Assembly: GCF_006494535.1 (NCBI RefSeq)
Contig: NZ_VHIQ01000002.1
Coordinates: 434,001-498,000, forward strand
Origin: Paucihalobacter ruber
Lineage (GTDB): Bacteria > Bacteroidota > Bacteroidia > Flavobacteriales > Flavobacteriaceae
Length of the DNA: 64,000 bases
Reading direction: 5' to 3'
Shown in pieces: positions 1 through 64,000 of this stretch (positions are counted from its first letter, which is position 1; every line of letters begins with the position of its first letter). The notes under the pieces are model-generated. The model ran no database searches and was not told the DNA's origin. It saw nothing but the letters and a program-made list of their open reading frames with translations. Made by a program: the position numbers and the translations under genes.

Positions 1-1
1 G

Positions 2-85
2 GATGTTTTTAACTTCTTCATTCCCTATTTTATATATTTGTTTTTAGAAGTGTTTTTCGTGACAAAATTCCTTCAGAAAAAGTAA
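2..85 (+). CDS. C-terminal end of a small membrane protein upstream of atpB (partial)
   Basis: The open frame enters from the left edge and ends with TAA. Its 27 visible residues are strongly hydrophobic and aromatic (FNFFIPYFIYLFLEVFFV), then a basic tail (TKFLQKK), like the last membrane helix of a small inner-membrane protein. Flavobacterial atp operons usually carry a small AtpI-like membrane protein just before atpB, and the 125-base gap to the atpB start fits that. The family cannot be confirmed from the tail alone. Confidence 0.5.
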   Translation, partial: DVFNFFIPYFIYLFLEVFFVTKFLQKK

Positions 86-210
86 ATTTTCAGAGCTAAA
101 TAGGCGCTTAATTTTGATTAAAAACAATGCAAAAATTATTGTTTGCCAATTCATTTTATGTATGTACATTTGCACCGAATTTAACGAAAGGTATTTTTAA
201 TAAAAAAATA

Positions 211-1311
211 ATGGCGTTTAACCCCTTAAAACATTTCTTTTTACTTGTATTATTTTCTGCGTATTCTTTAACAGTTTCTGCAATAAACAATAAAGAAGCA
301 AACGAAGGAGAAAGATTCGATCCCAAAGAAATGATCATGCATCACGTAAAAGATGCTTACGGCATGCACATTTTAACTTTAAACGAAGGTAAAGAAAACG
401 AAAAGCACATCACCATTCCATTACCGGTTATTTTATGGACAGATAATGGTCTTACCATCTTTTCTTCTTCAGAATTTCATCACGATTACGACGGAAAAGT
501 TGTAGTAGAAAAAAACGGCAAAAAGTTTGTTAATTTTCACGAAAAAATTTACCAGTTAAACGACGGTGCAACTGCCTTGAAATTTGACGAAGAACACCAT
601 CCGCTAAACGCCGAAAAACCATTGGATTTTTCAGTTACCAGAAACGTGTTTATGATGTGGGTTTCGGTAATTGTACTTTTACTTATATTTATTACGGCTG
701 CAAGAAAATACAAAAACAACGACAGTAAAATCCCGAAAGGAATTGCCGGATTTGTAGAGCCACTAGTTTTATTTGTTAGAGACGAAATTGCCAAACCAAT
801 GATTGGCGAGCATAAGTACAAACGCTTTATGCCTTACTTGTTGACCATATTTTTCTTTATATGGATTAATAACATCTTTGGCTTAATTCCAATTTTAAAT
901 GGCGCAAACTTAAGTGGCAACATTGCATTTACTATGACAATGGCTTTGTTCACTTTCGTGATTACCACCTTTAGCGGTAACAAGAATTATTGGAAACATA
1001 TTTTTTGGATGCCGGGCGTGCCGGTGCCAATGAAGATATTCTTAATGCCAATTGAGATTGTTGGAATGTTTGTTAAACCCGTGTCTCTAATGATTCGTTT
1101 GTTCGCAAATATTACTGCAGGTCACATTATTGTTTTAGCTTTAATGTCGCTTATTTTCATTTTCGAAACCGTTTGGGTATCGCCTGTGTCGGTTTTATTT
1201 TCATTATTTATAACAGTTATTGAGATTGTGGTTACCGCAATTCAAGCTTATATATTTACAATATTGTCTGCCCTTTATTTTGGAATGGCAACAGAAGAAG
1301 AACATCATTAA
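211..1311 (+). CDS. atpB: ATP synthase F0 subunit a
   Basis: Subunit a of the F0 proton channel, an inner-membrane protein that forms the two half-channels against the c ring. An in-frame ATG exists at 127, but the ATG at 211 is preferred because it starts directly at a signal peptide (MAFNPLKHFFLLVLFSAYS, cleavage near residue 24). Residues of about 25-145 form a polar region before the first membrane helix of the core; this long N-terminal extension is usual in Bacteroidota. The essential arginine is Arg296 in the motif SLMIRLFANITAGH. The protein has 366 residues from this start. It is the first complete gene of the atpBEFHAG cluster. Confidence 0.95.
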   Translation: MAFNPLKHFFLLVLFSAYSLTVSAINNKEANEGERFDPKEMIMHHVKDAYGMHILTLNEGKENEKHITIPLPVILWTDNGLTIFSSSEFHHDYDGKVVVEKNGKKFVNFHEKIYQLNDGATALKFDEEHHPLNAEKPLDFSVTRNVFMMWVSVIVLLLIFITAARKYKNNDSKIPKGIAGFVEPLVLFVRDEIAKPMIGEHKYKRFMPYLLTIFFFIWINNIFGLIPILNGANLSGNIAFTMTMALFTFVITTFSGNKNYWKHIFWMPGVPVPMKIFLMPIEIVGMFVKPVSLMIRLFANITAGHIIVLALMSLIFIFETVWVSPVSVLFSLFITVIEIVVTAIQAYIFTILSALYFGMATEEEHH

Positions 1312-1330
1312 TTAATTTAAATTTTATATT

Positions 1331-1540
1331 ATGACTATTACTGGAATTGCGGCTATTGGAGCTGGTTTAGCAGCTATTGGAGCTGGTATGGGTATTGGAC
1401 GTATTGGTGGTTCAGCAATGGATGCCATGGCTCGTCAGCCCGAAATCCAAGGTAAGATTCAAACTTCTGCACTTATTCTTGCAGCTTTCGTTGAGGCGGT
1501 TGCTCTGTTTGGTGTGGTTGTGGCCTTATTACAAGGATAA
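1331..1540 (+). CDS. atpE: ATP synthase F0 subunit c
   Basis: A 69-residue hairpin of two membrane helices that forms the rotor ring. Helix 1 is glycine- and alanine-rich, the polar loop is ARQPE (34-38), and helix 2 carries the ion-binding carboxylate Glu55 in AAFVEAVALF. The helix-1 glutamine and helix-2 Glu-Ser pair typical of sodium-dependent c subunits are absent, so proton coupling is inferred. It starts 19 bases after atpB. A strong hairpin follows the stop codon. Confidence 0.96.
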   Translation: MTITGIAAIGAGLAAIGAGMGIGRIGGSAMDAMARQPEIQGKIQTSALILAAFVEAVALFGVVVALLQG

Positions 1541-1552
1541 TTATCTAAATTA

Positions 1553-1588
1553 AACACAGAAGTAACGGTTGGTTGCTTCTGTGTTTTA
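1553..1588 (+). terminator. Hairpin with U-tract between atpE and atpF (attenuator-like)
   Basis: AACACAGAAG at 1553-1562 pairs perfectly with CTTCTGTGTT at 1576-1585. The stem extends inward through a T-G wobble and AAC/GTT to leave a 5-base loop, and it is followed by TTTTATT. It looks like an intrinsic terminator inside an operon. Likely roles are partial termination or 3'-end protection that yields more c subunit than the downstream subunits. Confidence 0.7.
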
Positions 1589-1618
1589 TTAAAATTTAAT
1601 TGATTAAAAACTTATAAA

Positions 1619-2113
1619 ATGGATTTAGTAACTCCTGGTTTAGGACTCGTTTTTTGGTCGGTAATTACTTTTTTAGTATTGCTTTTTATCCTTAGAAAAT
1701 TTGCATGGAATCCAATTCTTGGTGCCGTAAGCGAAAGAGAAGAAGGCATTAAAAACGCTTTGGCATCTGCTGAAAATGCGCGTAAAGAGATGGAAAACCT
1801 ACAAGCCGATAACGAGCGTATTTTAAAAGAAGCCCGTGCAGAGCGCGAAGCTATGCTTAAAGAAGCCCGCGACATGAAGAATAAAATGATCGCCGACGCA
1901 AGAGAAGAAGCGCAAGTTCAGGCAAACAATATGATTGCTCAAGCGCAAGCAGCCATTGAAAGTGAAAAGAAATCAGCCATGGCTGAGCTTAAAAAACAAG
2001 TGGCAAACCTTTCAGTTGAAATAGCTGAAAAAGTAGTTAGAGCAGAACTTTCTAACAAAGACAAGCAAATGACTTTGGTTGAAAGTATGTTAGGCGACGC
2101 AAAATTAAACTAA
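1619..2113 (+). CDS. atpF: ATP synthase F0 subunit b
   Basis: Peripheral-stalk subunit of 164 residues. One N-terminal membrane helix (about residues 8-27, GLVFWSVITFLVLLFILRKF) is followed by the Trp-Asn-Pro-Ile junction and a long charged alpha-helical coiled coil rich in Ala, Glu and Lys to the C-terminus. It is a single b subunit rather than a b/b' pair. It follows the hairpin after atpE and ends one base before the atpH start codon, so translation of the two is probably coupled. Confidence 0.95.
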   Translation: MDLVTPGLGLVFWSVITFLVLLFILRKFAWNPILGAVSEREEGIKNALASAENARKEMENLQADNERILKEARAEREAMLKEARDMKNKMIADAREEAQVQANNMIAQAQAAIESEKKSAMAELKKQVANLSVEIAEKVVRAELSNKDKQMTLVESMLGDAKLN

Positions 2114-2114
2114 A

Positions 2115-2651
2115 ATGGCAGGAACCAGAGCAGCAATAAGATACGCAAAAGCACTGTTATCGCTAGCCTTAGATAATAAAAAGGCCGGCGAAGTCAACAC
2201 AGATATGCTTCACATTGCCGATACTTTAAGAAGCAACCCTGATTTGCAGAATGTGGTATTGAGTCCTGTTGTGAATACTCAGGATAAAAAAGCAATTCTT
2301 GAGCAGGTTTTTAAAAATGCCGATAGTCTTACCATACAGTTATTCAATGTATTACAAATTAATAATCGAATCCAAATTTTAGGGAATATAGCCGGTGCTT
2401 ATTCCAATTTGTATGATGAACATATAGGTGTTGAAAAAGTTACGGTTACCACAGCAGTAGCTTTAACACCCGAATTACAAGCTAAAGTGCTTAAAAAGGT
2501 TAAAGAATTAACGCCGAAACAGGTGGTTATTGAAAATGTGATTGATGAATCGGTCATTGGCGGATTTGTCTTGCGCGTTGGCGATGTTGAGTATAACGCC
2601 AGCGTATCAAACCAGCTCAACAAACTAAAAAGACAATTGACATTAAATTAA
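2115..2651 (+). CDS. atpH: ATP synthase F1 subunit delta
   Basis: Subunit delta (OSCP), 178 residues, joins the top of F1 to the b stalk. The N-terminal helical domain begins with RAAIRYAKALLSLALD, and the C-terminal part contains the conserved IGGFVLRVGDVEYNASVSNQL segment typical of delta subunits. The spacing to atpF is one base. The 33-base gap to atpA is short and no separate promoter is evident. Confidence 0.94.
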   Translation: MAGTRAAIRYAKALLSLALDNKKAGEVNTDMLHIADTLRSNPDLQNVVLSPVVNTQDKKAILEQVFKNADSLTIQLFNVLQINNRIQILGNIAGAYSNLYDEHIGVEKVTVTTAVALTPELQAKVLKKVKELTPKQVVIENVIDESVIGGFVLRVGDVEYNASVSNQLNKLKRQLTLN

Positions 2652-2684
2652 AAAATAGAAGTTATCTATCTAATATAAAACAAG

Positions 2685-4265
2685 ATGGCAGAAGTAAAAC
2701 CCGCTGAAATTTCAGCAATATTAAAAAAACAATTATCAGGTTTTGAATCAAACGCTTCGTTAGATGAAGTTGGAACCGTACTTACCGTTGGTGACGGTAT
2801 TGTTAGAGCCTACGGACTATCAAATGCGCAATACGGCGAGTTAGTTGAGTTTGAAGGTGGTTTGGAAGGTATTGTTCTTAACTTAGAAGAAGACAATGTT
2901 GGTATTGTATTATTAGGTCATTCAAAAGTAATTAAAGAAGGCTCAACAGTAAAAAGAACTAACAGAATTGCTTCGATAAATGTTGGTGAAGGTATTGTTG
3001 GCAGAGTTGTAGATACTTTAGGAAGCCCTATTGATGGTAAAGGTCCCATAGAAGGTAAAACTTACGAAATGCCTTTGGAGCGTAAAGCGCCCGGTGTAAT
3101 TTATCGCGAGCCTGTAACCGAGCCATTACAAACCGGTATTAAATCAATCGATGCTATGATTCCCGTTGGCCGTGGTCAACGTGAGTTGGTAATTGGCGAC
3201 CGTCAAACCGGAAAAACTACGGTTTGTATCGACACCATTTTAAATCAAAAAGAATTTTACGATGCCGGTAATCCGGTTTATTGTATATATGTAGCAATTG
3301 GGCAAAAAGCCTCAACTGTTGCTAACATTGCTAAAACGCTTGAAGACAAAGGCGCCTTGGCTTATACTACTATTGTTGCTGCCAATGCTTCAGATCCTGC
3401 GCCAATGCAGGTGTACGCTCCAATGGCAGGTGCTGCAATTGGTGAGTACTTTAGAGATACTGGTCGTCCGGCATTAATTATTTACGACGATTTATCTAAA
3501 CAAGCTGTTGCATACCGTGAGGTATCGTTGTTATTACGTCGTCCACCGGGTCGTGAAGCCTATCCGGGTGACGTATTTTATCTTCACTCTCGTTTGTTAG
3601 AGCGTTCGGCTAAAATCATCAACAACGATGAAATTGCCAAAAACATGAACGATTTACCCGACGTTCTAAAACCAATGGTAAAAGGAGGCGGATCACTTAC
3701 TGCATTACCAATTATCGAAACACAAGCCGGAGACGTTTCCGCTTATATCCCAACAAACGTAATCTCTATTACAGATGGTCAGATTTTCTTGGATGGTGAT
3801 TTGTTCAACTCCGGTGTACGTCCTGCTATTAACGTAGGTATTTCGGTATCGCGTGTTGGTGGTAATGCGCAAATTAAATCCATGAAAAAAGTTGCAGGTA
3901 CTTTAAAGTTAGATCAGGCACAGTTCCGCGAATTAGAGGCTTTCGCAAAATTTGGTTCAGATTTGGATGCTGTTACACTTAACGTAATAGAAAAAGGTAG
4001 ACGCAACGTTGAAATCTTAAAACAAGCCGAAAGTAATCCGTTTACTGTTGAAGATCAAATCGCTATTATTTACGCGGGTACTAAAAACTTATTGAGAAAT
4101 GTACCGGTTGATAAAGTTAAAGAGTTTGAAACAAATTATTTAGAGTTCTTAAGAGCAAAACATAGTGATGTTCTTGCCGATTTAAAAGCCGGAAAATTAA
4201 CCGATGAAATTACAGATACTTTAACTAAAGTAGCTGGAGAGTTGTCGGAGAAGTACAAAAATTAA
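2685..4265 (+). CDS. atpA: ATP synthase F1 subunit alpha
   Basis: Non-catalytic nucleotide-binding subunit, 526 residues. The Walker A motif is GDRQTGKT at 171-178, and a Walker B-like [10 protein letters not shown] follows the central strand. The region [26 protein letters not shown] is the highly conserved alpha-subunit interface and includes the arginine region that reaches into the beta catalytic site. The order beta-barrel, nucleotide-binding core and helical C-terminus is complete. The beta and epsilon genes (atpD, atpC) are not next to it; in Flavobacteriia they usually sit elsewhere. Confidence 0.97.
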
Positions 4266-4315
4266 TTTTAAAAACCAGAAATTCCTTTTCTCCGGAAAGG
4301 ATTTAGGATAGGATT

Positions 4316-5176
4316 ATGGCGAACCTTAAAGAAATACGAAACAGAATCACCTCAGTTTCTTCAACCATGCAAATCACCAGTGCCATGAAAATGGTGTCGG
4401 CTGCAAAATTGAAGAAAGCTCAGGATGCTATCACGGCAATGAGACCTTATGCCAATAAGCTCACAGAGTTGTTACAAAGCTTAAGTGCTACCTTAGATGT
4501 AGATTCAGGTAGTGTTTACTCAGAACAACGTGAAGTAAAAAAGGTGTTATTGGTTGTTATTACTTCAAACAGAGGTTTATGTGGTGCTTTTAATTCAAAT
4601 ATTATAAAAGCGGCCAACCACTTAATTAATAACGATTACAGTAATGCTGAAGTTCAAATCGTAGCCATTGGTAAAAAAGCGAATGACGCCTTTAAGAAAT
4701 CAGGTAAATTATTGGCTAATAAAAGTGATATTTTTGACGATTTAACCTTTAATAACGCAGCAGATATTGCGCAATCTTTAATGGATCTTTTTGTCAATCA
4801 CAAAGCAGACAAAATTGAGTTGGTTTACAACCAATTTAAAAACGCAGCTACGCAAATTGTGATGACTGAGCAATTTTTGCCAATAGTTCCACCACAAGCC
4901 GATGCCAATGTAAATTTAGATTACATTTTCGAGCCTTCAAAACTTGAAATAGTGGAAGCCTTAATTCCGAAGTCTTTAAAAACACAAATTTATAAGGCCA
5001 TAAGAGACTCTTTCGCGGCTGAGCACGGTGCACGTATGACGGCCATGCATAAAGCAACAGATAATGCAACCGAATTGAGAGATCAGTTAAAACTTACTTA
5101 CAATAAAGCACGCCAAGCTGCTATTACCAATGAGATTCTTGAAATTGTTGGTGGTGCAGAAGCGCTGAATAACTAG
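4316..5176 (+). CDS. atpG: ATP synthase F1 subunit gamma
   Basis: Central rotor shaft, 286 residues. The N-terminal helix (NLKEIRNRITSVSSTMQITSAMKMVSAAKLKKAQ) and the C-terminal helix (GARMTAMHKATDNATELRDQLKLTYNKARQAAITNEILEIVGGAEAL) together form the antiparallel coiled coil; the middle Rossmann-like part contains TSNRGLCGAFN. It is the last gene of the cluster and is followed by an intrinsic terminator. Confidence 0.96.
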   Translation: MANLKEIRNRITSVSSTMQITSAMKMVSAAKLKKAQDAITAMRPYANKLTELLQSLSATLDVDSGSVYSEQREVKKVLLVVITSNRGLCGAFNSNIIKAANHLINNDYSNAEVQIVAIGKKANDAFKKSGKLLANKSDIFDDLTFNNAADIAQSLMDLFVNHKADKIELVYNQFKNAATQIVMTEQFLPIVPPQADANVNLDYIFEPSKLEIVEALIPKSLKTQIYKAIRDSFAAEHGARMTAMHKATDNATELRDQLKLTYNKARQAAITNEILEIVGGAEALNN

Positions 5177-5201
5177 GTCTAGGTGATAAAAAATTTAGAT
5201 G

Positions 5202-5230
5202 AACCCAACTTAAACAAGTTGGGTTTTTCA
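5202..5230 (+). terminator. Intrinsic terminator of the atp operon
   Basis: AACCCAACTT (5202-5211) and AAGTTGGGTT (5216-5225) form a perfect 10-bp stem with an AAAC loop, followed by a run of T. It lies 26 bases after the atpG stop codon. Confidence 0.85.
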
Positions 5231-5285
5231 TTTTATATAACACAACACACAACAGTTATACTGAACATAACAATATATAAAATGC

Positions 5286-5317
5286 TTTGCTAAAAACTGT
5301 TAGAATACCTACTTTTA
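5286..5317 (+). promoter_or_regulatory. Promoter of the flippase operon
   Basis: TTTG at 5286-5289, a 20-base spacer, then TACTTTTA at 5310-5317. This matches the Bacteroidota housekeeping consensus TTTG-N19-21-TAnnTTTG at all but one base. The predicted transcription start is about 12 bases before the TTG start codon at 5337. Confidence 0.55.
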
Positions 5318-5336
5318 GCAATCAATAAACTAAAGC

Positions 5337-6797
5337 TTGAGCGCACTCAAATCTCTTTTTAAACAAACAGCCATCTACGGCTTGGCAACGGTTTTACCAA
5401 GGATGCTGAGTTTTTTGCTCGTGCCGCTATACACAACACAAGGTGTTTTATCTTCGGTGGCTGAGTATGGCAAAGTCACTATTATTTTTTCCTATTTTGT
5501 CTTATTTAATGTGGTTTTGGCATACGGAATGGAAACGGCTTTTTTTAGATTTTATAACAAAGAATCTAACAAAGCAACAGTAATTAGTACTAGCAGCATT
5601 TCGTTAATGCTTTCAACATTGGCTTTTGTGATGATAGCGCTGTTATTTCAAAATCAAATTGCTAACGCCATCAATCTAAATGTGAGTTATATCAATTTGG
5701 TTATTTGGATATTAATGTTAGATGCTTTGGTAATCGTCCCTTTTGCCTGGTTACGCGCTACGCAGCAACCTATGAAATATGCGGTTATTAAAATTTTAAA
5801 CGTGGCTATCAATATAGGCTTAAACTTATTTTTCTTGCTAGCGTTGGAAGATTTAGCCGCTAATTCCGGCTTTTTTCAAGCTATTTATAAACCCAATTTT
5901 GAAGTCAATTATATTTTTATAGCCAATCTTATAGCAAGTTTAGTGACCTTATTATTAATGTCGCCATTTTATGTTAAGCTTAAGTTTAGTTTTAATACCA
6001 GATTGTGGAAGCAAATGTTGAAGTACGCTATTCCGGTGCTGATTGCCGGCGTTGCTTTTTCAATAAATGAAACCTTCGACAGAATTTTGTTGGATTATTT
6101 GTTACCGCCAGACATTGCCAAAACCGAAATCGGCATGTATTCGGCCTGTTATAAATTGGCCTTGTTTATGACACTTTTTGCAACGGCTTACAGATTGGGC
6201 ATTGAACCCTTTTTCTTTAGCCACGCCAACACTCAAAATCCGCAGAAAAATTATGCCAAAATTTTGGAATTGTTCGTTGCTTTTGGATCTGTTATTTTAC
6301 TATCGGTAGTGGTGTTTGCCGATATTATTAAGCCGTTTATTATTAGAAGTGAAGCCTATTGGGAAGCCATGTGGGTTGTGCCATTCATTTTATTAGCCAA
6401 TTTTTGTTTAGGCATTTATCACAATCTGTCGGTTTGGTATAAAATAACCGACCGCACCAAATTTGGCGCTTATATTTCGGTGGTTGGAGCTATTGTTACC
6501 TTGATTTTAAACTTCTGGCTCATCCCAATCATGAGCTATCGCGGCTCTGCCATTGCAACACTTTCGGCTTATGCTTTAATGATGCTGTTGTCTTATTTCT
6601 TCGGAAGAAAATACTATCCTATTCCCTATAACTTAAATAAAATAGGATTATACTTGGTTTTATCAACAACCTTGTCATTCATTTCCTTTTACTTATATCG
6701 AACCAATTACTTTGTAGGAATTGCCATGTTGTTCGTATTTTTGGGTGTTGTGATTCATTTCGAGAAAAACTTAATTCGTCAATTTATAAAAAGATAA
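5337..6797 (+). CDS. Oligosaccharide flippase / polysaccharide transport protein (MOP superfamily)
   Basis: A 486-residue polytopic inner-membrane protein with about 12-14 hydrophobic segments and the N-terminal pattern LKQTAIYGLATVLPRMLSFLLVPLYT, typical of Wzx/PST flippases that move lipid-linked sugars to the periplasmic face. The start is TTG at 5337, chosen because no upstream in-frame start exists and a promoter lies just before it. It opens an operon with dut, a sugar-phosphate nucleotidyltransferase and envelope proteins, so a role in surface polysaccharide export is inferred. The actual substrate is unknown. Confidence 0.85.
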   Translation: MSALKSLFKQTAIYGLATVLPRMLSFLLVPLYTTQGVLSSVAEYGKVTIIFSYFVLFNVVLAYGMETAFFRFYNKESNKATVISTSSISLMLSTLAFVMIALLFQNQIANAINLNVSYINLVIWILMLDALVIVPFAWLRATQQPMKYAVIKILNVAINIGLNLFFLLALEDLAANSGFFQAIYKPNFEVNYIFIANLIASLVTLLLMSPFYVKLKFSFNTRLWKQMLKYAIPVLIAGVAFSINETFDRILLDYLLPPDIAKTEIGMYSACYKLALFMTLFATAYRLGIEPFFFSHANTQNPQKNYAKILELFVAFGSVILLSVVVFADIIKPFIIRSEAYWEAMWVVPFILLANFCLGIYHNLSVWYKITDRTKFGAYISVVGAIVTLILNFWLIPIMSYRGSAIATLSAYALMMLLSYFFGRKYYPIPYNLNKIGLYLVLSTTLSFISFYLYRTNYFVGIAMLFVFLGVVIHFEKNLIRQFIKR

Positions 6798-6809
6798 ACA
6801 CTTTGTATA

Positions 6810-7244
6810 ATGAAAATAAAACTTATTAATAAATCCAAGCATCCCAGTCCAAATTACGAAACAGAAGCCTCAGCAGGCATGGATTTACGCGCATCTATTG
6901 AAACACCAATTACCTTACAACCATTAGAACGAGCCATCATCAAAACGGGTTTGTTTATTGAGTTACCAATAGGTTACGAAGCACAGGTAAGACCGCGTAG
7001 TGGCCTTGCTGCCAAAAAAGGAATTACCGTTTTAAATGCACCTGGCACTATTGATGCCGATTATCGTGGTGAAGTTGGTGTAATTCTTATAAATTTGTCT
7101 AATGAACCGTTTATAATTGAGAATGGCGAGCGCATAGCCCAATTGGTCATTGCCAAACACGAACGCGCAGAGTGGGTTGAAGTAGAAGTGCTAACAGAGA
7201 CTGAGCGTGGTGAAGGTGGTTTTGGGAGTACTGGTTTTAAATGA
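6810..7244 (+). CDS. dut: dUTP diphosphatase
   Basis: Trimeric dUTPase, 144 residues, which hydrolyses dUTP to dUMP and keeps uracil out of DNA. All five family motifs are present in order: AGMDLRA (22-28), [10 protein letters not shown] (62-71), [10 protein letters not shown] (79-88) with the catalytic Asp and the uracil-binding Tyr, ERIAQLVIA, and the C-terminal GEGGFGSTG arm. It begins 12 bases after the flippase gene and is followed by a hairpin. Confidence 0.97.
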
Positions 7245-7276
7245 TAAAAGAATTATGATTGATGATTTTGAATGGT

Positions 7277-7306
7277 CCCCTTGAGGCGCTTTAGGGGTGT
7301 TTTTTA
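7277..7306 (+). terminator. Probable terminator after dut
   Basis: CCCCT (7277-7281) pairs with AGGGG (7292-7296) around an imperfect inner stem closed by AG/CT. A run of six T follows one base further on. The stem has a 2x2 internal mismatch, so termination may be only partial; the following genes point the same way. Confidence 0.5.
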
Positions 7307-7379
7307 AGTACTGAATCACAAATAAATTTATATAACAAATAGATTTCCAGTTCCGTGGAAACGAAAAACAAGTTTTTCG

Positions 7380-8399
7380 ATGAAAATAATAGTACCCATG
7401 GCCGGTCGCGGCTCCAGATTAAGACCACATACATTAACAGTACCAAAACCACTAATTCCCGTGGCAGGTCAACCAATCGTACACCGATTGGTAAAAGATA
7501 TAGTAAAAGTTTTAAAGCAACCCATAGAAGAAATAGCCTTCGTGTTGGGTGATCCGGCGTTTTTTGGTGATGAGGTAGTTGAAAGTTTAACAAAACTGGC
7601 CCAATCGCTTGGAGCCAAAGCCAGTATTTATCGCCAAGATCAGCCACTAGGAACAGGTCATGCCATTATGTGTGCTGAACCATCACTTTCCGGTCCGGCT
7701 GTTATTGCTTACGCCGATACTTTAATCCGCGCAACTTTTAATTTAGATTCTGAAGCCGATGCGGTCATCTGGACCAAAGAAGTTGACAACCCCGAAGCAT
7801 TTGGCGTTGTAAAATTAAACGAAAAGGGAGACATTGTTGAATTGGTTGAAAAACCAACAACCTTTGTCTCAAATCAGGCTGTGATAGGTATCTATTACTT
7901 TAAAGATGTGTCTGTTTTGAAGCATAAATTACAGGAAGTTTTAGATGAAAACATCACCAATGGAGGTGAGTATCAAATCAACGACGGAATTAAGCGTATG
8001 ATGGCCGAAGGCCGTATTTTTAAAACCGGAACGGTTGACGAATGGATGGATTGCGGCAACAAAAACGTTACGCTCGAAACCAATGGCAAAATGTTAGACT
8101 TTATTTCCCAAGATGGCGAAGAGCAACTAATATCTCCTAACGTAACAAAACAAAACGCGACGATTATTGAGCCATGTTTTATCGGTGATAATGTGAAATT
8201 GGTCAACAGCACCGTTGGACCATATGTATCTATAGGAGCTAATTGTGTGATTGAAAATGCAACACTTAGCAATAGTTTAATTCAAAACAACAGCACCATT
8301 AAAAATGCTAAATTAAATCAAGCCATGATTGGCAATAACGTATTTTTTAATGGCGAGTTTAAACAGATTAGCATAGGAGATTACAGCACCTTGGAATAG
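7380..8399 (+). CDS. Sugar-phosphate nucleotidyltransferase with hexapeptide C-terminal domain
   Basis: A 339-residue enzyme of the RmlA/GlmU type that makes an NDP-sugar from NTP and a sugar 1-phosphate. The N-terminus carries the signature GRGSRLRPHT (9-18) with the catalytic Lys in VPKPLIPV (21-28). The core motifs YADT, VVEKP-like LVEKP and GIYYF follow. From about residue 250 there are left-handed beta-helix repeats (IEPCFIGDNVKLVNSTVGPYVSIGANC), as in acyltransferase-like or regulatory domains. The sugar is not evident. Its position after the flippase and before envelope genes suggests LPS or capsule precursor supply. Confidence 0.88.
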   Translation: MKIIVPMAGRGSRLRPHTLTVPKPLIPVAGQPIVHRLVKDIVKVLKQPIEEIAFVLGDPAFFGDEVVESLTKLAQSLGAKASIYRQDQPLGTGHAIMCAEPSLSGPAVIAYADTLIRATFNLDSEADAVIWTKEVDNPEAFGVVKLNEKGDIVELVEKPTTFVSNQAVIGIYYFKDVSVLKHKLQEVLDENITNGGEYQINDGIKRMMAEGRIFKTGTVDEWMDCGNKNVTLETNGKMLDFISQDGEEQLISPNVTKQNATIIEPCFIGDNVKLVNSTVGPYVSIGANCVIENATLSNSLIQNNSTIKNAKLNQAMIGNNVFFNGEFKQISIGDYSTLE

Positions 8400-8434
8400 T
8401 TATTGCTACCAATTAAAATTAAAACAACATTAGA

Positions 8435-9796
8435 TTGAGGCTATCAATTTATATCCCCATTGTCATCATAGGTATTTTCTTAATGCCATGGATAAATTAT
8501 GCCCAAATAGATTTTAATCAAAGACCCGATGACGATCTGGGTAATGTTGAAGATAACTTCCAGGAATTCTTTTTTGAAGCACTCAAACAAAGCGGTATTG
8601 AAAACTACGAAAGAGCTGTAGAATTTTTACTAAGATGCGAGCGACTAAACGATCAGGAACCCGCAGTTTACCTGGAATTAGGTAAAAATTACACACGTTT
8701 AAAAGATTACGAAAAAGCCGAAGCTGCTTTTTTAAGTGGCTTAAAGCTTAAACCCAATGAACTTTGGTTGCTCGATCCGCTTTATGAAGTTTACGTGCAA
8801 CAAAATAACAATGCAAAAGCCATAGACATATTACTTCAGTTAGAAGACAAACATCCCGATTACAAACAGGATTTAGCCTCATTGTTTATAAGAGAAAAAA
8901 GGTTTAATGACGCTTTGAGGTTATTAGATGAATTAGATAATAACTTTGGCTATTCGCCCGTAAGAACAAATATGCGCAGCGAAATTTTTAAACAAACAGC
9001 CGGCGAAGACGAGCAGATTTCACAGTTGCAACAGCGCATCAAAAGTAATCCCCTAAACGAAGCCAATTATCTGGCCTTAATCTATAGCTATGAGCAAAAC
9101 AACCAACGCGAAAACGCTTTTCAAACCGCTCAGCAATTACTAAAAGAAATGCCCGATTCAGAATTGGTGCACGTAGCCTTGTACAAATTTTATCTTGAAA
9201 ACAACCAAGCCGAACAAGCATTCATTTCGGCTGAAAAAGCTTTAATAAGTACTCAGGTTAATAATAACGACAAAACCACCATTCTTCAAAATTTATTACA
9301 GTTCGTAGCCAATAATCCACAATACGAAAGTAGGCTGGTGCAGCTAACCGCTTTAATTGATTCTGAAAAAACACCCGAATCTTTAACTGAGTTGGCAGCA
9401 TATTATTTAAAATTAGGCAATAAACAAAAAGCCTTAGAAACTTATCAGCAAGCCTTGCAACAAAATCCAACTGACTACAATTTGTTAAAAAACAGTTTAT
9501 TGCTCAAATTAGACCTACAGCAGTTTGAGTCTGCGGCAGATTCATCAGAAGAGGCTTTGGCTTTGTTTCCGGCGCAATCGTTGCTGTATCTCATTAATGG
9601 AGTAGCCAATAACCAACTAAAACAATCACAAAAGGCTATTGACAGTTTAGAAATGGGGCTCGAATTTTTAATAGATAACCCCAAAATGCAAGCCGATATT
9701 TATTCACAGCTTAGTGAAGCATACAAGCAGCTTAATAATATTGAACAAAGTAAAGCGTTTGCTGAAAAGGCAGCAGCCATTAACAAAGCACAATAA
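8435..9796 (+). CDS. Periplasmic tetratricopeptide-repeat protein
   Basis: A 453-residue secreted protein. Residues 1-24 form a signal peptide (YIPIVIIGIFLMPWINYAQ). From about residue 45 to the end it consists of TPR helices, recognisable as AVYLELGKNYTRLKDYEKAEAAF, LTELAAYYLKLGNKQKALETY and AQSLLYLINGVANNQLKQSQ. The start is TTG at 8435; no better in-frame start covers the signal peptide. TPRs are scaffolds for protein contacts, and the partner is probably one of the two following envelope proteins. It is separated from the DUF4292 gene by six bases. Confidence 0.85.
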   Translation: MRLSIYIPIVIIGIFLMPWINYAQIDFNQRPDDDLGNVEDNFQEFFFEALKQSGIENYERAVEFLLRCERLNDQEPAVYLELGKNYTRLKDYEKAEAAFLSGLKLKPNELWLLDPLYEVYVQQNNNAKAIDILLQLEDKHPDYKQDLASLFIREKRFNDALRLLDELDNNFGYSPVRTNMRSEIFKQTAGEDEQISQLQQRIKSNPLNEANYLALIYSYEQNNQRENAFQTAQQLLKEMPDSELVHVALYKFYLENNQAEQAFISAEKALISTQVNNNDKTTILQNLLQFVANNPQYESRLVQLTALIDSEKTPESLTELAAYYLKLGNKQKALETYQQALQQNPTDYNLLKNSLLLKLDLQQFESAADSSEEALALFPAQSLLYLINGVANNQLKQSQKAIDSLEMGLEFLIDNPKMQADIYSQLSEAYKQLNNIEQSKAFAEKAAAINKAQ

Positions 9797-9802
9797 TCAC
9801 TT

Positions 9803-10585
9803 ATGACAAAGGCTTCATTTTTCTTAAAACTTATGGTCGTACTTTTTTTGACTGTTTTAAGTTCTTGCAAGACGGCTAAAACGGTGTTGTCATCAGGAGA
9901 AATAGACAGCGATTTGTCTGTTAAGCAGCTTATTAAATCAACCCAAAAACAAGAAGCCAATTTTAAAACCCTTCAGTCTAAATTAGATTTAGAATATACC
10001 GAAGGTAAAAAGTCTCAGAGTTTTAATCTTACCCTTCGCATAGAAAAAGATAAAGCAATTTGGATCAGTGCCACCTTAGGTCTGGCAAGAGCCTTAATTA
10101 CTCCTGATAAAGTTCAGTTTTACGATAAACTCAACAATCAGTTTTTTGATGGCGACTATAAAATATTAAGTGAAATTTTAGGCACAGAATTAGACTTTTT
10201 TCAGGTACAAAGTTTACTTTTAGGCGAGTCTATTTTAAATTTAAGCAAAGACACTTACATGCTTTCCAGCACAAATAATTCGTATAGTTTATCTCCAAAA
10301 AAACAAAAAGCACTTTACAATTTAATGCTGCTGTTTAATCCTTCGCACTTTAAAATGGATGGATTTATGATTTCTCAACCATTAGAAAACAGGCAGCTAA
10401 ATGCGCAGTATAAAAAATATCAAATTGTAAAAAATCAATTGTTCCCTGAAGAAATTGAAATTTTAGCCAACCAAGATAATGAAGAGGTTGTAATTAAACT
10501 GGAAATGAAATCCATAAGCTTAAACGAAGACTTGCGTTTTCCATTTAGAATACCAAATGGGTTTAAGGAAATTGTACTGCAATAA
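9803..10585 (+). CDS. DUF4292 family lipoprotein
   Basis: A 260-residue lipoprotein with signal peptide and lipobox LSSC (cysteine near residue 23), followed by KTAKTVLSSG and a beta-rich body with the conserved LTLRIEKDKAIWISATLGLARALITPDKVQFYDKLN block of DUF4292. This family is predicted to have a LolA/LolB-like half barrel, which suggests carrying a lipid or lipoprotein between membranes; that is inference from fold. The stop codon TAA shares its last base with the ATG of the next gene, so translation is coupled to the EnvC-like protein. Confidence 0.85.
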   Translation: MTKASFFLKLMVVLFLTVLSSCKTAKTVLSSGEIDSDLSVKQLIKSTQKQEANFKTLQSKLDLEYTEGKKSQSFNLTLRIEKDKAIWISATLGLARALITPDKVQFYDKLNNQFFDGDYKILSEILGTELDFFQVQSLLLGESILNLSKDTYMLSSTNNSYSLSPKKQKALYNLMLLFNPSHFKMDGFMISQPLENRQLNAQYKKYQIVKNQLFPEEIEILANQDNEEVVIKLEMKSISLNEDLRFPFRIPNGFKEIVLQ

Positions 10586-11799
10586 TGATAAGAGTATTTA
10601 AAATAGCGATATTACTGTTGGTCATGTGTTTTAACACAGCATTGCTGGCACAAACCGATAAGCAAAAGCAACTGGAAGCTAAGCGTCAGCAATTGCAAAA
10701 AGACCTCACAAAAATCAACAACCTGTTATTTTCGAATAGGAAAAAAGAAAAATCGGTTTTAAACATGGTTGAAGATCTCAATTACAAAATAAGCGTAAGG
10801 CAAAATTTAATTGAAATTACCAATGAGCAAGCCAATCTTCTAACACGAGAAATTAACAATAATCAAAATCAGATTTCAAACCTACGAAATCAATTACAGC
10901 AATTAAAAGACGATTATGCTGCCATGATAGTTAAGTCGTATAAGAGCAAATCTCAACAAAGCAGGGTCATGTTTTTATTGTCGTCTAACAACTTTAAGCA
11001 AGCTTACAAGAGGTTGCAATACATGCAGCAATATGCCGACTATCAAAAGCAACAAGGCGAAGCCATTAAAGAAAAAACCCAAACTTTACAAGCCTTAAAC
11101 GTTACGCTCTTGCAACAGAAAGAAGACAAACAAAAATTAATTGAGGATAACCGTAAAGCCAAGGCCGAAATTGAAAAAGACCTCAAGGCCCAAACCAGTT
11201 TAATGGCGAGTATTAAAAATGATTTGAAGAAGTTTTCAGAGCAGGTTAAAGCCAAACAGCAGGAAATTGATCGAATTGATGCCGAAATTAAAAAGTTAAT
11301 TAGAGAAGCCATTGCCAGTTCTAACAAAGCATCGGGCAATACTACCAACACAGGCAAATTTGTATTAACGCCTGCCGGAAAAGCATTGGCAGCCGGTTTT
11401 GTGGCTAATAAAGGTAAATTACCTTGGCCAGTGGAGCGCGGTGTTATTAAAATGCGCTACGGCAACCAGAGATCTTTAATAGATAAGAATGTGACTATAA
11501 AAAGTAATGGTGTTAGAATAGCCACAGAGCCAAACGCTGCTGTAAAATCTGTTTTTGATGGTGAGGTATTTGCAGTTCAATTGTCAAAATACAGTAATCC
11601 TTCGGTATATGTGAAGCACGGTAATTACATTTCGGTGTATACCAATTTGTCAAAAATCTTCGTGAAAAAGGGCGATAAAGTTAGTACCGGACAAACCATA
11701 GGCGAAGTTTTTACAGATGCAGGTGGCGAAAGTTTACTGCGTTTTTCCATTTTCAAAGAAGACCAAACCGAAAACCCTGAATTGTGGTTGGCTAAATAG
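10585..11799 (+). CDS. EnvC-like murein hydrolase activator (coiled coil + degenerate LytM domain)
   Basis: A 404-residue periplasmic protein: signal peptide (residues 1-23, ending LLAQ), long coiled coil (about 25-240) rich in Gln, Lys and Glu, and a C-terminal M23/LytM domain (about 295-404). In active M23 peptidases zinc is held by HxxxD and HxH. Here the first site reads GVRIATEPNAAV without His, and the last reads LLRFSIF instead of HLHFE, so catalysis is unlikely. This is the pattern of EnvC, which activates amidases during septum splitting. The preceding lipoprotein gene overlaps it by one base. Confidence 0.9.
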   Translation: MIRVFKIAILLLVMCFNTALLAQTDKQKQLEAKRQQLQKDLTKINNLLFSNRKKEKSVLNMVEDLNYKISVRQNLIEITNEQANLLTREINNNQNQISNLRNQLQQLKDDYAAMIVKSYKSKSQQSRVMFLLSSNNFKQAYKRLQYMQQYADYQKQQGEAIKEKTQTLQALNVTLLQQKEDKQKLIEDNRKAKAEIEKDLKAQTSLMASIKNDLKKFSEQVKAKQQEIDRIDAEIKKLIREAIASSNKASGNTTNTGKFVLTPAGKALAAGFVANKGKLPWPVERGVIKMRYGNQRSLIDKNVTIKSNGVRIATEPNAAVKSVFDGEVFAVQLSKYSNPSVYVKHGNYISVYTNLSKIFVKKGDKVSTGQTIGEVFTDAGGESLLRFSIFKEDQTENPELWLAK

Positions 11800-11850
11800 C
11801 TATTTATTAAAGGTTTGCGTAAATGGCATAAATTCTGTTAAATGTGGTTA

Positions 11851-11865
11851 AAAGTTGTTAACTTT
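11851..11865. promoter_or_regulatory. Dyad upstream of the mntA/hepT genes
   Basis: AAAGTT and AACTTT are inverted around GTT, five bases before the GTG start of the antitoxin gene. Toxin-antitoxin operons are often autoregulated through such dyads. No protein with a clear DNA-binding domain is encoded by the pair, so the assignment is weak. Confidence 0.3.
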
Positions 11866-11870
11866 ATAAA

Positions 11871-12194
11871 GTGAATTTAATCGATAAACATGCCGACTCC
11901 ATAAAGGATTTATGTGAAAAATTTCATGTAAAGACACTTTTTGTTTTTGGGTCTGTAATAACAGAACGCTTTAACAAATTTAGTGATGTGGATTTTTTGG
12001 TTCAATTTGAGCATATTGACCTTTACGATTATGCAGATAATTATTTTAATTTAAAAAATGCACTGGAACAGCTTTTAAAAAGAGAAGTAGATTTATTAGA
12101 AGAGCAGGCATTAAAAAATCCGTTTTTAAAACAATCTATTGAACTTTCAAAACAGTTGGTTTATGAACAACGAGATAAAAACTTGGTTATTTGA
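11871..12194 (+). CDS. mntA: MntA-type nucleotidyltransferase antitoxin
   Basis: A 107-residue minimal nucleotidyltransferase. The family signature GSx10DxD is exact: Gly27-Ser28, then Asp39-Val-Asp41, with a third acidic residue at Asp74 in REVDLLEE. In characterised MntA/HepT pairs the antitoxin transfers AMP to the HepT toxin and silences it. The start is GTG at 11871 because upstream codons do not extend the conserved N-terminal helix. The last 32 bases overlap the start of the HepT gene, which is a strong sign of a co-expressed pair. Confidence 0.85.
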   Translation: MNLIDKHADSIKDLCEKFHVKTLFVFGSVITERFNKFSDVDFLVQFEHIDLYDYADNYFNLKNALEQLLKREVDLLEEQALKNPFLKQSIELSKQLVYEQRDKNLVI

Positions 12195-12507
12195 TATACT
12201 ACAGTCTATTAACGAAATAGACAGCTATTATCTTGATAAACCCAAGTTATATGAAGCTTACCAAAATGATATTAAAACAAAACGTGCCATTGAGCGCAAT
12301 TTGGAAATTATAGGAGAAGCCGTAAATAGAATAAGGAAAAGCGACAGCCAAATCAATTTAGAGAATGCCGATAAAATTGTGGCAACACGCAATAGAATTA
12401 TACATGGTTATGATAGCGTTTCAGACGATTTAGTCTGGAGCATCGTCCTGAACAGCCTACCAAAATTAAAAGAAAATGTAAATAATCTTCTAAATGAAGG
12501 TTTTTAA
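12163..12507 (+). CDS. hepT: HepT-like ribonuclease toxin (DUF86/HEPN)
   Basis: A 114-residue all-helical HEPN protein. The RNase motif Rx4HxY is complete: Arg76, His81 and Tyr83 in RNRIIHGY. The tyrosine of this motif is the residue AMPylated by MntA in characterised systems. An in-frame ATG occurs at 12139, but ATG 12163 (MNNEIKTWLFDILQSI) fits family N-termini better. The gene overlaps mntA by 32 bases, and its stop overlaps the stop of the convergent thioesterase gene by four bases. The active motif is intact, so the toxin is probably functional. Confidence 0.85.
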   Translation: MNNEIKTWLFDILQSINEIDSYYLDKPKLYEAYQNDIKTKRAIERNLEIIGEAVNRIRKSDSQINLENADKIVATRNRIIHGYDSVSDDLVWSIVLNSLPKLKENVNNLLNEGF

Positions 12508-13013
12508 ACAAACAAAGCCTTCAATTCCGTAGCATCGTGTGGTTTCATCTTACCGGCCAATACAAGCGCTAGTTGTTTTCGGCGTAGCGCAGCGTTAAAG
12601 CGTTCTTTTTCTAAATCTGTTTCGGGGATTAATTCAGGTACGGTTACCGGTTTGCCGGTTTCGTCGACTGCTACAAAAGTATAAATGGCCTCATTGGCTT
12701 TGTCTCTATTACCCGATTCCCGATCTTCAATCCAAACATCTAAAAACACTTCCATAGAAGTTGTAAAAGCGCGCGATACCTTAGCTTCCACAGTTACCAC
12801 ACTACCTAGTGGAATAGCGCGATTAAAGGCCACATGATTAACCGAGGCCGTTACCACAATGCGGCGCGAATGCCGGCGTGCCGCAATACTGGCTGCACGA
12901 TCCATACGGGCTAACAATTCGCCACCAAAAAGATTGTTAATGGGGTTGGTTTCACTGGGTAAAACCAAATCGGTCATAATAGTTTTAGAAGCTTCGGCTG
13001 TTTTGGGTTGCAT
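12504..13013 (-). CDS. Acyl-CoA thioesterase (hotdog fold, YciA/BACH type)
   Basis: A 169-residue cytosolic hotdog protein that cleaves acyl-CoA to the free acid and CoA. It shows the typical N-terminal segment LPSETNPINNLFGGELLARMDRAASIAA (with the catalytic Asn/Asp region) and TASVNHVAFNRAIPLGSVVTVEAKV. A C-terminal helical tail ends in KPHDATELKALFV. A promoter-like TATCTTTG lies 24 bases upstream of the ATG. Chain-length preference cannot be read from sequence. Confidence 0.88.
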   Translation of the reverse strand: MQPKTAEASKTIMTDLVLPSETNPINNLFGGELLARMDRAASIAARRHSRRIVVTASVNHVAFNRAIPLGSVVTVEAKVSRAFTTSMEVFLDVWIEDRESGNRDKANEAIYTFVAVDETGKPVTVPELIPETDLEKERFNAALRRKQLALVLAGKMKPHDATELKALFV

Positions 13014-13036
13014 GAGATATAATCAATTTACGCTTG

Positions 13037-13044
13037 CAAAGATA
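13037..13044 (-). promoter_or_regulatory. -7 element of the thioesterase gene
   Basis: On the minus strand the sequence is TATCTTTG, a perfect TAnnTTTG box, 24 bases before the thioesterase ATG. A TTTG lies 23 bases further upstream on that strand (plus 13068-13071), slightly more than the usual spacing. Confidence 0.45.
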
Positions 13045-13061
13045 CATTTAAAATAGCAGGC

Positions 13062-14000
13062 TTAATCCAAATTCTTCACCAACAACCAGGCTTCTTTGTT
13101 ATGCGTGTTTCTAATATTCCGTAAAGCATTTAAAGCTTCCACACGGTCTGAGTAACTGTCGTAAACTACTTCGTGAAGTCCGTATTTGTTGACCCCAATT
13201 TTTCTGGCTTTATAACCGGCATCAATGAGTTGTTGTACTTTTTTAACGGAGTTTTCTTCAACTCTAAAAGCACCGGCTACAATATGATACGGTCCGGTTT
13301 GTTTGTTGAGTTTTAACGTAGCTACCGGTAACGGATTAGATATTACAAAGGTAGCTTCCTGTACTTTTTTATCGACTTGTTCATACGCCTCTTCTTGGGC
13401 TGCTACATTGTGTTGCTCAACTTTGTTAAAGTATTGATTGGTATAAACGGTACCGGCAATAGCAAGACCTAATACAGCAATGGCTGCGTATTTTAAGTAA
13501 GATTTGTTGTTGCGTTTTTCAGGTGTTATGGCAATAGGTATTACTTTTTCTAAAGCTTCAGCTTCTTCTTTGTAAACTTCTCGTGAAATACTGTTAGAAA
13601 TAAAATGACTCAAACCAAAAGCATCGGTAAGGTAATTAATATGCTGCGACGGTTCAAACAACATACGGCCTTCAGCATTGAGTTTTAACTCGCCGATGTC
13701 TTGTAAATTAATTACTTCGCCTTGCGCTAAAAAGGACTTGATGACTTTAACCTGTTTCTCAATTTTTTGGGCACCAACTTCAAAGGGTATTTTTTCAACT
13801 TCAGAAAAATAATTTACCAATAAACCATCGTTGGTTTTAATTTGCTCGTTAAAAGTGATGATTTTTTTAGGCGGATAAAACGTATCGGTGCCGCTGTGCA
13901 CCTTTGCCGAAACTCTGCTGGTTACAAAGGCACCTAAATCGGGCACTGTAACGCAGTCGTATCTATAAAGTAAATCGCTTATGTAAGTATCTAATCGCAT
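13062..14000 (-). CDS. HU-like (CCDC81-type) domain protein with membrane helix and SPOR domain
   Basis: A 312-residue bitopic protein. Residues 1-140 contain two HU/IHF-like domains of the CCDC81 prokaryotic type (YISDLLYRYDCVTVPDLGAFV; FLAQGEVINLQDIGELKLNAEGRMLFEP). One membrane helix lies at about 167-187 (YLKYAAIAVLGLAIAGTVY). The last 75 residues are a SPOR domain (GPYHIVAGAFRVEENSVKKVQQLIDAGYKARKIG) that binds denuded septal peptidoglycan. This suggests a link between nucleoid or cytoplasm and the division septum. A TAACTTTG box ends six bases before the ATG, so the mRNA may be leaderless. Confidence 0.88.
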   Translation of the reverse strand: MRLDTYISDLLYRYDCVTVPDLGAFVTSRVSAKVHSGTDTFYPPKKIITFNEQIKTNDGLLVNYFSEVEKIPFEVGAQKIEKQVKVIKSFLAQGEVINLQDIGELKLNAEGRMLFEPSQHINYLTDAFGLSHFISNSISREVYKEEAEALEKVIPIAITPEKRNNKSYLKYAAIAVLGLAIAGTVYTNQYFNKVEQHNVAAQEEAYEQVDKKVQEATFVISNPLPVATLKLNKQTGPYHIVAGAFRVEENSVKKVQQLIDAGYKARKIGVNKYGLHEVVYDSYSDRVEALNALRNIRNTHNKEAWLLVKNLD

Positions 14001-14101
14001 AAAAACAAAGTTAAAAATTTTTGAAAATGAATTAAATTTAAAGCTTCATAGTTATTAACATCGGGAAATTTATTTAATTGCAGTTAGATTAGCTTTTTTA
14101 A

Positions 14102-15205
14102 ATGACTAAAGAACAATTACTTTATACACTCGCCTTACAGCACGTGCCCAATATTGGCGCTATTACTGCCAAAAAATTAATAAATCACTGTGGTAGTGCC
14201 GAAGCTGTTTGGAAGGAAAAAAAGCATCAACTTCAAAAAATAGACGGTATTGGCACTACCATGTTATCAGCACTAAAGGATACTAACCATTTAAAAGAAG
14301 CCGAAGATGAGCTTAAGTTTATTGAAGACCATCAAATTATTTACCACTATTTTACAGATGCCAACTACCCCGAAAAATTAAAACATTGTATCGATAGTCC
14401 GATATTATTATTTCAAGCAGGTAATATCAATCTCAAAAAACAACGTTTGATAAGTATTGTTGGCACCAGAAAAATTACGGTTAATGGGATTGCCTTTTGC
14501 GAAAAACTGGTAGAAGAATTGGCGCCGTTTAACCCTGTAATCGTTTCAGGATTTGCCTATGGTACCGATATTACGGCCCAGAAAGCTGCGGTAAAACACA
14601 ATTTGCAAACTGTAGGCTGTTTGGCACATGGCTTAAACCAGATTTACCCCAAGGTTCATAAAAAATACATGAAAGACATTGAAGCCAACGGCGGCTTTTT
14701 AACCGATTTTTGGAGTAGTGATGTGTTTGATCGCAACAATTTTTTAAAACGCAATCGTATTATTGCCGGTTTAAGCGAAGCCACCATAGTAATTGAATCG
14801 GCCGAAAAAGGTGGTAGTTTGGTAACAGCAGATATTGCCAATAGTTACAATAGAGATGTGTTTGCCGTTCCCGGAAGAGTTACCGACAGCATGAGCATTG
14901 GTTGTAACAATTTAATCAAGTTTCAAAAGGCGCATTTGTTGTCTACGCCTTTAGATATTCCCTTAATGTTGAATTGGAAACTGGAAGAAGAGAAACAACC
15001 CATTATTCAAAAACAATTGTTCGTAGAATTAGATACTGAACAAAAAATCATCTATAATTTTCTAAAAGATAACGGTAAAGAATTGTTAGATGTGATTGCC
15101 TTAAAATGCGACATGCCAACTTTTAAAATTGCCGGCATATTACTCAATATGGAATTAAAAGGTGTGATAAGGCCGCTGCCGGGTAAACTGTTTGAGGTGG
15201 TTTAA
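14102..15205 (+). CDS. dprA: DNA-processing protein DprA
   Basis: A 367-residue protein that loads RecA onto incoming single-stranded DNA during transformation. The N-terminal helix-hairpin-helix region reads LALQHVPNIGAITAKKLI. The extended Rossmann fold carries ISIVGTRKITVNG, VIVSGFAYGTDITAQKAA and AESAEKGGSLVTADIAN-like ESAEKGGSLVTADIA. A C-terminal winged-helix domain follows (about residues 310-367). It converges with trpS and the two stop regions overlap by four bases. Confidence 0.95.
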   Translation: MTKEQLLYTLALQHVPNIGAITAKKLINHCGSAEAVWKEKKHQLQKIDGIGTTMLSALKDTNHLKEAEDELKFIEDHQIIYHYFTDANYPEKLKHCIDSPILLFQAGNINLKKQRLISIVGTRKITVNGIAFCEKLVEELAPFNPVIVSGFAYGTDITAQKAAVKHNLQTVGCLAHGLNQIYPKVHKKYMKDIEANGGFLTDFWSSDVFDRNNFLKRNRIIAGLSEATIVIESAEKGGSLVTADIANSYNRDVFAVPGRVTDSMSIGCNNLIKFQKAHLLSTPLDIPLMLNWKLEEEKQPIIQKQLFVELDTEQKIIYNFLKDNGKELLDVIALKCDMPTFKIAGILLNMELKGVIRPLPGKLFEVV

Positions 15206-16173
15206 TAACCCAAAACACCTCTCACTCTCCCTAAAACCTCATTGGCAACCTTAGAAGCTTTTTCCGCCCCGGAGGTTAATACAGCATCAATAGCAGCGGT
15301 ATTATTTATGTAGTAATTGTAAGTGTCTCGCGGCTTGGCAAACTTGTCCAAAATTAATTCAAACAAAGCTTGTTTGGCGTGACCGTAACCGTAACCACCT
15401 TTTTCGTAATTGGATTTCATGTTTGCTACAGCTTCTGGTGTGGCTAACAAACTGTAAATGGCAAAACAATTACAGGTCTTCCAGTTTTTTGGCGCTTCTA
15501 AAGGTGTGCTATCGGTTTGAATGCTCATAATTTGTTTGCGCAATTGTTTTTCGGGCAAGAAAATGTCAATGATGTTACCTTTACTTTTACTCATCTTTTC
15601 GCCATCGGTACCGGGAATAAGCATGGTGTCTTCTTGTATATCGGCTTCGGGTAATACAAATACCTCTGCATTCATTTTGGCATGTAAGCGCGAAGCCACG
15701 TCGCGGGTCATTTCAAGATGTTGTTGCTGGTCTTTTCCAACGGGAACAATTTCAGCATCGTATAATAAAATATCGGCTGCCATGAGCATTGGGTAAGTGA
15801 ATAAACCCGCATTAACGTCTTCCAACCTATCTGCTTTATCTTTAAAACTGTGTGCCAGCGTTAATCTTTGGTAAGGAAAGAAGCAACTTAAATACCAAGA
15901 CAGTTCAGTAACCTGTGGCACATCGCTTTGTCTGTAAAATACCGTTCTTTCTGGATTTAAGCCAAATGCCAACCACGCAGCTGCCGTAGAAAAGGTATTT
16001 TGCTTGAGTGTTTGCGCCTCTTTTATCTGGGTAAGCGAGTGTAAATCGGCTATAAATAAAAAAGACTCATTGTCTTTATTTTCAGAAAGTTTAATAGCCG
16101 GGATAATCGCCCCTAAAATATTGCCTAAATGCGGTGTACCGGTACTTTGTATGCCTGTAAGTATTCTTGCCAT
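15202..16173 (-). CDS. trpS: Tryptophan--tRNA ligase
   Basis: A class I aminoacyl-tRNA synthetase that charges tRNA-Trp. The HIGH-like motif is TPHLGN near the N-terminus (ILTGIQSTGTPHLGNILGA), and the KMSKS loop is intact in GEKMSKSKGN. ATG at 16173 (MARILTG) is preferred over the in-frame ATG six bases upstream, since family members begin at this point. The length is 323 residues. A GC-rich palindromic hairpin lies in its leader. Confidence 0.96.
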   Translation of the reverse strand: MARILTGIQSTGTPHLGNILGAIIPAIKLSENKDNESFLFIADLHSLTQIKEAQTLKQNTFSTAAAWLAFGLNPERTVFYRQSDVPQVTELSWYLSCFFPYQRLTLAHSFKDKADRLEDVNAGLFTYPMLMAADILLYDAEIVPVGKDQQQHLEMTRDVASRLHAKMNAEVFVLPEADIQEDTMLIPGTDGEKMSKSKGNIIDIFLPEKQLRKQIMSIQTDSTPLEAPKNWKTCNCFAIYSLLATPEAVANMKSNYEKGGYGYGHAKQALFELILDKFAKPRDTYNYYINNTAAIDAVLTSGAEKASKVANEVLGRVRGVLGY

Positions 16174-16181
16174 GTCCACTT

Positions 16182-16199
16182 CCCGCGAAAGCGGGAATC
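16182..16199. repeat. GC-rich palindrome in the trpS leader
   Basis: TTCCCGC-GAAA-GCGGGAA forms a 7-bp perfect stem with a GAAA tetraloop, nine bases upstream of the trpS start. It contrasts sharply with the AT-rich surroundings. A very similar kind of palindrome precedes hemH. Confidence 0.7.
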
Positions 16200-16218
16200 T
16201 ATTATGTTAAACAAGCCA

Positions 16219-16226
16219 CAAATGTA
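16219..16226 (-). promoter_or_regulatory. -7 element of trpS
   Basis: The minus strand reads TACATTTG, a perfect TAnnTTTG box, about 46 bases before the trpS start. The predicted transcript would contain the palindrome at 16182-16199. No -33 TTTG at the usual distance was found. Confidence 0.4.
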
Positions 16227-16241
16227 ACCATACTTAGCAAC

Positions 16242-16273
16242 AAAAAAAAGTGACTCAATGCTGAATCACTTTT
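16242..16273 (-). terminator. Intrinsic terminator of the GlsB-like gene
   Basis: On the minus strand a 12-bp stem (AAAAGTGATTCA / TGAGTCACTTTT, one G-U pair) with a 4-base loop is followed by eight T. It lies 23 bases after the stop codon of the small membrane protein gene and separates it from trpS. Confidence 0.8.
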
Positions 16274-16296
16274 AAGCTTTTTCAGACTTTTTCGGC

Positions 16297-16539
16297 TTAT
16301 TTTTTAAATAATCCTGCAATAAAAAGCAGAACAATGGCGCCAATAGCACCGGTAATAAGGTCTCCAATAAACCCGTCAGACACCGAAATGCCCAATAGGC
16401 CAAACACCCAATTACCTACCAAACCGCCAATAATGCCTAAAATAATGTTTAACAGCAGTCCAAATCCGCCACCTCTCATTAAACTACCTGCTATCCAGCC
16501 GGCAAGTGCTCCAATAAGTAATGAATACAATAGTCCCAT
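16297..16539 (-). CDS. GlsB/YeaQ/YmgE family small membrane protein
   Basis: An 80-residue protein with three hydrophobic, glycine-rich segments: LLYSLLIGALAGWIAGSLM, GFGLLLNIILGIIGGLVGNWVFGLLGI and LITGAIGAIVLLFIAGLFKK. This is the transglycosylase-associated family found in stress responses of many bacteria; the biochemical function is unknown. It stands alone with its own terminator. Confidence 0.88.
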   Translation of the reverse strand: MGLLYSLLIGALAGWIAGSLMRGGGFGLLLNIILGIIGGLVGNWVFGLLGISVSDGFIGDLITGAIGAIVLLFIAGLFKK

Positions 16540-16607
16540 GATTGTTTAAGTTTAAAATTGTACTCTAAATTTAATAAATATTTATTAAATGCTATTTTTA
16601 CACCGTA

Positions 16608-17372
16608 ATGAAGTTATTTAAATATCCGTTTTGGTTGTTATATCGCATTTGGTTCTACTTTTTGGTAGCCCTACCAATTATTGTGTTGTTTCCGTTATTG
16701 GTTATTTCCATTTTAAAAGAATCTTGGTATCCTTATTTTTTTAAATTAGCGCGTATTTGGGCCAAGTTTATTCTCATAGGAATGGGATTTCAAACAAAAA
16801 TTAAATATCATGAAAAACCTGAATTAGGTAGAAGTTATTTGTTTATTGCTAACCATACTTCGATGATTGATATTATGTTAATGTTAAAAACTATAAAAAA
16901 TCCGTTTGTGTTTGTGGGTAAAAAGGAATTGGCTAAAATTCCGTTATTCGGTTTTTTTTACAAGCGCACTTGTATTTTAGTAGACCGCAACAGTGCCAAA
17001 AGCAGACAGGCGGTTTTTTTAAGAGCGCAGCGCCGTTTAAAACAAGGATTGAGTATTTGTATCTTTCCCGAAGGTGGTGTTCCTGAAGAGCACATAGATT
17101 TAGATACGTTTAAGGATGGTGCTTTTAGATTGGCTATCAACCATCAAATTCCTATTGTACCAATGACCTTTTTAGATTGTAAAAAGCGTTTTTCATATAC
17201 ATTCTTTAGTGGTGGTCCCGGAAGGTTAAGAGCAGTGGTACATCAATTTATTGATACAACAGGTTTAACACTTCATTTTGCCAAACAAATTAATGAACAA
17301 GCGAGAACCGTTATATTATCCACTTTATTAGAAGACAAAACAAATAAAAAAAGCTACCTTGACACAAAGTAG
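16608..17372 (+). CDS. 1-acyl-sn-glycerol-3-phosphate acyltransferase family protein
   Basis: A 254-residue membrane-associated acyltransferase. The N-terminus is hydrophobic (residues 8-36). The catalytic HX4D motif is NHTSMID. The usual EGTRS block III is replaced by FPEGGVPEEH, followed by KDGAFRLAI, so the substrate pocket may differ from standard PlsC. A second, canonical PlsC homologue is at 56652-57392. The stop codon lies inside the 3' arm of a terminator hairpin. Confidence 0.88.
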   Translation: MKLFKYPFWLLYRIWFYFLVALPIIVLFPLLVISILKESWYPYFFKLARIWAKFILIGMGFQTKIKYHEKPELGRSYLFIANHTSMIDIMLMLKTIKNPFVFVGKKELAKIPLFGFFYKRTCILVDRNSAKSRQAVFLRAQRRLKQGLSICIFPEGGVPEEHIDLDTFKDGAFRLAINHQIPIVPMTFLDCKKRFSYTFFSGGPGRLRAVVHQFIDTTGLTLHFAKQINEQARTVILSTLLEDKTNKKSYLDTK

Positions 17373-17380
17373 CTTTTTCG
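17348..17380 (+). terminator. Terminator overlapping the acyltransferase stop codon
   Basis: AAAAAGCTAC (17348-17357) and GTAGCTTTTT (17369-17378) form a perfect 10-bp stem with an 11-base loop and T-tail. The TAG stop codon (17370-17372) is part of the 3' arm. Confidence 0.8.
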
Positions 17381-17425
17381 TCATCATTGCTTTAGAGCAA
17401 TAACTAATCTAACCAACTAAAAAAC

Positions 17426-18931
17426 CTAAAACTTAAAGCTTAATCCGGTGTAAACACCCATAAAAAATGGCTGAAAATCTCCGGAAGTATTATTAAATGT
17501 ATTTATTTGATATTTAAACATAGGTTCCAGATTAAACTGAAACGCTTTGGAGAAATTATAAAACATACCTAATCCAAAATTGGCACTGTAACTTATGTCG
17601 TTGAGATTGGCAGATTCGCCAATTAAGCTGCTGCCGCCTTGTTCAACTAAAAACAAGTTATTATTGTTGAGGAAAAAGGTACTAAAGCCACCTATCACAT
17701 TCAATCCTAATTTTTTATCAACCAAACTATATTCTAATTCGAGAGGTACTTCTATAAACCCAAATTGTTGCTCTAAGGACACCATATTAGACGACTTCAC
17801 AATTTCAGGAGCACTTGTTAACGAAACAGCCTTTCCACTCATAAAATTAGATGTACCCGCATTTTGGTTGAGTTTAATGTTTGGAATACTACTCTGACTG
17901 TTAGCGGCACTTCTTGCAAGGCCATTGGTTGTCATTACATCGTTGGTGCGGTAATCAAAATTAACATTACTAACGCCGGTTCTAATTTTAAGTTTTTTAT
18001 TAATGGCATAACTGGCGGCAATACCATAACTCATGTTAATATTGGTGCTTTTTCCGTTTTCATTAAACTGACTGTGTATGCTGGAGCCCTCACCTAAAGA
18101 ATTAAAATAAACAGGCGCCACATTGGGCGAAATGCGCCACCTGTTTAATACTTCTTCTTCTTTTTCATTTGTAATTTCTTCTAATTCGGCTATGGCTTCT
18201 TCTATGCTTTTTTCTTCTTTAATCTTTTCTGACACAATATCTTTTTCTAAATCTTTATTTATTTGATTTTCAACTATTGAAGTAGCTGTAGATAGTTGCT
18301 TGATATTATTCAAACCCTTACTACTTTCATCCTTGTTCAAGTCATTATTGTTTTGGGCAATACCAGTTTGATTAATGATTGTTTTGTTTTCTTCGGAAGA
18401 TATTTCGGCATGGGCAACCTTACTTTTTTCCAATTGAGAATTTGTTTGATTTACAGAAGATGACTCATTGGTTTTAACTTCACTTTGACGATTTCGGTTG
18501 CTGTTTGAAACTAATTTAGAACTACCGTTCATGATATTTTCTGATGAGTTCGGTGAACCAGAAGTTGTTGTTGCTGATTCATTTTGTAGAGTTTCATTTT
18601 TTGAAACCTCTTCAAAAGCAACGCTATCATCAGTTGATTTTTTACCGGGAGAATTCAAGGCATCTTTAACCAATGTTTCAGTTTCTTGATCAACAATGGT
18701 GTTGCCTGATGTATTATTTTGTCGGTTCCAAATATTGAAACCAATCCCCAACATTACCACCAAAGCAGCAGCGATACCTCCAAGTCGCCACCAAAATGGG
18801 ACTACTTTTCGATCTTTTTCTTTTTGGTTAAGATTTGCTTCAATATGATCCCAAACATGAGGTTGCGGATGCACCTCAAAATCTTTGAGCTTTTCCTGAA
18901 ACAATCTGTCTATGTTCTTTTTCTCTTTCAT
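17426..18931 (-). CDS. Membrane-anchored protein with anti-sigma-like N-terminus and outer-membrane beta-barrel-like C-terminus
   Basis: A 501-residue protein. Residues 1-45 are cytoplasmic-type and carry DFEVHPQPHVWDHIEANLNQ, a pattern seen in Bacteroidota proteins encoded beside ECF sigma factors. One membrane helix follows at about 48-68. Residues 70-255 are a low-complexity Ser/Asn/Glu/Lys-rich stretch. From about 262 the sequence resembles a PorT-like outer-membrane barrel, with alternating strands ending in the terminal Phe of YTGLSFKF. ATG directly follows the sigma-factor TAA. A role in sensing the envelope and holding the sigma factor is inferred. Confidence 0.75.
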   Translation of the reverse strand: MKEKKNIDRLFQEKLKDFEVHPQPHVWDHIEANLNQKEKDRKVVPFWWRLGGIAAALVVMLGIGFNIWNRQNNTSGNTIVDQETETLVKDALNSPGKKSTDDSVAFEEVSKNETLQNESATTTSGSPNSSENIMNGSSKLVSNSNRNRQSEVKTNESSSVNQTNSQLEKSKVAHAEISSEENKTIINQTGIAQNNNDLNKDESSKGLNNIKQLSTATSIVENQINKDLEKDIVSEKIKEEKSIEEAIAELEEITNEKEEEVLNRWRISPNVAPVYFNSLGEGSSIHSQFNENGKSTNINMSYGIAASYAINKKLKIRTGVSNVNFDYRTNDVMTTNGLARSAANSQSSIPNIKLNQNAGTSNFMSGKAVSLTSAPEIVKSSNMVSLEQQFGFIEVPLELEYSLVDKKLGLNVIGGFSTFFLNNNNLFLVEQGGSSLIGESANLNDISYSANFGLGMFYNFSKAFQFNLEPMFKYQINTFNNTSGDFQPFFMGVYTGLSFKF

Positions 18932-19474
18932 TTAACTGTGTTGTGAACGTTGGTTCACATGGTAATTTTCAATTTTCTCTTTCAATATCATCCGGGCTCT
19001 GGCCAGATTGGATTTTGAGGTACCTACATTGATATTGAGCATTTCTGCAATGTCATTGTGCGAGTAGCCGTCTAAAGCATACAGGTTAAAAACCAGGCGA
19101 TACCTGTCTGGAAGTTCCTGTATAATTTTCAACAGAAAATCAATAGCAATGTCATCGTCATCAATTTCAACGCTAACATCTTCTATTTGATTTTCATTTA
19201 CCAAATCGAACACACCTTCTTTTCTGTATTTCTGAAGCGCTGTGTTAATGGTAATGCGTTTCATCCAACCTTCAAAAGAACCTTGATGCCTGTATTGTTC
19301 AATTTTTTTAAAAATAGTTAAGAAGGCATCTTGCAGTGTATCTTCTGCATCAACATAACTATTGGAATACTTCAGACAGAGCGAAAATAATTTGCTTGCA
19401 TAAAGCTTATATATCTGACTCTGCGCTGTTGCATCGTTTTTTTTACATTGCTGTATGAGTTGATCTAAACTCAC
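18932..19474 (-). CDS. ECF-type RNA polymerase sigma-70 factor
   Basis: A 180-residue sigma factor with region 2 (AEDTLQDAFLTIFKKIEQYRHQGSFEGWMKRITINTALQ) and region 4 (LPDRYRLVFNLYALDGYSHNDIAEMLNINVGTSKSNLARARMILKEKI). Regions 1.1 and 3 are missing, as in ECF sigmas. Its stop codon is immediately followed by the ATG of the membrane-anchored barrel-like protein, so the two are translationally coupled. It starts 23 bases after the lipoprotein gene. Confidence 0.93.
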   Translation of the reverse strand: MSLDQLIQQCKKNDATAQSQIYKLYASKLFSLCLKYSNSYVDAEDTLQDAFLTIFKKIEQYRHQGSFEGWMKRITINTALQKYRKEGVFDLVNENQIEDVSVEIDDDDIAIDFLLKIIQELPDRYRLVFNLYALDGYSHNDIAEMLNINVGTSKSNLARARMILKEKIENYHVNQRSQHS

Positions 19475-19497
19475 ATGTTTTCTGTTAGCTTATGTAA

Positions 19498-19911
19498 TTA
19501 TTCTACTACCGGTACTTCAACAATCGTATACAAATCATTGCCGTTATTATCTCTGCCTTGCCATAGCTTAAAAACATAATGGTCAAAAAAGCCATTTACC
19601 AAAAAGTTAAATGTGGCCTCGTCTTGAACGGGACTAAAATCGCAGTTTAACGCGTTATCTATGGTGTTGGTAACAGCAACAATTCGCTCATTTCCGTTAG
19701 CAGCAAAGAATATATCACGAAATTGATAACAATCGTTAGGTTTGGTATAACCAACTGTAATTTCATAAGTTTCCCCACTATGAAATTCTTCGGGAATTTC
19801 ATAGCTATCAATTGGTAAAAACTCAATGCTAATGTCTCTTATATCATCGTCATCAGGGAGACATCCATTTAAAACAAACAGAGATAATACGAGTAAAAAT
19901 ATTTTTTTCAT
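19498..19911 (-). CDS. Lipoprotein of unknown function upstream of an ECF sigma factor
   Basis: From ATG at 19911 this encodes 137 residues with signal peptide MKKIFLLVLSLFVLNGC; Cys17 is the lipidation site and is followed by the acidic run LPDDDD. An ATG 33 bases upstream only adds a polar stretch before the signal peptide. The body is short and beta-rich, with two cysteines (NDCYQF and LNCDF) that could form a disulfide. It is the first gene before the sigma and barrel-like genes and probably shares their transcript. No family was recognised. Confidence 0.75.
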   Translation of the reverse strand: MKKIFLLVLSLFVLNGCLPDDDDIRDISIEFLPIDSYEIPEEFHSGETYEITVGYTKPNDCYQFRDIFFAANGNERIVAVTNTIDNALNCDFSPVQDEATFNFLVNGFFDHYVFKLWQGRDNNGNDLYTIVEVPVVE

Positions 19912-19964
19912 TGATCGTGTTTTTTGAATAGATACATATTTCATAAAATGGTTGCGTTCGAAAC

Positions 19965-19997
19965 TTAAAAAATCCTGATTTTTCAGGATTTTTTAAG
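19965..19997 (-). terminator. Terminator of recA
   Basis: CTTAAAAAATCCTGA (19965-19979) and TCAGGATTTTTTAAG (19983-19997) form a perfect 15-bp stem with a 3-base loop. It lies four bases after the recA stop on the minus strand and contains T-runs on either strand. Confidence 0.85.
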
Positions 19998-20000
19998 TTG

Positions 20001-21002
20001 TTATTTCTTTTTGATGGTTTCTTTGACCTTAGCTTCCAGCTCGTCCATGAGTTCCGGATTGTCTTTGATGAGGTCTTTTACAGCATCTCGACCTTGTCCT
20101 AGTTTGGTGTCTTCATAACTAAACCATGAGCCGCTTTTCTTTACAATATCTAATTCTACTGCCAAATCTAAAATCTCGCCAACTTTAGAAATCCCTTCCC
20201 CGTACATGATGTCAAACTCGGCTGTTTTAAACGGCGGGGCTACTTTATTTTTAACCACTTTTACCTTGGTTTTATTTCCGGTTACATCAGAGTTGTTGTC
20301 TTTAATTTGGGTAGAGCGTCTAATATCTAATCTTATAGAAGCATAAAATTTTAGCGCATTTCCACCCGTAGTTGTTTCAGGGTTGCCAAACATCACACCT
20401 ATTTTTTCACGCAACTGGTTAATAAAAATCATGGTACAGTGCGTTTTGCTAATGGTTCCGGTAAGTTTTCGTAAGGCTTGAGACATTAATCTGGCGTGTA
20501 AGCCCATTTTTGAGTCGCCCATTTCACCTTCAATTTCGCTTTTAGGTGTTAAGGCGGCCACAGAGTCTATTACTACAATGTCTATAGCTCCCGAGCGAAC
20601 CAAATTTTCGGCTATTTCTAAAGCTTGTTCACCATGGTCGGGTTGAGAGATGATTAAATTTTCTAAATCCACACCTAATTTTTCAGCATAAAAACGGTCA
20701 AAAGCGTGTTCAGCATCTATAAATGCTGCAATGCCTCCGGATTTTTGCGCTTCGGCGATGGCGTGTAAGGCAAGTGTGGTTTTACCCGAAGATTCAGGCC
20801 CGTAAATCTCTATAACTCTTCCTCTGGGATAACCGCCAACACCTAAGGCAATATCAAGCCCTAATGAGCCCGACGGAATGACTTCAACATCGGTCACTGC
20901 GGTATCACTCATTCTCATGACGGTGCCTTTGCCATAGGCTTTATCTAGTTTGTCTAAGGTTAATTTTAAGGCTTTTAATTTGGCTTCTTTTTCGTTGCTC
21001 AT
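20001..21002 (-). CDS. recA: Recombinase RecA
   Basis: A 333-residue strand-exchange protein. Walker A is GPESSGKT (68-75), and the Walker B-like region reads [12 protein letters not shown]. The L1/L2 DNA-binding loops are present ([51 protein letters not shown]). The C-terminal tail ends in a basic stretch. A dyad lies 29-51 bases upstream of the ATG. dprA, whose product loads RecA, is in the same window but not in the same operon. Confidence 0.98.
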
Positions 21003-21030
21003 ACTCGGTCTTTTTTAGTTCAAAATGACT

Positions 21031-21053
21031 GCTAAAATACTACAACTTTTAGC
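21031..21053. promoter_or_regulatory. Inverted repeat upstream of recA
   Basis: GCTAAAA-N9-TTTTAGC is a perfect 7-bp dyad 29 bases upstream of the recA ATG, overlapping a weak -7-like TATTTTAG on the minus strand. It could be a repressor site for DNA-damage control, but no regulator is identified. Confidence 0.35.
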
Positions 21054-21126
21054 ATATTACAATTTTATCACGCAACCTTTTTCTTGTTTTTGCATCTACA
21101 TCATAAAAGAGGGAAAAATTGCTGTG

Positions 21127-21170
21127 AATACCCAAAACAATATCCGTAATGGCCATGAGTTTTGGGTATT
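21127..21170. repeat. 12-bp inverted repeat in the recA-trhO intergenic region
   Basis: AATACCCAAAAC (21127-21138) and GTTTTGGGTATT (21159-21170) are perfectly inverted around 20 bases. There is no T-tract immediately after it on the plus strand. It may be a protein-binding site or part of a transcript; its role is unknown. Confidence 0.5.
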
Positions 21171-21353
21171 ATTTAAAAAGCGATAATTTTTTTCTTTAGG
21201 TCGACTAAAACGATTTAAAATTTTTTGTGGTGATTAGTTTTAAAAGTTTTAGAAACGGACTTTAATGTTTGTGGTCAATAATTTCACCAGGTTCTAAATG
21301 CAATGATGAACAATGAAATTTTTAAGAAAGTTAATCTTAATTAATTTAGGTGA

Positions 21354-21496
21354 TACTGCAACCTTTTTGATAAACAGTTGCTGTAAAACCGATGGTGGTT
21401 AGCTCGTTTAAAATTTTAAAAGTATAATGTTTTAAAATTAATATAAACGAGTTAGTCTTATAAAAGGCGCTTTGATTGGTTTCAAGGCGCCTTTTT
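21354..21496 (+). ncRNA. Candidate small structured RNA ending in a strong terminator
   Basis: Three consecutive hairpins occur without an open reading frame. The first is TACTGCAAC (21354-21362) with GTTGCTGTA (21377-21385), one mismatch. The second is CTCGTTTA (21403-21410) with TAAACGAG (21444-21451), continued by AATTTTAAAA/TTTTAAAATT. The third is a 14-bp terminator stem, AAAAGGCGC (21462-21470) with GCGCCTTTT (21487-21495) plus inner TTGA/TCAA. No known RNA family was recognised and the 5' end is uncertain. The terminator has no coding gene in front of it, since recA runs the other way. Confidence 0.35.
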
Positions 21497-21538
21497 AATT
21501 TAAATATCTCCCCGAAGGCTCTGCCTCAGGGTTTCCGC

Positions 21539-21615
21539 TTTACCTCTCCTTCCTGCCCGTCCGGCAGGCGGGTGGAGAGGTCGGAACTGCAAAAGGCAGT
21601 TCCGGGTGAGGTAAA
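21539..21615. repeat. Composite GC-rich palindromic repeat element
   Basis: An outer stem TTTACCTC (21539-21546) / GAGGTAAA (21608-21615) can enclose two inner hairpins: CCTGCC/GGCAGG (21552-21568) and CGGAACTGC-AAAAG-GCAGTTCCG (21582-21604). ACCTCTCC can alternatively pair with GGAGAGGT at 21574-21581. A further palindrome-like piece (CCCCGAAGGCTCTGCCTCAG) starts near 21510. The base composition differs from the flanks, as expected of a dispersed repeat. Confidence 0.6.
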
Positions 21616-21729
21616 ATATAAAATTGCGGCTTTTGGACTCAAGACCAAAAGGAAATCGGGAAAACCTGTATGGCCTACCTAAAGGATAGTTAGTTTCAAG
21701 CAATTTTTTATTAAATAACTTTAAAAGTT

Positions 21730-21737
21730 TACTTTTG
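21730..21737 (+). promoter_or_regulatory. -7 element of trhO
   Basis: TACTTTTG matches TAnnTTTG and lies 35 bases before the trhO ATG. No clear -33 TTTG is seen at the usual distance. Confidence 0.4.
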
Positions 21738-21772
21738 CTAAAAATTATCTCTAACCTTAAAATTAGTATAGC

Positions 21773-22858
21773 ATGCAACTGTACAATAAATTAAGCAGTA
21801 AAGAGAGAGCAGAACTTATTGAAAAAGCCGGGAAAGACAGGCTTACCATCTCTTTTTACAAATATGCCAAAATTGGCAATCCGCAAATTTTTAGAAATCA
21901 TATGTTTCTGGCATGGGATGAATTGGATATGTTGGGCAGAATACATATTGCTCACGAAGGCATCAATGCACAACTTTCGGTGCCGGCCGAAAAATTTGAA
22001 CCTTTTAAAAATCATTTAGACAGCATCACTTTTTTAGAAAACGTAAGACTCAACATTGCTGTAGAGCATGATAACTTTTCGTTTCTGAAGTTGAAAGTGA
22101 AAGTACGTCCTAAAATTTTGGCCGATGGCTTAAATGATAAAACTTTTGATGTCACTAACAAAGGTTTACATGTTAATGCCGAAGAATTTAATAATCTAAT
22201 TGAAGACCCTAATACGGTTTTGGTTGATATGCGTAACCACTACGAAAGCGAAATAGGGCATTTTAAAAATGCTGTAACACCCGATGTAGATACGTTTAGA
22301 GAGTCATTACCAATAATTGAAGAAGACTTAAAAGATTATAAAGAAGGTAAAAAATTGGTAATGTATTGCACAGGAGGTATTCGATGCGAAAAAGCAAGTG
22401 CGTACTACAAACACCGCGGATTTACAAATGTCTTCCAGCTTGAAGGGGGTATCATTAATTACTTCAATCAGGTGAAGGAAAAAGGACTTGAAAACAAATT
22501 TATAGGCAAAAACTTTGTGTTTGATGAACGTCGTGCCGAAAGAATTACCGATGATGTTATTGCCAATTGTCACCAGTGTGGAAAACCCTGCGATACCCAC
22601 GTTAACTGTGCTAACGAAGCTTGCCATTTATTGTTTATACAATGCGATGAATGTAAAGAAAAAATGGAAAATTGCTGTTCCAGTTATTGTATGGAAATTA
22701 ACCGATTGCCCTATGAACAACAAAAAGCTTTGAGAAAAGGCCAGGGTAACAGCAACGATATCTTTAAAAAAGGCAGAGCAGACCATTTACCTTACAAAAA
22801 GGATTTGAGGAATATTTTTGAAAAATTCTCTAAATCAGGTATAAGTGAATATTTATAA
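21773..22858 (+). CDS. trhO: tRNA uridine(34) hydroxylase TrhO (rhodanese-related)
   Basis: A 361-residue enzyme of the YceA/TrhO family, which hydroxylates U34 of tRNA to 5-hydroxyuridine. An N-terminal acylphosphatase-like domain (with HEGINAQLSVP) precedes the rhodanese domain, whose active-site Cys199 is in the loop MYCTGGIRCEKAS. The C-terminal part is rich in cysteine pairs (CHQCGKPCDTH, CDECKEKMENCCSSYC), suggesting a metal-binding module. Its 3' end overlaps the GTG start of the radical SAM gene by 14 bases. Confidence 0.93.
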   Translation: MQLYNKLSSKERAELIEKAGKDRLTISFYKYAKIGNPQIFRNHMFLAWDELDMLGRIHIAHEGINAQLSVPAEKFEPFKNHLDSITFLENVRLNIAVEHDNFSFLKLKVKVRPKILADGLNDKTFDVTNKGLHVNAEEFNNLIEDPNTVLVDMRNHYESEIGHFKNAVTPDVDTFRESLPIIEEDLKDYKEGKKLVMYCTGGIRCEKASAYYKHRGFTNVFQLEGGIINYFNQVKEKGLENKFIGKNFVFDERRAERITDDVIANCHQCGKPCDTHVNCANEACHLLFIQCDECKEKMENCCSSYCMEINRLPYEQQKALRKGQGNSNDIFKKGRADHLPYKKDLRNIFEKFSKSGISEYL

Positions 22859-23849
22859 GTTATTAAAATTAAATAGAAACATTAATAATCACAGAATTAA
22901 ATTTTTTGCACTTTTTCTGTTGCATAAATTTAACAAGCGTTATTTAGCAGTTAATTTAGATCCTGTTATGGCCTGTAATTTAAGGTGTAAAATGTGTTAT
23001 TTTACCGATGCAAACTATGTTAAAACCTTAAAAGGGCAATTTAAAGAGGAAGAGATAAAACAGGTTGCGAAAACTATTTTTAACAGAGCTTTAAAACTAC
23101 AAATTGGATGCGGAACTGAGCCAACTTTGTATAAAAATTTACCATTACTGGTTAGTTTAGGTAAGACTTACAAAGTTCCTTACATATCATTAACAACTAA
23201 TGCCAATCTTCTCAATGAAAATAAAATCGAAGAACTATTAATTGCAGGTCTAGATGAGTTTACAATTTCTCTGCACGGTGTTACGAAAAGTTCTTATGAA
23301 GATTTCATGAAGAACGCTAGTCACGAAAAATTTCTAGAAGTATTTCAAATATTTACCAAGCTAAAGACTAAATATAATTTTGCAGTAAGAATTAATTATA
23401 CTTTCAACAAAGATAATTTTTACGAATTATCAGAATTTTTTAATGTCTTTGACGGTAATAGTTTTGATTATTTACAGATACGACCCATTCAAAAAATTGG
23501 TGATACAGAATACAACGATTTTGATTTAGAGCCATTAAGGGATGATTATAAATATATTATTAAGGATATAAAAGAGAAATGCAAAAATTATAAAATTACA
23601 CTTTTAGCCGCAAAAGAATTACCAACGAAAGGTGAATCAAACGACTCAAGTTTAATATTTAACTACACCTTTTGTTATATTTCGCCAAATAATTTCTGGA
23701 AGCCAGATTTTAATTGGAAAACAGAAAGCTTTAATACTTACTCTAGCCGTATCGGCTGGGGGGAACAATTATTTAAAAATATTTTTAGATCTAAAAAAAC
23801 TTTGAAGTCTTTATCCAACAGATTAAACTATGAAATTAGTTTTAGCTAA
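22845..23849 (+). CDS. Radical SAM protein of unknown substrate
   Basis: A 334-residue protein with the iron-sulfur motif CNLRCKMC (Cys44, Cys48, Cys51) and the following radical SAM barrel signs: a glycine-containing GCGTEPTLY segment in place of the usual GGEP, SLTTNANLL and FTISLHGVTKSSYEDFM. No SPASM-type cysteine cluster follows; the C-terminus is basic. The GTG start overlaps trhO by 14 bases, implying coupled translation. The gene is noticeably richer in A/T and AAA/AAT codons than its neighbours, so recent acquisition is possible. The substrate cannot be predicted. Confidence 0.82.
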   Translation: MNIYKLLKLNRNINNHRIKFFALFLLHKFNKRYLAVNLDPVMACNLRCKMCYFTDANYVKTLKGQFKEEEIKQVAKTIFNRALKLQIGCGTEPTLYKNLPLLVSLGKTYKVPYISLTTNANLLNENKIEELLIAGLDEFTISLHGVTKSSYEDFMKNASHEKFLEVFQIFTKLKTKYNFAVRINYTFNKDNFYELSEFFNVFDGNSFDYLQIRPIQKIGDTEYNDFDLEPLRDDYKYIIKDIKEKCKNYKITLLAAKELPTKGESNDSSLIFNYTFCYISPNNFWKPDFNWKTESFNTYSSRIGWGEQLFKNIFRSKKTLKSLSNRLNYEISFS

Positions 23850-24003
23850 ATACTAAAGCAATTTCATTTAGGTACGATATCTTTAAACTTTTAAGAATTA
23901 CTCTTTAATCTTAATATTTAATTTTATCTTAGCTACTAATTAATTACGAACCCCATTTCTGAGGTATGATCAGCAATATTTCAGAAAAAAAATATACTTT
24001 TTT

Positions 24004-25173
24004 ATGAGTTGTAACAGTTGTTCAACCGGTGCGGATGGACAGCCAAAAGGATGCAGAAATAACGGAACTTGCGGTACAGACAGCTGCAATAAACTTACTG
24101 TATTTGATTGGCTGGCAAATATGTCACTTCCAGAAGGTGAAACTAAATTTCCCGGAATTGAAGTACGCTTCAAAAACGGCAGAAAACACTTTTTTAATAA
24201 CACCGAAAATCTCACCTTAAGTATTGGAGATATTGTAGCTACACAGGCCAAATCTGGCCATGATATAGGTATGGTTACACTTACAGGAGAATTAGTAAGA
24301 ATTCAAATGAAAAGAAAAGGTGTAGAGCTTAATGATCCCGAAAACGTTCTAAAAATTTACAGAAAAGCTTCGCAGCGGGATATTGATATTTGGCAGCAGT
24401 CCAGAGATAAGGAAGAGCCCATGAAGGTTAGAGCAAGGCAATTTGCCATAGATCTTAACCTTCAAATGAAAATATCAGACATTGAATTTCAAGGAGACGG
24501 AAGTAAAGCTACCTTTTATTATACGGCCGAAGATCGTGTTGATTTTAGAGAACTTATTAAGGTATTTGCACGCGAATTCAAGATAAGAATTGAAATGAAA
24601 CAGGTAGGTTTTAGACAAGAAGCTGCCAGACTAGGAGGTATTGGTTCCTGCGGAAGAGAACTGTGCTGTTCAACATGGCTAACAGATTTCAGATCGGTGA
24701 GTACCTCGGCTGCCAGATATCAGCAGTTGTCGCTAAATCCTTTAAAACTTGCCGGACAGTGTGGCAAATTAAAATGTTGTTTGAATTATGAATTAGATGC
24801 CTACTTAGATGCTTTAAAAGATTTCCCCAAAATCGACGTTAAATTACAAACCGAAAAAGGTGTAGGTGTTTGCCAAAAAATAGATATTTTTAGAGGTATT
24901 CTTTGGTATGCTTATGACGGTGAATGGATGAACTGGCATAAAATTACTGCACCACAAGCCAATGAAATCATTGATCAGAACAAAAAGAACATTAAAGTAC
25001 CAAGCCTGGAAGCTTACGCAATAGATCAGGAAGAAGTTAAGGTGAATTTTGAAAATGTAGTTGGTCAAGATAGTTTAACACGTTTTGATAGTCTAGATCC
25101 AAAAAGAAAACGTATTAATAAAAAGTCTAATAATAGAAACAGAAAACGCCGAAATAATGCTAAAAAAGATTAG
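24004..25173 (+). CDS. PSP1 domain protein (RicT/YaaT homologue)
   Basis: A 389-residue protein with a cysteine-rich N-terminus (CNSCSTGADGQPKGCRNNGTCGTDSC), the PSP1 core, and the two conserved cysteine patches CGRELCCSTW and GQCGKLKCCLNYE. In Bacillus the homologue RicT works in an Fe-S complex that affects mRNA processing; a similar role here is inference. The C-terminus is a basic, Asn/Arg/Lys-rich tail. It overlaps gldH by 17 bases, an arrangement often seen in Flavobacteriia. Confidence 0.9.
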   Translation: MSCNSCSTGADGQPKGCRNNGTCGTDSCNKLTVFDWLANMSLPEGETKFPGIEVRFKNGRKHFFNNTENLTLSIGDIVATQAKSGHDIGMVTLTGELVRIQMKRKGVELNDPENVLKIYRKASQRDIDIWQQSRDKEEPMKVRARQFAIDLNLQMKISDIEFQGDGSKATFYYTAEDRVDFRELIKVFAREFKIRIEMKQVGFRQEAARLGGIGSCGRELCCSTWLTDFRSVSTSAARYQQLSLNPLKLAGQCGKLKCCLNYELDAYLDALKDFPKIDVKLQTEKGVGVCQKIDIFRGILWYAYDGEWMNWHKITAPQANEIIDQNKKNIKVPSLEAYAIDQEEVKVNFENVVGQDSLTRFDSLDPKRKRINKKSNNRNRKRRNNAKKD

Positions 25174-25651
25174 TGGTTTATTAATTGTTGTTCTGTGGTT
25201 TTCATGTAACCAAAATGTTGTTTTTGATAAATATCAGTCAATTGGAGATGTATGGGATAAAGATAACCCTATTGAATTTAATTTTACAGCTCCCGATTCT
25301 ACTCAATCATATAACTTGTTCATCAATCTAAGAAATAACAATAATTATAAGTTCAGCAATTTATTTTTAATAGCAGAACTCAATTATCCAAACGGAAAAA
25401 CATTGGTAGATACTTTGGAATATCAAATGGCAAAACCTTCTGGCGAATTTTTAGGCACCGGTGCCTTTAGCTTAAAAGAAAACAAACTTTGGTATAAAGG
25501 ATTTAAAGAACCATTTGTGTTTAATGAATTGGGAAACTATCAGTTAAAAATATTTCAGGCCATGCGTCAAAATGGTAGTGTTGATGGTGTAAAATTATTA
25601 GATGGCGTCACCGATGTTGGCTTTAGAATAGAACCAAATATTTCAGAGTAA
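25157..25651 (+). CDS. gldH: Gliding motility lipoprotein GldH
   Basis: A 164-residue lipoprotein with signal peptide and lipobox ending WFSC (Cys17), then NQNVVFDKYQSIGD. The order PSP1 protein - GldH - PBP1A and the conserved segments WDKDNPIEFNF, LWYKGFKEPFVFN and GNYQLKIFQAMR identify GldH. GldH belongs to the gliding/type IX secretion-associated lipoproteins of Flavobacteriia. It overlaps the upstream gene by 17 bases and is one base from the PBP gene. Confidence 0.88.
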   Translation: MLKKISGLLIVVLWFSCNQNVVFDKYQSIGDVWDKDNPIEFNFTAPDSTQSYNLFINLRNNNNYKFSNLFLIAELNYPNGKTLVDTLEYQMAKPSGEFLGTGAFSLKENKLWYKGFKEPFVFNELGNYQLKIFQAMRQNGSVDGVKLLDGVTDVGFRIEPNISE

Positions 25652-25652
25652 T

Positions 25653-27986
25653 ATGGCAACTGCAAAGCGTAAAACCCCTAACAAAACAGGTAATTTCAGT
25701 AAATACATTCGTTGGTTTTGGATGGCCTTTGCGGGTGTAATAGCCGTCATAGCGCTAATATTTTTATTTGCATCTTGGGGCTTATTAGGAGAAATGCCTG
25801 ATTATACCGTTTTAGAAAACCCCAAAACCAATCTGGCCACCGAAATTATTTCGTCAGATGGGAAAACTCTTGGTAAATACTACTTTAACGACAACAGAAC
25901 CCCGGTAGACTATAGCGAATTACCACAGCACTTAGTTGATGCACTTATTGCCACCGAAGACGCACGTTTTCATAAACATGCAGGTATAGATGCTGTTGGA
26001 ACAATGCGAGCCGCCTTTTATTTGGGCAAACGCGGTGGTGCAAGTACTATTTCGCAACAGCTCGCAAAAAATTTATTTAATAAACGTGAAGGAGCTAATA
26101 TCTTTCAAAAGTTATCTCAAAAAATTCGAGAATGGATTATTGCCACTAGGTTAGAGCGCCAATACACTAAGGAGGAAATAATTGCCATGTATTTTAATAT
26201 TTATGATTTTGGAAATAATGCGGATGGTATTCGATCGGCTTCTAAAATATATTTTGGCAAGGAACCTATGGAATTAGACATCAAGGAATCTGCAATGTTG
26301 GTGGGCATGCTTAAAAATTCATCTTTATACAACCCAAGATCACACAAAAATCCTGTTGGCACTAAAAATAGACGTAATGTGGTACTAGAGCAAATGTATA
26401 AATACGGCTATTTGGATAAAAGCGTAAAAGATTCTTTAAAAATAACCGAGTTAGATCTTAATTACTCACCGGAATCTCACCGAGAAGGCTTGGCAACCTA
26501 TTTTAGGGCTTATTTGTCTGATTTTATGAAAGAATGGATTAAAGAAAATCCCAAACTCGACGGCACAAAATATAATTTGTACAACGATGGTTTAAAAATT
26601 TATACCACCTTAGACTCCAGAATGCAACAATATGCCGAAGAAGCTGTGAGAGAGCATATGCCAAAACTTCAAGCTGAATTTGACCATCAAAATAACAAAA
26701 GCATCAACCCCAACAAACCATTTTTAGATTTATCAAAAGACGATGTAGAAAAACTACTATCACAGAGTATGAGACGCAGTGAGCGATGGAGAAAGATGAA
26801 ATACGATTTAAAAAAATCTGATGATGAAATTATAGCGTCCTTCAACCAGCCAACCGAAATGACAATTTTCTCGTGGCAGGGCGAAATAGATACCATTATG
26901 AAACCTATAGACTCCATGAGGTATTACAAGTCGTTTTTACATCCCGGTATGATGGCCATGGAGCCGCAAACAGGCCATGTAAAAGCTTGGGTTGGTGGGA
27001 TGGATTATTTTCATTTTCAATATGATCACGTTAAACAAAGTAAACGCCAAGTTGGTTCAACTTTTAAGCCTTTTGTTTATGCCGCGGCTATGGACGAACT
27101 ACATTTGTCACCATGCGATTCGCTGCCAAGAACACCTATTACTATAGAAGCTGGTAAATTTGGAAATCCAGAGCCCTGGACTACCAGAAATTCTGATGGG
27201 AAATACGACGGATTCCAAACCCTAAAAGCCGCATTAGCAAACTCTACAAACACTATTACTGCCAGGTTGATGGATCAAATAGGCCCGCAACTTGTGGTAG
27301 ATATGGCCAAAAAATTAGGGGTCGAACAAACTATAGATCCGGTACCTGCCATAGCACTTGGTACGCCAGATTTAAGTGTTTACGAAATGGTGGCTGCCTA
27401 TGCTACTTTTGCCAACAAAGGCATCTATAACAAACCCGTGATGGTTACCAGAATCGAAGATAAAAACGGAACCGTACTGTATCAGGTAACCCCTGAAACT
27501 AAGGATGTTTTAAGTGAAGAAGTGGCTTATGTAACCGTGAATTTGTTGGAAGGCGTTACACAATTTGGTAGTGGACAAAGATTAAGAAGCACATGGGCTG
27601 TAAATACACCACTTTACAAAGAAGTAATTACAGGTTATCCCTATGCATTTGAAAATCCCATTGCCGGAAAAACCGGGACTACGCAAAACCAAAGCGACGG
27701 CTGGTTTATGGGCATGGTACCTAATTTAGTGACCGGAGTTTGGGTTGGTGCCGAAGACAGATCTGTTCACTTTAAAGGCATTGCCTATGGTCAAGGCGCC
27801 TCTATGGCATTGCCAATTTGGGGCTTGTTTATGAAAAAATGCTACGCCGACGAGAATTTGGAGGTTTCAAAAGACGAGTTTGAAAAGCCTTCAGAACTTT
27901 CCATACGTGTTAATTGCAACGAAGTACCAAGTCCAACTACTTTCACCGATGATGAAGATGATCTTAATGACATCATCGACTTTTAG
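25653..27986 (+). CDS. Bifunctional penicillin-binding protein 1A (transglycosylase/transpeptidase)
   Basis: A 777-residue class A PBP that polymerises and cross-links peptidoglycan. One N-terminal membrane helix (about 21-45) is followed by the GT51 domain with Glu102 in ATEDARFHKHAGID and ASTISQQLAKNLF. The transpeptidase domain has Ser469 in GSTFKPF (SxxK), an SxN-like ANSTNT and KTGT at 673-676. The C-terminus is short and acidic. It follows gldH by one base and is probably the last gene of that unit. Confidence 0.95.
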   Translation: MATAKRKTPNKTGNFSKYIRWFWMAFAGVIAVIALIFLFASWGLLGEMPDYTVLENPKTNLATEIISSDGKTLGKYYFNDNRTPVDYSELPQHLVDALIATEDARFHKHAGIDAVGTMRAAFYLGKRGGASTISQQLAKNLFNKREGANIFQKLSQKIREWIIATRLERQYTKEEIIAMYFNIYDFGNNADGIRSASKIYFGKEPMELDIKESAMLVGMLKNSSLYNPRSHKNPVGTKNRRNVVLEQMYKYGYLDKSVKDSLKITELDLNYSPESHREGLATYFRAYLSDFMKEWIKENPKLDGTKYNLYNDGLKIYTTLDSRMQQYAEEAVREHMPKLQAEFDHQNNKSINPNKPFLDLSKDDVEKLLSQSMRRSERWRKMKYDLKKSDDEIIASFNQPTEMTIFSWQGEIDTIMKPIDSMRYYKSFLHPGMMAMEPQTGHVKAWVGGMDYFHFQYDHVKQSKRQVGSTFKPFVYAAAMDELHLSPCDSLPRTPITIEAGKFGNPEPWTTRNSDGKYDGFQTLKAALANSTNTITARLMDQIGPQLVVDMAKKLGVEQTIDPVPAIALGTPDLSVYEMVAAYATFANKGIYNKPVMVTRIEDKNGTVLYQVTPETKDVLSEEVAYVTVNLLEGVTQFGSGQRLRSTWAVNTPLYKEVITGYPYAFENPIAGKTGTTQNQSDGWFMGMVPNLVTGVWVGAEDRSVHFKGIAYGQGASMALPIWGLFMKKCYADENLEVSKDEFEKPSELSIRVNCNEVPSPTTFTDDEDDLNDIIDF

Positions 27987-28053
27987 TATTTGACATTCTT
28001 ACTATGATTTTAGGGGCATATTTTGTATTTTCACACATAGAAAAAATGGATGT

Positions 28054-28752
28054 ATGATTAACAAAAAAGTTACCAATGCCGCAGAAGCACTCACAGGAGT
28101 AAAAGATAAAATGACCCTTATGGTTGGCGGTTTTGGTCTGTCCGGCATACCCGAAAACAGCATTGCAGAACTCGTAAAACTAAACGTAAAAGAACTAACC
28201 TGTATTTCAAATAATGCCGGAGTTGACGATTTTGGATTAGGATTACTACTTCAGAAGAAGCAAATAAAGAAAATGATATCTTCCTACGTAGGCGAAAATG
28301 CAGAGTTTGAAAGACAGATGCTCAGTGGCGAATTAGAAGTTGAATTAATTCCGCAAGGAACACTTGCCGAACGATGTAGAGCCGCCCAATCCGGTATTCC
28401 TGCATTTTACACACCTGCCGGTTATGGCACCGAAGTAGCCATAGGTAAAGAAACCAGAGAGTTTAACAAAAAAATGTATGTCCTGGAACACGCTTTTAAA
28501 GCAGACTTTGCTGTTGTAAAGGCATGGAAGGGCGATGAAGCCGGCAATTTAATTTTTAAAGGAACTGCCAGAAATTTTAACCCAAATATGTGCGGTGCTG
28601 CAAAAATTACAATAGCTGAGGTCGAAGAATTGCTGCCGGTTGGAAGTTTAGACCCCAATCAAATCCATATTCCTGGCATCTTTATTCAAAGAATTTTTCA
28701 AGGTGTTAACTATGAGAAGAGAATTGAACAACGAACGATTAGGAAAAGATAA
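28054..28752 (+). CDS. scoA: Succinyl-CoA:3-ketoacid CoA-transferase, subunit A
   Basis: The 232-residue alpha subunit of 3-oxoacid CoA-transferase, which moves CoA from succinyl-CoA to acetoacetate and related acids. It shows the family N-terminus [26 protein letters not shown], the segment GGFG and the C-terminal [21 protein letters not shown]. The beta-subunit gene follows after 198 bases, a larger gap than usual for such pairs. Confidence 0.93.
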
Positions 28753-28950
28753 AATCACAAATTCCAAATTCCATTGATATAGCTATTTAAATTGAAAATA
28801 ATTAAGAATTAGTGAAACATTAAAATGAGAATCAGCTCTGTGTAGCTCCGAGCTTCTTCGTGAAACTCTGTGTAACAGCTAAATAAAGGATGTTAATTAA
28901 AATAATATCAACCTAATAACTCAATAACTCATCAACTCAAAAACTAAATC

Positions 28951-29607
28951 ATGGCACTCGATAAAAACGGCATCGCAAAACGCATCGCAAAAGAAGTAAA
29001 AAATGGCTATTACGTCAACTTGGGTATTGGCATTCCTACTTTGGTGGCCAACTTTGTTCGGGATGATATAGAAGTAGAATTTCAAAGTGAAAACGGTGTG
29101 TTGGGAATGGGTCCGTTTCCTTTTGAAGGCGAAGAAGATCCTGATTTAATAAACGCAGGCAAGCAAACCATTACAACGTTACCGGGTGCGTCATTTTTCG
29201 ATTCGGCTATGAGTTTTTCCATGATAAGAGGTCAGCATGTGCATCTCACTATTTTAGGAGCAATGGAAGTTGCTGAAAACGGCGACATCGCCAATTGGAA
29301 AATCCCAGGATACATGGTAAAAGGAATGGGTGGCGCCATGGATTTGGTAGCCAGTGCCGAAAACATTATTGTGGCTATGACGCATACCAATAAAAAAGGG
29401 GAATCAAAATTATTAAAAAGATGTTCTTTGCCGCTAACAGGTGTTGCTTGCGTCAAGAAGATTGTAACCGACTTGGCTGTTATTGAAGTCACAAATGAAG
29501 GTTTTAAATTGTTAGAGCGCGCGCCCGGTGTTTCAGTAGACACCATAAAAAATGCAACCGAAGGCCATTTAATTATTGAAGGAGATATTCCTGAGATGAT
29601 TTTGTAG
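28951..29607 (+). CDS. scoB: Succinyl-CoA:3-ketoacid CoA-transferase, subunit B
   Basis: The 218-residue beta subunit. The catalytic glutamate is in FQSENGVLGMGPFP, and the segments GIGIPTLVANF, GGAMDLVASAENIIVAMTHT and EVTNEGFKLLERAPGVS are typical. With scoA it forms a complete enzyme. An intrinsic terminator lies 27 bases downstream. The 28753-28950 gap between the two genes has AT-rich sequence with a short repeat-like stretch (AACTCAATAACTCATCAACTC) and no gene. Confidence 0.94.
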   Translation: MALDKNGIAKRIAKEVKNGYYVNLGIGIPTLVANFVRDDIEVEFQSENGVLGMGPFPFEGEEDPDLINAGKQTITTLPGASFFDSAMSFSMIRGQHVHLTILGAMEVAENGDIANWKIPGYMVKGMGGAMDLVASAENIIVAMTHTNKKGESKLLKRCSLPLTGVACVKKIVTDLAVIEVTNEGFKLLERAPGVSVDTIKNATEGHLIIEGDIPEMIL

Positions 29608-29633
29608 CTTGTATGATAAATTCTTTTAAGTTT

Positions 29634-29658
29634 AAAATCGCTCACGCAGCGATTTTTT
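29634..29658 (+). terminator. Terminator of scoAB
   Basis: AAAATCGCT (29634-29642) and AGCGATTTT (29648-29656) form a 9-bp stem with a 5-base loop, followed by TT. Located 27 bases after the scoB stop codon. Confidence 0.8.
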
Positions 29659-29798
29659 CAGTTATAAATGTAAGAATACACTTCAATTTATGGCGTAAAT
29701 GTTAAAATATTAAGTATTTTATCGATTAATAATGTACTTTAACTGATTATTTAAAAAATTTGATTCATCTTAGCAATCCCAAATCACAGTATTGAAAA

Positions 29799-29851
29799 CC
29801 AAATCTATCATGAACTTAATTTATGATTTTGCCCCAAATCTATCATAAATT
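29799..29851. repeat. Direct repeat and hairpin before a possible small gene
   Basis: CCAAATCTATCAT occurs at 29799-29811 and again at 29834-29846, 35 bases apart. AATTTATGAT (29818-29827) and ATCATAAATT (29842-29851) form a 10-bp hairpin that includes the second copy. This is the main structure in the 29608-29980 gap and lies just upstream of the small reading frame at 29861. Confidence 0.5.
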
Positions 29852-29860
29852 TTATTACTT

Positions 29861-29986
29861 ATGAACAAAACCTCAAATCTACCAAAAACCTACTCATCTG
29901 ACGTTGCCATTATCAATGGCCTTCAAAACAGCGTTAGATTAATGAAGCAAATTGCTCAACTAACTAAAAAATTATTCATGCTATAA
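29861..29986 (+). CDS. Possible small protein (41 residues)
   Basis: ATG at 29861 opens a 41-codon frame, [18 protein letters not shown], then [20 protein letters not shown] and FML. The C-terminal half could form an amphipathic helix with basic residues on one side. Its stop overlaps the end of the convergent ABC ATPase gene by six bases. No family was recognised, and a frame this short could be chance. The repeats directly upstream make it worth listing. Confidence 0.25.
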
Positions 29987-31684
29987 TCCTTTTGGAATGG
30001 CATGAATTAATTTTTTGGTATAGTTTGAAACAGGATCATTGTAAATAGCATCTGCTTCGCCGGTTTCTTCAATTTGTCCGCTTTTCATTACGATTAACTG
30101 ATCTGACATATATTTTACAACGGCCAAATCGTGTGAAATAAAAATGTAGGTAAAATTGAAATTTTCTTTCAGTTCATTCAATAAATTCAGCACTTGGGCT
30201 TGAACCGAAATATCCAACGCCGATACCGATTCATCGCAAATAATTAATTTAGGCTCCAGCGCAATGGCCCTTGCAATACCTATTCTTTGTCGTTGTCCGC
30301 CCGAAAATTGATGTGGATATTTATTAAAGGCTGTTTCATCCAGACCAACCCTTTTTAAAAGCTGTAAAACCCTTTCCCTTCGTTCTTTATAATTGTTACC
30401 AATTTTGTGTACCATCATAGGTTCAATAATGGCTTCACCAATGCTTAATCTTGGATTGAGAGATGCAAAAGGATCTTGAAAGATGATTTGAATGTCTTTT
30501 CTTAATTTCCGTAGGTGTGTTTTAGACAATTTTGTAATATCGGTGCCTTTATAGAAAATGGTACCTTCGGTTGCAGTGTCTAATTGTAAAATTAGGTTGC
30601 TCAGGGTAGATTTTCCACATCCCGATTCTCCAACCAAGCCCAAGGTTTCTCCTTCATAAACCTTAAAACTCACTTGGTCCACGGCTTTAAATGCTGTTGA
30701 CTTTTTAAAGACACCCGTTCTATTCCAAAACACTTTACTAACATTAATAACCTCAAGAATTGGTGGTTTACTGTATATATCTTGATGCGTGTTTTTGCGT
30801 TCTTCTTGAGAAACAACTTCACGATTTACACTGTTTCTTAGAATGTCAGAAATTGTTGGTAAAACTTTTAATCTGGTTTTAGTTGACGGCCTTGAAGCAA
30901 TAAGCGCTTTGGTATAATTGTGTTGTGGATTATTAAAAATTGAATTAACCTCGCCTTGTTCAACTATTTCACCTTTGTACATCACCATTACTTTATTCGC
31001 TATTTCAGAGACCAGCGAAAGATCGTGTGAAATAAACAAAATGCTCATTTTATATTCGGCTTGCAGCGATTTTAATAGTTTAATAATGTCTGCCTGAACG
31101 GTGACATCGAGAGCAGTGGTAGGCTCATCGGCAATTAATATTTTGGGTTTGCAGGCAATGGCCATAGCTATCATCACACGTTGCTTTTGTCCGCCTGAAA
31201 TTTCATGGGGATAAGCCTTGTAAATACGTTCTGGATTTGGAAGTTTCACTTTATTGAATAAAGACATCACTTCTTCCTTGATTTCGGCTACGGAAAGCTT
31301 GGTGTGTTGACTTAATACCTCAGCCACTTGCTTACCGCAAGTCATAGACGGATTTAAAGAACTCATAGGTTCTTGAAAAATCATTGAAATTTCTTTTCCT
31401 CTTATTGCTTGTAATTCATCTTCGGTCAATTCAATTAAATCCCTATTATTATAAAGGATGTTACCATTGGTAATTTCAGAAATATTTTTTGGCAATAATC
31501 CCAAAATGGCCAGTGCTGTAACAGATTTACCTGAACCAGATTCTCCAACTACACCTAAAATTTCGTTTTCGTTTAGCTGAAATGAAATGTCTTTTAGAAT
31601 GCTACTTTCAATTGTATCATTGTAAAATGATACAGATATATTTGTTATCTCAAGGACGGTTTTATTGGTTGAACTTAGGTCCAA
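29981..31684 (-). CDS. Oligopeptide/dipeptide-type ABC transporter ATPase, two fused nucleotide-binding domains
   Basis: A 567-residue cytosolic ATPase with two complete ABC modules. Module 1: Walker A GESGSGKS, signature SGGQKQR, Walker [13 protein letters not shown]. Module 2: Walker A GESGCGKS, signature SGGQRQR, Walker [13 protein letters not shown]. Each ends with a DppD/OppF-like C-terminal segment. It resembles YejF and DppD-DppF fusions. No permease or binding-protein gene is adjacent, so the partner must be encoded elsewhere. Confidence 0.92.
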
Positions 31685-31695
31685 TAGTTAGGGTT

Positions 31696-32406
31696 TTATG
31701 CATGAATAATCTCGGTCTCATCAAGGATAGACTCACCTCTTAGTCTTAGAAACACCTGAGCAACCGCAATGGTATCTTTTTCGCAGTAGGTAATAATTCT
31801 TTCAAGACCGTTTTCTTGGTAATAAACTTTGTAAACTTGGCTACCATCAATATCATCTTTAGGAGATGGAATGCCAAGCACATTGGTAAGTAATTTTAAG
31901 GATGTATAATTTTTATAATCACCAAATTTCCATAATTCTAAGGTGTCTAAATGTGGTACTTCCCAAGGTTTTTTTCCAAATAAATTCAACTTTTCGGGTA
32001 ATTCTATATTATTAATGATCATGCGTCTTGCTATATATGGGAAGTCGAATTCCTTACCGTTATGCGCACAAAGTAAATGTTTGATCTGATTAAAGTGTGA
32101 GGTTAAAAGATTCTTGAAGTCTTTCAAAATCTTTACCTCATCTCCAAAAAATGAGGTAACTCTAAATTGTCGAACATTACCGTGAAAAGTAAAATACCCA
32201 ACCGAAATACAAATAATTTTTCCAAATTCGGCCCAGATTCCTGCCCGTTCATAGAACTCTTCAGCCGAAATTTCGCCTCTTTGATATTGCGATTTTTGTT
32301 CCCACAAATGTTGTTTCGTTTCGCTTAATCCCGAAAATATAGGTTGCTCCGGGACCGTTTCGATATCCAGAAACAAAATATTTTCAAGTGTTAACTTTTT
32401 AATCAT
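31696..32406 (-). CDS. 3'-5' exonuclease of the DnaQ/PolB-like superfamily
   Basis: A 236-residue RNase H-fold nuclease. The DEDDy motifs are visible: ILFLDIETVPE (Asp14, Glu16), the HNGKEFDFPYIARR block with its Asp, and a C-terminal YCEKDTIAVAQVFLRL with the last Asp. It matches the predicted PolB-like exonuclease family common in Bacteroidota. The role is probably DNA repair or RNA trimming. It overlaps the preceding serine hydrolase gene by four bases. Confidence 0.85.
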   Translation of the reverse strand: MIKKLTLENILFLDIETVPEQPIFSGLSETKQHLWEQKSQYQRGEISAEEFYERAGIWAEFGKIICISVGYFTFHGNVRQFRVTSFFGDEVKILKDFKNLLTSHFNQIKHLLCAHNGKEFDFPYIARRMIINNIELPEKLNLFGKKPWEVPHLDTLELWKFGDYKNYTSLKLLTNVLGIPSPKDDIDGSQVYKVYYQENGLERIITYCEKDTIAVAQVFLRLRGESILDETEIIHA

Positions 32407-33554
32407 TGTTTAAGCATTTGGTAGGCTTCTTCTATATAGGTAGTAATATCACTAGTAAAGGTTGCTATGGCATCGCCTTCGCCTTTAGAGTGACCTAATC
32501 TTACAATAATAATGTTGTCATTGGGTTCAACAATAACATATTGTCCTAAATGACCACGCATCATAAAAAAGCTTTTATTGCCATGATCTTTCAACCACCA
32601 GCCATAACCGTATTCAGGGCTTTCAGCAAAACGTGGTTTAATAGATTTTGCTATAAAAGCAGAGTCTAATAGTTGTTTGCCATTCCATTTTCCATAGTCT
32701 TTATACAATTTCCCCATTCGTGCAAAATCTTTGGCATTACTGGCAATACAACAATAGGCTTTTACCAAATCGTGATCTTCACTATCAACTTGCCAAAGCG
32801 TTGGGTTTTCTGAACCCAGTGGCTTCCAGAAGCTTTCCTCAAGGTAATTATACAGTTTTTTACCGGTGGCACGTTCTAAAACAATGGCCAGCATTTGGGT
32901 GTCACCACTGGCGTATTTATAAGAAGTTCCGGGCTCTCTTACCACTTTTAATCCGGTAACTACCTTAGTTAAATCGTCATCAAAATAAGCTCTTGTTGTA
33001 ATTGATAGAGGAGAGTAGTAGCGCTCGTCCCAATTGGTTCCTGAAGCCATCGAAGATAAATCTCCAACCGTCATGGTTGCTGCTTTTCCTTCACAATATT
33101 CAGGAATAAAGTCGCATACAGGCTGGTCTAAATTTTTAATATAACCATCCATAATGGCTTTACCTAAAAGGGCAGACACATAACTTTTAGCTATAGAGAA
33201 AGAATTGGTTTGCGAGTTTTCGTTAAAACCATCGTAGTAGTTTTCAAACCAAATACTGTCGTTTTTAATAATAACGTAGGCTACAGTACCATTTGATTTG
33301 TTTATTTCTTTTAATCGTTCAGTTTCGCTAACGCTGTTGTAGTTTTTATGGTTTAGCCAGGGTTGGGGCGTTCCGTTTTCTACAATGGCATTATCAAAAT
33401 GTTTATAATCTTCAAGATAAGCGGTTGTGTGGCCTTTTAAATAAATGGTTCTAACTGCTTTGATGAGGTAATCTGTATCGGTAATGTAAAGCACGGCAAT
33501 TAAAATAACAAATATTGAAAGAATTGCCAGTAAGAGTTTTTTTAGAAATTTCAT
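32403..33554 (-). CDS. Serine hydrolase, beta-lactamase/class C family
   Basis: A 383-residue protein with an N-terminal membrane helix or uncleaved signal (residues 5-25). The SxxK motif is Ser120-Ile-Ala-Lys123 in FSIAKS, followed by a YxN-like YKYASGDTQ and a C-terminal HLGQYVIVEP segment replacing KTG. The family includes esterases, D-aminopeptidases and 6-aminohexanoate-dimer hydrolase-like proteins; the substrate is unknown. Located on the periplasmic side if the helix is an anchor. Confidence 0.85.
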   Translation of the reverse strand: MKFLKKLLLAILSIFVILIAVLYITDTDYLIKAVRTIYLKGHTTAYLEDYKHFDNAIVENGTPQPWLNHKNYNSVSETERLKEINKSNGTVAYVIIKNDSIWFENYYDGFNENSQTNSFSIAKSYVSALLGKAIMDGYIKNLDQPVCDFIPEYCEGKAATMTVGDLSSMASGTNWDERYYSPLSITTRAYFDDDLTKVVTGLKVVREPGTSYKYASGDTQMLAIVLERATGKKLYNYLEESFWKPLGSENPTLWQVDSEDHDLVKAYCCIASNAKDFARMGKLYKDYGKWNGKQLLDSAFIAKSIKPRFAESPEYGYGWWLKDHGNKSFFMMRGHLGQYVIVEPNDNIIIVRLGHSKGEGDAIATFTSDITTYIEEAYQMLKQ

Positions 33555-33623
33555 AGGTTGTTTTTAATCATTTAAATATATAAAAAAATTTATTCAACAG
33601 ATATTAAATTTGAGATGAATAGA

Positions 33624-34097
33624 TTAAAATAGTGATTGTTGCTTACAAGGATTTTCATGTTTAAGTAACCATTGCTTTCTTGCCAATCCACCTGCGTAAC
33701 CGGTAAGACTGCCATCGCTACCAATAACTCTGTGGCATGGTATCACAATCAAAATTGGGTTTTTACCATTGGCCGCAGCAATAGCTCTGATAGCTTTTAT
33801 ATTGTTTAATTGTTTTGAAAGTTCCGAATAAGAAACTGTTCTGCCAAACGGAATTTTTTGTAGAGTGATCCAAACACTTTTCTGGAATTCGGTGCCTTTT
33901 GGATTAAGTTTAAGCTGAAATTGTTGGCGTTTACCATTAAAATAATCCTGAAGTTGGTAAACACAATCTTCTAATACTTCAGGAATAATGTCGGTAATGT
34001 TTTCTTCAGAATTTAAAATTGAAATGCTCGTAATGCCATCATTATTACCAGTAATTTTAGCGAAACCTAAAGGTGTATAGATGATGCATTCTTCCAC
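33624..34097 (-). CDS. ogt: Methylated-DNA--[protein]-cysteine S-methyltransferase
   Basis: A 157-residue suicide enzyme that removes alkyl groups from O6-guanine. The acceptor is Cys121 in IPCHRVIG; Arg104 and Asn110 of the DNA-binding helix (IRAIAAANGKNP) are present. It lacks the AdaA/AraC domains of Ada. It starts five bases after the CNNM/CBS gene. Confidence 0.93.
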   Translation of the reverse strand: MEECIIYTPLGFAKITGNNDGITSISILNSEENITDIIPEVLEDCVYQLQDYFNGKRQQFQLKLNPKGTEFQKSVWITLQKIPFGRTVSYSELSKQLNNIKAIRAIAAANGKNPILIVIPCHRVIGSDGSLTGYAGGLARKQWLLKHENPCKQQSLF

Positions 34098-34102
34098 AAA
34101 TG

Positions 34103-35212
34103 TTAGTTGTTTTCGTCAATAATGCCCAAGCGTTTGGCGCGGTCTTCCCAATTTTTTCGAGCCAGGCTTTGCAAATCGGAAATATTATCACTTTCATCCA
34201 TAATTTCTAATCCTAACAGAGTTTCAATAACGTCTTCCATGGTAACAATGCCATTTATGGAGCCATATTCGTCAACCACCAAGGCCATGTGATTTTTACT
34301 TGATATGAGTTTTTCAAACAATTCAGGAATTGGCAAACTTCTGTTGACTACAATAATTTCTCGTTTTAATTCTGAAAGTGGTTTTTGATCGTTGTCTAAA
34401 GCCATTTCTTTAAAAACGTCGTCTTTAAGTACCAAACCAACGATATTGTCTTGTTCTTGAGAATATACCGGAATTCTGGAAAATCTAATATTGGAGTTAG
34501 CCTCAAAAAAATCTGAAACGGTCATGGTTTCGTTGACAATTTTCATGACGGTTCGCGGTGTCATAACATCTTTGGCGCGCACTTTTTTAAAGTTTAGCAA
34601 GTTTTTTATCACCTTGCTTTCGTTTTCTTCGAACACGCCTTCTTGTTGCGCAATTTCGGTCATTGCCACAAAGCCATCCCTACTTAAAATGCTGTTATGA
34701 CCTTTGCCTCCTATGAGTCTGGTGGTAAGTCTTAATAACCACAACAATCCTGTGTATTTCATAGGGAAAATGAGGATCTTTAGACTTATGGCAGTGAAGT
34801 TTCCGAGACTTTTCCAATAGGTGGCACCAATGGTTTTTGGGATAATTTCTGAAGCAACCAGAATTAAAATGGTCATAATAGTCGAAACAACGCCAACCAT
34901 TAAATCTTCGGTAAAAGCTATACCAAAAAAGGTGCGAGATGTGGTACCATAAATTTCGGCATAAGCCACCTTTGCCTGCACACCGACCAAAATTGCACCA
35001 ACCGTATGAGCGATTGTATTTAAAGTTAAAATAGCAATGAGCGGCTGATCTACATCTTTTTTAAAATCCTCAAGTACTACGGCATAGGCTTTACCTTCCT
35101 GTTTTTTAATTTTTAAAAAAGTAGGTGTTAAACTAAGTAGTACTGCTTCTAAAATACTACATATAAAAGAAAAAAATATGGCAAAAAAGGCATATAAGAA
35201 TAAGAGTCCCAT
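34103..35212 (-). CDS. CNNM/DUF21 transmembrane protein with CBS pair
   Basis: A 369-residue membrane protein. The DUF21 domain (about 1-175) has four hydrophobic segments with the typical start LYAFFAIFFSFICSILEAVLLSLTP and ASEIIPKTIGATYWKSLG. Two CBS motifs follow (about 195-345): VRAKDVMTPR and MALVVDEYGSINGIVTMEDVIETLLG. The C-terminal CorC/HlyC domain is absent. CNNM proteins take part in divalent cation (Mg2+) transport; that role is inferred. Confidence 0.88.
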   Translation of the reverse strand: MGLLFLYAFFAIFFSFICSILEAVLLSLTPTFLKIKKQEGKAYAVVLEDFKKDVDQPLIAILTLNTIAHTVGAILVGVQAKVAYAEIYGTTSRTFFGIAFTEDLMVGVVSTIMTILILVASEIIPKTIGATYWKSLGNFTAISLKILIFPMKYTGLLWLLRLTTRLIGGKGHNSILSRDGFVAMTEIAQQEGVFEENESKVIKNLLNFKKVRAKDVMTPRTVMKIVNETMTVSDFFEANSNIRFSRIPVYSQEQDNIVGLVLKDDVFKEMALDNDQKPLSELKREIIVVNRSLPIPELFEKLISSKNHMALVVDEYGSINGIVTMEDVIETLLGLEIMDESDNISDLQSLARKNWEDRAKRLGIIDENN

Positions 35213-35281
35213 TTAATATTTAGATTTGACTGTAAAGGTATAACATTTAGCGGTTCAAAAGTTTACTGATATCCTTCGCAA

Positions 35282-35307
35282 CCCTTCGACTTCGCTCAGG
35301 GTGACAG
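35282..35307. repeat. GC-rich dispersed repeat
   Basis: The sequence CCCTTCGACTTCGCTCAGGG followed by TGACAGG can fold on itself. This motif recurs in intergenic regions of many bacterial genomes and differs from the AT-rich flanks. It lies in the hemB 3' region. Confidence 0.5.
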
Positions 35308-35315
35308 GAATAGTT

Positions 35316-36308
35316 TTAAGTATTTATAATTTTTACGATATCCTTAGCAAAATAGCTGGCAATAATACTTGCGCCTGCACGTTTTATTGCAGTTACTTGT
35401 TCTATCATTACGGCATCATGGTCTAACCATCCTTTTTCGGCAGCGGCCTTGAGCATGGCATATTCACCTGAAACCTGATATACAGCCACAGGAACATCTA
35501 CTGCGTTAACGATATCTCGCACAATATCTAAGTAACACAAGCCAGGTTTTACCATAACAATATCGGCGCCTTCGTCTATATCCATTAAAGTTTCGCGAAT
35601 AGCTTCATTGCGGTTGGCGAAATCCATTTGGTAGGTTTTTTTGTCTTTGGGAATATTTTGAGCATCCACAGGAGCTGAGTTTAAAGCATCGCGAAACGGC
35701 CCATAAAACGCCGAAGCGTACTTGGCACTATAACTCATAATGCCGGTATTGTGAAAACCCTCGTCTTCTAACAGCGTTCTAATTTCAAAAATTCTGCCAT
35801 CCATCATATCGCTTGGTGCTACAAAATCGGCGCCAGCTTTGGCGTGAGACAAAGACATTTCGGCTAATACCGAAGTGGTCTCGTCGTTCAAAATTTGTCC
35901 GTTATGAATAATCCCATCGTGTCCGTAAATTGAAAAGGGATCGAGCGCTACATCGGTCATGACTATCATATCCGGACAAGCATCTTTTACGGTTTTAATG
36001 GCGCGTTGCATTAATCCGTTGGGGTTTAAGGCTTCTGTACCACTGTTGTCTTTTAGTTTGTCGTCAACTTTAACAAACAGCAAAACCGATTTTAAGCCCA
36101 AGCTCCAAAGTTCTTTGACTTCTTTGGTTAGATTGTCCAAACTTAATCGATAATAGTTGGGCATGGAGGCAATTTCTTCTTTCAGGCCTTTTCCTTCTAC
36201 CACAAATAGCGGTACTAAAAAATCTTTAGGGCTTATAATCGTTTCACGTACCAGGCTTCTAATACTTTCGTTGGTGCGCAATCTTCTGTTTCTTCTTAAA
36301 GGATACAT
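35316..36308 (-). CDS. hemB: Delta-aminolevulinic acid dehydratase (porphobilinogen synthase)
   Basis: A 330-residue enzyme that condenses two 5-aminolevulinates to porphobilinogen. The two Schiff-base lysines are in MSYSAKYASAFYGPF and MVKPGLCYLD. The metal loop reads DVALDPFSIYGHDG, without the cysteines of zinc-type enzymes, so it should be the magnesium-type, zinc-independent form. It lies at the end of the leftward heme cluster, 83 bases after hemF. Confidence 0.96.
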   Translation of the reverse strand: MYPLRRNRRLRTNESIRSLVRETIISPKDFLVPLFVVEGKGLKEEIASMPNYYRLSLDNLTKEVKELWSLGLKSVLLFVKVDDKLKDNSGTEALNPNGLMQRAIKTVKDACPDMIVMTDVALDPFSIYGHDGIIHNGQILNDETTSVLAEMSLSHAKAGADFVAPSDMMDGRIFEIRTLLEDEGFHNTGIMSYSAKYASAFYGPFRDALNSAPVDAQNIPKDKKTYQMDFANRNEAIRETLMDIDEGADIVMVKPGLCYLDIVRDIVNAVDVPVAVYQVSGEYAMLKAAAEKGWLDHDAVMIEQVTAIKRAGASIIASYFAKDIVKIINT

Positions 36309-36391
36309 AATTCAATTTTTGTAAAGTTATTAATTGGCATGTTTTAATAAAAACCTCTGTGTAACTTTTTAATTCTTTGTGTAAATCGATG

Positions 36392-37300
36392 TTATAGCTT
36401 AACCCAATTTATGGGATTTTTTAAAACCTTCATTAATTTCTCTTCTTCACTTCCCGGTTCTGGATGGTGATTGTAAACCCACTGCACATGCGGTGGCAAA
36501 CTCATTAAAATACTTTCAATTCGGCCGTTTGTTTTTAATCCGAATAAGGTGCCTTTATCATGAACCAAATTAAATTCTACGTAACGCCCTCGTCTAATTT
36601 CCTGCCAATTTCTTTGTGATTGAGTGTATGAAAGCTCCTTTCGTTTTTCCACTATAGGAAGGTAAGCTTCCAAAAAACTATTGCCAACTTCGGTTACAAA
36701 ATTATACCAATCTTGCATTGAGAAATTTTCGGTGGCTTTGCAGTAGTCAAAAAATAAACCACCAACGCCACGAGCTTCATTTCGATGTGAATTCCAGAAA
36801 TAACTATCGCATTTTTGTTTAAATTCTGAATAAAACTCTGTTTTGTGCTTATCGCAGGCAGTTTTGCATATTTGATGAAAATGTATGGCATCTTCTTCAA
36901 AGAGGTAATAAGGTGTTAAATCTTGACCGCCGCCAAACCATTGATCTACTATCTGGTTTTGCTGGTTGTACATTTCAAAATAGCGCCAATTGGCATGAAC
37001 GGTTGGCACCATTGGGTTTTTAGGATGTATTACCAAACTGAGTCCGCATGCGTAAAAATTGGCATTTTTAACACCAAAATAAGCCTGCATCGTTTCCGGT
37101 AATTCGCCGTGAACAGCTGAGATATTAACACCACCTTTTTCAAACACAGCACCGTTTTCAATAATTCTGGTACGGCCGCCTCCGCCTTCGGAGCGCTCCC
37201 AAAGGTCTTCTCTAAATTTTGCCGACCCATCGCATTTTTCAAGCGCTGCACAAATTTGGTCTTGTAAATTTTGTATATATCGGTAAAATTGCTCTTTCAT
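36392..37300 (-). CDS. hemF: Oxygen-dependent coproporphyrinogen-III oxidase
   Basis: A 302-residue cytosolic oxidase that converts coproporphyrinogen III to protoporphyrinogen IX using O2. Conserved blocks are visible: GGGRTRIIENGAVFEKGGVNISAV, NPMVPTVHANWRYFE, WFGGGQDLTPYY, ARGVGGLFFDY and RRGRYVEFNLVHDKGTLFGL. Its presence indicates heme synthesis under aerobic growth. It is between the DUF6973 gene and hemB. Confidence 0.97.
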   Translation of the reverse strand: MKEQFYRYIQNLQDQICAALEKCDGSAKFREDLWERSEGGGGRTRIIENGAVFEKGGVNISAVHGELPETMQAYFGVKNANFYACGLSLVIHPKNPMVPTVHANWRYFEMYNQQNQIVDQWFGGGQDLTPYYLFEEDAIHFHQICKTACDKHKTEFYSEFKQKCDSYFWNSHRNEARGVGGLFFDYCKATENFSMQDWYNFVTEVGNSFLEAYLPIVEKRKELSYTQSQRNWQEIRRGRYVEFNLVHDKGTLFGLKTNGRIESILMSLPPHVQWVYNHHPEPGSEEEKLMKVLKNPINWVKL

Positions 37301-37345
37301 ATTTTAATATGTGTTCAAACAGCAAGAAATGTTTTTTGATGACTA

Positions 37346-37873
37346 TTAAAGTTCTTCAAGATACACAAATTCGTTGTTGAAATTTTCTATTTCAGAAGGT
37401 TTTGATATTAAACCTGCAGTTTTAATTTTTTCCTTTAAAACAGAAATAATAATTTCCTGATTTTCTTGATACAGTTTATGTTCAACAAAAATAACTCTTC
37501 CAATTTTATTGTTGTGTAAATCCATCTGCATTTCAAGGCAGCTGTTAGGCGCTAGTTGTTCGTGTAAATCGGTTATTTTTTTAGCCCATAAAACCGATTT
37601 TTCTACAGATTGGTTCATGTTATAGCATCGTTTGGCAACTAACACATTCCACAGAGCATGTCTAAATGCGTTTGTGACATTGTTTTTGTGATGTTGTTTT
37701 TTAAAGAGTCGATAACAAATCTGAACTGTTTGTAATGTGGCTCGATGCGTTGGAAAAAAATAGAGTGGTTTAAAAAAAAAGGTTTTGACCAGTAAAAAAA
37801 GTTGTTTAACACTAAGACTTTTTATGCGGTTTAAAATGGCCACTTTAAGACAATTTGTATTCTTTAACAGCAT
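37346..37873 (-). CDS. DUF6973 family protein embedded in the heme operon
   Basis: A 175-residue protein of unknown function. The conserved core is [31 protein letters not shown] and [13 protein letters not shown], with His, Glu and Asp residues spaced as in a metal-dependent helical hydrolase; that is only inference. The ATG lies inside the hemE gene in another frame, with 29 bases of overlap, so its translation is tied to hemE. No signal peptide. Confidence 0.8.
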
Positions 37874-38873
37874 CTACAAAGGCCTTGGCATTCTCTAAAG
37901 GAATGTTTGGTAAAATGCCGTGGCCCAAATTTACAATATACCGGTCTTTTCCAAACTCGTTTATCATTTGGTTAACCATTTTTTTGATGTCGGCAGGCGG
38001 TGAAAATAATCGTGCCGGATCAAAATTACCCTGAAGTGTGATGTTACCACCGGTTAAATAACGGGCATTTCTTGGAGAGCAAGTCCAGTCTATTCCTAAA
38101 GCCGAAGCACCCGATTTGGCCATAACGTCTAAAGCAAACCAACATCCTTTTCCGAAGGCAATGACGGGTATTTCTGCTTTTAAAGCATCGATAATTTGCT
38201 GAATGTATGGCCATGAAAACTCCTGGTAATCGATTGGTGATAGCATCCCGCCCCAACTGTCAAATACCTGAACGGCGTTAACACCGGCTTTTACTTTTTC
38301 CTTTAAATAAGCAATGGTAGTATCGGTAATTTTCTGAAGTAAGCTATGTGCAACCTCTGGTTGGGTAAAACACAGTTCCTTAGCTATGTCGAAGTTTTTT
38401 GAACCCTGACCTTGAACACAATAACATAAAATGGTCCATGGCGAACCGGCAAAACCAATCAATGGAATCTCGTTGTTAAGTTTTTCCTTTGTTATTTTGA
38501 TGGCTTCCATAACGTAACCCAACGATTCATTAATATCTGGAATGATAACGCGGTCTAAATCTTTTTGAGAGCGAATAGGATTGGGTAGCCAAGGTCCTAT
38601 GCCGGGTTTCATCTCAACTTCAATATTCATAGCTTGTGGCACAACCAAAATATCGCTGAATAAAATGGCAGCATCCATACCGTATCTTCTTATTGGTTGC
38701 ACTGTAATTTCGCTGGCCAACTCAGGGGTTTGGCAGCGGGTGAAAAAATCGTATTTGGCTTTTATTTCTTGAAATTCGGGTAGATATCTCCCGGCCTGAC
38801 GCATCATCCAAACAGGCGGGCGATCTACAGTTTCACCTTTTAATGCTCTTAAAAATAAATCGTTTTTAATCAT
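37845..38873 (-). CDS. hemE: Uroporphyrinogen decarboxylase
   Basis: A 342-residue enzyme that converts uroporphyrinogen III to coproporphyrinogen III. The N-terminal signature [17 protein letters not shown] with the substrate-binding arginines and the second motif [12 protein letters not shown] are present, as is [12 protein letters not shown] near the C-terminus. ATG at 38873 ([11 protein letters not shown]) is preferred over one two codons upstream. The 3' end overlaps the DUF6973 gene by 29 bases. Confidence 0.96.
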
Positions 38874-38900
38874 GTTCATTTAGTAAAAGACGGATTAAAA

Positions 38901-40475
38901 TTAAAGATGTTGATTGACCAATTCAATAACGCTTTCAACACTTGGTATTTTGGCAATTTTCACTTCCGTAAAGTATTTTTTAGCTTCTTTTGCTGTGGTT
39001 TCACCTATACAAAAGGCCGTGCCGGCAGGTTTATTTTGCTTAATAAAACTTTCAACCGTAGAAGGGCTAAAAAACATGATGCCTTTAACAGCATTAGGTA
39101 TTTTGGCAGCATCTAGTTTGGTCTGGTAAGCTTCTATTTCATTAACCTTAATGTTATTTTCGGTTAAAATTTGTGGTAATTCATCTAATCTAATGTTACT
39201 GCAAAAATAGGTGACTTCGGTGCCCTCCAAATATTCAACCATATAATCGGCCAGGGCTTTTGCGTTATTGGCTGAGTATTTAACCGGGCCAATTTTTTGT
39301 TCGATTAGTTTTTTGGTTCTTCTGCCTACGCAATAAATATTTTTAAAGTTGAGCTCTTGGGCAGGAACGCTGTTTAAAATGGATTCAACGGCATTTTGAC
39401 TTGTAATCACCACATTTTTCAATGTAGATTTTAATACTAAAGGGGACAAACGGTTAAAACTTATTTTAATAGCGTCGTCGCATTTTATCTTTAAGTGGTT
39501 GCTAAATTGTTGCAACTGTAATTCAGATAAAGATTTGGTGGCGTATACATCAATGTCCTTATCGTGTTTTTTAATTTCGTCCATTAAACGTTTGCCACCG
39601 CGCTCTATAATATAATTGGCACAAAATTCAGCCATGTTGTAATGACTGCCAATTTTTTCGGTGCGGGTTACGTCTATACGCTTGGAACCGTCAAGACTCA
39701 ATAACACGCCTTTAAATAGAATTTCGTCGTCTTTTACAAAGGCAATAGCTCCAATTGGGGCCGAACAACCGCCTTCAAGTATGCGCAAAAAGTCGCGTTC
39801 TATTTTGGTGCAGATTTGGGTATGTTCGTCGTTTATTTCAGCTAAAATGGCTTTGGTTGTCTCGTCGGCCTCTAGGGCTGCTACCATTACAGCACCTTGC
39901 GCCGGCGCAGGAATCATCCAGTCCAGATTGAAGGAATTTTCGGGTTTAATTCCCAATCTACCCAAACCTGCTGCGGCAAAAACAGCAGCATTCCAATCTT
40001 GGTTATCGTCTAGTTTTTGAAGTCTTAAGTTAACGTTTCCTCTTAAATCAACTACTTTATGAGTAGGATAACGGTTAAGCCATTGCGCACGACGGCGCAA
40101 ACTTCCTGTTGCAATAATGGCTTCTTTTTCCGATAGAAATTCTTCATTGTTTTTAAAAACCAGCATGTCTCTGGTATTGCCACGCTTTAAAACTGCCCCT
40201 TGAACAATGCCTTTTGGCAAGGTGGTTGGTACGTCTTTTAAAGAATGAACGGCTATATCAATATCGCCGTTAAGCATAGCCACGTCTAAGGTTTTTGTAA
40301 AAATACCGGTAATACCCATTTCGTAAAGCGGCTTGTTAAGTACCAAATCGCCGGTAGATTTTACGGGTAAAATAACCGTTTCGTAGCCAAGGTGCTCTAA
40401 CTGTTGTTGAACGGTTTTGGCTTGCCACATCGCCAATTGGCTGTCGCGGGTGCCAATTCTGATAATTTTAGGCAT
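38901..40475 (-). CDS. hemC: Fusion of hydroxymethylbilane synthase (HemC) and uroporphyrinogen-III synthase (HemD)
   Basis: A 524-residue bifunctional protein. Residues 1-300 are HemC: RIGTRDSQLAMWQA, KSTGD, HSLKDVPT and the dipyrromethane cofactor Cys237 in EGGCSAPIGA. From about 305 the sequence is HemD-like, with VYATKSLSELQLQQF, VVITSQNAVESIL and IMFFSPSTVESFI. Linear hydroxymethylbilane made by the first half can be closed to uroporphyrinogen III by the second. Overlaps the hemA end by eight bases. Confidence 0.93.
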   Translation of the reverse strand: MPKIIRIGTRDSQLAMWQAKTVQQQLEHLGYETVILPVKSTGDLVLNKPLYEMGITGIFTKTLDVAMLNGDIDIAVHSLKDVPTTLPKGIVQGAVLKRGNTRDMLVFKNNEEFLSEKEAIIATGSLRRRAQWLNRYPTHKVVDLRGNVNLRLQKLDDNQDWNAAVFAAAGLGRLGIKPENSFNLDWMIPAPAQGAVMVAALEADETTKAILAEINDEHTQICTKIERDFLRILEGGCSAPIGAIAFVKDDEILFKGVLLSLDGSKRIDVTRTEKIGSHYNMAEFCANYIIERGGKRLMDEIKKHDKDIDVYATKSLSELQLQQFSNHLKIKCDDAIKISFNRLSPLVLKSTLKNVVITSQNAVESILNSVPAQELNFKNIYCVGRRTKKLIEQKIGPVKYSANNAKALADYMVEYLEGTEVTYFCSNIRLDELPQILTENNIKVNEIEAYQTKLDAAKIPNAVKGIMFFSPSTVESFIKQNKPAGTAFCIGETTAKEAKKYFTEVKIAKIPSVESVIELVNQHL

Positions 40476-41718
40476 TTTGGGTATTTTCTATCTGAAAGAT
40501 TTTTTTGATTAGCTCAATACTTTCATCTGAAGCATCTAAATCTGCTTTTAAGTGATGCGCAAAGTGATTGGTAATTTTTTGGATGAGGTTGTTGCTGATC
40601 AATTCGGCTTGCGCTTCGTTAAAATCGGTAAATTTTTTACGCTGATTGTCTAACTCAGTATTTTTTAAATCGAGTAATTTGTGTTTAATAGCCTGAAGTG
40701 TTGGGGCTAATTTTCGGGCCTCTAACCAAGATAAAAACTCCGACTGTATTTCTTCAATAATACCTTGAGCTATTGGGATAAAGGCTTTACGTCTTTCCAG
40801 AGTTTCATCAGTAATTTTTGCTAAGTCGTCTAAATGTATCAACTGAATGTGTTTCAAGTCGGCCACATTTTGATGCACATTTTTTGGGATAGATAGATCT
40901 AAAATAAGCAACGGCTTGTGTGGTGTTAGTAAAGACTTGTCAATGGTTGGCCTTTGAGCGCCTGTTGCAACAATTAAAATATCAGCCTGACTAACTTCGT
41001 GGGTTAACTGCGAATAGTCTTTAACAACCACATTAAATTTACCAGCAATTTCTTCGGCTTTTCTTTTAGTTCGATTAATGATGGTGATGTGCGAATTTTT
41101 GGTATGTTTCACTAAATTTTCGCAAGTATTTCGACCAATTTTTCCGGTGCCAAATAATAAAATATTCTTTTCGGAAATATTATTGACGTTGTTAATAATG
41201 AATTGAACCGATGCAAAAGAAACCGAAGTAGCGCCTGAAGATAACTCAGTTTCGGTTTTAATACGCTTACTGGCTTGAATCACACTGTTCACCAATCTTT
41301 CAGTGAAGGCGTTTAATAGCCCGGCCGATTTTGATAATCTTGCGCCTGATTTTAACTGACTGATAATTTCAAAATCGCCTAAAATCTGACTGTCGAGACC
41401 CGAGCCAACTTTAAACATATGAGCAATGGCTTCTCTTTCTTTGTATATGTATGCGAACTTTTCGAAGGTTTCAACATCGCCTTTTGAATTGGCGCACAAC
41501 AACTTGATAAGCTGATAAGGATGCTCGGCAAAACCGTATAATTCGGTACGGTTACAGGTAGAAACCACCACCAAACTCTCAACGCCTGAAGCAATAGCGT
41601 CTTTTAAAAGTTGCTTCTTAGACGATTCGCATAGGCTAAACATGCCGCGTATTTCGGCATCTGCTTTACGATAACTTAGTCCTAAAGCATAAAAATGTGT
41701 GTTCTTATGTTGTTGCAT
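40468..41718 (-). CDS. hemA: Glutamyl-tRNA reductase
   Basis: A 416-residue NADPH-dependent enzyme of the first committed step of tetrapyrrole synthesis. Catalytic Cys55 is in VVVSTCNRTELYG. The nucleotide-binding domain reads ILLFGTGKIGRNTCENL, and the C-terminal helical dimerisation domain follows. It is the first gene of the leftward heme cluster, with hemCD overlapping by eight bases. hemL, the next enzyme, was not found in the window. Confidence 0.96.
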   Translation of the reverse strand: MQQHKNTHFYALGLSYRKADAEIRGMFSLCESSKKQLLKDAIASGVESLVVVSTCNRTELYGFAEHPYQLIKLLCANSKGDVETFEKFAYIYKEREAIAHMFKVGSGLDSQILGDFEIISQLKSGARLSKSAGLLNAFTERLVNSVIQASKRIKTETELSSGATSVSFASVQFIINNVNNISEKNILLFGTGKIGRNTCENLVKHTKNSHITIINRTKRKAEEIAGKFNVVVKDYSQLTHEVSQADILIVATGAQRPTIDKSLLTPHKPLLILDLSIPKNVHQNVADLKHIQLIHLDDLAKITDETLERRKAFIPIAQGIIEEIQSEFLSWLEARKLAPTLQAIKHKLLDLKNTELDNQRKKFTDFNEAQAELISNNLIQKITNHFAHHLKADLDASDESIELIKKIFQIENTQNA

Positions 41719-41752
41719 TCGCTCGTTTACCTGACTATTGAAAGTAACGGGC

Positions 41753-41760
41753 CAAAATTA
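41753..41760 (-). promoter_or_regulatory. -7 element of the hemA operon
   Basis: The minus strand reads TAATTTTG, a perfect TAnnTTTG box, 34 bases before the hemA ATG. A good -33 element at the usual spacing was not found. Confidence 0.4.
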
Positions 41761-41854
41761 CGGGTGAAGTATTTTTAAAAATAACGCTCAAAGAACTTTT
41801 TGTAACGCTCGAGGTTTTTTGCTTAAAATTCACATTTAAAACTGATAAATATCA

Positions 41855-41862
41855 TACTTTTG
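41855..41862 (+). promoter_or_regulatory. -7 element of the AraC-type regulator gene
   Basis: TACTTTTG matches TAnnTTTG. With the divergent hemA box at 41753 it forms a shared 180-base control region between hemA and the regulator. Confidence 0.45.
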
Positions 41863-41884
41863 CAGTGAAATTGATACTTTCAAG

Positions 41885-41902
41885 TCAATCTGTTTAGATT
41901 GA
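41885..41902. promoter_or_regulatory. Dyad in the leader of the AraC-type gene
   Basis: TCAATCT (41885-41891) and AGATTGA (41896-41902) are perfectly inverted around GTTT. The dyad covers a possible TTG start at 41899, which favours the later TTG at 41932 as the real start. It could be an autoregulatory site or a leader hairpin. Confidence 0.35.
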
Positions 41903-41931
41903 TTCTAAATAAAACTAATAAATTTATAAAT

Positions 41932-42816
41932 TTGATAACTACAAAAAATATCGCTAAAGGTTCTTTTTTAGAGGTGAAGATAGATGAAGGTATATGGCTT
42001 TACAGCTTTAAAGAAAGTTTGGGTCAACCCGCAGAAATTAAACATATTACCAATAGAAATTTCATACAATTTCACTTTGCGGTAAAAGGAGATTGTGCGT
42101 TTCTCTTTAACGAAGGCAATTATACCTTTGGTTTAAAAGAAGAAAATGCGTTGTTGCTTTATAATCCGGAGCGCGATTTACCAATTCACCTTCAAACAAG
42201 TGCCAACAGTGCGGTCGTTTCTATTTTAATCAGCATCAAAAAACTACATACATTATTTTCTAATGAAGCTGAATCGATAAGCTTTTTAAGCGAAGAGAAC
42301 ATTCACAAAAAATATTACAAAGACCGCATCATTACACCTTCGATGTTTATTGTGCTTAACCAAATTTTAAATTACAATTTAAATACTTCTGTACGCGACT
42401 TGTATTTTAAAGGAAAGACCTTTGAGTTGTTGAGTTTATACTTTAACAGAAGTGAAGATGCCAACGTAGAGCAATGCCCATTTTTGGTTGATGAAGCCAA
42501 TGTTAGCAAAATTAAACAAGCTAAAGAAATTGTGATTGCCCGAATGGCAGAGCCGCCAACACTTCAGGAAATCGCCGATGAGGTTGGCCTAAGTCTAAAA
42601 AAATTAAAGGAAGGATTTAAACAAATCTACGGAGATTCGGTTTTTAGTTTTTTATTAGATTACAAATTGGAAGAAGCCAGAAAATTTCTTGAATCAGGAA
42701 CTTACAACGTGAACGAAGTGGGCTTAAAAGTTGGTTATAGTACAGCCAGTCATTTTATTTCGGCCTTTAAAAAGAAATATGGTGTAACACCCAAAAAATA
42801 TATTCAATCCTCTTAA
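41932..42816 (+). CDS. AraC-family transcriptional regulator beside heme genes
   Basis: About 294 residues. The N-terminal part is a beta-rich ligand-binding region (FIQFHFAVKGDCAFLFNEGNY). The C-terminal 100 residues hold two helix-turn-helix motifs (LQEIADEVGLSLKKLKEGFKQIYG and VNEVGLKVGYSTASHFISAFKKKYGVTPKKY). The start is uncertain: TTG 41932 (MITTKNIAKGS) is preferred, TTG 41899 would add 11 residues. It is divergent from hemA and a hemH remnant lies two genes downstream, so control of heme synthesis is a fair guess. Confidence 0.85.
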   Translation: MITTKNIAKGSFLEVKIDEGIWLYSFKESLGQPAEIKHITNRNFIQFHFAVKGDCAFLFNEGNYTFGLKEENALLLYNPERDLPIHLQTSANSAVVSILISIKKLHTLFSNEAESISFLSEENIHKKYYKDRIITPSMFIVLNQILNYNLNTSVRDLYFKGKTFELLSLYFNRSEDANVEQCPFLVDEANVSKIKQAKEIVIARMAEPPTLQEIADEVGLSLKKLKEGFKQIYGDSVFSFLLDYKLEEARKFLESGTYNVNEVGLKVGYSTASHFISAFKKKYGVTPKKYIQSS

Positions 42817-42825
42817 TGCTATTAA

Positions 42826-43419
42826 ATGAAAAAGTTAAAATTACTGCTTGTTACAGCGTTCTTATCAGCAGCTATATTTGCTCAAACAGATCAGCAGGTT
42901 ATTCAAGCAACTGCTCAAACCTATATGAACGCGGTTAAAAACAAAGACATTGACAAAATGTTAGACGCCATGTTACCCGACGTTTTTGAAATGGTCAACC
43001 GAAATCAGTTAAAGATGAGTATGGAACAAATGTTCAATAATCCAAACATGATTATTGAATATTTATCGGCTAAAATTTTTGATATATCTGAAACGGTTAG
43101 ACATAAAGACAACAAATACGCACGAATTAATTACGACAGTAGTTTTAAGATGTTATTTCCTTCGGACGATGGCATTTCAGCTGAAGAAAATAAGTCGATG
43201 CTGAATTCAATGAAGTCTGTTCTTGAATCTCAGTTTGGAAAAGATAGTATTGTTTTAAATTACGATGAGTCTTCGGTTACCGTAAATTCAAACAGCTATA
43301 TGTATGCGGTTAGTTCTCCAAAATTTGATGGTTGGAAATTTATAAACGATGATAACGCTATGGGTCAATTAGCAAAAAACATCATTCCTGCAGAGGTTAT
43401 TTCAGTTTTAAAAAAATAA
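42826..43419 (+). CDS. Secreted protein of unknown function (NTF2-like length and layout)
   Basis: A 197-residue protein with a cleavable signal peptide (MKKLKLLLVTAFLSAAIFAQ, cut after Ala/Gln near 20). The mature part starts TDQQVIQATAQTYMNAVKNKDIDKMLDAMLP, a pattern like SnoaL/NTF2-type helices, then alternating strands. There are no cysteines. It follows the AraC-type gene by nine bases, and its stop is 12 bases before the start codon of the hemH remnant. Its role is unknown. Confidence 0.7.
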   Translation: MKKLKLLLVTAFLSAAIFAQTDQQVIQATAQTYMNAVKNKDIDKMLDAMLPDVFEMVNRNQLKMSMEQMFNNPNMIIEYLSAKIFDISETVRHKDNKYARINYDSSFKMLFPSDDGISAEENKSMLNSMKSVLESQFGKDSIVLNYDESSVTVNSNSYMYAVSSPKFDGWKFINDDNAMGQLAKNIIPAEVISVLKK

Positions 43420-43431
43420 GAATTGCATAAA

Positions 43432-43494
43432 ATGAAAAAAGGAATTTTATTAGTAAATCTGGGCGAATTTTTCGTGTTGGTTAAAAGAGAGTAG
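43432..43494 (+). pseudogene. hemH: 5' remnant of hemH
   Basis: The 33 bases at 43432-43464 are identical to the first 33 bases of hemH (45517-45549). The next bases continue with GAATTTTT, matching hemH after 45594. In between, 45 bases (exactly 15 codons) are missing, bounded by the 5-base direct repeat TGGGC, so the frame is kept through the deletion. The remnant then diverges and ends at TAG after 20 codons. It sits where the next gene of the upstream operon should begin. Confidence 0.85.
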
Positions 43495-43678
43495 GTTATA
43501 CCCATGGTAAACTGTCTTGGCCTTAAAGAAAATTGAGAAAAGATTATAAAATACACATTGATATAAGTTATTGTAAAGAGCTTGACTAATCAGTATTCGT
43601 ATTTATATGTCAAAAATTTTAAAATCACTTGTAAACACATATAAAGGAATTATTAAAGGTCATAAAAATAATTGATTT

Positions 43679-44305
43679 TTACTGCTTTTGAGCACTACGT
43701 TTTTCCAAATACTCCTTATTAAACTTTAATCGATCCGGATTAATTTTAAAAGCAAATTCTAAAAGAGATAAATTGTCAATTATCTCTAATTTTTGTTTTG
43801 AATGCTCCTCTACTTTAGCTTTTAAATTCATTAATAGAATAAGTTTCTCTTTTGTTACAATACTATCATTTTTTAGAAATTTATAAAATCTATATGGGTG
43901 TTTAAATCCAAAGTTATTTCCTGTGACTTCTGCTTGTTCAGCGTTCTGCCATATATAGAAGCCCAAATTTCGCCATTTAAAAAGTACTCTGTTAAAGACC
44001 AAATTAAATGCATGATCATCTATTATTTGAGAATCTAGAATAACGTACAATGAGTCCTTATAGGATTCAGCTTTAATTCTTTTGGTATTAATAATTGAGA
44101 ATGTTATGCTATCGATGTCAATCTTGAAATTTTTATCCAAAAAGTCATAATGCCTCTCGAATAAATCTAGATTATTTAAACTGTCAAGTTTTTTATCCAG
44201 GTTTTCAATTTTATATGCATCATTTTTCCTTTTTTTTTCTTGACTAATGCAAGACATCACTACCAAAAGTAGTGATGTCAATGTAATTAATTTAATCCTT
44301 TTCAT
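43679..44305 (-). CDS. Lipoprotein of unknown function
   Basis: A 208-residue lipoprotein: signal peptide MKRIKLITLTSLLLVVMSC with lipobox VMSC (Cys19), then a Lys-rich segment. The body is charged and helical with one long hydrophobic-aromatic stretch (FNLVFNRVLFKWRNLGFYIW). No cysteine besides the lipidation site. Separated by two bases from the ferredoxin-like lipoprotein gene and probably co-transcribed with it. No family recognised. The surrounding DNA looks inserted between the hemH remnant and hemH. Confidence 0.7.
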   Translation of the reverse strand: MKRIKLITLTSLLLVVMSCISQEKKRKNDAYKIENLDKKLDSLNNLDLFERHYDFLDKNFKIDIDSITFSIINTKRIKAESYKDSLYVILDSQIIDDHAFNLVFNRVLFKWRNLGFYIWQNAEQAEVTGNNFGFKHPYRFYKFLKNDSIVTKEKLILLMNLKAKVEEHSKQKLEIIDNLSLLEFAFKINPDRLKFNKEYLEKRSAQKQ

Positions 44306-44307
44306 AA

Positions 44308-44871
44308 TTAATACAGAAATTCTTCCATATGACTGTCAGCAACAATATCTTCTAGTGGATAAGAGACACTAGGCAAAAAGAAACCCATTGCCAATTGAGT
44401 GTCATTTAGAAATGTTTGATCGCTTTGATCTACTCTTCCGCCTCTTAGTTTCATTGCATCAGTCGAATCAGCTCCACATCTGCATGAATAAGGAAAATCA
44501 TAACCTTGATCCTCTAGATGGTCTAAAATATAAACGTTAGAAGGACATCTTTGCATAGGGCTAGACCACTCTTGCTGGTCTCTATTCCAGATAGATAATT
44601 GATAACTCGGTACTCTGGAAAAATTTAAATGGTCTACTTTATTTGTCGTTAGCATTGTAATTCTATCCGATGCAAATTCATAATAATTTTTTACAGAACC
44701 ATAGTGGTTAAGTATCAAAGTTTTTGATTTTTCTGAAAACGGTTGTTTCATATTAAACAACACCTCAACTTCGTCAAATGACAAGTCTTGGTTTTCAACT
44801 AAATCTTCGTTATCACATGATAGAACAATAAGAAAACAACACCCCATTAAAATTAATTTTAAACTTCTCAT
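44308..44871 (-). CDS. Lipoprotein with a degenerate plant-type ferredoxin domain
   Basis: A 187-residue lipoprotein (lipobox LSC, Cys19). The last 80 residues follow the [2Fe-2S] ferredoxin pattern: SNVYILDHLEDQGYDFPYSC, then GGRVDQSDQTFLNDTQL and SYPLEDIVADSHMEEFLY. In intact ferredoxins the cluster ligands are Cys in PYSC, GAC, STC and LTC. Here only the first (Cys130) remains; the others are Asp135, Asp138 and Ser168. An extra Cys132 is present. A normal cluster is therefore unlikely. Secreted 2Fe-2S lipoproteins of this layout occur in Flavobacteriaceae, so this is probably a diverged member. Confidence 0.75.
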   Translation of the reverse strand: MRSLKLILMGCCFLIVLSCDNEDLVENQDLSFDEVEVLFNMKQPFSEKSKTLILNHYGSVKNYYEFASDRITMLTTNKVDHLNFSRVPSYQLSIWNRDQQEWSSPMQRCPSNVYILDHLEDQGYDFPYSCRCGADSTDAMKLRGGRVDQSDQTFLNDTQLAMGFFLPSVSYPLEDIVADSHMEEFLY

Positions 44872-45404
44872 TACTTAAAAATATTTGCTGCCCTTTAGGG
44901 TCTTGGGCGGTTAGTTTTCGACCGTTGTTGGCTTTCATGCTTTACCTGTAATGAGTCAATTTACGTATTTTCTTTAATTCCGTAAGTCGGATGGTCTTAA
45001 AATTGCACTCTGATAGTGTTAACACAGTTGCCAACTACTCAAAAATGTTAAACCACAACATCTATTTTAAATGGTTATAACCCTTTGATTGTTGCCAAAT
45101 TAGAAAAAAAAAAAAACGAAAAATCCAATTTTAAACTGTTAAAATTGTTAAAGAAAAGTTAAGTGCGGAAAAACCGTAACACCAAACAAAAAATAGGTTG
45201 GAGTTTAACATATGCATTAACACATATTGTCAAAATTTTTTACTATCGATTACTAAAAAAAGAACTTTACTAGTACATTTTTCAAATTGATAAAAAAAAA
45301 CAGTGGTTTTTGCGTACTTAATTATGGGTTGAAGTTTAAGCAACCTCAATATTTAAATAGTTAAAAACTATCAATGTTAACAAGTAAAAACAACTGGGCT
45401 ATTG
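44872..45404. other. AT-rich intergenic region upstream of hemH
   Basis: About 530 bases with no reading frame of note. Near the left end there is a GC-richer stretch with CCCTTTAGGG (44890-44899) and an inverted CGGT/ACCG pair, which resembles repeat debris. The remainder is poly-A/T rich. It belongs to the segment between the hemH remnant and hemH. Confidence 0.5.
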
Positions 45405-45412
45405 TATCTTTG
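45405..45412 (+). promoter_or_regulatory. -7 element of hemH
   Basis: TATCTTTG matches TAnnTTTG exactly. It is followed after 29 bases by two adjacent dyads. No consensus -33 TTTG is seen, which is common for regulated promoters. Confidence 0.5.
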
Positions 45413-45441
45413 TTATCAAAAATTATTATGAATCATATTTT

Positions 45442-45469
45442 ATTACAATTGTAATATCACAATCGTAAT
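45442..45469. promoter_or_regulatory. Two adjacent 14-bp operator-like dyads upstream of hemH
   Basis: ATTACAATTGTAAT (45442-45455) is a perfect palindrome. It is followed directly by ATCACAATCGTAAT (45456-45469), the same site with two changes. Tandem identical dyads with no spacer, between the -7 box and the gene, are what a repressor site looks like. The regulator is unknown. Confidence 0.5.
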
Positions 45470-45485
45470 TAAATTAAAAGATCCC

Positions 45486-45503
45486 TCCCGATAGCTATCG
45501 GGA
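45486..45503. repeat. GC-rich palindrome in the hemH leader
   Basis: TCCCGATAGCTATCGGGA is a perfect 18-bp palindrome 13 bases before the hemH ATG. Palindromes of this kind recur between genes in flavobacterial genomes. Its position parallels that of the palindrome before trpS. Confidence 0.65.
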
Positions 45504-45516
45504 TCGCATGCACATT

Positions 45517-46563
45517 ATGAAAAAAGGAATTTTATTAGTAAATCTGGGCTCACCCGATAGCCCAAATCCCAAAGACGTTAAGAAATATTTGGGCGAATTT
45601 TTAATGGACGAACGTGTGATAGACGTACCACTTTGGGCCAGAACTTTGTTGGTGAAAGGCATTGTTTTAAATACCAGACCTAAAGCATCGGCTAAAGCTT
45701 ATAGCAAAATTTGGTGGGAAGAAGGTTCACCGCTTATTGTATTGTCTGAAAGACTTCAGCATAAAATACAAGAACAAGTTGAGGCGCCGGTTGCTTTGGC
45801 CATGCGTTATGGTAGTATGACTATTAAGTTAGGTCTTCAGGAATTGGTGGATAAAGGTGTTGAAGAAGTTTTTCTTATTCCTTTATACCCGCAATACGCC
45901 ATGGCAACTACCGAAACCATTTTGGTGTTGGCTGAAGATATCAGGAAAGAACATTTCCCCAATTTAAAAATCACCGATTTAAAACCATTTTACAATAATC
46001 CCGATTATATAAAAGTGCTTTCAGAGTCGATTAAAAAGCAGTTGGAAGGCAAAGAATATGAGCATTTATTATTCTCTTATCACGGTGTGCCCGAGCGACA
46101 TATTCGAAAAAGCGACATAACTAAATCGCACTGTAATCCGAGCTTGTCCGGTGGTGGTGTTTGTTGTAAAACACCGTCGAAAGCACATGAATTTTGCTAC
46201 AAACATCAATGTCTTGAAGTCACCAGATTGGTAGGTGAATATCTTAAATTAGAAGAAGGCACCTATTCAACTTCCTTTCAATCCAGACTTGGATTCGACC
46301 CATGGTTACAACCTTATACCGACAGAACTATTGAAAGGTTAGGGAAAAGTGGCATTCAAAATATGGCAATTGTAACGCCTGCTTTTGTAAGCGATTGTTT
46401 AGAAACCCTTGAAGAAATTGCCATGGAAGGCGAAGAAATCTTTCATGAAGTCGGCGGTAAAAATTTCACCACCATTGCCTGTTTAAACGATGATCAGGCT
46501 TGGGTAGATTTACTTTCAAAATGGATTAACAGTTGGGTTGAAGCCAATTTAGTAACTGCTTAA
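45517..46563 (+). CDS. hemH: Ferrochelatase
   Basis: A 348-residue enzyme that inserts Fe2+ into protoporphyrin IX (or coproporphyrin III). The catalytic His is in FSYHGVPERHI, and FQSRLGFDPWLQPYT holds the conserved Phe-Gln-Ser-Arg block. Between them Cys206, Cys216, Cys217, Cys227 and Cys232 cluster in SHCNPSLSGGGVCC and FCYKHQC, which could ligate an internal [2Fe-2S] cluster as in some other bacterial ferrochelatases. ATG 45517 is preferred over ATG 45508, because the remnant at 43432 starts at the same codon. Its stop overlaps the MATE gene start by one base. Confidence 0.96.
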   Translation: MKKGILLVNLGSPDSPNPKDVKKYLGEFLMDERVIDVPLWARTLLVKGIVLNTRPKASAKAYSKIWWEEGSPLIVLSERLQHKIQEQVEAPVALAMRYGSMTIKLGLQELVDKGVEEVFLIPLYPQYAMATTETILVLAEDIRKEHFPNLKITDLKPFYNNPDYIKVLSESIKKQLEGKEYEHLLFSYHGVPERHIRKSDITKSHCNPSLSGGGVCCKTPSKAHEFCYKHQCLEVTRLVGEYLKLEEGTYSTSFQSRLGFDPWLQPYTDRTIERLGKSGIQNMAIVTPAFVSDCLETLEEIAMEGEEIFHEVGGKNFTTIACLNDDQAWVDLLSKWINSWVEANLVTA

Positions 46564-47915
46564 TGGCGCGCGTATCGGCCGAAGATTTAGGGACCCAGCC
46601 AATAGGTAAATTACTGATCAAACAAGCAGTACCGGCATCTATTGGTATTTTGGTAATGTCGCTGAATATCATTGTCGATACCATTTTTGTGGGTAACTGG
46701 ATTGGTTCTATTGCCATTGCGGCTATCAACGTAGTATTGCCGGTATCGTTTTTTATTGCGGCTTTAGGTATGGCTATTGGTATTGGTGGTTCTTCTATTA
46801 TTTCCCGGGCACTTGGTGCTAATGATAAAGAAAAAGCATTAAAGTCTTTTGGCAATCAGCTAAGTTTGACTTTACTGCTCACCATTGTTCTGGTCTTTTT
46901 TGGATTGTTGTTTGTTGAAGACATTATACCCAAATTTGGAGGCAAAGGCGCCATTTACGAACCGGCAAAAATTTATTACACCATTGTACTTTATGGCGTA
47001 CCGTTTTTGGCACTTTGCATGATGGGTAACAACGTGATTAGAGCCGAAGGAAAACCAAAATTCGCCATGATTGCTATGATTATTCCTTCGGTTGGAAACT
47101 TAATCCTGGATTATATTTTAATCTACGTTTTTGATTTCGGAATGGCAGGAGCCGCTTGGGCAACCACCTTATCTTACCTGTTGTGTTTTGGGTATATTTT
47201 ATGGTTTTTTATGTCTGAAAATTCCGAACTTAAAATCAATCTAAGTCATTTTAATCTCAGTAAAAAAATCACTTCAGAAATTGCTTCTCTTGGTAGTGTA
47301 ACACTGGCAAGACAAGCGGTGGTGAGTATTATTTATTTGTTTATGAATAACATTTTATTCGACATTGGTGGCGAATCCAGTGTGGCTGTTTTTGGCATTA
47401 TTTCGCGGGTGATGATGTTTGCACTCTTTCCTGTGTTAGGTATCACCCAAGGATTTTTACCCATTGCAGGTTTTAACTATGGCGCCAGAAGTTACTCTAG
47501 AGTTAAAGAAACCATCAACACATCGGTTCTGTATGCGTCTGGATTGGCTATTGTTATTTTTGTATTTCTAATGGTTTTTACAGAGCAAATTGTATCGGTA
47601 TTTACCAAAGATGCCACTGTAATTGACCAAACGGTTTATGCTATGAAATGGGTCTTTTTAGCGGTGCCTATTGTATCTGTACAGTTGATTGGTTCTGCTT
47701 ATTTTCAGGCTATTGGAAAGGCCATTCCCGCGTTGTTACTTACCTTATCCAGACAAGGATTTTTCTTTTTACCATTGGTTCTGATCTTACCCTATTTTTA
47801 CGGTGAATTTGGTGTGTGGATCTCTTTTGCCTTGGCCGATTTTCTATCCACAATTCTTACAGCTTATTTTATTAATAGAGAAGTAAGGCTTAAACTCAAT
47901 ACTACTTCTGACTAA
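46563..47915 (+). CDS. MATE-family multidrug/toxin efflux transporter
   Basis: A 450-residue inner-membrane antiporter with about 12 membrane helices in two related halves. The first begins LLIKQAVPASIGILVMSLNIIVDTIFVGNWIG and the second EIASLGSVTLARQAVVSIIYLFMNN. It shares one base with the hemH stop codon, so the two are co-translated. The link with ferrochelatase might mean export of porphyrins or of a toxic by-product; this is speculation. The 47916-48145 gap after it has only a weak AACTTCT/AGAAGTT hairpin and the short repeat ATTCGTGCATTCGTGGC. Confidence 0.9.
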   Translation: MARVSAEDLGTQPIGKLLIKQAVPASIGILVMSLNIIVDTIFVGNWIGSIAIAAINVVLPVSFFIAALGMAIGIGGSSIISRALGANDKEKALKSFGNQLSLTLLLTIVLVFFGLLFVEDIIPKFGGKGAIYEPAKIYYTIVLYGVPFLALCMMGNNVIRAEGKPKFAMIAMIIPSVGNLILDYILIYVFDFGMAGAAWATTLSYLLCFGYILWFFMSENSELKINLSHFNLSKKITSEIASLGSVTLARQAVVSIIYLFMNNILFDIGGESSVAVFGIISRVMMFALFPVLGITQGFLPIAGFNYGARSYSRVKETINTSVLYASGLAIVIFVFLMVFTEQIVSVFTKDATVIDQTVYAMKWVFLAVPIVSVQLIGSAYFQAIGKAIPALLLTLSRQGFFFLPLVLILPYFYGEFGVWISFALADFLSTILTAYFINREVRLKLNTTSD

Positions 47916-48145
47916 ATATTATTTACAAAGTAGCTAATAACTTCTTTCTGATAATTAGAAGTTAACTAGTTTCATACCTGTTAATGACCAAACAGAAGGC
48001 TTCTTTATATAATAACCTGTATTATAATGGTTTAGTTTTAGCGCAAAAATCCACCTATAAAAATTCGTGCATTCGTGGCATTATTATCAATCAAGAATAC
48101 TAGAAATCATTAACTTTATAGCTCGACTAACTAAAATTTAGAATA

Positions 48146-51100
48146 ATGAGATTTTTCAAGCTTTCTTTAGCATTTTTGCTTTGCTGTTTTGTTTCCCCAA
48201 CTTTATCTGCACAAGACCTTAACCCCGAACTTTACGGCGCCTTAGAATACCGTTTTATTGGTCCGCACCGCGGCGGTAGAAGTGCCGCAGTAACCGGTGT
48301 TCCAAATCAGCCAAATTTGTTTTATTTTGGCGCTACCGGTGGTGGGGTCTTTAAAACCACCAATGGCGGTCGCACCTGGGAAAGTATTTCCGATGGTTAT
48401 TTTGGAGGCAGCATTGGTGCGGTTTCTGTGGCTAAAAGCGACCCCAACGTAATTTATGTTGGCGGTGGTGAGAAAACCGTTCGTGGTAATGTGTCTTCCG
48501 GTTACGGCATGTGGAAAAGTGTAGATGCCGGAAAAACCTGGCAACCGTCCGGACTTGAAAAATCAAGACATATACCACGTATTGCTATTCATCCGCAAAA
48601 CCCAGATATGGTGTATGCAGGTGTAATGGGAGATATCTATAAACCCACAGAAGATCGCGGTCTTTACAAGAGTATCGATGGCGGAAAATCTTGGAAAAGG
48701 ATATTGTTTGCTCATCCACAAGCCGGTGTGGTCGATTTAATTTTAGACCCAACAAATCCGCGAATTATCTACGCCTCAACCTGGCACGTACAACGTACCC
48801 CATACAGTTTAATTTCTGGAGGTGATGGTTCAGCACTTTGGAAAAGTACCGACAGCGGTGAAACCTGGAAAGAAATTTCAAAAAACAAAGGTTTTCCAAC
48901 GGATACTTTAGGTATTATTGGCATTACGGTTTCTCCTGTAAACAACCAGCGTTTATATGCCATGGTTGAGAACAAAGAAAAAGGCGGTTTATATCGCAGT
49001 AACGACGGTGGTGAAAGCTGGACCTTAGTTAACAGCGACCGCAGTTTGCGTCAGCGCGCCTGGTATTACACCAGAGTTTATGCCGATACTAAAGATGTGG
49101 ATGTGGTTTATGTGTTGAATGTGTCGTATCACAAGAGTACTGATGGTGGCAAATCTTTCGATAGTTATAATGCGCCACATGGCGATCACCACGATTTATG
49201 GATTGCACCCGAAGACCCAAACAGAATGATTATTGCCGATGATGGTGGCGCCCAAGTTACTTATGATGGTGGTGAAACCTGGAGTACGTATTACAACCAG
49301 CCAACAGCGCAGTTTTACCGCGTTACTACCGATAATCATTTTCCTTACAGAATTTATGTAGCACAACAAGATAATTCTACTTTGAGAATTCCTCATAGAA
49401 CTGATGGTTATGGTATTGGTGAAGACGATTGGGAAGAAACTGCCGGCGGCGAATCGGCTCACATTGCTGTAAGTCCGCTGGATAACGATGTGGTTTTTGG
49501 CGGCAGTTATGGCGGTTTTCTAACCAGAGTGAACCACAAAACTGGAACCGTTAGAGCTGTGAATGTTTGGCCAGATAACCCAATGGGTCATGGCGCCGAA
49601 GGCATGAAATACAGATTTCAGTGGAATTTTCCAATCAGATTTTCAAGACATAGCCCTAACAAGTTATATACCTTTTCGCAACATGTGCACGTAAGTGAAA
49701 ACGAAGGTCAATCGTGGGAAATTATCAGTCCCGATTTAACCACCAACGATCCTGAAAAGATGAAATCTTCGGGCGGACCCATTACAAAAGACAACACATC
49801 GGTAGAATATTATTGTACCATTTTTGCAGCTGAAGAATCACCGCTTAAAGAAGGTCTTCTTTGGGTTGGCAGCGACGATGGTTTGTTGCACATTACCAAA
49901 GATGGCGGTAAAAATTGGGAAAACGTCACGCCTAAAGGAATGCCACAATGGATGATGTTTAACAGTATAGAACCCAGCAAATACGATGAAGGCACTTGCT
50001 ATGTAGTAGGCACACGCTATAAATTAGGCGACTTTTCGCCATATATCTACAAAACCAGTAACTACGGAAAAACCTGGACTAAAATTACGAATGGAATCAA
50101 CGCCGACCATTTCACAAGAGTGATGCGCGAAGATCAAAACCAACGGGGTTTGCTTTATGCCGGTACCGAAACCGGAATGTATATTTCGTTAGATGATGGA
50201 AAGAACTGGAAATCATTTCAACTTAATTTACCCATAGTTCCCATAACAGATTTAACCATAAAAGACAACAATTTAATTGTTGCCACACAAGGTCGTGGCC
50301 TTCATATTATTGATGATTTATCGGTGATACAGCAATTAATGGAGAGTAAATCAACAGAAAATTTATTGCTAAAACCAAAAGATACCTACAGAATGCGCGG
50401 TGGCAGCAGATCAGGTAGTTTAACTCAAGGCACCAATCATCCAACCGGTGTAATGACCTATTTTTATTTAAAAGATTTAAACGATAAAGATGAAGTTGTT
50501 TTAACCTATAAAGAAGCTAATGGGAAAGTTATTAAATCTTATAGCACCAAAGGAAAAGACAACGAAAAATTGGAGATAAAAAGCGGTTCAAATTTATTTG
50601 TATGGGACATGCAATACGACGGCGCCGAGCGTTTACCCGGTATGATTTTATGGTGGGCAAGTTTAAACGGACCAAAAGCCATTCCAGGAGATTATAAAGT
50701 AGAATTAAAAGTGAATGACAAAACCATCGAACAACCTTTCACTATTCTTGCCGATCCCAGAGCAGAAAGTACGCTGGAGGATATGAAAGCGCAGTTTACT
50801 TTTATCGAAGATGTTAATAAAACCATGGATAATGCCCATCAATCGATTAAGAAAATTAGAAATATTAATACACAATTAACAGCCTTTCAAAAGCAATACA
50901 AGGATGATGAAGCAGTGAAAGATTTGGTCGAGAAAGCTAAAGAATTACAAAAACAATTCACCGAAATTGAAGAAGCGTTATATCAAACTAAAAACAGGAG
51001 TAACCAAGACCCGCTTAACTTTCCTATTAGGCTAACCAACAAATTGGGGCATTTAAATGCATTGGTAACTATGGGCGATTTTGCCCCAACCAATCAGGAT

Positions 51101-51235
51101 ATTGTGGTAAAAAATGAGTTGAGCTCTAAGATTAATGTAGAACTGAATAAGTTTAATCAACTGCTGTTGGAAGAGATTAAAGCATTTAATGAGGCATTTA
51201 ATAATAAGAATCTAAACTATTTATTTATAGATTAA
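48146..51235 (+). CDS. Secreted sortilin/BNR-repeat protein
   Basis: A 1029-residue protein with signal peptide (residues 1-22, ending LSAQ). At least ten Asp-box/BNR repeats are visible, such as TTNGGRTWE, SVDAGKTWQ, SIDGGKSWK, STDSGETWK, SNDGGESWT, TYDGGETWS and TKDGGKNWE, which make a large beta-propeller of the sortilin (VPS10) type. The C-terminal third has a beta-sandwich-like region and a helical tail rich in Lys/Glu. There is no type IX secretion C-terminal domain. Databases often call such proteins glycosyl hydrolases, but no catalytic residues could be assigned. Confidence 0.82.
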   Translation: MRFFKLSLAFLLCCFVSPTLSAQDLNPELYGALEYRFIGPHRGGRSAAVTGVPNQPNLFYFGATGGGVFKTTNGGRTWESISDGYFGGSIGAVSVAKSDPNVIYVGGGEKTVRGNVSSGYGMWKSVDAGKTWQPSGLEKSRHIPRIAIHPQNPDMVYAGVMGDIYKPTEDRGLYKSIDGGKSWKRILFAHPQAGVVDLILDPTNPRIIYASTWHVQRTPYSLISGGDGSALWKSTDSGETWKEISKNKGFPTDTLGIIGITVSPVNNQRLYAMVENKEKGGLYRSNDGGESWTLVNSDRSLRQRAWYYTRVYADTKDVDVVYVLNVSYHKSTDGGKSFDSYNAPHGDHHDLWIAPEDPNRMIIADDGGAQVTYDGGETWSTYYNQPTAQFYRVTTDNHFPYRIYVAQQDNSTLRIPHRTDGYGIGEDDWEETAGGESAHIAVSPLDNDVVFGGSYGGFLTRVNHKTGTVRAVNVWPDNPMGHGAEGMKYRFQWNFPIRFSRHSPNKLYTFSQHVHVSENEGQSWEIISPDLTTNDPEKMKSSGGPITKDNTSVEYYCTIFAAEESPLKEGLLWVGSDDGLLHITKDGGKNWENVTPKGMPQWMMFNSIEPSKYDEGTCYVVGTRYKLGDFSPYIYKTSNYGKTWTKITNGINADHFTRVMREDQNQRGLLYAGTETGMYISLDDGKNWKSFQLNLPIVPITDLTIKDNNLIVATQGRGLHIIDDLSVIQQLMESKSTENLLLKPKDTYRMRGGSRSGSLTQGTNHPTGVMTYFYLKDLNDKDEVVLTYKEANGKVIKSYSTKGKDNEKLEIKSGSNLFVWDMQYDGAERLPGMILWWASLNGPKAIPGDYKVELKVNDKTIEQPFTILADPRAESTLEDMKAQFTFIEDVNKTMDNAHQSIKKIRNINTQLTAFQKQYKDDEAVKDLVEKAKELQKQFTEIEEALYQTKNRSNQDPLNFPIRLTNKLGHLNALVTMGDFAPTNQDIVVKNELSSKINVELNKFNQLLLEEIKAFNEAFNNKNLNYLFID

Positions 51236-51239
51236 CATA

Positions 51240-51785
51240 ATGTATTATAATTACATAAAGGCACTGCATCTCATTTTTGTGATAACCTGGTTTGCGGGCT
51301 TATTTTACATACCCAGATTGTTTGTGTATCAAATAGAAGCATTTCACAAATCTTCGCCCGAAAAGGAAATATTAGGAGAACAATTAAAACTAATGGCCAA
51401 ACGCTTGTGGTATATTATTACCTGGCCGTCGGGTGTATTAGCAACAATTTTTGCTGTATGGTTATTGGTGCTAAGGCCAGATTTATTCCAACAAGGATGG
51501 ATGCATGTAAAACTCTTATTTGTGTTATTACTGTTTGTGTATCATTACCAAACTCATATATATTTTAAACAGCTGCAAAACGGCATTTTTAAAAAGACAT
51601 CGTCTTTTATGAGGTTGTGGAACGAAGGCGCCACATTTATTTTGTTTGCAGTTATTTTTCTGGCAATTTTAAAAAATGCCCTCAATTGGGTTTTTGGTGT
51701 CTTTGGTCTAATAGTTTTAGCAATACTTATTATGTTAGGATATAAAGTTTACAAAAACATAAGATTAAAGAATCCTGAGGCTTAA
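51240..51785 (+). CDS. hemJ: Protoporphyrinogen IX oxidase HemJ
   Basis: A 181-residue inner-membrane protein with four to five helices (UPF0093/CopD-like family). The conserved N-terminus YIKALHLIFVITWFAGLFYIPRLFVY carries His10 and Arg26, matching the essential residues reported for HemJ. It oxidises protoporphyrinogen IX to protoporphyrin IX, the step between HemF and HemH, so it fills the gap in the heme genes here. The gene starts four bases after the BNR protein gene. Confidence 0.88.
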   Translation: MYYNYIKALHLIFVITWFAGLFYIPRLFVYQIEAFHKSSPEKEILGEQLKLMAKRLWYIITWPSGVLATIFAVWLLVLRPDLFQQGWMHVKLLFVLLLFVYHYQTHIYFKQLQNGIFKKTSSFMRLWNEGATFILFAVIFLAILKNALNWVFGVFGLIVLAILIMLGYKVYKNIRLKNPEA

Positions 51786-51837
51786 ACTGGCATAAAACTT
51801 GGTGCAAAATGCCAAAAACAGAGTTTAAATTCTAAAA

Positions 51838-53301
51838 ATGAATTTTAAAAACATATCACTTAGAGTCAGGATTTTTATTGGAATGGTTACCTTGGTTTTA
51901 TTGGCTTCGGTGTTGATTGCATTGGTAACCATTTATCAATACAACGAAGAAGCGCAAGACTACCACAGAGAGCGATTGGAGAGAAAAGAACAAGCTATAA
52001 AAGAACACATTGATTTTGTGTTGCGAGATCGCCAAACCACCTACGAAATCACAACCGAAAACATCCCCAGAATCTTTAAAGAAAAAATCTTTGAAATAGC
52101 CGAGATCCATGGGATGCAAATTAATCTGTACGACATGGAAGGCGATTTGCTCATTAGTTCTCGTGGTGCTTTTGCCATGGATTCGATTGTTAGGTGTTTA
52201 GACGCCGAAGTTTTAAATTTACTAACCAATTCACCAAATCACCGCTATGTTAATAAAAATGTTGCCAATAGAGTTGCCTATCAATCTTCGCACAGTTATA
52301 TCACCGATAATAGGTTTAAGCCCATTGCTATTTTAAATTTACCATATTTAGAGAATGACGATTTTTTAAAACGAGAACTCAATGAGTTTTTGTTGAGATT
52401 GGGCTATGCCTACACTTTTATGATTTTTGGAGCTGTATTTATAGCGTTCTTAATTTCGCGGTACATCACGCAATCTTTAAAAACTGTTAGTGAAAAAATC
52501 GCTAAAACTCGTTTAGAACATCGCAATGAAAAGATTGAAGTAAAACATACCAGTAAAGAAATAGAATTGCTCATTAATTCTTATAATAGCATGATTGATG
52601 AGTTAGAAGAAAGTGCAGTAAAATTGGCTACCAGTGAGCGTGAACAAGCCTGGAGAGAAATGGCAAAACAGGTAGCTCACGAAATTAAAAATCCTTTAAC
52701 GCCCATGCGTTTAAGCATCCAGAGTTTTCAACAAAAATTCAATCCTAACGATCCTGAAATTGATAAAAAGGTGAACGAATTTTCAAATACACTCATTCAG
52801 CAAATCGATACCATGAGCTCTATTGCCTCGGCATTCTCTACTTTTGCAAAGATGCCGGCGCAGCAAAATGAAACATTAAATGTTGTTGCCATTACAAAAT
52901 TGGCATTAGACATTTTTAACGAAGATTATATTACATTTATTAGTCACGAAGAAAAAATTGTAGCCAAATTCGATCGAACCCAACTTATTAGGGTAGTTAC
53001 CAATTTGGTTAAAAACAGTATTCAGGCAATTCCTGAAAAACAAGAACAAAAACGTATTGTTGTAGATGTTTCGAAAGATGAAAATTACGCTATTATTTCG
53101 GTTTCAGATAATGGAATAGGAATTTCTGAAGACAATAGAGAAAAGATTTTCGAACCTAAATTTACCACCAAAACCAGTGGAATGGGCTTAGGTTTGGCCA
53201 TGGTAAAAAGTATTATCGAAAATTATAAAGGTAGTATTTCATTTACATCAGTTCCTGGAAGTGGCACTCATTTTAAAGTTAAAATACCAAGAGAAAAATA
53301 A
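51838..53301 (+). CDS. Sensor histidine kinase (NtrY-like)
   Basis: A 487-residue inner-membrane kinase. Membrane helix 1 (about 10-32), a periplasmic sensor of about 150 residues, membrane helix 2 (about 190-212), a HAMP linker, then the HisKA domain with the phospho-acceptor His in [16 protein letters not shown]. The ATPase domain has N-box [11 protein letters not shown]1 DNGIGI and G2 [10 protein letters not shown]. No response regulator gene is adjacent. The sensed signal is unknown. Confidence 0.92.
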
Positions 53302-53308
53302 GAATCAT

Positions 53309-54091
53309 ATGAGTTATAATAATTTATTAATCAATCAAAACAATGGTATTTGTATAATTACCATCAATCGCCCCAATAAGTTAAATGCATTAAATAAAGA
53401 AACCATTCAAGAGTTACACGAAGCCATTCAAGATGCTAATTTGAATAAAGACGTAAAGGTTATTATTTTAACAGGTAGCGGTGAAAAGGCATTTGTAGCG
53501 GGTGCAGACATTAGTGAATTTGCGCATTTTGATGTTGAAAACGGCGCAAAACTGGCGCAAAAAGGTCAGGAACTGCTATTTGACTTGGTTGAAAATCTAC
53601 CAACACCTGTAATTGCCGCTGTTAACGGATTTGCTCTTGGTGGCGGATTAGAATTAGCAATGGCTTGTCATTTTAGAGTGGCTTCAAGCAATGCTAAAAT
53701 GGGTTTACCCGAAGTGTCGTTAGGGGTTATTCCGGGCTATGGTGGCACGCAAAGATTACCGCAATTGGTAGGCAAAGGTCGAGCTATGGAAATGATCATG
53801 ACAGCAGGAATGGTCGATGCTCAACAAGCATTGAGTTATGGCTTGGCCAATCACGTGACTTCACAGGAAGAATTACTCGAATTTACTCAAGGATTAGCTA
53901 ATAGAATTATGCGAAATTCATCGGTAGCCATAGCCGCTGCCATTAATGCGGTAAACGCTGGATATAAAGATGGTGTTGACGGTTACGCGGCAGAAATTGA
54001 AAGTTTTGGCAATTGTTTTGGTACCGCCGATTTTAAAGAAGGCACCACTGCATTTCTCCAAAAAAGAAAGGCCGAGTTTCCTGGAGCTTAA
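53309..54091 (+). CDS. Enoyl-CoA hydratase/isomerase family protein
   Basis: A 260-residue crotonase. The oxyanion-hole segments are ADISEFAHFD and AVNGFALGGGLELAMACHFRVAS; the two catalytic glutamates lie in GGLELAMAC and LPEVSLGVIPGYGGTQRLPQ. ATG at 53309 is preferred to the ATG 48 bases upstream, because the extra residues are the end of the kinase gene read in another frame. It starts eight bases after the kinase stop codon and ends with a terminator. Confidence 0.93.
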   Translation: MSYNNLLINQNNGICIITINRPNKLNALNKETIQELHEAIQDANLNKDVKVIILTGSGEKAFVAGADISEFAHFDVENGAKLAQKGQELLFDLVENLPTPVIAAVNGFALGGGLELAMACHFRVASSNAKMGLPEVSLGVIPGYGGTQRLPQLVGKGRAMEMIMTAGMVDAQQALSYGLANHVTSQEELLEFTQGLANRIMRNSSVAIAAAINAVNAGYKDGVDGYAAEIESFGNCFGTADFKEGTTAFLQKRKAEFPGA

Positions 54092-54122
54092 TTATACTTT
54101 TGAGATGTTTTATAATAATTAA

Positions 54123-54150
54123 AAAAAGTGGGTTTTTATGCCCACTTTTT
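54123..54150. terminator. Bidirectional terminator
   Basis: AAAAAGTGGG (54123-54132) and CCCACTTTTT (54141-54150) form a 10-bp stem with an 8-base loop. It has T-runs on both strands and serves the enoyl-CoA hydratase gene and the convergent secreted-protein gene. Confidence 0.85.
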
Positions 54151-54179
54151 CATTTCATAATAACTAATATAAGCTTAAA

Positions 54180-54737
54180 CTAAAGTTTAAATTTCTCTTT
54201 GTAAACCCTACCGTTAGATGTCATAACCGCGTAATAATTTCCTTTTTCCCTGATGTCTAACTGGTAAACACGTTTTAAAATTGGGTTTTCTGAGGAAACG
54301 GTTTCAGAATGAATTAATTCGTTTTCGTAGTAAATTTCAACTTTCATTTTTTTAGAGTCTAAACCTACTTTTGAAATTAAGATTTTGGCATCCTCCTTTT
54401 TAAAAACGGGCTTATAAATGGTTTGTTTTGAGTTTTCTACAAATTCAACTGTGTTTTCAAACACCTTAAAAGATTGCATTTCTACCAGATAGTCATTTTC
54501 AACTTCCAGCGTATACAAACCGTTTTCCAGAAGAGAATAGTCAAACAAAGTTTTTATATCGCCCTTTTGTTTAACTGGGCTCAGATAGACAATGTTGCCT
54601 GAGTCATCCTTTACCGAAACCAAAACTTTTGGGTTGTCGTAGTTTGTGTTTTCGGAGTTTGAGGCATTATCATTGGCATATCCTAAAAAAGTACTTGCCA
54701 ACATGGCCATCACTAATAATTTTTTTACTGTTTTCAT
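54180..54737 (-). CDS. Secreted protein of unknown function (beta-rich)
   Basis: A 185-residue protein with signal peptide MKTVKKLLVMAMLASTFLGYA. The mature part carries two beta-sandwich-like repeats: VSVKDDSGNIVYLSPVKQKG...SLLENGLYTLEVEND and ILISKVGLDSKKMKVEIYYENELIHSE...IREKGNYYAVMTSNGRVY. This resembles the extracellular Ig-like modules of Bacteroidota such as DUF3244. Function unknown. Confidence 0.72.
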   Translation of the reverse strand: MKTVKKLLVMAMLASTFLGYANDNASNSENTNYDNPKVLVSVKDDSGNIVYLSPVKQKGDIKTLFDYSLLENGLYTLEVENDYLVEMQSFKVFENTVEFVENSKQTIYKPVFKKEDAKILISKVGLDSKKMKVEIYYENELIHSETVSSENPILKRVYQLDIREKGNYYAVMTSNGRVYKEKFKL

Positions 54738-54915
54738 AATTCAAATATTTTGAAATTAATTTGATACAAACTTACGTTAGACAATGGCCTTATAAAACAA
54801 GGATTTTGGCAAGTATGTGTTCAAAATTAACCGCAATACTTGTATAAAATTATGATTTGGTTAAAATAGCATACAACAATGATAAATCTACATAGTTTTT
54901 CTTTTTAATAACCCA

Positions 54916-54923
54916 TAACTTTG
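54916..54923 (+). promoter_or_regulatory. -7 element of the cupin-AraC regulator gene
   Basis: TAACTTTG matches TAnnTTTG and ends eight bases before the ATG at 54932. The transcript would be leaderless or nearly so. Confidence 0.45.
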
Positions 54924-54931
54924 TATCAGTT

Positions 54932-55804
54932 ATGAAAGCAAGAAAACCTACATTAGAAAAAATAAGTCCGGAGTTTGGAAGCTCTATCAGAGTTAAAAAA
55001 CACGATGCATATATAGGTGAAAATAAGCCGTTTTGGCATTTTCATCCGGAGATAGAGTTGGTTTACGTTAACAAAGGTCAGGGCAAGCGGCATATAGGAA
55101 ATCACTTGTCTTATTTTAACAACAGTCAGTTGCTCCTCATAGGCTCAAATTTGCCCCATAATGGCTTTACCGATCGTTTAACTATTAATGGGTCTGAAAC
55201 TTTAGTACAATTTAAACCTGAGTTTTTGGGGGAACATTTTTTTGATATCCCCGAAATGGAAGCCATTCAAAAATTATTTGAACGGTCTAAAAAAGGATTG
55301 GTTTTTGGGGTAAAAACCAAACAAAAGCTTGGTGTTAAAATAGAAAAGTTAGCAGAAAAAGACGGATTTAAAAAGATATTACTCTTGTTGGAAATATTAC
55401 ACGGATTAACCAAATCTCTAGATTATACTGTTTTAAATGCCGATGGATTTGCTTTTGAAGCCGCGCCGCAAGACAGTGCCAAAATTGACATCATTTTTAA
55501 GCATGTAAACGAACATTTTAGGACACATATAAGTCTAGACGAGATTGCGGATAAGGTAAGCATGACGGTACCTGCGTTTTGCAGGTATTTTAAAAAAGTT
55601 ACAGGAAAAACCTTTACCAAGTTGGTTAATGAATACAGAGTTGTTCATGCAACCAAATTACTTTTAGAAAGTAATATGAGCATAACCGATATTTGTTTTG
55701 AATGTGGGTTTAACAACTTTTCGCATTTTAATAAACTGTTTAAAGAGATTACGGGTAAAAGTGCCTCAAAATATAGAAGTGAGTTAAAAAAAATTGTTCA
55801 ATAA
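54932..55804 (+). CDS. AraC-family regulator with N-terminal cupin domain
   Basis: A 290-residue regulator. The N-terminal cupin (about 20-110) includes HFHPEIELVYVNKGQGKRHIGNHLSYF. The C-terminal helix-turn-helix pair spans about 190-285 (ISLDEIADKVSMTVPAFCRYFKKVTGKTF and MSITDICFECGFNNFSHFNKLFKEITGKSASKYR). Such regulators usually sense a small sugar or metabolite; no adjacent catabolic genes show what. A 60-residue gene follows on the same strand. Confidence 0.88.
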   Translation: MKARKPTLEKISPEFGSSIRVKKHDAYIGENKPFWHFHPEIELVYVNKGQGKRHIGNHLSYFNNSQLLLIGSNLPHNGFTDRLTINGSETLVQFKPEFLGEHFFDIPEMEAIQKLFERSKKGLVFGVKTKQKLGVKIEKLAEKDGFKKILLLLEILHGLTKSLDYTVLNADGFAFEAAPQDSAKIDIIFKHVNEHFRTHISLDEIADKVSMTVPAFCRYFKKVTGKTFTKLVNEYRVVHATKLLLESNMSITDICFECGFNNFSHFNKLFKEITGKSASKYRSELKKIVQ

Positions 55805-55816
55805 AGAAAGAATGTA

Positions 55817-55999
55817 ATGGCAAAAAGAAACAGCAAAATAGAAACAGCCTTAGAGTACTACAGTAAAAAAGGTGAAGATATTTTAAACATTGTAAATTCC
55901 AGAAGTGACTTAACTGCCGATGAGATTATTCATTACGGTGAGGAGATGGCAATTTTGGAATATAAAATGACGGCTTTAGAAGTGGCAAAGGTGAGCTAA
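55817..55999 (+). CDS. Small conserved-looking protein
   Basis: A 60-residue protein, MAKRNSKIETALEYYSKKGE at the start, then a helical body with a Thr-Ala-Asp-Glu stretch. It is charged, without signal peptide or cysteines. It starts 12 bases after the AraC-type gene. Its end is three bases from the convergent HD hydrolase gene. No function can be assigned. Confidence 0.55.
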   Translation: MAKRNSKIETALEYYSKKGEDILNIVNSRSDLTADEIIHYGEEMAILEYKMTALEVAKVS

Positions 56000-56002
56000 C
56001 AA

Positions 56003-56659
56003 TTATCGCTCGCCATCCCACTCAGCGTAAAATTGTTCTAAAAATTGCTCCATAAAACGGTGTCTTTCTTTGGCTAAAGCTATGCCCGTTTTGGTATTCA
56101 TTTGGTCTTTTAATAAGAGTAGTTTTTCATAAAAATGATTAATAGTTGGCGCGGTAGAATTTTTATACTCAGCCTTGGTCATGTTTAAATTAGGTTTTAT
56201 GGCCGGGTCAAACATGGCTCTGTTTTTAAAACCACCGTAATTAAATGCACGTGCAATACCTATGGCGCCAATAGCATCGAGTCTATCAGCATCTTGTACT
56301 ATTTGCATTTCTAAAGAATTAAAAGTTTGACCATTCTCTAAACTATTTTTAAAAGACATGTGTTTAATAATATTCAGCACATGTGTTACCACAGTGCTGT
56401 CTGCATTGTTCTTAATTAAAAAAGTTGCAGCCATTTCGGGACCAAGGAATTCATTGCCATTATGAAATTTACTATCGGCAATATCGTGTAATAAAGCGGC
56501 TAGTTTTACTACCGGCATGTTTGCGTTTTCACTTTTTGCTATGAGTATTGAATTATTAAACACCCTTAGGGTGTGAAACCAATCGTGGCCACCTTCGGCA
56601 TTTTTTAAAACTAATTTTACATAGTCTTTAGTTTTTTCAATTAAATCTTGGTTAGTCAT
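56003..56659 (-). CDS. HD domain phosphohydrolase
   Basis: A 218-residue protein with the HD metal-site order: GHDWFHTLRVFN (His), ALLHDIADSKF (His-Asp) and VQDADRLDAIGAIGIAR (Asp). This layout matches YedJ-like HD hydrolases, whose substrates are nucleotides or phosphate esters. The last eight bases of the acyltransferase gene overlap its start. Confidence 0.88.
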   Translation of the reverse strand: MTNQDLIEKTKDYVKLVLKNAEGGHDWFHTLRVFNNSILIAKSENANMPVVKLAALLHDIADSKFHNGNEFLGPEMAATFLIKNNADSTVVTHVLNIIKHMSFKNSLENGQTFNSLEMQIVQDADRLDAIGAIGIARAFNYGGFKNRAMFDPAIKPNLNMTKAEYKNSTAPTINHFYEKLLLLKDQMNTKTGIALAKERHRFMEQFLEQFYAEWDGER

Positions 56660-57392
56660 TTTTAATAGCAGATGTAATTTCAGTCTCTATGGTATCGATA
56701 AATGATTCAAAATTAGTGATACCATCCAGATTTTTGGGTTGATGTACTTCAAACTTAATATGTGCGCCTAAACCCATAGGATATTCGCCAAAACGCAAGG
56801 TTTTCCAGGAATTGTTTATGGTTATTGGCACTACCACCGCATTGGGTATTTCTTTAAAAAGTGTAATAAGTCCTTTTCTTTGAAAAGGTTTTGGAGTTCC
56901 GTTTCTGCTTCTAGTACCTTCAGGAAAAATAACGGCTGCACGATTGGTATTTTTGATATAGGCCGAAAAGTTTTTAATGGCTTTAATCGCTTGTTGCGGA
57001 TTCTTCCGGTCTATTAATACCGAGCCACCGTGACGCAAATTAAAGGACACACTTGGGATGCCTTTTCCTAACTCTTTTTTGCTGATAAATTTGGGATGGT
57101 GTTTGCGCATGTACCAAATAATGGGCGGAATATCATACATACTCTGGTGATTCGCCACAATAATCAAGGGTCGATTTATTGGAATCTCAAACCGGTTTTT
57201 AAAAGAAAAACGGGTTCCTAATAGGTTGAGGCAACGCATTAAAAAAAACTGAAGCCAAATCACACTTACTTTATGCGCTTGATAACCAAAAACTTTCAAA
57301 CAAAACCACTGAATGGGATGAAAAAACACCAAAGCCAAACCAAAGCACAAAAAGTAAACAGGGGTTAGTATGTGCGACAGAATTTTTTGCAT
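56652..57392 (-). CDS. plsC: 1-acyl-sn-glycerol-3-phosphate acyltransferase
   Basis: A 246-residue membrane-associated enzyme that acylates lysophosphatidic acid. HX4D is NHQSMYD (about 81-87), block III is FPEGTRSR, and block IV is VVPITINN. An N-terminal hydrophobic helix (about 6-30) anchors it. Compared with the homologue at 16608 this one has the canonical EGTRS block. It overlaps the HD gene by eight bases. Confidence 0.9.
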   Translation of the reverse strand: MQKILSHILTPVYFLCFGLALVFFHPIQWFCLKVFGYQAHKVSVIWLQFFLMRCLNLLGTRFSFKNRFEIPINRPLIIVANHQSMYDIPPIIWYMRKHHPKFISKKELGKGIPSVSFNLRHGGSVLIDRKNPQQAIKAIKNFSAYIKNTNRAAVIFPEGTRSRNGTPKPFQRKGLITLFKEIPNAVVVPITINNSWKTLRFGEYPMGLGAHIKFEVHQPKNLDGITNFESFIDTIETEITSAIKND

Positions 57393-57407
57393 GGTATAAA
57401 AGTAAAA

Positions 57408-57446
57408 AAAGCCATCCCCAAATACAATGTATTCAAGGATGGCTTT
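57408..57446 (-). terminator. Terminator between the bacilliredoxin and acyltransferase genes
   Basis: AAAGCCATCC (57408-57417) and GGATGGCTTT (57437-57446) form a 10-bp stem with a 19-base loop. On the minus strand a T-run follows (A's at 57404-57410). Confidence 0.75.
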
Positions 57447-57465
57447 AATATTTAATTTTTAAATC

Positions 57466-57876
57466 TTAGCAGAAGCTGTTATAAGCATCTCTTAGGTTAT
57501 CGGCAATTACCTCGGCCGGTCTGCCTTCAATGTGATGACGCTCTAACATGTGCACCAATTCTCCATCTTTAAACAAGGCCATACTTGGTGAACTCGGCGG
57601 AAAAGGTACCATATGTGCTCTGGCTTTATCGGTAGCTTCACGATCTACACCTGCAAAAACAGTTACTAGATGATCTGGGGTTTTAGCGTTTTGTAAACTC
57701 ATTCTGGCGCCAGGTCTGGCGTTGGCTGCAGCACAACCGCATACTGAATTTACCACTACTAAAGTAGTACCGTTTTTTGCTAATGCTTGTTCAACGGCTT
57801 CGACGGTATGTAATTCTTCAAATCCAACGGCAGTTAAATCTTCACGCATTGGTTTTACTAATTCTGGTGGATACAT
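57466..57876 (-). CDS. BrxA/BrxB family bacilliredoxin
   Basis: A 136-residue thioredoxin-fold protein. The active-site motif is Cys46-Gly-Cys48 in VVNSVCGCAAANARPG, as in YphP/YqiW bacilliredoxins that remove bacillithiol from proteins. The terminal residue is also a cysteine (NSFC). Flavobacteriaceae commonly have bacillithiol, so this fits. Has its own terminator. Confidence 0.92.
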   Translation of the reverse strand: MYPPELVKPMREDLTAVGFEELHTVEAVEQALAKNGTTLVVVNSVCGCAAANARPGARMSLQNAKTPDHLVTVFAGVDREATDKARAHMVPFPPSSPSMALFKDGELVHMLERHHIEGRPAEVIADNLRDAYNSFC

Positions 57877-57911
57877 ATATTTAGGTTTTTATTAAAAATG
57901 ATTCTAAACAA

Positions 57912-57919
57912 CAAAAGTA
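57912..57919 (-). promoter_or_regulatory. -7 element of the bacilliredoxin gene
   Basis: The minus strand reads TACTTTTG, a perfect TAnnTTTG box, 35 bases before the ATG. No good -33 element at the usual spacing. Confidence 0.4.
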
Positions 57920-58006
57920 CAAAATTCAACATAGAATAAGATAAGTTTACATAGAGTTTAACTATTGTGCAATTAATATTTTAAGCTGCTTTTGAAGACT
58001 TTAAAA

Positions 58007-58039
58007 TTGTGTTAGTTAACTTTTGAGTTGTTATCTTTG
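58007..58039 (+). promoter_or_regulatory. Promoter of the TerB-DnaJ gene
   Basis: TTG at 58007-58009 and TATCTTTG at 58032-58039, separated by 22 bases. The -7 box is exact; the spacing is one base longer than typical. The TTG start codon follows at 58066. Confidence 0.45.
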
Positions 58040-58065
58040 CAGTTCTTTATTTTAAATTTGAAATT

Positions 58066-58788
58066 TTGATTCGTTGGATTGCTGCAATTTTAGGGTATAT
58101 ATTTTTTAGAATTCCTGGTGCGATTATTGGTTTTTTAATAGGAAGCTATTTAGACAGCTCCAATCGTTCGGGTACAAATCCACTCAATAGAACTTCACGT
58201 GTAACGCCGGCCGATTTTGAGGTTAATTTATTGTCGTTGGCTTCAATAGTTATTAAAGCCGACGGGTCTATTAGTGAACAAGAAATGCAATTTGTTCAAA
58301 ATTATTTTGTACAGGCTTATGGTAAAGAACGTGCCAACGCAACTTTTAGAACTTTTAACGAGGTGATAAAAACACGTGAGGTTTCGGCGTCGAGAATATG
58401 CGAATATTTAAGGTTGCGAACCCGCTACGAATCGAGATTGCAAATCATTCATTTTTTATTCAGTATTGCCAAAGCCGATGGTTTGGTTAGTGAGTTAGAA
58501 GCTACAAAAATCAATGAAATTGCCGGCTATTTGCACATTGGTTTTAAAGACTTCGAAAGCATTAAAGCCATGTTTTTTACCAATCCTGATAGTGCTTACA
58601 AAATCCTGGAAATAGAAAAAACTGCTACCGTGGCCGAAATAAAATCTGCATATAGAACGATGGCCAAAAAATATCACCCCGATAAATTACAACACATGGA
58701 TGATTTGTATCGTAAGGGTGCCGAAGAGAAATTTAGGAAAGTAAAAGAAGCTTACGAGCAGTTACAGAAAGAATTAAACTTTAAATAA
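58066..58788 (+). CDS. TerB-like and DnaJ domain protein (DjlA-like)
   Basis: A 240-residue protein. The N-terminus has two short hydrophobic segments with glycines (IRWIAAILGYIFFRIPGAIIGFLIGSYLD), a membrane hairpin. A TerB-like helical domain spans about 45-165, and a C-terminal J domain carries the HPD triad in MAKKYHPDKL. Such DjlA-type proteins recruit DnaK to the membrane. TTG is the start; the frame has no other start upstream. The gene ends one base before the TTTG of the toxin-antitoxin promoter. Confidence 0.88.
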   Translation: MIRWIAAILGYIFFRIPGAIIGFLIGSYLDSSNRSGTNPLNRTSRVTPADFEVNLLSLASIVIKADGSISEQEMQFVQNYFVQAYGKERANATFRTFNEVIKTREVSASRICEYLRLRTRYESRLQIIHFLFSIAKADGLVSELEATKINEIAGYLHIGFKDFESIKAMFFTNPDSAYKILEIEKTATVAEIKSAYRTMAKKYHPDKLQHMDDLYRKGAEEKFRKVKEAYEQLQKELNFK

Positions 58789-58832
58789 TTTGCTTTTTAT
58801 GGACAATTGTCTTAAATTTGAAGACAATTGTT
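58789..58832 (+). promoter_or_regulatory. Promoter with two operators of the Xre/RES toxin-antitoxin operon
   Basis: TTTG (58789-58792), 20-base spacer and TAAATTTG (58813-58820) match the consensus exactly. Two copies of GACAATTGT(C/T) at 58802-58811 and 58823-58832 flank the -7 box, 21 bases or two helical turns apart. This is a textbook layout for repression by a dimeric antitoxin. The real start codon is therefore ATG 58839, not the TTG at 58818 that lies inside the -7 box. Confidence 0.7.
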
Positions 58833-58838
58833 TTGTTT

Positions 58839-59327
58839 ATGAATTATTCCAATGATCATATTATTGCTGTAAATGAGGCTGCAGCAGTTTATTTAAAGGG
58901 TTACTCAAGTTATGCTGTTGGTAATGACTTTAGTATTAAAGAATTTATAAACAACAAATTACTGCTTATAAAATCTATTAGAACAGGTCTTTCGTATGCT
59001 TTTTTTAACGAAATAAAAAACATTACCCCTTTTTCAGATGAAGATTGGGCAGATATCTTAAATATTTCAACAAAATCACTACAGCGCTATAAACAAGAGG
59101 CTAACTTTTTATTTAAGCCAATTCATTCAGAAAAAATTATTGAAATTACAGAAGTATCATTACTTGGTAATGAAGTTTTTGAAGATACCGCTCAATTTAA
59201 ACTTTGGTTGCAAACACCTAATTATGCTTTGGGCAATATGCAACCTTTAGAGTTGCTTAAAGATTCTTATGGTAAGGAGATGGTTATGGCAGAGTTGCAT
59301 AGAATAGATCACGGCATTTTTGCGTAA
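58839..59327 (+). CDS. Xre/ParS-type antitoxin (DUF2384) of an Xre-RES pair
   Basis: A 162-residue antitoxin. The middle part holds a helix-turn-helix of the Xre type (FSDEDWADILNISTKSLQRYKQ), which would bind the flanking operators. The C-terminal MbcA/ParS/Xre toxin-binding domain reads VFEDTAQFKLWLQTPNYALGNMQPLELL and ends ELHRIDHGIFA. Its TAA shares a base with the ATG of the toxin gene. Autoregulation is expected from the promoter layout. Confidence 0.85.
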   Translation: MNYSNDHIIAVNEAAAVYLKGYSSYAVGNDFSIKEFINNKLLLIKSIRTGLSYAFFNEIKNITPFSDEDWADILNISTKSLQRYKQEANFLFKPIHSEKIIEITEVSLLGNEVFEDTAQFKLWLQTPNYALGNMQPLELLKDSYGKEMVMAELHRIDHGIFA

Positions 59328-59791
59328 TGATTGTTTACAGATTATCACGAAAGAAATACGCCAAGGAGCTAACGGGGAAAGGTGCAGCACTCAGCGGCAA
59401 TCGTTGGAATAGCAAGGGCGTTGAAATTATTTATACTTCAGATAGCAGAGCACTGGCTATGGCTGAGGTCGCGGTTCATTTAACACTCGCAACCATTCCG
59501 AAAGATTTTGTGTTATTAGAAATTTTAATCCCAGATGTTATTGAAATTTTAGAATTAGAAAATAAGCAATTACCAAAACAATGGAACAGTTTTCCACATT
59601 ACCATGAAACACAAATTTTAGGGGACAACTACATTAGAGAACAAAAATATGCAGTAATGAGAGTACCTTCAGCAGTGGTTCAAGGACACTTTAATTTTTT
59701 AATAAACCCACATCATCCCAAATTTAGTGCTGTCAAAATTTTAGCTGAATTCCCCTTTTTATTTGACCAGAGACTATTTCAATCAACTTAA
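59327..59791 (+). CDS. RES-domain toxin
   Basis: A 154-residue toxin of the RES family, which degrades NAD+ in characterised cases. The conserved residues are seen in MIVYRLSRKKYAKELTG, SGNRWNSKGVEIIYTS, and ALAMAEVAVHL (with the family Arg, Tyr/Ser and Glu). Nothing is obviously broken. Its end overlaps the end of the convergent TonB receptor gene by four bases. Confidence 0.87.
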   Translation: MIVYRLSRKKYAKELTGKGAALSGNRWNSKGVEIIYTSDSRALAMAEVAVHLTLATIPKDFVLLEILIPDVIEILELENKQLPKQWNSFPHYHETQILGDNYIREQKYAVMRVPSAVVQGHFNFLINPHHPKFSAVKILAEFPFLFDQRLFQST

Positions 59792-62055
59792 AAGTTATAG
59801 GTTAACATCAGTAAAAAGGTGCGTCCGGGATTTGGAATGTTAAAGGCTCTCAAAATTGATAAATGATCAACATAGGTTTCATTTAGTAAGTTGTTGGCAC
59901 GTACACTGGCCGTAAGTTTGTTATTTCCAAATTCAAAGTTTTTCGTAATACCTAAATTCAATAAGGTATAAGCCGGTGTTGCTATTTCGTTAAATCCCGG
60001 CCTGTTTTGATTTGAGAAATGCGCTATATTGGTTTCTAATTGTAAATCTTTTATAAAATTTGGTAAATAGTTTAAACTTAAACTGTAATTATCTGCCGGA
60101 ATAAAGGTGAGATTGTCTTTAAAATTATTAGTAGTACCGCGCACCAGTGCTGCGGTGGCATTTGCATTAAGTTGCTCACTAAATGTATATTTTACTTGCC
60201 ATTCTGTACCGTAAAGGTTAGCGTTTTGTTGTTGAAATTCCCAAATTTGAAGTCCGTCTTCAGGGCGCACACTTCCTGTATTGGTAAAGAAAATATAGTT
60301 AGAAATACTGTTAAAATATACAGAAGCACCCAGTTCAAATTTTTCTAATTTCAAAGCGTAGCTTACATCGGTTTGAAGACTTTGTTCTCTTTCAAAATTG
60401 ACATTTCCAACCTCAAAACGATTGGTTCCCGGATGTGGTCCATTTGAGAATAGTTCGGCTAAATCGGGAGCTCTAAACCCAGAAGAGAGATTAACTTTTA
60501 GGTTTGAAACCTTGTTCAAGGTAAATGTAGCACCTAATGATCCTGTAAATCCGTTAAAGTCTGTACTCAGTTGTCTGTTTGACGGATTTCCCGGGAGAAT
60601 AAAACCATAATCTATCAATAAATCTCTATCGGCGAAGGCCGTGGTTTTTCTGTAATCAAAACGCAAACCGGCCTGTAAAAACACTTTATCTAATTTTTTA
60701 CTTCCTAAGTAATAAGCACCTATATCAAAAGTATTAGCATCAGGAATGAGTATTTCCTGAGCTTCGGTTTTATTAAGTGTTTTGATAAATCCACCTTGAA
60801 ATCCAAAACTGTGTTTATAATTATTTGTTGGTGTTAATGAGATTCTACCTGATATAAAAGTGTGATGTTGATTGATGCCTAAATCTACTTCGTCAAAATC
60901 TTCCTCAATTTCACTGCGGTCGTTATAATGGTATGAGGCATGTAAAAAGGTTTGAAATGTATCGTGAAAAGTTTCTTGGGAATACGACACTAAATAATCG
61001 GTTACCTTTTGGTAGGGCAATTGCATTTTGCGGTCGTTTCGAGTTGTGGCCAGTGTTTTATCGAGTTCACCATCTTCAATAATTCCCAGATTTTGGTTGA
61101 GATAGGTAAAGGATAGTTTGTTTTTGAATTTATCTCCTTCTATGCCGGTATGTATTCTAACATTTTGATTGTTAAATCTACTGTTTCCAATAATTCTATT
61201 GTTGCCGTCTTTATAATCGGCGTGATTTTCGATAGCAGCATCAATGGCTAAAAACATGTTGTTATTGAAAGATTGCCCCAAGCTTAAAAAATTTCTATAA
61301 CCCAAAGAATTGCTGTTGAAAGAGGCACCAAAATTTCCCGAAAGATTTTTGCTGTTTAGGTAAAAGTCATTGTCTTTAACCAAAAGTACGCCACCAATAG
61401 CCCCTGAGCCGTAAAGAATAGAAGCCGGACCTTTTACAACATCAACTCTTTTTACTCCTAAGTTATTTAATCCCAAACCGTGATCTTGTCCCCATTGGTG
61501 ATTTTCTAGTTTGTTGTTCTGAAAAATGGTTACTACGCGCGAAAAACCCAAACCTCTAATAAATGGTTTTACAATTCCTGTACCTAAGGTGGCACCACTA
61601 ACTCCGGGAAGATCGGTAATAGATGCGGCCAAACCACCTGGGTTGAACTGACTCTGTAAGGTCGTCATATCGATGGCAGTAACGGCGTAGGGTGTTTGTC
61701 TGGTTAAACCACTTTGCTGATCTATGATGATAATTTCGTTAAGTGATTCAATAAGTTCTTCTAAATATAGATCCAGAATTTTACTGTTAGTATCGCCCTC
61801 GTTAAAATTGACACTGATTTTTTTTGATTGATAACCTATAGCCGAGGCAACTAAAATGAACTTGGCCTCATTACTGGTTATTTTGTAAAACCCTTGTTCA
61901 TTAGTTACTACGCCATTATTTGAATTTTCAACATAAACCGAAGCAGCTACAATGGCTCCATTTTTTGTGGTGAGTTTTCCTTCAACCGTAAATTGAGCTT
62001 TCATTGAGCTTGTAATTACAAACAGTAATAAAGAAAAGTAAATAACAGATTTCAT
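59788..62055 (-). CDS. TonB-dependent outer-membrane receptor (probably metal uptake)
   Basis: A 755-residue receptor. Signal peptide (about 1-20) and a carboxypeptidase-like beta domain (QFTVEGKLTTKNGAIVAASVYVENSNNGVV, about 22-105) precede the plug (YAVTAIDMTTLQSQ, RVDVVKGPASILYGSGAIGGVLLV). A 22-strand-type barrel follows, ending with an aromatic Phe (LLMLTYNF). The plug segment ENHQWGQDHGLGLN has several His. It is divergent from a DtxR-type regulator and a ZIP transporter gene, so transport of a metal or metal chelate is inferred. Confidence 0.92.
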   Translation of the reverse strand: MKSVIYFSLLLFVITSSMKAQFTVEGKLTTKNGAIVAASVYVENSNNGVVTNEQGFYKITSNEAKFILVASAIGYQSKKISVNFNEGDTNSKILDLYLEELIESLNEIIIIDQQSGLTRQTPYAVTAIDMTTLQSQFNPGGLAASITDLPGVSGATLGTGIVKPFIRGLGFSRVVTIFQNNKLENHQWGQDHGLGLNNLGVKRVDVVKGPASILYGSGAIGGVLLVKDNDFYLNSKNLSGNFGASFNSNSLGYRNFLSLGQSFNNNMFLAIDAAIENHADYKDGNNRIIGNSRFNNQNVRIHTGIEGDKFKNKLSFTYLNQNLGIIEDGELDKTLATTRNDRKMQLPYQKVTDYLVSYSQETFHDTFQTFLHASYHYNDRSEIEEDFDEVDLGINQHHTFISGRISLTPTNNYKHSFGFQGGFIKTLNKTEAQEILIPDANTFDIGAYYLGSKKLDKVFLQAGLRFDYRKTTAFADRDLLIDYGFILPGNPSNRQLSTDFNGFTGSLGATFTLNKVSNLKVNLSSGFRAPDLAELFSNGPHPGTNRFEVGNVNFEREQSLQTDVSYALKLEKFELGASVYFNSISNYIFFTNTGSVRPEDGLQIWEFQQQNANLYGTEWQVKYTFSEQLNANATAALVRGTTNNFKDNLTFIPADNYSLSLNYLPNFIKDLQLETNIAHFSNQNRPGFNEIATPAYTLLNLGITKNFEFGNNKLTASVRANNLLNETYVDHLSILRAFNIPNPGRTFLLMLTYNF

Positions 62056-62070
62056 ATTCTATTTTTCGTA

Positions 62071-62078
62071 CAAATATA
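62071..62078 (-). promoter_or_regulatory. -7 element of the TonB receptor gene
   Basis: The minus strand reads TATATTTG, a perfect TAnnTTTG box, 16 bases before the receptor ATG. The dyad at 62086-62101 lies just upstream and covers the place of the -33 region. Confidence 0.5.
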
Positions 62079-62085
62079 AAATAAA

Positions 62086-62101
62086 TTTAGATAAGTCTAA
62101 A
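62086..62101. promoter_or_regulatory. Candidate DtxR-type operator between the TonB receptor and regulator genes
   Basis: TTTAGA-TAAG-TCTAAA has 6-bp perfect arms and resembles the AT-rich dyads bound by DtxR/MntR-type repressors. It lies between two divergent -7 boxes (62071 on the minus strand, 62129 on the plus strand), so one repressor could control both directions. Confidence 0.5.
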
Positions 62102-62128
62102 AATAAGATTTTGTTTTAATAAAAATTC

Positions 62129-62136
62129 TATTTTTG
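62129..62136 (+). promoter_or_regulatory. -7 element of the DtxR-type regulator gene
   Basis: TATTTTTG matches TAnnTTTG. It overlaps a GTG at 62136 that is in frame with the regulator, which argues that translation starts at ATG 62157. Confidence 0.45.
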
Positions 62137-62156
62137 TGTTTGAAAAGTTTCAGACA

Positions 62157-62816
62157 ATGTTTAGCGATTCCGAGGAAAATTATTTAAAAACCATTTTTCA
62201 TTTAGAGCGTAGCTTAAAAGATGGTGTTTCTACCAATGCCATTGCAGATCAAATGCAAACCAAAGCGTCTTCAGTTACCGACATGCTTAAAAAACTCTCT
62301 GAAAAACAATTAGTTAATTACATTAAATACCAAGGTGTAACCCTAACCGAAAAAGGTAAAAAAACAGCAGCGGCCATCATAAGAAAGCACCGTATTTGGG
62401 AAGTATTTTTAGTAGAAAAGTTGGATTTTAACTGGGATGAAGTTCATGATGTTGCCGAGCAGCTTGAACATATTGATTCAGAAAAATTAATAGACCAACT
62501 AGACAAATTGCTTAATTATCCCAAATTTGATCCGCATGGAGACCCAATTCCTAATAAAGATGGCAACTTTCCTCTTAGGGATAAACAGTTGCTTAGTAAT
62601 TTAAAAGTTGGCGATATTGGGGTTTGTGTTGGCGTTAAAGATACATCTTCAGACTTTTTAAAATATCTCGATAAGCATGGCATAGCTTTAGGTAAACAGA
62701 TTGAAATTTTAGAGAAAGAAGAGTTTGACAAATCTCAAAAAATTAAGATTGACAACCAAATTTTACATGTGTCTCAACAAATAGCATCTAATCTTTTTCT
62801 TAAAACCAAGCATTAA
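62157..62816 (+). CDS. DtxR/MntR-family metal-dependent repressor with FeoA-like domain
   Basis: A 219-residue regulator. The N-terminal winged helix (SEENYLKTIFHLER, STNAIADQMQTKASSVTDMLKKLSEKQLV) is followed by the metal-binding dimerisation domain (HRIWEVFLVEKLDFNWDEVHDVAEQLEH with His, Glu and Asp). The FeoA/SH3-like domain is at the C-terminus (LSNLKVGDIGVCVGVKD). Whether Mn2+, Fe2+ or Zn2+ is sensed cannot be read. ATG 62157 is preferred over GTG 62136. The ZIP gene starts three bases after it. Confidence 0.92.
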   Translation: MFSDSEENYLKTIFHLERSLKDGVSTNAIADQMQTKASSVTDMLKKLSEKQLVNYIKYQGVTLTEKGKKTAAAIIRKHRIWEVFLVEKLDFNWDEVHDVAEQLEHIDSEKLIDQLDKLLNYPKFDPHGDPIPNKDGNFPLRDKQLLSNLKVGDIGVCVGVKDTSSDFLKYLDKHGIALGKQIEILEKEEFDKSQKIKIDNQILHVSQQIASNLFLKTKH

Positions 62817-62819
62817 TTT

Positions 62820-63641
62820 ATGGACCAAATTTTAACTTATTTTGAAAGTATTAATCCGGTTTATGGGGCATTATTGGCCGGGTTATTTACTTGGATTTTA
62901 ACCGCTTTTGGTGCGTCTTCAGTTTTTTTATTTAAAGGGATGAATCGGGCCTTGCTTGACGGTATGTTAGGTTTTACGGGAGGCGTGATGGTGGCTGCGA
63001 GTTTCTGGAGCCTTTTGGCACCGGGCATTGAAATGAGTCCGGGCGAAGGGTTTGTGAAGGTTATTCCGGCAGCTGTCGGCTTTGCTTTGGGAGCCTTATT
63101 TATATTTGGTTTGGACAAGATTTTACCACATTTACATATTAACTTTAAAGAAACCGAAAAAGAAGGTGTTAAAACACCTTGGCGCCGAACAACATTATTG
63201 GTATTGGCTATTACACTTCATAATATTCCAGAAGGTTTGGCTGTAGGTGTTTTATTTGGTGGTGTTGCCATGGGAATGCCAGAAGCAACCATTGGTGGGG
63301 CTGTGGCTTTGGCAATCGGGATTGGTATACAAAATTTTCCTGAAGGGATTGCAGTAGCCATGCCATTAAGACGACATGGGGTTAGCCGTTTTAAGAGTTT
63401 TTGGTACGGCCAGCTTTCAGCCATTGTAGAGCCAATAGCAGCCGTGGTTGGTGCACTTGCGGTAACTTTTTTCACGCCATTATTACCTTATGCCTTGGCA
63501 TTTGCTGCCGGTGCTATGATTTTTGTAGTGGTTGAAGAAGTGATTCCCGAAACCCAAAGAGATAAATACACAGATATCGCTACACTTGGTTTTATTGGCG
63601 GTTTTATTGTAATGATGACCTTGGATGTGGCCTTAGGGTAG
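62820..63641 (+). CDS. ZIP-family divalent metal transporter
   Basis: A 273-residue inner-membrane protein with eight predicted helices. The metal-binding helices are LAITLHNIPEGLAVGV and IGIQNFPEGIAVAMPL, with the typical His-Asn-x-Pro-Glu-Gly and Asn-x-Pro-Glu-Gly pairs. The gene follows the DtxR-type regulator by three bases, and both are probably transcribed from the operator region. The transported metal is likely Zn2+, Fe2+ or Mn2+. Confidence 0.94.
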   Translation: MDQILTYFESINPVYGALLAGLFTWILTAFGASSVFLFKGMNRALLDGMLGFTGGVMVAASFWSLLAPGIEMSPGEGFVKVIPAAVGFALGALFIFGLDKILPHLHINFKETEKEGVKTPWRRTTLLVLAITLHNIPEGLAVGVLFGGVAMGMPEATIGGAVALAIGIGIQNFPEGIAVAMPLRRHGVSRFKSFWYGQLSAIVEPIAAVVGALAVTFFTPLLPYALAFAAGAMIFVVVEEVIPETQRDKYTDIATLGFIGGFIVMMTLDVALG

Positions 63642-63644
63642 TAA

Positions 63645-63788
63645 TTAAGAACACCCACAACCATCATCACCACAAGATTTAGAGGATTTATTTTTAGAAG
63701 GCAACACAAATTTTTTCAGCAGAAAATAAACTGCTATTGCTACCGCGGTAACAACTAAAATGATCTGTATGGTGCTGTTGAATTCCAA
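63645..63788 (-). CDS. FeoB-associated Cys-rich membrane protein
   Basis: A 47-residue protein with TTG start: one membrane helix (IQIILVVTAVAIAVYFLL), then a Lys-rich linker and a cysteine motif, SCGDDGCGCS, at the end. This is the layout of the FeoB-associated Cys-rich family. A stop codon lies two codons upstream, so TTG is the only usual start. Together with the FeoB end that follows it on the minus strand it belongs to the Fe2+ uptake system. Confidence 0.8.
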   Translation of the reverse strand: MEFNSTIQIILVVTAVAIAVYFLLKKFVLPSKNKSSKSCGDDGCGCS

Positions 63789-63791
63789 AAT

Positions 63792-64000
63792 TTATTTTAA
63801 AAATTGATAAGCAATTAATGAGAAAAGATAAGCAATTACAGTCATTCCTGCAAATTGAATCACAGGCCATTTCCAGCCATTGGTTTCACGTTTAACAATG
63901 GCTAGGGTACTCATACATTGCATGGCAAAGGCATAAAAGAGTAATAACGAAATACCTGTGGCAAAGTTAAACACTTTAGTACCGTCGCTTCTCACTTCGG
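63792..64000 (-). CDS. feoB: C-terminal end of ferrous iron transport protein B (FeoB), partial
   Basis: The frame runs in from the right edge. The visible residues include VFNFATGISLLLFYAFAMQCMSTLAIVKRETNGWKWPVIQFAGMTVIAYLFSLIAYQFLK: the last membrane helices of FeoB with the conserved AMQCMSTLA segment. The GTP-binding and G domain are outside the window. The small Cys-rich gene starts three bases after its stop codon. Confidence 0.88.
   Translation of the reverse strand, partial: EVRSDGTKVFNFATGISLLLFYAFAMQCMSTLAIVKRETNGWKWPVIQFAGMTVIAYLFSLIAYQFLK

Follow-up and report, generated by a model that had tools for sequence, protein, structure and literature searches.

A plant-type ferredoxin domain with one of four cluster cysteines left, carried by an exported lipoprotein of Paucihalobacter ruber and encoded in a rare two-gene module

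The window analyzed here is a 64,000 nucleotide stretch of the Paucihalobacter ruber genome. At its hemH locus, two copies of the start of hemH lie 2085 bp apart, and the segment between them harbors two adjacent genes on the reverse strand. The first codes for a lipoprotein with a ferredoxin domain that has lost most of its cluster ligands (referred to as the window copy) and the second, starting 2 bp downstream, for a companion lipoprotein. The following features were assigned:

43432-43464, forward strand: hemH start, left copy, 33 bp identical to the right copy, with the remnant GAATTTTT of the adjoining hemH sequence behind it (repeat comparison)
43465-45516, no strand: segment of ~2.05 kb between the hemH-start copies with both module genes, absent at this position in the same-genus genome G001
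43679-44305, reverse strand: companion lipoprotein, 208 aa, helical, of no known family, without a Cx2E[ND]CCQ tail (sequence comparison, model)
44308-44871, reverse strand: ligand-lost ferredoxin-domain lipoprotein (window copy), 187 aa (ORF, TIGR02008/PF00111, PDB matches)
44815-44871, reverse strand: lipoprotein signal peptide MRSLKLILMGCCFLIVLSC, with lipid-carrying Cys19 followed by DNED (read from sequence)
44602-44790, reverse strand: module-specific N-terminal region, aa 28-90, helical (alignment; helices in the AF2 model)
44311-44559, reverse strand: plant-type Fer2 (beta-grasp) domain, aa 105-187 (TIGR02008, PF00111, PDB matches, Foldseek)
44482-44484, reverse strand: Cys130, the sole remaining cluster ligand (alignment, PDB matches)
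44476-44478, reverse strand: Cys132, an extra cysteine at an alanine column, private to the window copy (alignment)
44467-44469, reverse strand: Asp135 (GAT), ligand position 2 (sequence, alignment)
44458-44460, reverse strand: Asp138 (GAT), ligand position 3 (sequence, alignment)
44368-44370, reverse strand: Ser168, ligand position 4 (alignment)
45517-45549, forward strand: right copy of the hemH start, belonging to the functional hemH at 45508/45517-46563 (ORF, repeat comparison)

In the same-genus genome G001 the upstream gene is directly followed by hemH, and neither module gene was found in that genome. Together with the duplication of 33 bp of the hemH start around the segment in P. ruber, this bears out the displacement from hemH described in the original prediction, and its simplest reading would be that the segment was inserted and the target duplicated in the process. 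The left hemH copy has further lost internal sequence lying between two TGGGC repeats; the duplicated regions are 43424-43472 and 45509-45602. At 44895-45060, upstream of the ferredoxin gene, GGCGGTTAGTTTTC and TTGCCAACT form a possible repeated intergenic element, which occurs once in the window. No Bacteroidota -7 promoter consensus was found upstream of the window copy, a motif too common to carry weight, and a search for RNA families gave no match.

The window copy scored above the curated cut-offs of both TIGR02008 fdx_plant (NCBIfam; 87.2 bits, E 4.9e-25, cut-off 81.15 bits) and Pfam Fer2 (PF00111; 23.9 bits, cut-off 21 bits), and it matched PDB ferredoxins with a best E of 4e-24. These scores rule out a chance resemblance and substantiate the predicted retention of the ferredoxin scaffold. 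A frame error or pseudogene was likewise ruled out, as the frame is open with zero stops. In the AF2 model the Fer2 part reached pLDDT 88-94 (~75 in the ligand loop) and the N-terminal region was helical; in Foldseek the predicted Fer2 part matched solved plant ferredoxins with a TM of ~0.9. Since the input alignment included intact phage ferredoxins, it would favour a ferredoxin-like model in any case, and the model indicates compatibility with the fold, short of proof. The window copy thus resembles plant-type [2Fe-2S] ferredoxins (TIGR02008/PF00111) in score, fold, the VDQSDQxFLxD motif and an acidic C-terminus, but differs from them by the replacement of three of four ligands, its lipoprotein nature and an extra N-terminal region. 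The helical stretch of ~85 aa between the signal and Fer2 matched no known family.

When aligned to Anabaena ferredoxin, the ligand columns of the window copy read C130, D135, D138 and S168, which departs from the four-cysteine pattern CxxxxCxxC...C of TIGR02008 and agrees with the predicted loss of three of the four ligands. The predicted retention of Cys130 and presence of an extra Cys132 were also seen. The column of Cys132 is invariantly alanine in 55 intact ferredoxins and alanine or serine in all relatives; redox chemistry by a vicinal CxC, one of the new roles offered by the original prediction, therefore finds no backing, Cys132 being absent from every relative.

An intact paralogous module was found in the same genome (G000:C16:245365-246622; L002:1471-2731). 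It consists of a ferredoxin lipoprotein of 194 aa with all four cysteines (35% identity to the window copy) and, 4 bp after this gene, a companion of 223 aa (29% identity, E 8e-19 to the window companion) that ends with CGAENCCQLDN. As paralogs of both genes are adjacent elsewhere in the genome, the uncharacterised lipoprotein gene noted beforehand is a true partner. The window pair belongs to the ferredoxin-lipoprotein and companion module as defined here, and its place in a rare two-gene module with an intact form in the same genome argues that the window copy is a real cluster-less offshoot and no chance resemblance. Scans of genome contigs revealed both module genes, with a four-cysteine ferredoxin, in a MAG of the Bacteroidales (L068); in Chryseobacterium artocarpi (L069) the companion occurs by itself, without a ferredoxin. 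Within the family sampled around C. artocarpi, the flavobacterial genome G769 carries two modules (L074 and L073/L077). L074 encodes a 376-aa lipoprotein with a C-terminal four-cysteine Fer2 domain, followed by the companion. At this locus (L074:184-1314; L078:998-6991) the N-terminal part of the lipoprotein is unrelated, and neighboring genes encode the companion, a TonB-dependent receptor and a lipoprotein of 442 aa. A 547-aa protein (L068:6292-7935), encoded downstream of the module in the Bacteroidales MAG, has another companion-like domain that follows a TPR-like part.

The companion was not found in 396 other genomes of the P. ruber family (G001 included), in 24 other genomes of the family of the Bacteroidales MAG or in the remaining 376 sampled genomes of the class. 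The module is therefore rare and patchy. With the window protein alone as query, the genome-contig scan gave no relatives; a 49% match (L035) proved to be a ferredoxin of 145 aa that stands apart and has no lipoprotein signal. Searches of plasmids, phages and viral contigs yielded ordinary ferredoxins or nothing: three apparent full-length viral matches (L103, L105, L151) are ferredoxins of 95-98 aa whose N-terminal match is spurious. Many IMG/VR contigs (L083-L162) carry plant-type ferredoxin genes of ~95 aa, and such genes are known from cyanophages. No description of the module was found in the literature searched, most subscription papers lying outside that search.

The second ligand-lost ferredoxin, L077 of G769, reads D, S, C and C at the ligand positions when translated in a single frame starting at the lipoprotein signal. 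It contains a single in-frame TAA in its N-terminal part, which could be a sequencing error of the draft genome. L077 is the closest relative of the window copy in the N-terminal region (49% identity), and QDLSFxEVExxFNMKQPF within this region is common to both. The two agree more closely in the N-terminal part (49%) than in Fer2 (44%), whereas all five other pairs show the opposite order. In a tree with masked ligand columns, both were separated from the intact pair (support 84/86), and they grouped in a tree of the N-terminal part (88/92), whereas Fer2 alone was unresolved. A Fer2 tree including phage sequences gave no resolution and placed the window copy on a long branch. As each of the two copies keeps ligands that the other has lost, most losses were separate in the two. 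Each of the two genomes thus carries an intact and a ligand-lost module.

To analyze scaffold retention, 46 non-ligand positions conserved in at least 90% of 55 intact ferredoxins were compared. Of these, 35 are kept in the window copy, as in its intact paralog and in L074, while the MAG copy (L068) keeps 39 and L077 keeps 30. For the window copy, one of four ligands against 35 of 46 scaffold positions corresponds to a Fisher p of 0.06. Neutral decay was simulated starting from two intact module genes. The combination of at least three lost ligands, an open frame and a near-baseline scaffold was reached by no more than 0.1% of runs whatever the divergence, and at 0.1 neutral substitutions per site an open frame of the length of the window copy survived in 6% of runs. 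Because simulated decay almost never resembles the window copy, the fold was evidently under selection during ligand loss; by the same simulation, this constraint may have ended since. Codon-position mismatches in Fer2 were 0.45/0.45/0.62 for the window copy and L077, versus 0.29/0.26/0.54 for the intact pair. This flatter profile, together with an N-terminal part more alike than Fer2, indicates that constraint on Fer2 is relaxed but still present.

Plain decay is nevertheless a live rival, given that the closest relative combines ligand loss with a stop, and we regard it as possible, though not probable. It would picture the window copy as a laterally acquired, dispensable module copy that lost its ligands first and whose frame is yet unbroken. 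The intact module kept elsewhere in both genomes, the absence of the companion from G001 and 395 further genomes of the same family, the position within an inserted segment and the long branch all fit with this picture. It sits poorly with the open frame and scaffold retention, which are very unlikely under full neutrality, with the strong conservation of the QDLSFxEVExxFNMKQPF stretch between both copies and with third codon positions that remain the most divergent. The original prediction had tied decay to four-cysteine homologues in close relatives along with frameshifts here. Half of this was observed, as such homologues exist in the same genome and in the MAG while a frameshift is absent from the window copy. 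Its proposal of selection for a new role is supported in part, by selection on the scaffold and by a partner that changes along with it, and is weakened by the broken nearest relative.

The alignment of homologues called for beforehand showed four cysteines in the intact copies, and the replacements at the five lost ligands of the window copy and L077 were D, D, S, D and S. Neutral replacement of cysteine would give only aspartate or serine at all five with a probability of 2e-4 to 9e-4, and all three aspartates, including Asp135 and Asp138 (both GAT), are two base changes away from a cysteine codon. The bias points tentatively to a requirement for polar residues or oxygen ligands, albeit as a post hoc observation on a small sample, and metal binding through oxygen ligands would be weakly favoured. 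As a specific form of this, a mononuclear hard-metal site (Fe, Mn, Zn or Ca) could be formed by Asp135, Asp138, Ser168 and Cys130. We consider such a site unlikely, as the pattern is drawn from five positions in two proteins, L077 being broken, the two copies differ in their Asp/Ser pattern and the polar residues may merely satisfy an amide-rich loop.

All module ferredoxins carry Sec-type lipoprotein signals and none has twin arginines; for the window copy, the absence of a twin-arginine motif was read from its signal peptide. Cofactor-containing exported proteins are normally Tat substrates (PMC3623810). A protein exported by Sec is unfolded in transit, so that even the four-cysteine copies might lack a cluster. 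In this case the family would never have held [2Fe-2S], the cysteines would form disulphides or an envelope metal site and ligand turnover would be cheap. This alternative appears improbable, because CxxxxCxxC...C and the surrounding loop are exactly conserved across three intact copies, each of a different genome, as a cluster demands. The lipoprotein part of the predicted surface lipoprotein holds (lipobox LSC19), while its surface exposure stays putative: the mature start CDNEDL is acidic, which makes it a partial match to the export signal, but it differs from the published LES consensus. LES proteins combine a lipobox with polar or acidic residues at +2 to +6, namely SDDFE for F. johnsoniae and K-(D/E)2 for Capnocytophaga (PMC5080379).

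Changes were also observed in the companions. All three companions of intact ferredoxins end with a Cx2E[ND]CCQ tail (CGAENCCQ, CKEENCCQ and CTQEDCCQ, followed by a few residues), whereas the tail is missing from both companions of ligand-lost ferredoxins and from both without a ferredoxin. In addition, companions beside intact ferredoxins have ordinary signal peptides and those beside both ligand-lost ferredoxins have lipoprotein signals. The tail pattern (three versus two, or four, cases) is suggestive at most and fits a joint loss of thiol or iron-sulphur function, with the direction of change in the companion tail inferred. The window companion was modeled as all-helical, with half of the model confident. 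Among solved structures it had no convincing relative, weak matches covering the N-terminal helix only, which is no demonstration of a new fold. IMEF encapsulin cargo (PF24309/TIGR04536) is helical too and was weakly matched by one of six companions (E 0.006-0.014), but with a score below the curated cut-offs, and the other companions and a PDB profile search gave no match. A defence family was rejected, as PDC-S11 was matched by the L068 companion only (E 6e-4, 17 bits) and is not common to the others.

Ferredoxin domains that lost their cysteines are already known. The N-terminal domain of L-proline-dehydrogenase-type oxidoreductase 2 (PDB 1Y56 family) has been described as a 2Fe-2S ferredoxin derivative without the cysteines (PMC1949818), and like the window copy it retained the domain, with its inserts, after the metal-binding residues were lost. 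That domain is old and part of an enzyme, whereas the window copy is an exported lipoprotein and its genome also encodes an intact paralog. An extracytoplasmic ferredoxin domain is also found in the pectocins M1 and M2, bacteriocins that join it to a catalytic domain, and is used for recognition there, linked to the FusA ferredoxin uptake system (PMC11452297, PMC5095587). A pectocin-type bacteriocin was rejected for the window copy, in which Fer2 is the sole domain found and the fused, cell-wall-attacking catalytic domain is missing.

With about evenly balanced confidence, we propose that the window copy is a lipoprotein whose beta-grasp domain serves in binding or as a scaffold without a cluster, and which may be heading for loss; this reading is favoured over both decay and the hard-metal site. 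The protein is a lipoprotein with a Sec-type signal, in which a short helical N-terminal region precedes the plant-type ferredoxin domain, and with a single cysteine left it would no longer hold an ordinary [2Fe-2S] cluster. The ancestral module likely consisted of a four-cysteine ferredoxin and a companion ending with Cx2E[ND]CCQ. In one sublineage, represented by the window copy and the G769 copy, ligands were lost and the companion is a lipoprotein without the cysteine tail. The pair may now do without iron-sulphur chemistry and form a complex for binding or scaffolding, anchored in the membrane, that uses the N-terminal region and the ferredoxin surface for protein contact and has abandoned electron or iron handling. 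Constraint would be weakening, with some copies already broken. Counted against the cluster-free reading, only two ligand-lost copies are known, one of them has a stop, and the Fisher comparison of ligand with scaffold loss, taken alone, reaches only p 0.06.

Ferredoxins are textbook cytoplasmic electron carriers, and exported iron-sulphur proteins are expected to travel via Tat, which makes a rare Sec-exported lipoprotein ferredoxin with a dedicated partner an odd case. There is a slim chance that the thiolate ligands were rebuilt into oxygen ligands in step with the loss of the cysteine tail in the partner. Ferredoxin and companion would then have co-evolved away from an exported iron-sulphur function, towards another metal or a role free of any cluster, with the unswitched module kept in the same genome. 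The occurrence of intact and ligand-lost modules together in one genome, in two genomes, provides a natural experiment on the abandonment or rebuilding of a metal site, and the paired modules are also informative on the contribution of the companion.
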